A stretch of 24,400 nucleotides of DNA from a virus. Positions 1 through 24,400 of this stretch are shown here, one piece after another; position 1 is the stretch's first letter, and the number at the start of each line of letters is the position of its first letter. Where the stretch lies: IMG/VR virus record IMGVR_UViG_3300038825_001015, positions 1-24,400 of that record, one strand, 5' to 3'. The notes under the pieces were generated by a model that was not told the origin of the DNA, did not search any database, and was given only the letters and a program-made list of their open reading frames with translations. A program made the position numbers and the translations under genes.

Positions 1-97
1 TGTCTTTTATGTATTCAAGGAGTAATTCCTTGGTTTCCTCGATGCAAAGGTCAACGCGATCTTGTAACGTATCTTCTATTTCTATTGTTCTTTTCAT
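1..97 (-). CDS. Small phage protein, N-terminal part only (cut by left edge)
   Basis: An open frame starts at the ATG complementary to 95-97 and runs leftward off the window with no stop. It gives 32 residues starting MKRTIEIEDTLQDRVDLCIE. The start is acidic and amphipathic and predicts mostly helix. From memory it resembles small hypothetical proteins of environmental phages that begin with an IEIEDTL segment; I know no function for them. The start is supported by a 16-base leader (TGTGAGAAAATGAAAA, minus strand) that is identical around the start of the gene at 1780. It is the most distal gene seen in the leftward block and is separated from the gene at 242-736 by a structured gap. Confidence 0.6.
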   Translation of the reverse strand, partial: MKRTIEIEDTLQDRVDLCIEETKELLLEYIKD

Positions 98-106
98 TTT
101 CTCACA
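91..106 (-). promoter_or_regulatory. Translation leader shared with the gene at 1780 (copy 1)
   Basis: The minus-strand 16-mer TGTGAGAAAATGAAAA spans the start codon at 97. The same 16 bases surround the start at 1780 (copy at 1774-1789). In both places an A-rich stretch and a GC hairpin ending in GCGGC lie just upstream. Neither has a canonical Shine-Dalgarno site beyond the GAG, so the leader may set translation in its own way. Confidence 0.45.
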
Positions 107-241
107 CTTTTGGTTTTTTGTTGTTTGCCGCTGGCATTACCGGGCCGATACCCGGCTTGGGTGGTTTTTCACATTTACCACCCTTGGCCAGCGGCTACAC
201 CTTACCCTCCCCGAAGAAAGGGCAAGCCGTAGCCGCCCGCG
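98..241 (-). other. Structured intergenic region with a possible three-way junction and a competing stem
   Basis: This 144-base gap between two leftward genes is full of inverted repeats. An outer 9-bp stem pairs 127-135 with 187-195. Inside it are a hairpin pairing 140-144 with 151-155 and another pairing 159-164 with 178-183, so the RNA could form a three-way junction. A second 8-bp stem pairs 191-198 with 229-236 and shares 191-195 with the outer stem, so the two cannot form at once. On the minus strand the stem is followed by an A-rich tract and the start of the gene at 97. It could be an attenuator, a terminator or an RNA processing signal. No U-tract typical of an intrinsic terminator follows it in the leftward direction. 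Confidence 0.5.
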
Positions 242-736
242 CTACTGAATCCACACAATCAATTCACCGCTGGGCGTTTGGGGCATACAATCCCGCCGGG
301 CCGCAAAAACTGAAACGCCTTTTTCTTTGCACAATTCCATCCGCTCAGAAATGTCAGCTTTTTCCCAATAGTTGGCGGCTTCATTGAATTCTTTTTCGGA
401 AAAATGACCCTCATCCAGCACTGGGTATTGTTCTAGTTCGCCCGCCATTTCATCGGCGGCTTTTAGGTGTTCCACCGCGTTAAAGTGAATACCGATCCAC
501 TCAACCCAGCCACAAAGCCAATGGCGTTCGCGAATTACTGTCCAAGGCTGTTCTTCGTGGGGCCAGTCTGTTGGTTCTGGTATTTCGCCAAGCCGCTTTT
601 GGGCTATTTCAAAATTTGAACGGTCAAGACAAGCGGAGTCTCTATTTTGGCCAAGAAAAACGAACATTTCTGACCAGTCTGGCCCGGCGTAGTGGCTTGG
701 CCGCGTCCAACATTCAAGGTGTTTTGGTTTAATCAT
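242..736 (-). CDS. Conserved phage hypothetical protein (164 aa)
   Basis: The 164-residue product starts MIKPKHLECWTRPSHYAGPD and is rich in Trp and acidic residues. Conserved-looking blocks are YAGPDWSEMFVFLGQNRDS (about residues 16-34), RERHWLCGWVEWIGIH and ALxEYPVLDE-like (ELEQYPVLDEGHFSE). I recognise this pattern from many phage genomes, always as a protein of unknown function. I chose the ATG at 736 because it overlaps the upstream stop (ATGATTAA). A TTG at 751 would add five residues and a longer overlap. No signal peptide or membrane segment is seen, so it is probably cytoplasmic. It is the last gene of the tightly coupled leftward chain. The gene downstream is separated by a structured gap. 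Confidence 0.75.
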   Translation of the reverse strand: MIKPKHLECWTRPSHYAGPDWSEMFVFLGQNRDSACLDRSNFEIAQKRLGEIPEPTDWPHEEQPWTVIRERHWLCGWVEWIGIHFNAVEHLKAADEMAGELEQYPVLDEGHFSEKEFNEAANYWEKADISERMELCKEKGVSVFAARRDCMPQTPSGELIVWIQ

Positions 737-998
737 TATATGCGCTTTCAATCCGTTGCCCGCTATGGTCGCAAATCAAATTAGGTTCTTCCCAGTTAAC
801 GTCTACCGCAACCACACGCCAACCGTCGTTTGAATCTGTTTCAATAGAATGTTGCACGTTTTCAATTTCGGCTTTTACGGTGTCAAATGATAAGGCCGCC
901 CCGTCATTGGTAATGAAAAAAAGAGGGTAGCCGCCGGGCCAAGCGTAAGGGCCATTTTTTAGTGCTTCGGCTAAGTCTGTCTTGTTTTTGATTTTCAT
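729..998 (-). CDS. Small conserved phage hypothetical protein (89 aa)
   Basis: The 89-residue product starts MKIKNKTDLAEALKNGPYAW. It carries a YAWPGGYPLFFITNDGAALS block and ends with HSGQRIESAYND. Blocks of this type recur in small phage and prophage proteins in my memory, with no known role; an association with nucleic acid or host factors is only a guess. It starts at the ATG at 998, which overlaps the upstream stop by four bases (ATGA). It is preceded by GGGGGGAGGG, a strong Shine-Dalgarno site inside the repeated cassette 994-1027. The downstream gene begins in its last codons, so translation is probably coupled. Confidence 0.75.
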   Translation of the reverse strand: MKIKNKTDLAEALKNGPYAWPGGYPLFFITNDGAALSFDTVKAEIENVQHSIETDSNDGWRVVAVDVNWEEPNLICDHSGQRIESAYND

Positions 999-1027
999 TG
1001 CAAAACCCTCCCCCCGTCCGCCGCTGG
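994..1027 (-). repeat. Translation-coupling cassette, copy 1
   Basis: This 34-bp block is repeated at 1394-1427 with one mismatch. On the minus strand it holds, in order, codons for the C-terminal tail PAADGGRV(L/F)Q of the upstream gene, a GGGGGGAGGG ribosome site, and an ATGA that is both the stop of one gene and the start of the next. The same block therefore ends one unrelated gene and launches another. It looks like a duplicated or mobile junction element. Confidence 0.8.
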
Positions 1028-1171
1028 ATATTTCCCCGCCTGTTTAATCAAAACGCGCAAAGCCTGTTTGTGGTTTGTTAGGTTGCGGCCCGCCATGAAC
1101 CGACCGAAAGCCTCCCGGCCCGCTGGACATCCGCAACGGTAAAGGCTTAAAAGCATTACCTTGGTCATCAT
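995..1171 (-). CDS. Small basic hypothetical protein (58 aa) ending in the cassette-encoded tail
   Basis: The 58-residue basic product starts MMTKVMLLSLYRCGCPAGRE and ends PAADGGRVLQ. I do not recognise the family. I chose the ATG at 1171, which overlaps the upstream stop within ATATGATGA. A second ATG follows immediately at 1168, and an upstream start at 1213 would overlap the previous gene by 46 bases. The last ten residues come from the repeat shared with the 41-aa gene at 1395-1520, which is unlikely to reflect common ancestry of the whole proteins. It contains two close cysteines (CGC) and no membrane segment. Confidence 0.55.
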   Translation of the reverse strand: MMTKVMLLSLYRCGCPAGREAFGRFMAGRNLTNHKQALRVLIKQAGKYPAADGGRVLQ

Positions 1172-1398
1172 ATTTTGTTGAATTTTTCGGCCTCCATTCG
1201 ATAGCCTTCCCAAATTGTTTTGGCTATCTGCACCGCCGTTGCGGCTTGGGCTTTTGTGGCTTTCACGCCGAATTCATCAGCGGCGAAACTAGCCGCCGAA
1301 TAAAAGGCAGACTTCCACGAACACGAAAATTCGTAATCCGCCACGGCATATTTGGCCATTTGCTTGATCTCTGGCGTTGTTAAGTATCTTGGCTTCAT
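1168..1398 (-). CDS. Small hypothetical protein (76 aa)
   Basis: The 76-residue product starts MKPRYLTTPEIKQMAKYAVA and ends KTIWEGYRMEAEKFNKI. It is predicted all-helical, Ala-rich and slightly basic, with no transmembrane stretch. It starts at the ATG at 1398, overlapping the upstream stop as ATGA, with the cassette's GGGAGG eight or nine bases upstream. I do not recognise its function. Its place in the chain of overlapping genes suggests it is made in fixed proportion to its neighbours. Confidence 0.65.
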   Translation of the reverse strand: MKPRYLTTPEIKQMAKYAVADYEFSCSWKSAFYSAASFAADEFGVKATKAQAATAVQIAKTIWEGYRMEAEKFNKI

Positions 1399-1427
1399 TG
1401 AAAAACCCTCCCCCCGTCCGCCGCTGG
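1394..1427 (-). repeat. Translation-coupling cassette, copy 2
   Basis: This is the second copy of the block at 994-1027. It has one substitution, which changes the encoded tail from PAADGGRVLQ to PAADGGRVFQ. It forms the stop of the 41-aa gene and the ribosome site and start of the 76-aa gene. Confidence 0.8.
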
Positions 1428-1520
1428 TGACATGAAATAGGCCAGAAAAAACGCGGCGAGACTACCCCACACAATGAGGGCCAATAGCCCTTGGCCGATT
1501 AAATAAATTATATTTTTCAT
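1395..1520 (-). CDS. Small single-pass membrane protein (41 aa)
   Basis: The 41-residue frame starts MKNIIYLIGQGLLALIVWGS, continues LAAFFLAYFM and ends SPAADGGRVFQ. Residues 4-30 are one long hydrophobic segment, so it is almost certainly an inner-membrane peptide. It begins at the ATG at 1520, four bases overlapping the upstream stop (ATGA), behind a perfect AGGAGG encoded by the upstream gene's last Glu codons. The tail PAADGGRVFQ comes from the repeat cassette. Possible roles are superinfection exclusion, modulation of a host membrane complex, or a small holin, but none can be chosen from sequence. Confidence 0.7.
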   Translation of the reverse strand: MKNIIYLIGQGLLALIVWGSLAAFFLAYFMSPAADGGRVFQ

Positions 1521-1780
1521 AATTCCTCCTCAAAAATGATGCCGTGTTTTTTGCAAATCTGCTGGAGATCACTCAAAAATAATTCCGCTGATTTTTCATC
1601 TGGAGCCGCCGCTTTTTGGTGATCAAGTTCAACGTCAAACGTGTGGCTTCCGTCTGATAGCGTCCACCGCATAATGTTTCCGAAGAAACGAGACTTCCCA
1701 AAATCGGGGTTTGCGTTGTGTAATTCGATCAACTCTCCCGAGTTGTAATCGACCTCTTTTTGAACTGTTTCAGTTTTCAT
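1517..1780 (-). CDS. Small acidic hypothetical protein (87 aa), first gene of the leftward operon
   Basis: The 87-residue acidic product starts MKTETVQKEVDYNSGELIEL and ends GIIFEEEL. The middle has alternating beta-like segments (SRFFGNIMRWTLSDGSHTFDVELDH) and the C-terminal part predicts a helix. I do not recognise the family. I prefer the ATG at 1780 over one 11 codons upstream because 1780 sits in the leader shared with the gene at 97, and the upstream frame runs through a hairpin (1797-1811). Its last codons form the ribosome site for the 41-aa gene. A candidate promoter lies at 1847-1875. Confidence 0.65.
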   Translation of the reverse strand: MKTETVQKEVDYNSGELIELHNANPDFGKSRFFGNIMRWTLSDGSHTFDVELDHQKAAAPDEKSAELFLSDLQQICKKHGIIFEEEL

Positions 1781-1789
1781 TTTCTCACA
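1774..1789 (-). promoter_or_regulatory. Translation leader shared with the gene at 97 (copy 2)
   Basis: This is the second exact copy of the minus-strand 16-mer TGTGAGAAAATGAAAA, around the start codon at 1780. A hairpin with a 5-bp GC stem (1797-1801 with 1807-1811) sits just upstream, followed by a run of A on the minus strand, as at the first copy. Confidence 0.45.
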
Positions 1790-1846
1790 TTTTTTGGCCG
1801 CTCCATGCGGCACGGCTCCAAAGTGTCACAGATAAACCGATGAGGC

Positions 1847-1875
1847 AAGATATTTTTTTTATTTATTTTCACCAA
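1847..1875 (-). promoter_or_regulatory. Candidate sigma70-like promoter for the leftward operon
   Basis: On the minus strand TTGGTG (1875-1870) is followed after exactly 17 bases of A/T-rich spacer by TATCTT (1852-1847). The match to consensus is partial (3/6 and 4/6), but position and spacing fit. Transcription would start near 1840, about 60 bases before the ATG at 1780, and would include the 1797-1811 hairpin. The rest of the 1781-1998 gap is A/T-rich. It holds two TTGACT boxes on the plus strand (1899-1904 and 1925-1930) that could serve the rightward genes, but neither has a convincing -10. Confidence 0.3.
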
Positions 1876-1960
1876 GGCCCATTTCAGCCCCGGTTTCATT
1901 GACTAAAATAACAGAAAAAAAAATTTGACTAGGGCGAATAGCCGCAAAGAATTGGCGTCA

Positions 1961-1995
1961 GTTTTTAATGGTTTTAGATAGTTTTAATCGGTTTT
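1961..1995 (+). repeat. 10-bp-phased GTTTT array upstream of the TerS-like gene
   Basis: GTTTT occurs at 1961, 1971, 1981 and 1991, exactly one per ten bases. The spacers (TAATG, AGATA, AATCG) are similar, and the last unit abuts the ATG at 1999. The array is matched by an inverted AAAAC array at 7411-7445; aligned as reverse complements, 28 of 35 positions agree. Phased A/T tracts at helical repeat bend DNA, and the arrangement also fits a row of protein-binding sites on one helix face. It occupies the place of a Shine-Dalgarno site for the gene at 1999, which lacks one. Confidence 0.75.
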
Positions 1996-1998
1996 CAC

Positions 1999-2568
1999 AT
2001 GGCGGGAAATAAGAACAGCGGCAACCGAAACACGCCCAAAAACAAGACGCCAATTGATAAGGAAAAAGAAATTTTATCACACTTAAAAAAAGGGAAGGGC
2101 ATCCGCGAAACTGCTGCTTTGGCCGAAGTGGGGCGGAACACCGTTGAACGTATCCGATACGAGAACGCCGAAGATTTACCCAAGTGGAAGAAAAAGACTC
2201 AAGAGAACATGATGCGCGTCCATTCAAAACTACTGGACAAGCTGGAAGATTCAATTGATGAACTAGAACCCAGTTCAAAAAACTTGGCTCAGGTTTCCAT
2301 TAGCATCGGGATTATTTCCGACAAACTGAAAGACAGTCTCCAAAATGGCCAGCAAACTATCGAGCACCGGCACGTTCACATTAACCACGGCGACCTTAAT
2401 TCTCTCCTATCGGATAAAAACACCGCTGGAAACACGCCAAACACTAAAGAAAAAGACAGTAGGCCAGAAACACGGCACACTTCGGCCAGCCCGGCGGATA
2501 TTATTGATATTGAGCCACAAAAAGAATCACCACACGAATCACAGACGGGGGGAGGGGGTTCGCGCTAA
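1999..2568 (+). CDS. Probable small terminase subunit or helix-turn-helix packaging protein (189 aa)
   Basis: The 189-residue product starts MAGNKNSGNRNTPKNKTPID. Residues about 21-56 hold a helix-turn-helix (EILSHLKKGKGIRETAALAE, then VGRNTVERIRYE). Residues 66-112 predict coiled helices (LLDKLEDSIDELEPSSKNLA, then QVSISIGIISDKL), followed by IEHRHVHINH and a long polar tail ending in GGGGSR. This order (basic start, HTH, central helical oligomerisation region) is typical of small terminase subunits, which recognise the packaging site. Position three genes before the large terminase agrees. No Shine-Dalgarno precedes the ATG; the GTTTT array touches it. A general phage HTH regulator is the alternative. 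Confidence 0.65.
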   Translation: MAGNKNSGNRNTPKNKTPIDKEKEILSHLKKGKGIRETAALAEVGRNTVERIRYENAEDLPKWKKKTQENMMRVHSKLLDKLEDSIDELEPSSKNLAQVSISIGIISDKLKDSLQNGQQTIEHRHVHINHGDLNSLLSDKNTAGNTPNTKEKDSRPETRHTSASPADIIDIEPQKESPHESQTGGGGSR

Positions 2569-2573
2569 TCGCC

Positions 2574-2627
2574 TCGCCTTGCTACATAATGGGTTTTAGC
2601 GTCATAAAAATTTTTACAAAAAGGCGA
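2574..2627 (+). promoter_or_regulatory. Inverted repeat that could mask the start of the next gene
   Basis: TCGCCTT (2574-2580) is the exact reverse complement of AAGGCGA (2621-2627), which includes the AAGG ribosome site and the first base of the ATG at 2627. The loop contains the palindrome AAAAATTTTT (2606-2615). In RNA the stem could lower initiation; in DNA the palindrome could be an operator. Confidence 0.35.
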
Positions 2628-3004
2628 TGAAAGAGACAGAACTTGCAGCATTCCTCGGAGTACCACGGCAGCAGATAGTCGCAGTCCGCAAGGCAAACCC
2701 CGAACACACATTCAAGGTAGGCCGGGCAATCCACTGGACATCAGACGGCAAAGCCTTCCTCTACAAAGAACTCGGACTGGACACGCCGCTGGAACCCGAA
2801 ACTCCAAAAGAAACAACCGCAACCACCCAACGCTGTTATTTCCCAAACCGCCATTTGGTGGAGGCCAAACTCAAAGACGGGAAAATAATCCTAGTCCGCG
2901 TAAAAGACTCACATATGTACGTCCCAAAAATGGAAATACCCGTAAAACCGGACGGCAACGGCTGGACAGTTACGCGGCATCCAAAGCGGCGGGGCCGAAT
3001 ATGA
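2627..3004 (+). CDS. Phage protein with N-terminal helix-turn-helix-like segment (125 aa)
   Basis: The 125-residue basic product starts MKETELAAFLGVPRQQIVAV. The first 25 residues look like a helix-turn-helix. The C-terminal half (VEAKLKDGKIILVRVKDSHM, then YVPKMEIPV) looks like a small beta domain, and it ends in KRRGRI. I recall similar two-part proteins next to terminase genes in environmental phages, with no assigned role. DNA binding or a part in packaging initiation is a reasonable inference. The next gene overlaps its stop as ATGA. A 7-bp inverted repeat covers its ribosome site. Confidence 0.65.
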   Translation: MKETELAAFLGVPRQQIVAVRKANPEHTFKVGRAIHWTSDGKAFLYKELGLDTPLEPETPKETTATTQRCYFPNRHLVEAKLKDGKIILVRVKDSHMYVPKMEIPVKPDGNGWTVTRHPKRRGRI

Positions 3005-3219
3005 ACGAGCAACGACAGGAAGAAGCCTTCAAAGACGCGCTGACTGACTTGGTTCAGCGATTCTATGATGAATTTGATCTGTCGTACCCGCAAATGGTGG
3101 GCATTCTGGAGATGACCAAGCAGGAGATTTTGGCCGACGCTGGAGAATACGTCACGTTGGATCAGCTAGACGTTGAGGTGGAGGACGAGGACGAAGACCC
3201 GCCCAACATACCGGAATAA
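3001..3219 (+). CDS. Small acidic hypothetical protein (72 aa) coupled to TerL
   Basis: The 72-residue product starts MNEQRQEEAFKDALTDLVQR and ends with a strongly acidic stretch (VEVEDEDEDPPNIPE). The N-terminal 45 residues predict helices that resemble a small helix-turn-helix (YPQMVGILEMTKQEILADAG). It overlaps the gene before it by ATGA and the large terminase by one base (TAATG). Tight coupling to the terminase suggests a packaging accessory, but I do not recognise the family. Confidence 0.6.
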   Translation: MNEQRQEEAFKDALTDLVQRFYDEFDLSYPQMVGILEMTKQEILADAGEYVTLDQLDVEVEDEDEDPPNIPE

Positions 3220-4850
3220 TGGCTTTCACTCCCACACCACATCCAGTGCTTGTCGTGCCGTCGCAGGACAAGATTCGCTCGTTTGTGGAGCGCGGGGAAG
3301 AAGGCACGGCGGAACTGGCCCGCATACTGGAGCAACGGGAAGAACTAATCCGACTGGAGAAGGAAGACCCATACCGCTACGGATACGAACCCCCGCACTG
3401 GAACGACGCCGACGAACTCTGGAAAGGCTGCGGCGAACTCCTAATCCAAGGAGGCAACCGCGCTGGAAAGTCAGAGTTTGCCGCCAAGCGCATCGTGCAA
3501 ATGATGACGGCGAAGAAAGGCGCGAAGGTGTGGGTACTGGGAATGACGGCACAATCCAGTATCCGCGACCAACAACAACTCATTTACAAATACATCCCGA
3601 CCGAGTGGAAGAACATTAAGAAGGGCAAAGTTCAGAATGTGAGTTTCAGCCAGAAGAATGGCTTCACCGAAAACACCTTTATCCTCCCAAATGGCTCGCA
3701 ATGTTGGTTTATGAATTATAGCCAAGAAATGCGAGTGATCGAGGGTGGCGAGGTGGACATGATCTGGTGTGATGAGCTTGTGCCGTTGACTTGGATTGAG
3801 ACGCTGCGATTCCGGCTGGTTACGCGGGCCTCAAGCCACGAACTATCTGGTCGTTTGCTACTCACCTTCACGCCCGTTGATGGATACACGCCAACCGTGA
3901 AGGAATATCTGTCTGGATTTAGAGTGCTGGAAACGCGCCCAAGTCCGCTTCTCCCCGACACCGTAAATGTGCCGGGATGTCCCGCTGGAACCATGCCGTA
4001 CACGGCGCAGTGTAGAAAACCCAACTCCCGCGCCATGTGGTTCTACACAGACATGAACCCGTACAACCCCTATGAGGAAATGAAAAAGACTCTCAAGGGC
4101 GAGAACAGCATACAGATTAAGCTGCGGGCGTATGGGTTTGCGGAGAATTTGTCGGGGAATCAGTTTCCAAAGTTTTGCGACTCGCACATTCTGGAAGCCG
4201 ACAAAATCCCCGAACACGGAACCAACTACATGGCAGTTGACCCGGCTTGGAACCGGAACTGGTTTTGCCTCTGGATTCGCGTGGACGACCGGGGGCGCAA
4301 ATTCGTTTACCGAGAATGGCCAAATCGTCACGACTATGGGGAGTGGGCAGTGCCGGGGGAGAAGATGGATGGAAGTCCCGGCCCGGCGCAGAGTGTTGGG
4401 GCTGGGCGCGGCCTACCCGAAGTGAAGGAGATTATTGGCGAACTGGAAAACGGGGAAGATATAGAAGCCAGATACATAGACCCCCGCGCTGGAGCTTCGC
4501 AAGCCGCTGGGCGCGAGGGCGGCACAAGCATCATTGATTTGTTAGGGGAAGGGGAAGACCCGATGTATTTTGAGCAAGCCGCTGGAATCTCAGTGGCGAA
4601 CGGACTCACCATTGTAAATGATTGGTTGAATTTTAATCAGTCTGAACCAGTCACGGCAGTTAATGAGCCAAACCTTTATGTGAGCGAGGAATGTGGCAAC
4701 CTCATATATAGCTTGCAGGAATGGACTGGAAAAGACGGGGAGAAGGGCGCGAGCAAAGACCCAATAGACACACTCCGCTACCTTGCCGTGATGGAGCCAA
4801 TTCATGTGACTGAACTCACGTTTGCCGCGTCTGGAGGGGGAGGATATTGA
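3219..4850 (+). CDS. terL: Terminase large subunit (543 aa)
   Basis: This is the packaging motor ATPase and nuclease. A Walker A (GGNRAGKS) lies at residues 78-85 and a Walker B with catalytic glutamate (DMIWCDE) at 180-186. A coupling-type motif (LLLTFTP) is at 213-219. The C-terminal RNase H-like nuclease domain shows acidic residues in MAVDPAW (D341), RYIDPRAG (D421) and DPIDTLRY (D514/D517). Length and motif order are normal and complete. The start overlaps the upstream stop by one base, and a MerR-like gene follows through a TTGA overlap. It acts with the TerS-like protein (1999) and the portal (5028). Confidence 0.95.
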   Translation: MAFTPTPHPVLVVPSQDKIRSFVERGEEGTAELARILEQREELIRLEKEDPYRYGYEPPHWNDADELWKGCGELLIQGGNRAGKSEFAAKRIVQMMTAKKGAKVWVLGMTAQSSIRDQQQLIYKYIPTEWKNIKKGKVQNVSFSQKNGFTENTFILPNGSQCWFMNYSQEMRVIEGGEVDMIWCDELVPLTWIETLRFRLVTRASSHELSGRLLLTFTPVDGYTPTVKEYLSGFRVLETRPSPLLPDTVNVPGCPAGTMPYTAQCRKPNSRAMWFYTDMNPYNPYEEMKKTLKGENSIQIKLRAYGFAENLSGNQFPKFCDSHILEADKIPEHGTNYMAVDPAWNRNWFCLWIRVDDRGRKFVYREWPNRHDYGEWAVPGEKMDGSPGPAQSVGAGRGLPEVKEIIGELENGEDIEARYIDPRAGASQAAGREGGTSIIDLLGEGEDPMYFEQAAGISVANGLTIVNDWLNFNQSEPVTAVNEPNLYVSEECGNLIYSLQEWTGKDGEKGASKDPIDTLRYLAVMEPIHVTELTFAASGGGGY

Positions 4851-5041
4851 GCATATACGAACTACCAATTTTGGTGAAGCCAGCCGACGTTGTGAGCGTG
4901 ACGGGGTTGAGTCGCCGAGAACTACTTTTACTGGAGAAAGCCAAAGTGTTGAGCGTTTTTAGAACGACTGGAAACCAACGCCGCTTCTACCGGGACGAAA
5001 TAATTAAACTTTTGAAGGAACAAAAAAATGGAAACAACTGA
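4847..5041 (+). CDS. Small MerR/excisionase-like winged-helix protein (64 aa)
   Basis: The 64-residue product initiates at TTG (4847), which overlaps the terL stop as TTGA and follows a very strong GGAGGGGGAGGA. Residues about 11-58 read VVSVTGLSRRELLLLEKAKV followed by TGNQRRFYRDEIIKLLKE, the helix-turn-helix plus wing and RxF/Y pattern of MerR-like DNA-binding domains. Such small proteins act as regulators, excisionases or architectural factors. Sitting between the terminase and the portal, it may regulate late genes or help the packaging complex recognise DNA. It overlaps the portal gene by 14 bases. Confidence 0.7.
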   Translation: MSIYELPILVKPADVVSVTGLSRRELLLLEKAKVLSVFRTTGNQRRFYRDEIIKLLKEQKNGNN

Positions 5042-7121
5042 TAAGTTGGCAATGGCGAGTGAATCGCCAGACATACGAGAACTGGCAGCGGAATATAGTC
5101 GTAGTTTACACGATGGAGAATCGCTGGAAAAAGTGTCTGCCGTAGATGATGTGCGTTATACGCGGTGGGAAGGACAAACGGACGATGGGCGCAAGCACAG
5201 CGAACACTTACCCGATGGGAACGAGGCTTTCCCGTGGGAAGGCGCGAGCGACACCCGCATCCCGTTGGCCGATCAAATCATCAACGACTCCGTGGACGTA
5301 CTGACCACTGGATTTAGCAGGGCAACGCTGAAGATTGGTGGGACAGAGATAGGCGACGTTGAAACTGCCGCCGTGGCGAACAACATGATGCGGTGGCAGC
5401 GCGACACCAAACTCTACCACACGCTAAATCGCGAGGCCGAACTACTGGCCCAATACGGTCAGCAATATGGTTGGAGCGTTTTGTTTGTTGGCTGGGAGCA
5501 GAAAAGTGCGGTTAAGGCGCGGACGTTAACGATGCAGGAGATTGAGCAGTTGGCCGCGCAATCCGAGGGGGAACTTAATGCGCTACCAGAAATGATAGCC
5601 GACCCCGAACAGGAAGAACAAGTTGCCGAGATTCTGCAAATGCAGTCGCCGGGGATGAGCATGAAGCGGGCGAGGGAAGCCGTTGGAGAGTTGCGGGAGT
5701 TTGGTGAGACACAAGTACCACAAGCCTACTTGGCCACGAACCAGCCCGTGGTGGCTGCGCTCAAGCCTTGGGAAGAAGTGAGTTTGCCGCCAGAGACGAC
5801 GGACTTGCAGTCAGCGCGGGTTATATTTAGGCGCGTATTTTTGAATGAGGTGGAGTTGCGGGCCAAGATTGTGGACGAGGGCTGGAACGAAGACTGGGTG
5901 GACTCGGCAGTTAAGACTGCGGGCAAATCCACGGAATTCCACGATTTCAGCCAGACTATATCAGACATGACTGCCGACCACATTGACCGGCAAGACAATC
6001 TGATAGAAGTGGTTTACGCATACACCCGCCAACTGGACGACAACGGCATACCGGGAATCTACTACACGGTGTTTAGTCCAATGGCGCAGTCGGACGACGA
6101 GGGCAACGACACCTTCGCCAAGCACGAACTACTGGATTACGCGCACTGCCGCTATCCATTTGTGGAGTATCGGCGCGAACGCCTCAAACGCCGCATTACG
6201 GAGAGCCGTGGAGTGCCAGAGATTTGCAGCACTTGGCAGGACGAGATCAAAACTCAGCGAGACGCCGTGTATGACTCAACCAGTTTTGAAACGCTGCCGC
6301 CAATCATGGTGAATAAGCGGCTGGGTCTTGCGAATAAGATTGGCCCGGCAGTGCAGTTGCCAGTGATGAAGGCTGGAGATTATGAGTTTATGCGACCCCC
6401 GGCTCGCCAGCCCAGCACTGCATTTAATCTAATAGAAGCAGTGGAAAGGCAAGCGGACGAATACTTCGGTCGTGCGAACTCGGCAATCGCGCCAGCCCAA
6501 ACCCAACTCAAGCAACAGCGCATGGTGAATAACTGGCTAACCGTCTGGACAGAAGCATATCAGCAAATGTTCCAGTTGAGTTTGCAGTATTTGTCGCCAG
6601 AGGAAATTAGCCGAATCACTGGAACCGACATAGTGCCGCCGAGCGATATGTACCAGTTTGATTTTGTGTTGAAGTTTGATGTGCGCGAACTAGATACAGA
6701 CTTCGTAAACTCCAAACTTTCCAACATCGCGCAGTATGTTGTGCCGCAGGATGTGAGTGGAGTGCTGGATAGGAACAAACTAATCTCCATGATAACGCGG
6801 GCTATTAGTCCCGACATTGCGGAGGAACTGGTGATTGACCAAGCTCCGGCATCGCAGAAGATGTACGAGGAAGTGAAGTCGCAAGTTGGTCAGATGATGC
6901 TGGGTAACGAACCATCCTACACGGAGAAAGACCCGGCGGCTCAGGCCAAACTCCAATACTTGCAGGAGATAATGAGCCGCAACCCGAAAGCGCAAGCCGC
7001 ACTGGAAGGCGACGAACTATTCGGGCAGTTAATAGAAAACTACACCAAAAACCTCCAAATGTCGGTGATGCAGCAGCAAAACGCGCAGATTGGGCGCATT
7101 GGAGTTAATCAAATTACATGA
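5028..7121 (+). CDS. Portal protein (697 aa)
   Basis: This 697-residue protein is the dodecameric head-tail connector through which DNA is packaged and ejected. The N-terminal block GNEAFPWEGASDTRIPLADQ (from residue 64) is typical of podovirus-type portals, with the clip and wing regions following. The region around MKAGDYEFMRPPARQPSTAF and a helical Gln-rich C-terminus (MQQQNAQIGRIGVNQIT, a barrel-like end) also fit. The size agrees with large podoviral portals. AAGGAA precedes the ATG, and the gene is preceded by the terminase genes and followed by a head module, the usual order. Confidence 0.88.
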   Translation: METTDKLAMASESPDIRELAAEYSRSLHDGESLEKVSAVDDVRYTRWEGQTDDGRKHSEHLPDGNEAFPWEGASDTRIPLADQIINDSVDVLTTGFSRATLKIGGTEIGDVETAAVANNMMRWQRDTKLYHTLNREAELLAQYGQQYGWSVLFVGWEQKSAVKARTLTMQEIEQLAAQSEGELNALPEMIADPEQEEQVAEILQMQSPGMSMKRAREAVGELREFGETQVPQAYLATNQPVVAALKPWEEVSLPPETTDLQSARVIFRRVFLNEVELRAKIVDEGWNEDWVDSAVKTAGKSTEFHDFSQTISDMTADHIDRQDNLIEVVYAYTRQLDDNGIPGIYYTVFSPMAQSDDEGNDTFAKHELLDYAHCRYPFVEYRRERLKRRITESRGVPEICSTWQDEIKTQRDAVYDSTSFETLPPIMVNKRLGLANKIGPAVQLPVMKAGDYEFMRPPARQPSTAFNLIEAVERQADEYFGRANSAIAPAQTQLKQQRMVNNWLTVWTEAYQQMFQLSLQYLSPEEISRITGTDIVPPSDMYQFDFVLKFDVRELDTDFVNSKLSNIAQYVVPQDVSGVLDRNKLISMITRAISPDIAEELVIDQAPASQKMYEEVKSQVGQMMLGNEPSYTEKDPAAQAKLQYLQEIMSRNPKAQAALEGDELFGQLIENYTKNLQMSVMQQQNAQIGRIGVNQIT

Positions 7122-7342
7122 TGCAAAACCTAACAGTGTTCCAATGGCAGGGTGAAAACCAACTTTGGGACGCTATACTACAAAATCTGGATGCCGCCAT
7201 TGATGTGGAGTTGGTGACGGCAGTGGGTTCAGAGATCGAGGGCGAGGCGCGAATACAGCAATGTGGTCGAGCCGATGGACTTCTGGACTTCAAAAGTCAT
7301 TTAGTTGAGTTGCGTGATACTGCGATGGCGAAGCTCAACTAG
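7118..7342 (+). CDS. Small hypothetical protein after the portal (74 aa)
   Basis: The 74-residue acidic product starts MMQNLTVFQWQGENQLWDAI and ends LRDTAMAKLN; a block reads IQQCGRADGLLDFKSHLVEL. It is predicted helical with no membrane segment. It starts within the portal stop (ATGATG, four-base ATGA overlap) and ends just before a strong terminator, so it closes the packaging operon. I recall similar small proteins following portal genes in environmental podoviruses, function unknown. Confidence 0.65.
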   Translation: MMQNLTVFQWQGENQLWDAILQNLDAAIDVELVTAVGSEIEGEARIQQCGRADGLLDFKSHLVELRDTAMAKLN

Positions 7343-7373
7343 GTATAGGCATAGGTGTACGTTCCATAGACAG

Positions 7374-7403
7374 CCGCTCATCCTTCGGGGTGGGCGGTTT
7401 TTT
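7374..7403 (+). terminator. Intrinsic terminator with UUCG tetraloop
   Basis: A 10-bp stem (7374-7383 with 7388-7397, two G-T pairs) closes a TTCG loop flanked by C and G, the exceptionally stable cUUCGg tetraloop. Six T residues follow at once (7398-7403). It lies 31 bases after the stop of the last packaging gene and would end that transcript before the scaffold and capsid genes. Confidence 0.92.
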
Positions 7404-7410
7404 ATTTTCA

Positions 7411-7445
7411 AAAACCCATCAAAACTATTCAAAACTATATAAAAC
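7411..7445 (-). repeat. 10-bp-phased AAAAC array (inverted partner of 1961-1995)
   Basis: AAAAC occurs at 7411, 7421, 7431 and 7441, exactly ten bases apart. On the minus strand this reads as four GTTTT units with spacers ATATA, GAATA and GATGG. It is a divergent inverted copy of the array at 1961-1995. Immediately after it lies a 6-bp inverted repeat AACTGC/GCAGTT (7443-7448 with 7458-7463). Confidence 0.75.
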
Positions 7446-7565
7446 TGCACACATATAGCAGTTAGTTTTCGACTTCCCACTCTCCCCTTCGTTTATAGCG
7501 GCTGAAAGGTTTTCTGCGTAAACCTACAAACGCTGCCAGCCCAACTTGCGGGGCTATAAATCAGC
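7446..7565 (+). promoter_or_regulatory. Probable control region upstream of the head genes
   Basis: This is the rest of the gap before the scaffold gene. It holds three short inverted repeats: AACTGC/GCAGTT (7443-7448 with 7458-7463), AGGTTT/AAACCT (7507-7512 with 7520-7525) and AGCCC/GGGCT (7538-7542 with 7551-7555). A pyrimidine-rich run lies at 7474-7489 and TTTATAG at 7491-7497. A promoter is expected here because a strong terminator lies just upstream, but I see no convincing -35/-10 pair. It could be read by a phage or phage-modified polymerase. Confidence 0.35.
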
Positions 7566-8633
7566 ATGAGCGATAAGACAATTGCCGACAGTGGCGCGGC
7601 ACAAGTGGAAGCCACAACGAACATTGGTGAACTATTGGACACCGATGGTTTAGCGAACCAACTGGAAAGGTTGTTGGATAGCGAACCGGAAGAAGCACCG
7701 GCTTCTCAGGAAGAAAACGCTAATGAGGAACTTCCTCCCGATGAAGGCGAGTCGAGTGACCCGCTGGAGGATGAGGAAAGTGCCGAAGAAACTGCTCTTT
7801 CTCAGAACGAAGATGAACCTGCGGAGGCTGAACCGGCTTTAGACGCAGATGAGGACGATGTGGAGGAACAAGCCGAGGGCGACAACCCCAACAAAGGCTT
7901 GTTAAAGCGCATTGATAAACTCACTGCAAAAAGACGGGAAGCTGAAGGCAAGGTGGATTCACTGGAATCGGAGGTCGCCAAATTACGCGCTGAACTAGAC
8001 GCCAAGGAGGAACTTCCCACCGTACCAGCAAGTGACGCATCCAATCCATACTCGCACCTAAATTCGGTGCAAGCGGTTGAAAAGGAATTAGATCAAGCCG
8101 AGGAAGTATTGGAGTGGTGCGAAGATAACGCTGATGGCGCGGTGGTTAAAAACTCAAAGGGCGAGGAAATAGAATACAGTGCAGAAGATATTCGCGGAGT
8201 TAAGAAGAATGCGCGGAAAGCACTCAAGCGTCATTTGCCCAAGCGATTGGAATACTTGAAGGAGGAATCGGAGGTAGCAGGACAAGTGGAAGAAGTCTTT
8301 CCATACTGGAAGGACAAGTCTTCACAAAGCTACCAAGAAGCCATGCAAATCCTTCGGAATCGCCCCGATTTGCGAAACCACCCTACATGGAAAGCGGACG
8401 TAAGTATGTTTTTGCTGGGTCTGCAATCTTATAGGGAAATGGTGAATAACACTGGAGCGAAAAAGGCTGCGAAGAAGGAAGTGAAGGCTGCGCCTAAACA
8501 ACCGGCTGCGCCCGCTGCCGCTCCAGCACAGACGAATCCAACTAAAGCCCGTTCAGCCGCCGCTAGGAAGAACTTTGGTTCTGACAAATCAGTAGACACT
8601 TTGGCCAATATATTAGAATCGGACTATGTATAG
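7566..8633 (+). CDS. Capsid scaffolding protein (355 aa)
   Basis: The 355-residue product starts MSDKTIADSGAAQVEATTNI. Residues about 40-110 are extremely acidic and low in complexity. Residues about 110-150 are a coiled coil (GLLKRIDKLTAKRREAEGKV, then DSLESEVAKLRAEL), a helical middle follows, and the C-terminal 50 residues are Ala/Pro/Lys-rich and basic. An acidic N-terminal half, coiled coil and basic C-terminal tail directly before the major capsid gene is the standard scaffold arrangement; the basic tail normally contacts the coat protein. I see no serine-protease motif, so a fused maturation protease is unlikely. No clear Shine-Dalgarno site precedes the ATG. Confidence 0.8.
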   Translation: MSDKTIADSGAAQVEATTNIGELLDTDGLANQLERLLDSEPEEAPASQEENANEELPPDEGESSDPLEDEESAEETALSQNEDEPAEAEPALDADEDDVEEQAEGDNPNKGLLKRIDKLTAKRREAEGKVDSLESEVAKLRAELDAKEELPTVPASDASNPYSHLNSVQAVEKELDQAEEVLEWCEDNADGAVVKNSKGEEIEYSAEDIRGVKKNARKALKRHLPKRLEYLKEESEVAGQVEEVFPYWKDKSSQSYQEAMQILRNRPDLRNHPTWKADVSMFLLGLQSYREMVNNTGAKKAAKKEVKAAPKQPAAPAAAPAQTNPTKARSAAARKNFGSDKSVDTLANILESDYV

Positions 8634-8656
8634 TCCAAATTAGGGGGATATAACAA

Positions 8657-9703
8657 ATGGCACTTCTTTTAGAGAGGGGATATAACGGCACTCAATCGGG
8701 TGGCAGAGAGGATTTGTCTGATCTTATCGCAAATGTTGATGCTCGCAGCACACCTTTTACGTCTATGGCGAAAAAAGGCAAGAAGCCGGGCAACGTGTTG
8801 ATGGGTTGGCAAATGGACGCATACGAAGACCCGCAAGTAACGGGAACCGTGGATGGTACTGACGTAGATATGACTTCTGCCGGTAGCTTCACTAACCCGG
8901 CGAAAAACCGCGCTTTGATGCAGAACTACGCACAGATTTTCCGTCGCGTGTTTCGTGTTTCAAGTCTGGCAAACGAAATTCAAATCGTTGCTGGAGTTAA
9001 GTCGGAACTTGCAAACGGCATTGCCAAGAAATTGGTAGAGATTAAGCGCGACATGGAAATGACGTTCTTAAACGACGCCGACGCTCAAGTAGACAACGGA
9101 ACAAACGCATACTTAACCAAGTCAATGGGTTCGTTCCTACACGCTTCTGGAACTGGTGGCGGTGGATCAGACATTACTGTTCCAGCCGCGTTCCGTTGTA
9201 CTGCAATTGACACAACTGCTTCTGCTTCTTTAGCAGAGTCAAATGTGCAAGATGTGTTGAAGACCCTGTTTACTAACACAGGGGTTATTCGGGACTATGA
9301 TTTGCTTCTTGGAACTTCCTTGAAGCGAGCTTTCACGAACTTCACGCAGAGCGTTACATCTACTGCTGCTACCGAGTCCAGTCACGACGTAACGGCAAGC
9401 CCGATCAAGACGTTTAACCAAGAAGCAAATACTAAATCATACATAAATTGTATTGATTTGTTCGAGGGTGATTTTGGCCGTTTGCGGTTACACCCATCCA
9501 CCTTCATCGCTGAAAGTGGTAGCGCGGTTGCGTTTAAGGGATATGCTATTCCGTTTGACCAAGTGGAAATTCGCTACGGCAAACTTCCGCAGATCAAGGA
9601 ATTGACCGACAACGGTGGCGGCCCAGCTAGGCTAATTGAAGCCGTGGCGGCATTGGTAGTCAACAACCCGAAAGGTGTGGGCTACTTCAACGGCGCAAGC
9701 TAA
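8657..9703 (+). CDS. Major capsid protein, SU10-like / DUF5309 type (348 aa)
   Basis: The 348-residue product starts MALLLERGYNGTQSGGREDL. Residues 19-60 (DLSDLIANVDARSTPFTSMA, then KKGKKPGNVLMGWQMD) and 85-102 (RALMQNYAQIFRRVFRVS) match what I know of the SU10-like major capsid family annotated DUF5309, which has an HK97 fold. It ends VVNNPKGVGYFNGAS, also typical of the family's C-terminal region. GGGGGA precedes the ATG at a good distance, as expected for the most abundant product. Its position after the scaffold and its length confirm the assignment. Confidence 0.9.
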   Translation: MALLLERGYNGTQSGGREDLSDLIANVDARSTPFTSMAKKGKKPGNVLMGWQMDAYEDPQVTGTVDGTDVDMTSAGSFTNPAKNRALMQNYAQIFRRVFRVSSLANEIQIVAGVKSELANGIAKKLVEIKRDMEMTFLNDADAQVDNGTNAYLTKSMGSFLHASGTGGGGSDITVPAAFRCTAIDTTASASLAESNVQDVLKTLFTNTGVIRDYDLLLGTSLKRAFTNFTQSVTSTAATESSHDVTASPIKTFNQEANTKSYINCIDLFEGDFGRLRLHPSTFIAESGSAVAFKGYAIPFDQVEIRYGKLPQIKELTDNGGGPARLIEAVAALVVNNPKGVGYFNGAS

Positions 9704-9708
9704 TTGAA

Positions 9709-10125
9709 ATGATTGGAGTCGAAGGACTCAGTGAAGAATTAGCTTCAAGCGTAGCTAGTGTGCTGCGCGGGCAAATGGAGCGTGAACACCAAAATGCTTA
9801 CGCTCAACAAGCCCGTGCGGCGCACACAGCCAAACGCGAGACTCAATCGGTGGAGGGGGTAGGGGAACTCAAAGCGAGGATTAACCCTACCTCCTACCAC
9901 TATTGGGGAAAGCGACTTGGATATGGATGCTGGAACGACCGCAAATTCATTAAAGAATATCTGCGGGATAACCCCGAAAGCCGGGTAAATGGAGTCAGCA
10001 AAAAAACCCAAGTTGGATATGGAAGCGATAAGCCAATCGGACATTACGACACTCCAGTTGGACGAGTCACCTTCCGTAAAGTATATGGGAGAAATCCGCG
10101 AGTAGAGGTAGATGCAAACGCTTGA
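9709..10125 (+). CDS. Small basic hypothetical protein of the head module (138 aa)
   Basis: The 138-residue basic product starts MIGVEGLSEELASSVASVLR. A helical N-terminal half leads into a conserved-looking block, INPTSYHYWGKRLGYGCWND followed by RKFIKEYLRDNPE. I recall that block from several phage genomes without a function. It is placed between the major capsid protein and the head-tail adaptor and could be a head-completion or DNA-binding virion protein, but this is inference. It overlaps the next gene by 14 bases. Confidence 0.65.
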   Translation: MIGVEGLSEELASSVASVLRGQMEREHQNAYAQQARAAHTAKRETQSVEGVGELKARINPTSYHYWGKRLGYGCWNDRKFIKEYLRDNPESRVNGVSKKTQVGYGSDKPIGHYDTPVGRVTFRKVYGRNPRVEVDANA

Positions 10126-10822
10126 GTTCAAGTCTGTCCTAAACGGTGTGGCGCAACTAGCCGGGCTGGATAGGGACAATCTGCCTACTCACTTTTTTAA
10201 GCAAGTCCGCGACTTGGCAAACCAGCGGCTTGCAGTCGCTTGGGAGACTGAACGCTGGCCAAGTTTGGTACGAGTGGAAAGCGCAACCGTTACAACGGCG
10301 AGCGACATAAGCACGGCCCCGTACCCGACAACGGCTGGAATGATATTACAAGTATATCAGAAGGAGCCGCGAGCAACGACAAACGCAATTCCAGTAGCCT
10401 ATTCGCTCTACGACACTGGAACCGCACAACAAATAGTTTTACAGAGCAACGACACGCCAGTTTATGTGGAGTTCAAGATCACGCGCCCAAATCTGACTGG
10501 AGACACATTTAGTTCCAGCACAGACTATGCGGTAAACGATCAAGTCTACTATTCCACAACTGGACAATTTTACGACATGACCACAGATGCGGCGGCTGGA
10601 GTTCTGCCAACCGACACATCCAAATGGACAGTTGTAAAAATACCAAAGATTTTTGAATCGTATTTAATACGAGGAATTTATGCTGACTACCTCCGCGCAA
10701 ACGGCCAACTGGAGATAGCCGCAATGGAAGACAGAACTGCCGAAGCATTCCTAACCGTGGAAGCGGACAAGGTGTATCGGCAACAAGGCCAAGTTAAAAA
10801 ATTAAATTTTATAGGATACTAA
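10112..10822 (+). CDS. Head-tail adaptor-like protein with a ChtBD3-like insert (236 aa)
   Basis: The 236-residue product starts MQTLEFKSVLNGVAQLAGLD. The helical N-terminus (residues 1-50, LANQRLAVAWETERWPSLVR) and the helical C-terminus (KIFESYLIRGIYADYLRANG, from 178) bracket a beta-rich middle, as in podoviral head-tail adaptor proteins that bind below the portal. Residues 136-176 (SSTDYAVNDQVYYSTTGQFY ... TDTSKWTVV) look like a small carbohydrate-binding module of the ChtBD3 type inserted before the C-terminal helices. It starts close behind GAGG. The assignment as adaptor is from position and architecture; the insert call rests on the YxxGDxVYY-like and SKW motifs. Confidence 0.65.
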   Translation: MQTLEFKSVLNGVAQLAGLDRDNLPTHFFKQVRDLANQRLAVAWETERWPSLVRVESATVTTASDISTAPYPTTAGMILQVYQKEPRATTNAIPVAYSLYDTGTAQQIVLQSNDTPVYVEFKITRPNLTGDTFSSSTDYAVNDQVYYSTTGQFYDMTTDAAAGVLPTDTSKWTVVKIPKIFESYLIRGIYADYLRANGQLEIAAMEDRTAEAFLTVEADKVYRQQGQVKKLNFIGY

Positions 10823-10823
10823 A

Positions 10824-11147
10824 ATGAAGGTACGCGCAGTCACAGGAGGCAGAAGCATTCTTTCACCGGCCAACGGTGGAGTTACCGTTTTATCATCTAC
10901 GGCAGTCACGTTAGCGGCTCAGTCCGACCACAGAAAATCAATTTTGGTAGCCAACCAAGGCACATCCAAGTTGTATGTGAAACTAGGAACCGCCGCCACA
11001 TCGTCTTCGTGGCATTTTGTTTTGCCGCCGGGCGGATCAGACGACGATGGCACGGGTGGAACTGTTAGTATTGATGGATATGTCGGCCCTGTTTCGGTCA
11101 TATCGTCTACAAGTTCTGGCAGAGTCTCATACGTTGAGTTTGGTTAA
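10824..11147 (+). CDS. Small beta-rich virion protein (107 aa)
   Basis: The 107-residue product starts MKVRAVTGGRSILSPANGGV. It is almost entirely beta-like and Ser/Gly/Val-rich, with SILVANQGTSKLYVKLG and a final SGRVSYVEFG. Such short proteins often form head decorations or collar parts; I do not recognise a named family. AGGA precedes the ATG, and it lies between the adaptor and the long fibre, so a structural role is likely. Confidence 0.6.
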   Translation: MKVRAVTGGRSILSPANGGVTVLSSTAVTLAAQSDHRKSILVANQGTSKLYVKLGTAATSSSWHFVLPPGGSDDDGTGGTVSIDGYVGPVSVISSTSSGRVSYVEFG

Positions 11148-11161
11148 AATAAGGACACCAC

Positions 11162-13693
11162 ATGGGAGCAAAATTTAGTAGTGGCGGTGGAGCCACAGTA
11201 TTTTACGACAAGACGGACACCCCCGGTGAGATAGTCACTGAGCTAGTCAACGCCTCAGACGGCGCGGGTCTGCATTTTGATGGTGCGGCGGGAAACGTTA
11301 GTGGCACAAGCAATCTCGCGCTTGGCTCTAAATATAGTGCGGAGTTTGTCATCAACTACACGGGTTCCTCAAATAATCGGCTGTTTGACATAAACGGTGA
11401 CACCCGCTTCATCGTTGAATTTAACCGTTCTGGCTTTAGTGGGAAAATTGCTGGTTACGATAGCGATTTTTATGAACTTTGTGACATACCCGACGATGGC
11501 GTTTTTCACCTTACTGTCACAGTAGACGGAACTGCCGTCAGCGCATACGTTAATGGCAACCTCGCTGGTACTGCGACAAAGAACAACAGCACCAGCATTG
11601 ACACCGTCACGCAATGGACTATCGGCGCGAACGACGGAGGCAGTTTTGGTCATTTTGAAGGCACTATATATCGCGCAAGGTTCTACAACAAAGCACTTGA
11701 ACCAGACGAGGTGCGGACAGCATACGAACGCGCTGACGTTGATTATGCTGACCAGTATGGCAGTCAAGGTTCGCCTTACACCAGCAACTTCAGCAGCGGA
11801 ACTGATAGTTTTTCCGCATACGGCGGTGCATTGGTATCGCACAGCGGAAGTCAAATAAACATCACCAGCGTTGCGGCAACCGGTAAAGGCATTTTTCGCA
11901 GCTTAACATTTTCAGAGCCGAATAAAAAATACCGAGTTAAGCTGACTGGCAGCGTAGCGGCTGGAACTAAAAACATCGGTATTGGTATATTGTCGGCTGG
12001 CGCTGGGGATGCAGCTAACAGGATAACGCTAACCACAACGCCGACAACGCACACTATCGAGGTCACTTACCCAAGCGGCTCCCAAATAAATGTCGCGAGT
12101 CAAGACGCCGTTGACACAACGGTTTCAATTACGTCGCTGGTGATTGAACAAATCGGCGCGGTCAGCGACTACGACCTAGCATACGCACAACCAGCACTCA
12201 GTACACTCATACAGGACAGAAGTAATGCCGCAGACGGAGTGGCATCGAGTACCGGAGTCACGCAAGTTCAACCTATAACTCAACTTAACAGTACCTCCGC
12301 TCGCATAGGTTCAACGCAACTGGCGGCGGGGACTTCGCCTTACATTCCTGCGGATGGTGATATTATAGTTTCTGGCGGTGTTGGTGTTGGTGCTGCGCCG
12401 GGTGCTGGTGGCCACGGACTTACAGTCGATAAGGTAGTAAACGACGATTGGGTTGCGAAGATTAAAAACAGTAGCAATACAACACCCTATGGACTGCAAG
12501 TCGATTGCCAAGGTTCAAACGCCGTAACAGCATTAGCAGTTTATGCGGGTTCCTCGCCAAACAACACTACGTTTACCATCAAACCCTCCGGGGTCATCGT
12601 AGGTGACACACCAAACGCAATCTCCGGAGGCATTCCCGATTTACACGTTAACAGGACGGCTGGAGGAACACTCGTCCTGTCTCGAACTAACGGCGACAAC
12701 AATGGGACGCTTGGCACAGTTCGCTTTGGCAACACCGACACAGATTCAACTCTGGCGAATATTATTGCAACTGAAGCGGGTACAAAAACTTCGTCCAAAC
12801 TAGAGTTTCAAACGCAAACAACGGGCGCGGCGGCAGCAACTCGTTTGACGATAGACAGCACCGGCAAAACGACTGCGAATGCACTTAAAGTTTTAGATCC
12901 AACGCACGGCAGGTACTTCGACTTCGTGCTGGACAGTAGCGCAAGTTATCTCGACGTATCGCACGCGCTGAATTTGCGTGTCAACGGTGCTTCAAGTCTG
13001 GCGACTGCGCTCGCCATAGACTCCAGCGCAAACGTGACTGTTAGTGGGCCAAAGCTGGAGGTTACTGACGATTTAGCAAGCGCACACACGATTCTAAAAC
13101 TGAAAAACACCAACGCTGCTGCTGGCTATGGTTCGCAAATCCAGCTAGAAGACCACGACAGTAAATACTACATCAGTATCGTCGATAGCGATTTGAAGTT
13201 TTTCAACGGCGCTACTACCACGGTGAATTTTGCGAACTCCGGCTTGGCCTCGTTCAGCGGTGGCATAGCGTTCCCAGCACCTACTCCTGCAAGTGCAGGA
13301 ACACCGGCTGCCTCTTCAGTTTTAGATGTATACGAAGAAGGCACATTTTTGCCAAACGTAGGTGGCAATGCCACATACACATCACGCGAAGGTCGCTACA
13401 CAAGAGTAGGAAGGTTGGTCACTTGCACGTTTGATATGACGATAAACGCGATTGGAACCGGCTCGACTAATGTCGTGAGCGGACTGCCGTTTGCAACGGG
13501 CGACAGTATAGGTGCTGGCGGAAATGTGAATTACTATTCTGGGTTGGCATTGTCGCCTGTTTTATTTGCGCCAACAGTTTCTGGCTCTGGCGTTCAAATT
13601 AGGTCAGCGACATCCGCAGCGACCAGTCCGAGCAATCACGCAATATTTGCCAACGGGGCGCGTGTTGCGTGCGTCGTGACTTACACAGTTTAA
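11162..13693 (+). CDS. Long tail fibre with LamG/concanavalin-like domain (843 aa)
   Basis: The 843-residue protein contains several modules. Residues about 38-195 form a LamG/concanavalin-like jelly roll (SAEFVINYTGSSNNRLFDIN, VDGTAVSAYVNGNLAGTATK, ending IYRARFYNKALEPDEVRTAY). A second beta domain at about 205-335 resembles a carbohydrate-binding module. A long Thr/Ser/Gly-rich shaft follows. The last 120 residues (YEEGTFLPNVGGNATYTSRE, then GRYTRVGRLVTCTFDM) match a C-terminal domain common on phage fibres. It probably contacts surface glycans. AAGGA precedes the ATG. It is poor in the CTGGA word that is common in its neighbours (4 copies in 2.5 kb), a sign of separate origin. Confidence 0.8.
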   Translation: MGAKFSSGGGATVFYDKTDTPGEIVTELVNASDGAGLHFDGAAGNVSGTSNLALGSKYSAEFVINYTGSSNNRLFDINGDTRFIVEFNRSGFSGKIAGYDSDFYELCDIPDDGVFHLTVTVDGTAVSAYVNGNLAGTATKNNSTSIDTVTQWTIGANDGGSFGHFEGTIYRARFYNKALEPDEVRTAYERADVDYADQYGSQGSPYTSNFSSGTDSFSAYGGALVSHSGSQINITSVAATGKGIFRSLTFSEPNKKYRVKLTGSVAAGTKNIGIGILSAGAGDAANRITLTTTPTTHTIEVTYPSGSQINVASQDAVDTTVSITSLVIEQIGAVSDYDLAYAQPALSTLIQDRSNAADGVASSTGVTQVQPITQLNSTSARIGSTQLAAGTSPYIPADGDIIVSGGVGVGAAPGAGGHGLTVDKVVNDDWVAKIKNSSNTTPYGLQVDCQGSNAVTALAVYAGSSPNNTTFTIKPSGVIVGDTPNAISGGIPDLHVNRTAGGTLVLSRTNGDNNGTLGTVRFGNTDTDSTLANIIATEAGTKTSSKLEFQTQTTGAAAATRLTIDSTGKTTANALKVLDPTHGRYFDFVLDSSASYLDVSHALNLRVNGASSLATALAIDSSANVTVSGPKLEVTDDLASAHTILKLKNTNAAAGYGSQIQLEDHDSKYYISIVDSDLKFFNGATTTVNFANSGLASFSGGIAFPAPTPASAGTPAASSVLDVYEEGTFLPNVGGNATYTSREGRYTRVGRLVTCTFDMTINAIGTGSTNVVSGLPFATGDSIGAGGNVNYYSGLALSPVLFAPTVSGSGVQIRSATSAATSPSNHAIFANGARVACVVTYTV

Positions 13694-13703
13694 TTTTTGA
13701 GAT

Positions 13704-13973
13704 ATGAGTTTGGAAAAATTGACAGAAATCGGGGAGATGAATGTGGGTGCTAACTCCGTCATTTCCGTTAGAACAGACACCGTCATCAAAGACGATGGCA
13801 ACGAGATTAGTCGCAGCTTTCACCGGCACGTTATCGCACCAACTGATGACGTAAGCGGCGAAGATGCGCGGGTGCAAGCAGTTGCAAACAGTCTTTGGAC
13901 TGACGAAGTGAAAGCAGCTTACACCGCATCGCTACCGGCTGAACCGGCGGCTGAAGAATCAAGCGAGGAATAA
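13704..13973 (+). CDS. Small acidic hypothetical protein (89 aa)
   Basis: The 89-residue product starts MSLEKLTEIGEMNVGANSVI and ends in an acidic Ala/Glu tail (AEPAAEESSEE). The middle is beta-like (SVRTDTVIKDDGNEISRSFH) and may form a small virion or fibre-associated domain. Its tail resembles that of the next gene, and the two share the 13-mer CGGCTGAAGAATC at the same distance from their stops. I do not recognise a family. Confidence 0.6.
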   Translation: MSLEKLTEIGEMNVGANSVISVRTDTVIKDDGNEISRSFHRHVIAPTDDVSGEDARVQAVANSLWTDEVKAAYTASLPAEPAAEESSEE

Positions 13974-13974
13974 T

Positions 13975-14289
13975 ATGATAGAAATAAACACAGTACCCAC
14001 AGCGGAACTAAACGCCAGCAAGGTTGCGGTAACACTCAACTCCGCGCAGGAGTTTGGTATGCAATTCGCCGTATCCGCATTTGGGAAGGTGACAGTAGAC
14101 GGCGAAGAAGTGTGGGGCCAGAACCCGCTTTATTCTGGATTGCTGAACGTGACCGGCGATGCTTGGAACAACTGGGGAAGCGACCAAGACGATGCGACCT
14201 ATGTTGGCGATTTAGCTTTGGCCCAGCTTGGGCTGGAACGTGCGCCAGTACCCGCAGAGGAAGCACCGGCTGAAGAATCTGGTGAATGA
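13975..14289 (+). CDS. Small hypothetical protein (104 aa) with similar acidic tail
   Basis: The 104-residue product starts MIEINTVPTAELNASKVAVT and ends PVPAEEAPAEESGE. A beta-rich N-terminal two-thirds (EFGMQFAVSAFGKVTVDGEE) is followed by a helix and the acidic tail. GAGGA encoded in the previous gene's last codons serves as its ribosome site. The stop is overlapped by the next start (ATGA). Unknown function; its place after the long fibre suggests a virion or fibre-assembly role. Confidence 0.6.
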   Translation: MIEINTVPTAELNASKVAVTLNSAQEFGMQFAVSAFGKVTVDGEEVWGQNPLYSGLLNVTGDAWNNWGSDQDDATYVGDLALAQLGLERAPVPAEEAPAEESGE

Positions 14290-14678
14290 CAAACGTCCTA
14301 GACCATGCCGCACTTGAAGGAGTCGCACAGCAAGCAATCGGTCATTACGGATGGATGCTGGCTGCGGCTTTTGCTGCGATATTGTTCAAGGACGTTTTGT
14401 TTAATTTCGCGCAAGGGCTACTGGTCTACTGGGGGAGCGATTTTGAAAACGATGAAATCCTCTACATCAGTGGACGGCAAGCGCGAGTCATTCGCTTGGG
14501 GCTAACCAGTACCACGTTTTTTATGACAGACCGTGCCACAAAGATGCTTGTTCCTAATAGCCAACTTAAAGCGTTGGTTATAGAGAAGAAGTTGCCGATC
14601 AATGGTGGTGCGGAATATCTGCCAAAAGGGAATGAAAAGGGAGTGATGAAAGTGGAGGTAGTGAATGAGGAAGTGTGA
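14286..14678 (+). CDS. MscS-like beta-domain membrane protein (130 aa)
   Basis: The 130-residue product starts MTNVLDHAALEGVAQQAIGH. Residues about 22-48 form one hydrophobic helix ending FAQGLLVYW, like the pore helix TM3 of MscS. Residues 52-104 (DFENDEILYISGRQARVIRL, GLTSTTFFMTDRATKMLVPN, SQLKALVIEKKLP) follow the MscS Sm-like beta-domain pattern: D-x-I, G-x-x-x-V, LxST, D, xPNS. The first two membrane helices and the large cytoplasmic vestibule of bacterial MscS are absent. It could form a small mechanosensitive pore, interfere with host MscS, or act in lysis timing. It couples to neighbours on both sides. Confidence 0.7.
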   Translation: MTNVLDHAALEGVAQQAIGHYGWMLAAAFAAILFKDVLFNFAQGLLVYWGSDFENDEILYISGRQARVIRLGLTSTTFFMTDRATKMLVPNSQLKALVIEKKLPINGGAEYLPKGNEKGVMKVEVVNEEV

Positions 14679-14865
14679 GAACCCAAATTGTTTTGAAGAC
14701 ACTTGCCGAGGTGAGTGTGGTGATTCGCGGCTCAAACGGTTTGTGGTTGTGACGCTACTCGCTACGTTCATTCTAGTGATGGGTGGGTGCAAATCACTCC
14801 CCGGCAATCTGGAAGTAGACACGCCGTTTTTTGACATAGAATATGAAGGTGCAAAGGAAGGGTGA
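14665..14865 (+). CDS. Small membrane protein with an N-terminal cysteine cluster (66 aa)
   Basis: The 66-residue product starts MRKCENPNCFEDTCRGECGD with four cysteines (C4, C9, C14, C18), then one hydrophobic segment (residues 26-41, FVVVTLLATFILVMGG) followed by C42 and an acidic tail. The segment ending MGGC could be a weak lipobox, but a lipoprotein would lose the cysteine cluster on cleavage. The alternative is a single-pass protein with a cytoplasmic zinc- or metal-binding knuckle. The gene overlaps the one before it by 14 bases and the next by four (GTGA). It lies among lysis-type genes. Confidence 0.6.
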   Translation: MRKCENPNCFEDTCRGECGDSRLKRFVVVTLLATFILVMGGCKSLPGNLEVDTPFFDIEYEGAKEG

Positions 14866-15020
14866 ATTTTGACGACCTAAAAACGGGAATTGCATCATTA
14901 GTTGGCATTGGCAACTGGATGGTTGAGATTGATCTCGTACTTAAAGTCGGCATTTCACTCGCATCGTTAATCTACATAATTTTAAAAATCCGAGAGTTAA
15001 TTAAAAATGGCAGCGAGTAA
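14862..15020 (+). CDS. Holin-like small membrane protein (52 aa, GTG start)
   Basis: The 52-residue frame starts at GTG overlapping the previous stop (GTGA): MNFDDLKTGIASLVGIGNWM, then VEIDLVLKVGISLASLIYII, then LKIRELIKNGSE. Residues about 26-41 form one transmembrane helix, with an amphipathic N-terminal helix and a charged C-terminal tail. Size and layout resemble small class II or III holins, which open the inner membrane at lysis. The next gene begins inside its last codons (ATG at 15007). The holin call is from architecture and neighbours only. Confidence 0.6.
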   Translation: MNFDDLKTGIASLVGIGNWMVEIDLVLKVGISLASLIYIILKIRELIKNGSE

Positions 15021-15318
15021 GAAAGACTCAAGGCTAACAAGGGCTGGAGTGAGTGGGTACAACAAACCCAAGCGCACTCCAAGTCATCCTACAAAGTCTC
15101 ATGTTGTTGTCGCCAAGTCGGGTGGTCAGATCAAAACTATTCGGTTTGGCCAGCAAGGAGTTAAGACAAATCAAACGGCTGGACAACGTGAGGCGTTTAA
15201 ATCGCGTCACTCGAAAAACATAGCCAAAGGAAAAATGTCTGCGGCTTGGTGGGCGGACAAGGTCAAGTGGAATCCAAGCAAAACAAAGTCTAGCTCCAGC
15301 AAGTGGAAGAAAGGTTGA
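15007..15318 (+). CDS. Conserved basic phage protein, DUF5872-like (103 aa)
   Basis: The 103-residue strongly basic product starts MAASKKDSRLTRAGVSGYNK with PKRTPSHPTKSHVVVAKSGG and ends KMSAAWWADKVKWNPSKTKS plus a Ser/Lys tail. I recognise the RLTRAGVSGxNKPKRTPxHPTKSHVVVA pattern from many phage genomes; I believe it is annotated as a DUF5872-type domain. The charge and conserved core fit a nucleic-acid-binding or virion DNA-associated protein, but no function is established that I know. It overlaps the holin-like gene by 14 bases and is first of three basic mini-genes. Confidence 0.75.
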   Translation: MAASKKDSRLTRAGVSGYNKPKRTPSHPTKSHVVVAKSGGQIKTIRFGQQGVKTNQTAGQREAFKSRHSKNIAKGKMSAAWWADKVKWNPSKTKSSSSKWKKG

Positions 15319-15321
15319 TTT

Positions 15322-15477
15322 ATGCCAGCAAAGAAAAAAGGGCTATACGCAAACATCCACGCCAAACGGAAACGTATTAAGGCTGGAAGCGGAGAGAAGA
15401 TGAGAAAGCCGGGAGCAAAAGGCGCACCAACGGCAAAGGCTTTTAAGCAATCAGCTAAAACTGCAAAACGAAAATAA
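15322..15477 (+). CDS. Very basic mini-protein (51 aa)
   Basis: The 51-residue frame starts MPAKKKGLYANIHAKRKRIK and ends SAKTAKRK. It has 18 Lys/Arg and one acidic residue. A GLYANIHAKRKRIKAGSGEK block followed by MRKPGAKGAPTA is one I recall from many phages. GAAAGG precedes the ATG. Likely roles are DNA neutralisation in the head or RNA binding; neither is shown. Confidence 0.75.
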   Translation: MPAKKKGLYANIHAKRKRIKAGSGEKMRKPGAKGAPTAKAFKQSAKTAKRK

Positions 15478-15478
15478 T

Positions 15479-15580
15479 ATGCCACAAGGACGAGGTACAT
15501 ACGGAAGTAAAGTGGGTCGCCCACCAAAAAAGAAATCGGCTAACAAGCCAATTAAAACTGCAACTAAAAAGAAGAAATGA
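15479..15580 (+). CDS. Very basic mini-protein (33 aa)
   Basis: The 33-residue frame starts MPQGRGTYGSKVGRPPKKKS and ends ATKKKK, with 12 Lys/Arg and no acidic residue. The MPQGxGTYGSxVGRPPKK opening recurs in phage mini-proteins in my memory, and the GRP core resembles an AT-hook. It begins one base after the previous stop and overlaps the next gene (ATGA). An AT-hook-like DNA-binding role is an inference. Confidence 0.7.
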   Translation: MPQGRGTYGSKVGRPPKKKSANKPIKTATKKKK

Positions 15581-15744
15581 TTAAATCAAAAACATTCTGG
15601 ACTGGAGTTACCGGCGTCATTGGTGCGCTGGCTGGCTATCTCACTGGAGAACTGGAACTCGGCGCGGCTATCAATGTTGGTATCACATCAGCATTGGCAA
15701 TTTTTGTCCGCCACGGAATTTCCAAAGTAGAGAAAAGAGTTTAA
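15577..15744 (+). CDS. Second holin-like membrane protein (55 aa)
   Basis: The 55-residue frame starts MIKSKTFWTGVTGVIGALAG, then YLTGELELGAAINVGITSAL, then AIFVRHGISKVEKRV. Two short hydrophobic segments (about 8-22 and 30-44) are separated by an acidic turn, with a basic tail. The KSKTFWTG start and the IFVRHGI end are features I associate with small phage holins and related membrane proteins. It overlaps the genes on both sides (ATGA and TAATG), within the block that leads into the spanin-like pair. Confidence 0.7.
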   Translation: MIKSKTFWTGVTGVIGALAGYLTGELELGAAINVGITSALAIFVRHGISKVEKRV

Positions 15745-16043
15745 TGGGGATAATAAGTGCATTGGTCGCGCTACTCCGAGCCGTTCCGTCCTTGGAGCGG
15801 CTTTTTTTAAAAGTGTCCGACCAACTGCGCGAAGCTAAAGCCCAACGCCGATACGATGAAAAACTGGATAAAATTGATACCGCTATTGCTAATGCTAGGG
15901 GCGGCGGGATGTCAGACAGTCGCGTATCGGGAACTGAATGGAGTCTCGACGTTGACCGAACACCCGCAGTTTCCAGCGGCGGCACAGTCCGCGCCAGAGT
16001 GGACGAGGGAAGCGTTGAGAAAAGTGGCGGAACTGGAGTTTGA
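15744..16043 (+). CDS. Probable inner-membrane spanin (Rz-like, 99 aa)
   Basis: The 99-residue product starts MGIISALVALLRAVPSLERL. A hydrophobic N-terminal segment (residues 2-23) is followed by a charged coiled coil (about 24-50, SDQLREAKAQRRYDEKLDKI), then a low-complexity tail ending EKSGGTGV. An N-terminal anchor plus periplasmic coiled coil fits an i-spanin, which links to an outer-membrane lipoprotein to fuse the membranes at lysis. The case rests mainly on the nested lipoprotein gene in the +1 frame (15856-16059), the arrangement of lambda Rz/Rz1. The anchor is weakly hydrophobic, so the call is moderate. Confidence 0.55.
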   Translation: MGIISALVALLRAVPSLERLFLKVSDQLREAKAQRRYDEKLDKIDTAIANARGGGMSDSRVSGTEWSLDVDRTPAVSSGGTVRARVDEGSVEKSGGTGV

Positions 16044-16059
16044 GTTGGAGAAGAAATAG
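15856..16059 (+). CDS. Probable outer-membrane lipoprotein spanin (Rz1-like, 67 aa) nested in another frame
   Basis: The 67-residue product starts MKNWIKLIPLLLMLGAAGCQ. Residues 1-18 are a lipoprotein signal with lipobox ending AAGC and lipidated C19. The mature part (STLTEHPQFPAAAQSAPEWT, then REALRKVAELEFELEKK) is Pro/Ala-rich, then helical. The gene lies almost wholly inside the 15744 gene in the +1 frame and ends 16 bases after it. Its stop overlaps the GTG of the nozzle-like gene (TAGTG). The mature length is longer than lambda Rz1 but within the o-spanin range. Confidence 0.7.
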   Translation: MKNWIKLIPLLLMLGAAGCQTVAYRELNGVSTLTEHPQFPAAAQSAPEWTREALRKVAELEFELEKK

Positions 16060-18791
16060 TGCCGATCCCATTACCCATAGTAGACGGAGACAGTTTTTTT
16101 ACTGGAGTTAATATGCGTTTAGACCCCGGTCAACTCCAGCCGGGCCAGTGTGCGTTTGCGAAGAATAAGAGGTTTGTGAATGGGAAGGCGGCGACTCGCC
16201 CCGGTATTAAAAAAATGCCGTGGACGAACAAAGCCGCAGACGCATGGACGGAAAAAACCTACACCGCTGGAGAGATTGTTACATATAGTGGTCTTCATGC
16301 TGCGGTAAATGCTAGTTCTCTTGACGGCATAGCAACTGGAACATTAGTGCTTTCAGATGCAGACTCACTCAACCTCCAAAACGGTGATTTTTCTTCAAGT
16401 TCCGCTTGGGTGTTTACTGGGGCTACTGCCGTTGCGGCCCAAACTGGAACAAACGGCACAACCTACACAAGCGAAAGTCCATTCAGTATTTACTCGTTGT
16501 CCACAGGAATGAGTTCTGGAGACACGTTGACTTTTCAATATGGGGGTGTGTTCACATTAAGCGCAGACGCAAGTGTAGGAGCAACCTCATTGCAGGGTGC
16601 GCTTACGGTTGCCGATGTGGCTTTCCAAGAGGAAGGTTCTATTAGTTCTGGTTGGGCTTACAATGCTGGTGGTTACGCAGAGATTACTGGGGGTTCTGGT
16701 CTGCTAAACCTTTATCAAGATATTGGAACACTTGTTGGTTGTTCGTACACTGTAACATATTCTGTATCGAACTGGACTGCCGGGTCTGTTCAACCGTTTA
16801 TTAGCGGCACTAACTCTGGAACCAAGAGGACTTACTCTGGTAGTGCAACTGGCACGTTTACGGATGTAATTAGTCCCAAGGGGTTAAAGCCGCAACGTCT
16901 GTATATACAAGCCAGTGGTGGATTTAGGGGCAGAGTAGATAACGTAACTGTTACTTCTGTCAGCTTGCCAGAAAGAGTGGATTTGCTTGGGACATACGAA
17001 CAATACTCAAATTTTTTCCGTGCCGCCGGGCCGTCAAGCAACAATTTTTTATTACAAGGGACAACAAATCCAGTCGGCCCATTTTTTAAGAGAGATTCAT
17101 CAACAGACCCCGGCACAGAACCACCGATTGCAACTGTTGATACTAGCGCAAAAACAACTACTTTAACTTCTGGCTGGAATAGTTTAGGCCACAGAACCTA
17201 CGGATACGGTTCAGTCTACGGCACTGGGATATTTCGCGATCCAACTGGCGTTGAGCATTTGTTGGTGGCATCCGGTAGTGGGGTGTTTTCAACCAAGGAA
17301 TCCAACCCGTCAAGATTGCTGGAGCCGTGGGCGACTCAAGCTGGAGCCGCAATAACTAGCGACGTTGAATTTGTTCAGTGCTTCAATGTTGTGGTGATGT
17401 TTAGGGGGGAGAATCTGGAACCTCTAATAATGGAACGCATTGACGAAGGATTTACGTCCATTAGTCAAACATCGTCCGACACGACCATTGATGAAAATGA
17501 TTCAGACGGCACGGAATCTATTCCAAACGCTGCGACTGGATTGTTTTTCCAGAACCGACTTTTAGTTCCACACTCACGCGACCTAATCGCCGCCAGTGAT
17601 TTTCTAAACTACACACGCTACCAGCCAGTGTTGTCAAACTTCCGCATTAACCAAGGGAGTGAAGACGACCTAGTTTCGTTGGTGCGAATTAACAACTCCA
17701 CGATTGCGTGTTTCAAAACAAACAGCATCTACATTGTTAGCAACATTTATGGAAACCTTGCCGACATAACGCTGGACGAAGTGACTCGCGAATATGGGGC
17801 AGTCGGAAAAAACTCTATCGTCCAAGTGGGAAGTGATGTTGTGTTTTTATCCAGCAAGCGCGGCGTAACGAGTTTGGGAATTGCTGACAATGGAAAAGTC
17901 AGCGCGATAGATGTGCCGCTTTCCGACCCAATCCAGCCACTCATAGACCGCATTAACTGGAACTACGCAAGTGGAGCCGCAGCCGCTTACCACAACAATC
18001 GCCTCTACATGGCAGTCCCACTGGATGGCGCAACGGAGAACAACGCAATTTTAGTGTACGACTATCTGGCTGGCGGATGGGCCGGGTACGATTCTGGAAA
18101 TGCAGTCAAGGTGAAGCGATTCGTGGAGACAGAATTGCAAGGTAAACGCCGACTATTCTTCTTATCCACAGACGGATTTATCAACCTATACGACGACGAT
18201 CTGGAAATGTGTGGGTTTGTAGATGAAGTGCCGTCCTCCACGGTTTCCACAAATGCCGCGTTTGGACAAATAGGGGTAGAGCAAATTAGTGATGAGGTCA
18301 AAACCAGAGGCTACACGGCTGGAGACATAAGTCAGAAAAACTGGAAGGGCGCAGAAATCCAACTGCAAACAAACGACCCCAGTTTTCAAGTCAAAGCCGT
18401 GTTTGATGGGCCAGAAGAAGACGACACCACACTAACGCTGGACTCCAACGGAAACCCCGGCTCAAAAACATTTAGTCGGACTAAATACGACCGACCCTTT
18501 GATAAAGCCGACTTTCTTGAGTCTATGTCAGGCGATGATTTCTTCACCAAATACCGGCAAGACTACTCGGTAAACCCAACCACAGAAATTGATTTACCGG
18601 ATGGCGTTGCGGACGGCGACAACATTGGATTTGACCCCGACCTCCACCAGCACACAAACAACAAATACCGTTACCGAGGACAAGGGCGGTATGTGCAATT
18701 TCAAATAACAAACACTAATGGGCGGGCCGAAGTGGTTGGCGTAAAAGCCGAAGCGGCGGCAGGACAAAATTTAACAACGACAGAAATATGA
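16059..18791 (+). CDS. Large tail nozzle-like protein with inserted carbohydrate-binding-like domain (910 aa)
   Basis: The 910-residue product has a GTG start overlapping the previous stop (TAGTG). The N-terminus (DSFFTGVNMRLDPGQLQPGQ, then CAFAKNKRFVNGKAATRPGI, residues 11-50) recalls podoviral nozzle or tail-tube proteins that begin with such a strand-rich arm. Residues about 104-300 (LQNGDFSSSSAWVF ... GFRGRVDNVTV) look like a CBM4/9-type jelly roll inserted early. The rest has repeated beta segments (TAGLFFQNRLLVPHS-like, SDVVFLSSKRGVTSLG) consistent with a beta-propeller. It would form the lower tail below the adaptor. No tape-measure or sheath gene is nearby, in line with a short tail. 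Confidence 0.7.
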   Translation: MPIPLPIVDGDSFFTGVNMRLDPGQLQPGQCAFAKNKRFVNGKAATRPGIKKMPWTNKAADAWTEKTYTAGEIVTYSGLHAAVNASSLDGIATGTLVLSDADSLNLQNGDFSSSSAWVFTGATAVAAQTGTNGTTYTSESPFSIYSLSTGMSSGDTLTFQYGGVFTLSADASVGATSLQGALTVADVAFQEEGSISSGWAYNAGGYAEITGGSGLLNLYQDIGTLVGCSYTVTYSVSNWTAGSVQPFISGTNSGTKRTYSGSATGTFTDVISPKGLKPQRLYIQASGGFRGRVDNVTVTSVSLPERVDLLGTYEQYSNFFRAAGPSSNNFLLQGTTNPVGPFFKRDSSTDPGTEPPIATVDTSAKTTTLTSGWNSLGHRTYGYGSVYGTGIFRDPTGVEHLLVASGSGVFSTKESNPSRLLEPWATQAGAAITSDVEFVQCFNVVVMFRGENLEPLIMERIDEGFTSISQTSSDTTIDENDSDGTESIPNAATGLFFQNRLLVPHSRDLIAASDFLNYTRYQPVLSNFRINQGSEDDLVSLVRINNSTIACFKTNSIYIVSNIYGNLADITLDEVTREYGAVGKNSIVQVGSDVVFLSSKRGVTSLGIADNGKVSAIDVPLSDPIQPLIDRINWNYASGAAAAYHNNRLYMAVPLDGATENNAILVYDYLAGGWAGYDSGNAVKVKRFVETELQGKRRLFFLSTDGFINLYDDDLEMCGFVDEVPSSTVSTNAAFGQIGVEQISDEVKTRGYTAGDISQKNWKGAEIQLQTNDPSFQVKAVFDGPEEDDTTLTLDSNGNPGSKTFSRTKYDRPFDKADFLESMSGDDFFTKYRQDYSVNPTTEIDLPDGVADGDNIGFDPDLHQHTNNKYRYRGQGRYVQFQITNTNGRAEVVGVKAEAAAGQNLTTTEI

Positions 18792-19729
18792 GTTTAACTG
18801 TAACAGTCCAGAAGGGACACGATTTTAGTAGCGGCAACATTACGAGAGCCGCCTTGAACGCAGGGGCGACACCAACGATTGCCGTGACTGGAAGTGTTGG
18901 GACGAGTGAGTTAGCGGCAGATTCGGTCACTGCAACTGAACTGAAAGATGACGCTTCCACAGATTCCAACCGCGCAGTAACCACCAACCACATACGCGAC
19001 TTGGCAGTTACGGAAGGAAAACTTGCCAACGATGCTGTTGCGCTCACGAAGATCAAGGCACTGACAGGACAGGGTAAGTTGATTGTCGGGGGTTCTGGTG
19101 GCGATCCAGAGGAACTGGACGCAAAGACCAGCAACAACTTATTGATTGGAAACGGCACTACACTTCTATCGTTACCACTGGACACCAGCAACAGTGACAT
19201 ATCGGTAGCGCAAGATGGAACTGACATTGCAATCACAATAAGCAATGACAAAGTAACGGTGGACAAAATTGCTCACCAGTCAAACCCCGGTGTGCTTGCT
19301 TATGGTGCGAGTGGAGTACCGGAAGCAGTGACAACGTCCAACAGTGGTCAGGTTTTAATTACTCAAGGGTCAAGCGCACCGGCACTTAAATGGCATCACA
19401 AAGTTGTTCCGGTTAGTTCAACTGCCGTAATAGACACTTGGTTAACTGGAGCGCATGGGATTACTTGCACTGGGACAAATTATCCACATTTGGTTTGTTG
19501 GTATTTTGAATGCACTACTGCTGAACATGGTTACGCAATAGGAGACAGATTGTATGCGACGAATCAAGAGTATAGAGATAGCGCTCATATAAATACAGTT
19601 TATGTAGACGGGACAAATGTGGGAATTAACCTCAATCTGTTACCTTATTTAAGAGAAAAAACTAATAATACTAATCAAGAAATTACTGCTGCCAATTGGA
19701 AAGTAGTAGCAATAGTTAGCGAAATTTAG
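18788..19729 (+). CDS. Tail fibre or fibre-adaptor protein with repeats (313 aa)
   Basis: The 313-residue product starts MSLTVTVQKGHDFSSGNITR. Residues about 35-90 hold repeated blocks of the LAADSVTATELKDDA and LANDAVALTKIKAL type, common in trimeric phage fibre shafts. A stretch at about 180-210 (GQVLITQGSSAPALKWHH) is a frequent fibre motif, and the C-terminal third is a beta-rich domain with Trp and Cys (WYFECTTAEHGYAIGDRLYA). It overlaps the genes before (ATGA) and after (TAGTG), so the tail proteins are translated together. Confidence 0.7.
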   Translation: MSLTVTVQKGHDFSSGNITRAALNAGATPTIAVTGSVGTSELAADSVTATELKDDASTDSNRAVTTNHIRDLAVTEGKLANDAVALTKIKALTGQGKLIVGGSGGDPEELDAKTSNNLLIGNGTTLLSLPLDTSNSDISVAQDGTDIAITISNDKVTVDKIAHQSNPGVLAYGASGVPEAVTTSNSGQVLITQGSSAPALKWHHKVVPVSSTAVIDTWLTGAHGITCTGTNYPHLVCWYFECTTAEHGYAIGDRLYATNQEYRDSAHINTVYVDGTNVGINLNLLPYLREKTNNTNQEITAANWKVVAIVSEI

Positions 19730-21711
19730 TGCCAAACAAAACGGACATAGACCCGCTATCCATCACGGATGGTAAAATATCCAACCTAGCCAACATCAAT
19801 CCAAAGAAGTTGGCCAAGGCAACGGAGGGTCAGGTTCTCGTCGCACAAGCTGATGGTCGTTTTGCGGCCAAGTCTTTGTCGGGAGACATATCTCTCCAAG
19901 CGTCTGGTGCGGCTACCGTGACCAGCGTGGTGACTGCGGAGGGCGGTGGAACGACAACTGTTGTCACTGGCCCAGCCGGGCCAACCGGAGAGCAAGGCCC
20001 AGCGGGAGCGCAAGGCGCACAAGGCCCAGCAGGGAGCGATGCCACAGTGACCACCAGTGCCGTGGATTCGGCGGGCGCAGTAATGGAGACTGACCTTGTT
20101 CAGACCAGTGCCGGTGCGGGGGATGCGAGTAAACCAATCAAACTGGATTCAACCGGCAAAATAGATGCCAGTATGATTGACGGCAATGATGTTAGCTACA
20201 ATGACATCTCAAACAAACCAGCATCATTCACTCCCTCCACTCACGCATCCACACACGCCACTGGAGGAACAGATGCAATCGCTCCTAGCGACATAGGCGC
20301 GGAACCGGCATTCACCAAGAACACCGCGCACAATAAGAATTTCGGTGCTGCTGCGGGAACAGTTTGTCAGGGGAACGACAGTCGATTGAGCGATGCGCGG
20401 ACTCCAGTTTCACATAATCATGCTGCCAGTGAAATAACCAGCGGAACACTGCACGACGACCGCATTGCACAATCTAACGTCACGCAACATCAAGCCGCAA
20501 TAGATCACGATCAACTAACAAATTTTAGTGCAGCCGAACATCGAGTTATCGACGACTCTAGCACAAGCGACCAAGACAAACTCTGGAGTGCATACAACAT
20601 CACCACAAACCTATCACTCTACACTCCGCTATCAACGTACCAAGGTCATGGCCACGGACAGTATGCAGTTAAGGCGAACAATTTATCTGACCTTACTAAT
20701 GCTGGGACAGCCAGAACAAACCTTGGACTAGGTACTGCGGCTCAATCTGCAACCGGCGATTTTGCCACCGCTGGACACTCTCACTCAAACGCAACCACAA
20801 GCGCGGATGGGTTTATGTCCAGCGCGGACAAGGACAAGCTGGACGGCATTGATGACTTTGCAAACCTCTATGTGCTGCCGCTTGGAACAAGCACGGTGAG
20901 GGGCGGGTACAAATTAGGATATGCAGAAAACGGCAAAAACTATCCGGTAGAGGTTAGCAGTGAACAGATGTATGTGAACGTCCCTTGGACTGACACTCAA
21001 TTGTCCACTGAACAAGTGCAGGACATTGTGGGTGCAATGTTCACCGGCAACACTGAAACCAACATCACCGCAACCTACCAAGATGATGATGGGACGATTG
21101 ACTTGGTTGCGTCTTCGGGAAGCGGGAGTGGAACCGTAAATTCTGGAACGGGAGAGGAAATGGCATTCTACGCCGCCACTGGAACTGCCGTTTCGGGGAC
21201 GAGCGCATTCACTTTTGTAAACACAACCGACGAAGAATTTAACATTGGTAATGGAACCAACAAAGGGGAACTGGGAATTGCTTGCGGGCCGGGAAGCACA
21301 ACAAATGTTTATCGGTTGTATGTAGGTGGCTCAACAAGAGCGGCGGCATATTTCGGTACAACCGAAACAACCCCAACACATTTTGTTACACCGGACGCTG
21401 GAGACGATGCAGCTTGTTTGTATGGACACGGGTATGTGGCACTCAAGTCAATTACCAATGAACCATCAATGGGCGATCACTACGCCGGTATCTACGCGAA
21501 GGACGACACAAGCAGCACATGGGCAAATTTATGGGCAGTTGGAACAGATGGAACCGAAACCCAAATATCTCCACACGATGCCGATGGCAACTGGGTGTTT
21601 AATTCGATAGACCGCAAGCGTGGGAAGCGAACCAAGATCAACATGATTGAAGTAATTCGCGCCTTGGAAGAAACGACAGGGAGACAATTTATATTTGAAG
21701 AAGAATTGTGA
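19729..21711 (+). CDS. Tail fibre with collagen-like stretch (660 aa)
   Basis: The 660-residue product has a GTG start overlapping the upstream stop. Residues 81-102 are seven G-X-Y triplets (GPAGPTGEQGPAGAQGAQGP), a short collagen-like trimeric stem. Shaft motifs follow: HASTHATGGTDAIAPSDIGA, SDARTPVSHNHAASEI and TSADGFMSSADKDKLDGID, all typical of phage fibres. The C-terminus (LWAVGTDGTETQISPHDADG, then NWVFNSIDRKRGKRTKINMI) ends in a helix and FIFEEEL, a conserved-looking cap. It starts like the previous gene, with SITDGKISNLANINPKKLAK. The stop overlaps the next start (GTGA). Confidence 0.8.
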   Translation: MPNKTDIDPLSITDGKISNLANINPKKLAKATEGQVLVAQADGRFAAKSLSGDISLQASGAATVTSVVTAEGGGTTTVVTGPAGPTGEQGPAGAQGAQGPAGSDATVTTSAVDSAGAVMETDLVQTSAGAGDASKPIKLDSTGKIDASMIDGNDVSYNDISNKPASFTPSTHASTHATGGTDAIAPSDIGAEPAFTKNTAHNKNFGAAAGTVCQGNDSRLSDARTPVSHNHAASEITSGTLHDDRIAQSNVTQHQAAIDHDQLTNFSAAEHRVIDDSSTSDQDKLWSAYNITTNLSLYTPLSTYQGHGHGQYAVKANNLSDLTNAGTARTNLGLGTAAQSATGDFATAGHSHSNATTSADGFMSSADKDKLDGIDDFANLYVLPLGTSTVRGGYKLGYAENGKNYPVEVSSEQMYVNVPWTDTQLSTEQVQDIVGAMFTGNTETNITATYQDDDGTIDLVASSGSGSGTVNSGTGEEMAFYAATGTAVSGTSAFTFVNTTDEEFNIGNGTNKGELGIACGPGSTTNVYRLYVGGSTRAAAYFGTTETTPTHFVTPDAGDDAACLYGHGYVALKSITNEPSMGDHYAGIYAKDDTSSTWANLWAVGTDGTETQISPHDADGNWVFNSIDRKRGKRTKINMIEVIRALEETTGRQFIFEEEL

Positions 21712-21926
21712 AACCCAAACTCGGCAGAATAATAAAAATTGAAAACGACAACCCCAAGTTTGGCGCGTTGAAGTCGTACAATTTTCTGCGAGTCAAGGAT
21801 AGCTGGGGAGTCGAAATGAATTTAATGTTTACGGATCGTCAATTGCTGGAGGCAGAAAAACGTGCCGCTAAAAATCCAGAGGACGTAGTGAAGAAAGTCA
21901 CATTCAAACAATGGCTTCGCAGCTAA
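21708..21926 (+). CDS. Small hypothetical protein (72 aa, GTG start)
   Basis: The 72-residue basic product starts MKPKLGRIIKIENDNPKFGA and ends KKVTFKQWLRS. A beta-like first half (SYNFLRVKDSWGVEMNLMFT) leads to helices with many Lys/Glu. It starts at GTG four bases overlapping the fibre stop and overlaps the next gene by 16 bases. No family recognised; a small assembly factor for the preceding fibre is one possibility. Confidence 0.6.
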   Translation: MKPKLGRIIKIENDNPKFGALKSYNFLRVKDSWGVEMNLMFTDRQLLEAEKRAAKNPEDVVKKVTFKQWLRS

Positions 21927-22375
21927 CACCAATCCAGCAAGCCAAGAAAAGCCATGAAGAAGATAGCATCACATCGTTTGAACAAGATTTGGTCTGGCAT
22001 CTGCACAACGCCTATGTCTGGTCAGGCGACGACGCATTCATCATGGGCCGACCAATGCCGCGCTCCAAGATTGAATCAGAAGCCGCTACAACAACCACAT
22101 ATCCACTGGAAGAATGTGACACTTGGTTCGTCTGGCGTGGGGCTGGGGAAGGTGCGCTTGCGAGATTTTTGGAGGTCGCGCCATTCAAACTGCCGTATGT
22201 GGCATGGCATCGTAGAGGCGATCAGTTAAAAATTTTTAAATGGAAAACTTACGAACGAAAGGTACAAAGATATGGGAACAAGAGTAAAAGCTCCAAAGCC
22301 AAGATCGTATGCTCAGGAGACAAAAGAATCGCTCCAAGCACAGGTGGATTTAGCACCGTCGCTATATGCGGCTGA
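21911..22375 (+). CDS. Conserved phage hypothetical protein with extended C-terminus (154 aa)
   Basis: The 154-residue product starts MASQLTPIQQAKKSHEEDSI. The core (about residues 26-108) is Trp/acid-rich: LHNAYVWSGDDAFIMGRPMP, then YPLEECDTWFVWRGAGEGAL, then APFKLPYVAWHRRGDQ. This core is one I have seen in other podovirus-like genomes; function unknown, virion or host-factor role possible. The C-terminal 35 residues, after KIFKWKTYERK, are basic and low in complexity, and they overlap the next gene by 104 bases. The core ends near where overlap begins, so the tail may be read-through from a lost stop. Confidence 0.65.
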   Translation: MASQLTPIQQAKKSHEEDSITSFEQDLVWHLHNAYVWSGDDAFIMGRPMPRSKIESEAATTTTYPLEECDTWFVWRGAGEGALARFLEVAPFKLPYVAWHRRGDQLKIFKWKTYERKVQRYGNKSKSSKAKIVCSGDKRIAPSTGGFSTVAICG

Positions 22376-23285
22376 AGCCGAGTTTCGTCCCAAATACAGT
22401 CAGTTAGACGTAGACATTGCAAAGTCAACGACTCCACAACTACTGGATTTATATGAAACAACTCAAGGCCGACTGGGCGCAATGGACAGACGCAATTTGG
22501 CCGCGCAACGGGAGGGCGACATTGAGGCGATTGAGCGACTTGGTGGACGAGCGAGAGCCGCGCTGGATGCAGCAAATCCAGAACAGGCCGCACTACTGGC
22601 TGAACTAAACCGACAAGCCCAAGAAGACCTAGCCGCTGGAGGTAATCTCTCTGCATTTGAACGCCGAGAAATCCAGCAGTCAGCACGGGCTGGACAAGCC
22701 GCTCGCGGACTAGGGTACGGACTGGGAGATGCCGCGATTGAAAGTTTGGCCCAAATGCAGGGCGCGTCTGCACGACGCCGCGAACGCCAAGGATTTGCCC
22801 AGTCAATGGTTGGCATAAACCAAGCAACTGGAGCCGACCCATTTATGGCTATTCTAGGTCGTCCGAGTTCCGTGTCTCCAGCAATGGCAGGAGGCGTGGT
22901 TGGGCAAGCGCAAGGTTTCAACGCTGGGCAAATGTTCAGTCCAGAATCCGCATACGCACAAAACATTTACGCTGGAAACCAGCAACAACAACTAGCCGCA
23001 CGAACCGCGACCGCAGCCAATCGAGCCGCCATGTTTGGTGGAGTGATGCAGGGACTGGGTTCTCTTGGAGCGGCGGCTATTACAAAATGTTGGGTAGCGC
23101 GTGAAGTGTTTGGTGGGGCAAACCCAAAATGGCTTGAGTTCTTTTATTGGAAAGAAGTTCAAGGGCCAAAGTGGTTCAAGAATTTATACAACCGCTATGG
23201 CGAATGGTTCGCTGGATTTATCAGCAACAAACCAAAACTAAAAAACATTGTTAAGCGTTGGATGGAGGACAGATTAAATGGCTAA
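22272..23285 (+). CDS. Probable internal virion or tail-associated protein with a CWVAREVFG C-terminal module (337 aa)
   Basis: The 337-residue product starts MGTRVKAPKPRSYAQETKES. Residues about 20-200 are long, Ala/Gln/Arg-rich helices. Residues 200-268 are Gly/Ala/Gln-rich, and GSLGAAAI looks like a short hydrophobic patch. The last 65 residues form a separate module, CWVAREVFGGANPKW, then Trp-rich helices ending KRWMEDRLNG. Such a module occurs at the end of several phage virion proteins in my memory. With the next gene it fits internal core or ejection proteins that leave the head with DNA. GAAAGG precedes the ATG. Confidence 0.65.
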   Translation: MGTRVKAPKPRSYAQETKESLQAQVDLAPSLYAAEAEFRPKYSQLDVDIAKSTTPQLLDLYETTQGRLGAMDRRNLAAQREGDIEAIERLGGRARAALDAANPEQAALLAELNRQAQEDLAAGGNLSAFERREIQQSARAGQAARGLGYGLGDAAIESLAQMQGASARRRERQGFAQSMVGINQATGADPFMAILGRPSSVSPAMAGGVVGQAQGFNAGQMFSPESAYAQNIYAGNQQQQLAARTATAANRAAMFGGVMQGLGSLGAAAITKCWVAREVFGGANPKWLEFFYWKEVQGPKWFKNLYNRYGEWFAGFISNKPKLKNIVKRWMEDRLNG

Positions 23286-24400
23286 CTATTTTTCACAGTA
23301 TCAAGGGGGAGGCCCAGCCGCGTTGCCGCCGGGTTACATGCAAGCCGCTACTGCACCGGGTAGGTATTTGGCGGAAGGACTAGCGAAGTTCGCTGACGAC
23401 ATTGGCACTGGCATAAAAGAACGCCGGGCCAAGCAGGAAGAACGAGCAATGCTGGAACAAATGGTTGAAGGCGAATACGGAGGACAACTGGAAAACGTAG
23501 ATGCCAGCGGTCAACCAACTCCAGAAGCCGTTGAGTTCTTGACGAAGTTTGGCGAGAACGTGCGAGACACCAGCGACATGAGTGTTGGCCAGTTGAAAGG
23601 GCTGGTTCAGACAATGCAGAACACTCGCAACCAAATGCAGAAGGATAAGGAGTTTGCGTTGAAGGATCGACTTGCTAATCTGGAAGAACGTAGAGTTGCA
23701 TCAACTGAAACAAAAACGACTTCTGACATTCAATTAGCAACGGAAAAACAAGCGTTTGATATTGTTCACAAAAGCGGAATGTTAGATGTGGAAAAAGCGA
23801 GAAATGATCTACTTCAAGACACGGCTTATTTCAAACGGCTTGATGCGCTGGAAAAAGAAAAACAAGAAGGTAAATCAAGAGCCGAGACTCAAGCTGGACT
23901 TCGCGAAATGTTTAGAGGCGATACTAGCGATTTTGGAAAACAAGTGTCCAAAGCACTAGAAGGAGACTTCGATCCAGAAATCATGCGACCGTGGTTAGAT
24001 TCAAAAATAAAAGCGGAAGCAGCAAGGATTACCAAAGACGAACTTGGGAAGCCAGAACTTCACGACTTTGACGGACAAAAAGTTCTCACTTTTGGAAACA
24101 CTATTGTCAAACTGGACAACATTGATGGCAAACTTCAAATGCAACCAGATAAGTTGGAACAGTTAAGAGTACGAATCAAAGAATCTATTAGTGATATTAT
24201 GGCGGGCTTTCCGTATGCAGCAGAACTAGAAAGGGCTAGAAAAAATCCAGAAGCACCTACGCCAATACAAGATCGTATTGATGCGTTAATTGAAGACGAT
24301 GCGGAGTTGGTTCGTAAATACACGCCGGGCGCACAAACTAAAAGTTCAACACCTTCAACGGACACACCTTCAACGGAGGAGTTAATTAAAGTAGAAGCTC
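23278..24400 (+). CDS. Probable internal virion/ejection protein, N-terminal part (cut by right edge)
   Basis: The frame starts at the ATG at 23278, overlapping the previous stop by eight bases with GGAGGA upstream, and stays open for 374 codons to the edge. It starts MANYFSQYQGGGPAALPPGY, then long charged helices (EGLAKFADDIGTGIKERRAK, QMQKDKEFALKDRLANLEER). The Gly/Pro-rich start and long amphipathic helices fit internal core or ejection proteins, and such genes tend to be very long. Near the edge is a TPST(D/E) repeat. The function is inferred from place and composition. Confidence 0.6.
   Translation, partial: MANYFSQYQGGGPAALPPGYMQAATAPGRYLAEGLAKFADDIGTGIKERRAKQEERAMLEQMVEGEYGGQLENVDASGQPTPEAVEFLTKFGENVRDTSDMSVGQLKGLVQTMQNTRNQMQKDKEFALKDRLANLEERRVASTETKTTSDIQLATEKQAFDIVHKSGMLDVEKARNDLLQDTAYFKRLDALEKEKQEGKSRAETQAGLREMFRGDTSDFGKQVSKALEGDFDPEIMRPWLDSKIKAEAARITKDELGKPELHDFDGQKVLTFGNTIVKLDNIDGKLQMQPDKLEQLRVRIKESISDIMAGFPYAAELERARKNPEAPTPIQDRIDALIEDDAELVRKYTPGAQTKSSTPSTDTPSTEELIKVEA
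24349..24376 (+). repeat. Short tandem repeat in the ejection-protein gene
   Basis: ACACCTTCAACGG occurs at 24349-24361 and again at 24364-24376, a 15-base period that encodes TPSTD then TPSTE in frame. It is a short linker-like repeat. It may continue past the window only by degenerate copies; the bases after it diverge. Confidence 0.7.

Follow-up and report, generated by a model that had tools for sequence, protein, structure and literature searches.

The DNA analysed here (the window, 24,400 nucleotides) carries two arrays of four repeats with a step of exactly 10 bp, array A in front of the genes for DNA packaging and array B in front of the genes for the scaffold and the capsid. In related phages the two arrays are conserved in position, change together from lineage to lineage, and are linked both to a small gene of the packaging block, gene 4847, and to the lack of a consensus −35 element before the scaffold gene. 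The gene 4847 product probably uses A and B as its operators: from array B it would activate the capsid operon, taking the role of a −35 element, and from array A it would regulate the packaging operon.

The window comes from a tailed (marine) phage whose capsid protein is of SU10 type and whose terminase falls in the Terminase_6N class, and the closest public phage record, as judged by the terminase large subunit (TerL), is 32% identical at best. Minus-strand genes fill the left end to about position 1813. The plus-strand packaging operon, with the gene order TerS, 2627, 3001, TerL, 4847, portal and 7118, extends from 1999 to a hairpin at 7374–7403, and the capsid operon begins with a scaffold-like gene at 7566 ("operon" denotes gene order here, not measured transcripts). 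The features are as follows:

1961..1995, plus strand: array A, four GTTTT units with a 10-bp step, starting at 1961, 1971, 1981 and 1991, which is −38, −28, −18 and −8 relative to the TerS ATG, the same place being kept in relatives
1999..2568, plus strand: TerS-like gene, first of the packaging operon and directly 3′ of array A, with an HTH and an HxHxHxxHxD(L/V/I)N motif in the alignment
3219..4850, plus strand: TerL, matching Pfam Terminase_6N (4e-5) and the PHROG terminase
4847..5041, plus strand: gene 4847, for a 64-aa BldC-like winged-HTH protein, the proposed reader of arrays A and B
7374..7403, plus strand: terminator-like hairpin, CCGCTCATCC-TTCG-GGGTGGGCGG followed by T6, which ends the packaging-portal operon just 5′ of array B and is conserved in the alignment
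7411..7445, minus strand: array B, four GTTTT units (AAAAC starts at 7411, 7421, 7431 and 7441) with a 10-bp step
7494..7499, plus strand: TATAGC, a −10-like element 72 bp 5′ of the scaffold ATG
7504..7565, plus strand: scaffold-gene leader, with a predicted H-type pseudoknot and a hairpin, assessed by a covariation count
7566..8633, plus strand: scaffold-like gene, first of the capsid operon and immediately followed by the major capsid gene (SU10_MCP, 6e-43)

The original prediction had described two 10-bp-phased GTTTT/AAAAC arrays, one abutting the TerS start and the other lying with the portal-operon terminator on one side and the scaffold gene on the other, and both the arrays and their positions agree with the sequence. 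They are exact repeats and stand far above chance: when up to two mismatches were tolerated, only these two places in the 24.4 kb matched the four-unit pattern, and 100 dinucleotide-preserving shuffles of the window gave no match. No further exact three-unit arrays were found in the record besides A and B. The reported agreement of the two arrays as reverse complements at 28 of 35 positions holds, but it is composed of 20 fixed core positions and 8 of 15 spacer positions and follows mostly from the shared core. The first genes after both arrays indeed lack a Shine-Dalgarno site, as had been pointed out, but this is not specific, and we discarded it as a special mark of the array-flanked genes, since about half of the 26 listed genes are also without one. 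Two outcomes had been named as speaking against the prediction, a lack of the arrays in close relatives and the occurrence of equal arrays at random positions; what was found favours the arrays. When a single mismatch was tolerated, two contigs from close relatives, of 42 kb and 65 kb, showed the A and B sites and one isolated weak match, at position 12535 of the 42-kb contig (L010). In this contig of 42,225 bp array B occurs once and array A twice, close to the two ends and at a distance of 41.5 kb, the two copies adjoining different TerS alleles. It looks like a circularly permuted population with a genome of about 41.5 kb and the arrays at these two loci.

Relatives were collected as 80 IMG/VR loci from TerL searches and then as further sets around three other lineages. 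Nearly every lineage with a TerL identity of at least 77% has a 10-bp-phased array at both places, built from a lineage-specific repeat: GTTTTN5 in the lineage of the window, GGTTYGGGNN in L012/L017/L019/L020, a GTTTGG type in L063/L064, a GGTTGTG/GGTTTTG type in L022–L036, and GTTAAGTTAG in L030. In the distant L071/L082 lineage (TerL 57–58%) the repeats at A and at B are of ACCTTACCCG type, and their orientation is direct, not inverted. The lineage forms are GTTTTN5, GGTTYGGGNN, GTTTGGNNNN, GGTTGTGNNN/GGTTTTGNNN, GTTAAGTTAG and ACCTTACCCG, and the step is always 10 bp. About 150 loci were scanned blind for windows of four units phased at 10 bp, and of the hits ranked highest by a four-unit column score most fell at the A and B places. 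Among lineages with little sequence in common between their repeats, array B begins about 150–160 bp 5′ of the scaffold start. Array A is weak in several lineages (p ≤ 0.01 in 7 of 19). Within a lineage, the A and B sequences are each other's best match (rank 1 of 720 permutations, the B interval leaving out the array of L019, where there is an insertion). The orientation of B is constant in the array-bearing lineages examined, whereas that of A is flipped in L071/L082.

What is conserved, then, is a phased, directional pair of putative recognition sites for one diverging factor, and neither DNA bending nor inversion, since some lineages lack A-tracts and one has arrays in direct orientation. 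The inverted arrangement noted at the outset is found in most lineages, but L071/L082 demonstrates that it is not obligatory. Bending by phased A-tracts, acting as a passive promoter or origin signal, had been suggested as well, and in the window's own lineage the tracts of four T residues with their 10-bp step would suit it. The explanation is nevertheless very improbable and largely refuted by lineages without A-tracts: GGTTYGGGCC, ACCTTACCCG and GGTTGTG arrays keep the step, although most of their units have no A-tract of four or more. For a packaging or origin signal no support was found here. The observation that A and B are reverse complements and change together could also point to pairing of the arrays as complementary RNA or DNA strands, with antisense control between the two operons. 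We give this scarcely any credence, as the agreement comes mostly from the shared core and the direct arrays of L071/L082 cannot pair; RNA–RNA pairing was rejected on the same orientation.

The loci that lack gene 4847 provided a further comparison. In the lineage with 72% TerL identity no gene lies between TerL and portal (gap of 10–18 bp). A 10-bp-phased array at B (p ≤ 0.01) was found in 22 of the 25 near loci with gene 4847 and in none of the 17 without it, and control periods of 9 and 11 at B reached this threshold in no locus. Exact TTGACA in the pre-scaffold region had the opposite distribution: it was present in all 17 near loci without gene 4847, with a −10-like hexamer 16–17 bp downstream, and in none of the 25 with the gene. 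The comparison was then extended to distant relatives that had played no part in forming the idea: TTGACA lay in the 200 bp preceding the scaffold gene in 11/11 loci without gene 4847 and in 0/41 with it. Combined, this consensus −35 element precedes the scaffold gene in 28/28 loci without gene 4847 and 0/66 with it, counts that overstate independence, as the association of array, gene and −35 element amounts to two to three evolutionary switches, for which a sign test cannot be significant. On the TerL tree each trait must have changed three times; two of these changes are independent and fall on well-supported branches, and the traits are opposite in every independent pair. As judged from these comparisons, the strength of the apparent exchange between gene 4847 and the −35 element is its complete retention inside each clade. 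Many distant relatives (e.g. L073–L081, L114 and L121) have a gene 4847 homologue and no detectable array before the scaffold gene, and these are also without TTGACA. A TATA-like element at −71 to −76 from the scaffold start is present in 24 of the 25 array-bearing near relatives; array B ends 49 bp 5′ of the conserved TATAG, which is farther than the usual −35 contact.

A multimeric protein had been predicted to bind the arrays, with the TerS ring, the gene 4847 product or a late regulator as candidates. The comparative evidence favours such binding sites and the latter two candidates, whereas comparisons of the TerS HTH contradict the TerS ring. The window and L008 have the same kind of array with gene 4847 100% identical and the TerS HTH only 43% identical; L066, whose contig stops short of gene 4847, has the same kind of array at 34% HTH identity; and L012 and L019 share their array with 100% identity in gene 4847 and 40% in the TerS HTH. 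L063/L064, on the other hand, differ from the window in the array, with the TerS HTH 82% and gene 4847 52% identical. Several types of TerS HTH are shuffled within one TerL–portal background. TerS was therefore rejected as the array reader, the arrays being unchanged at 34–43% HTH identity and different at 82%. Even so, the TerS gene directly follows array A, its product has an HTH at the N terminus, and HTH rings that recognize pac sites are known for small terminases (PMC4737164). The arrays could be pac-like sites at which the HTHs of a TerS ring, bound to four phased repeats, start or position packaging; SPP1/P22-type pac sites likewise adjoin TerS and involve repeated contacts. We regard this as quite unlikely, because the array sequence is independent of the TerS HTH type, whereas the sequence of a small-terminase pac site would follow the DNA-binding domain of TerS. 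In addition, two sites 5.4 kb apart, mostly inverted and once direct, are unlike one packaging start, and the ends of the 42-kb contig near A, with their different TerS alleles, have a circularly permuted look and not that of a fixed terminus.

Gene 2627 was likewise rejected as the reader, since the same array class occurs in L033 and L035 despite 42% and 70% identity to the gene 2627 of the window. Nor is it the correlate of the arrays, since it persists in 15/15 distant loci without gene 4847 among those reaching far enough upstream. Gene 4847 passes all these comparisons, although it sits in the conserved TerL–portal block and its tracking of the arrays is partly linkage. The exact 10-bp-step arrays linked to it are its candidate operators.

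A profile of 30 gene 4847 homologues compared with solved structures matched BldC best (6amk, 4.7e-8; 6ama, 1e-6) and then RdfS (1e-3), whereas the single-sequence match to BldC was weak (0.26). AlphaFold2 modelled the protein as a single winged helix (pLDDT 90). With this model Foldseek placed BldC chains on top, and VIA-align 2 placed Pukovnik Xis (Z 9.4) and BldC (Z 8.2) first, scores that are middling for so common a fold. At 64 aa the protein has the size of the BldC family, which consists of a winged HTH only, about 60–70 residues, with no coiled-coil or effector domain, and the closest solved sequence relative of its family profile is BldC. Members of the BldC family bind DNA cooperatively and distort it. 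The wing residues His46-Arg47-Arg48 of BldC, located in the minor groove, are aligned with Gln-Arg-Arg; the two arginines are kept in near lineages and varied in distant ones. A classical MerR regulator (dimer, palindrome, coiled coil) was rejected, because a 64-aa winged HTH leaves no room for a coiled coil and the linked site consists of direct repeats. Among public phages no close relative of gene 4847 was found, only weak Cro/MerR-like matches (E 0.007 or worse), and no late regulator of the BldC type from a phage came up in a literature search, a result that does not mean that none has been described.

The fold comparison also lists the DNA-binding domain of gpNu1 (1j9i), the packaging-motor winged helices 7lw0, 7lwr and 7lxs, and excisionases. 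Together with the location of gene 4847 between TerL and portal and of the arrays on both sides of the packaging module, this would suit a packaging or architectural factor, resembling the winged helix of lambda gpNu1 at cosB or an excisionase, with the arrays as sites of nucleoprotein assembly. This reading is unlikely in our view, since it leaves unexplained the consensus −35 element before the scaffold gene wherever gene 4847 is absent.

The reading of the arrays as operators is modelled on BldC, which binds head to tail on direct repeats; at smeA four regularly spaced tracts are protected, with one helical turn between them, and the binding unit is AATTxxxx(C) (PMC5859096). Streptomyces BldC, whose complex with the smeA–sffA operator is PDB 6AMA, is the best sequence and fold match of the gene 4847 product, and both proteins are small winged HTHs without a dimerisation domain. 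The arrays resemble that operator in having four direct repeats one helical turn apart and, in several lineages, an AT-rich tract plus a GC part. Unlike BldC, gene 4847 is phage-encoded, its proposed operators lie at two late phage promoters, their sequence has diverged by lineage, and head-to-tail binding is here a proposal. The fold is also shared with RdfS, a filament-forming protein reported to occupy about 10 bp per molecule (PMC11963761), and with the winged-HTH excisionases Xis of lambda, Pukovnik and Tn916. In contrast to these, gene 4847 is found among virion genes, and the arrays are found at promoter-like regions. Phage activators that replace a −35 element include T4 MotA, Mu C and lambda CII. 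The model for gene 4847 shares with them a phage-made factor and promoters without a good −35 element; it differs in fold and operator, and in that the exchange between factor and −35 element is seen here across lineages.

We propose that about four monomers of the gene 4847 protein dock head to tail on each array, one at each helical turn. At B, 5′ of the scaffold/capsid operon, the filament would act as an activator and substitute for the −35 element. At A, in the leader and start-codon region, the protein would feed back on its own packaging operon, repression or a roadblock being favoured. As a result, expression would shift from the packaging to the capsid operon. B is most likely an activator site, as suggested by its constant orientation, the missing TTGACA and the TATA-like element in 24/25 near loci; a constant orientation at B while A flips would be expected if B alone were the activator site. 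For A, we tentatively judge a repressor or roadblock site the likelier, since it overlaps the leader and start-codon region and since its orientation flips in L071/L082. The wider reading is, to our judgement, evenly poised: in this large uncultured phage group the capsid operon would be controlled by a BldC-type filament activator with operator arrays that co-evolve in pairs, and lineages would have switched between factor plus array and a −35 promoter.

If the proposal is correct, a group without a close public phage record uses a tiny phage-made BldC-type regulator of late genes with a readable operator. Its lineages would then be a natural series of protein variants with matching DNA sites, on which sequence choice by filament-forming proteins can be tested. 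The exchange of regulator and −35 element would be a clean case of promoter rewiring, and the lineage switches a natural record of a virus gaining or losing its own late-gene regulator.

Several other features of these loci were observed. In L042, L055, L059 and L062, which have no arrays, an imperfect palindrome of GGTTCCTTAAAGGAATC type lies between gene 7118 and the scaffold gene and is possibly the site of a different regulator. A conserved block, ACCCCCGnnnnCATTGGnTAAAAT, at about 1880–1910 of the window and about 100 bp 5′ of TerS, is kept across lineages with differing arrays and is possibly a promoter. The TerS gene (1999–2568), which has only weak matches in PHROG, occurs as alleles with the HTH 34–80% identical to that of the window before a nearly identical TerL–portal block (L005–L010, L066–L068 and L179). 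It looks like a recombination hot spot, since different alleles are found at the two ends of the 42-kb contig. Gene 2627 (2627–3004) has an HTH-like and a second conserved domain and no Pfam match, and it occurs in almost every relative, distant ones among them.

In the leader of the scaffold gene, the predicted pseudoknot pairs 7507–7510 with 7522–7525 and the loop 7516–7518 with 7531–7533, and the hairpin after it pairs 7539–7541 with 7552–7554. A search of Rfam gave no match for the pseudoknot or for any part of the window. The covariation count was 23 cells changed on both sides, against 6.9 ± 2.3 in shuffles (0/500 as high), and the predicted register was far better than slid registers. 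The compensatory changes span lineages with and without gene 4847. The pseudoknot is separate from the arrays and also occurs in lineages that lack them. A similar leader layout was seen by eye in L073 and L080.
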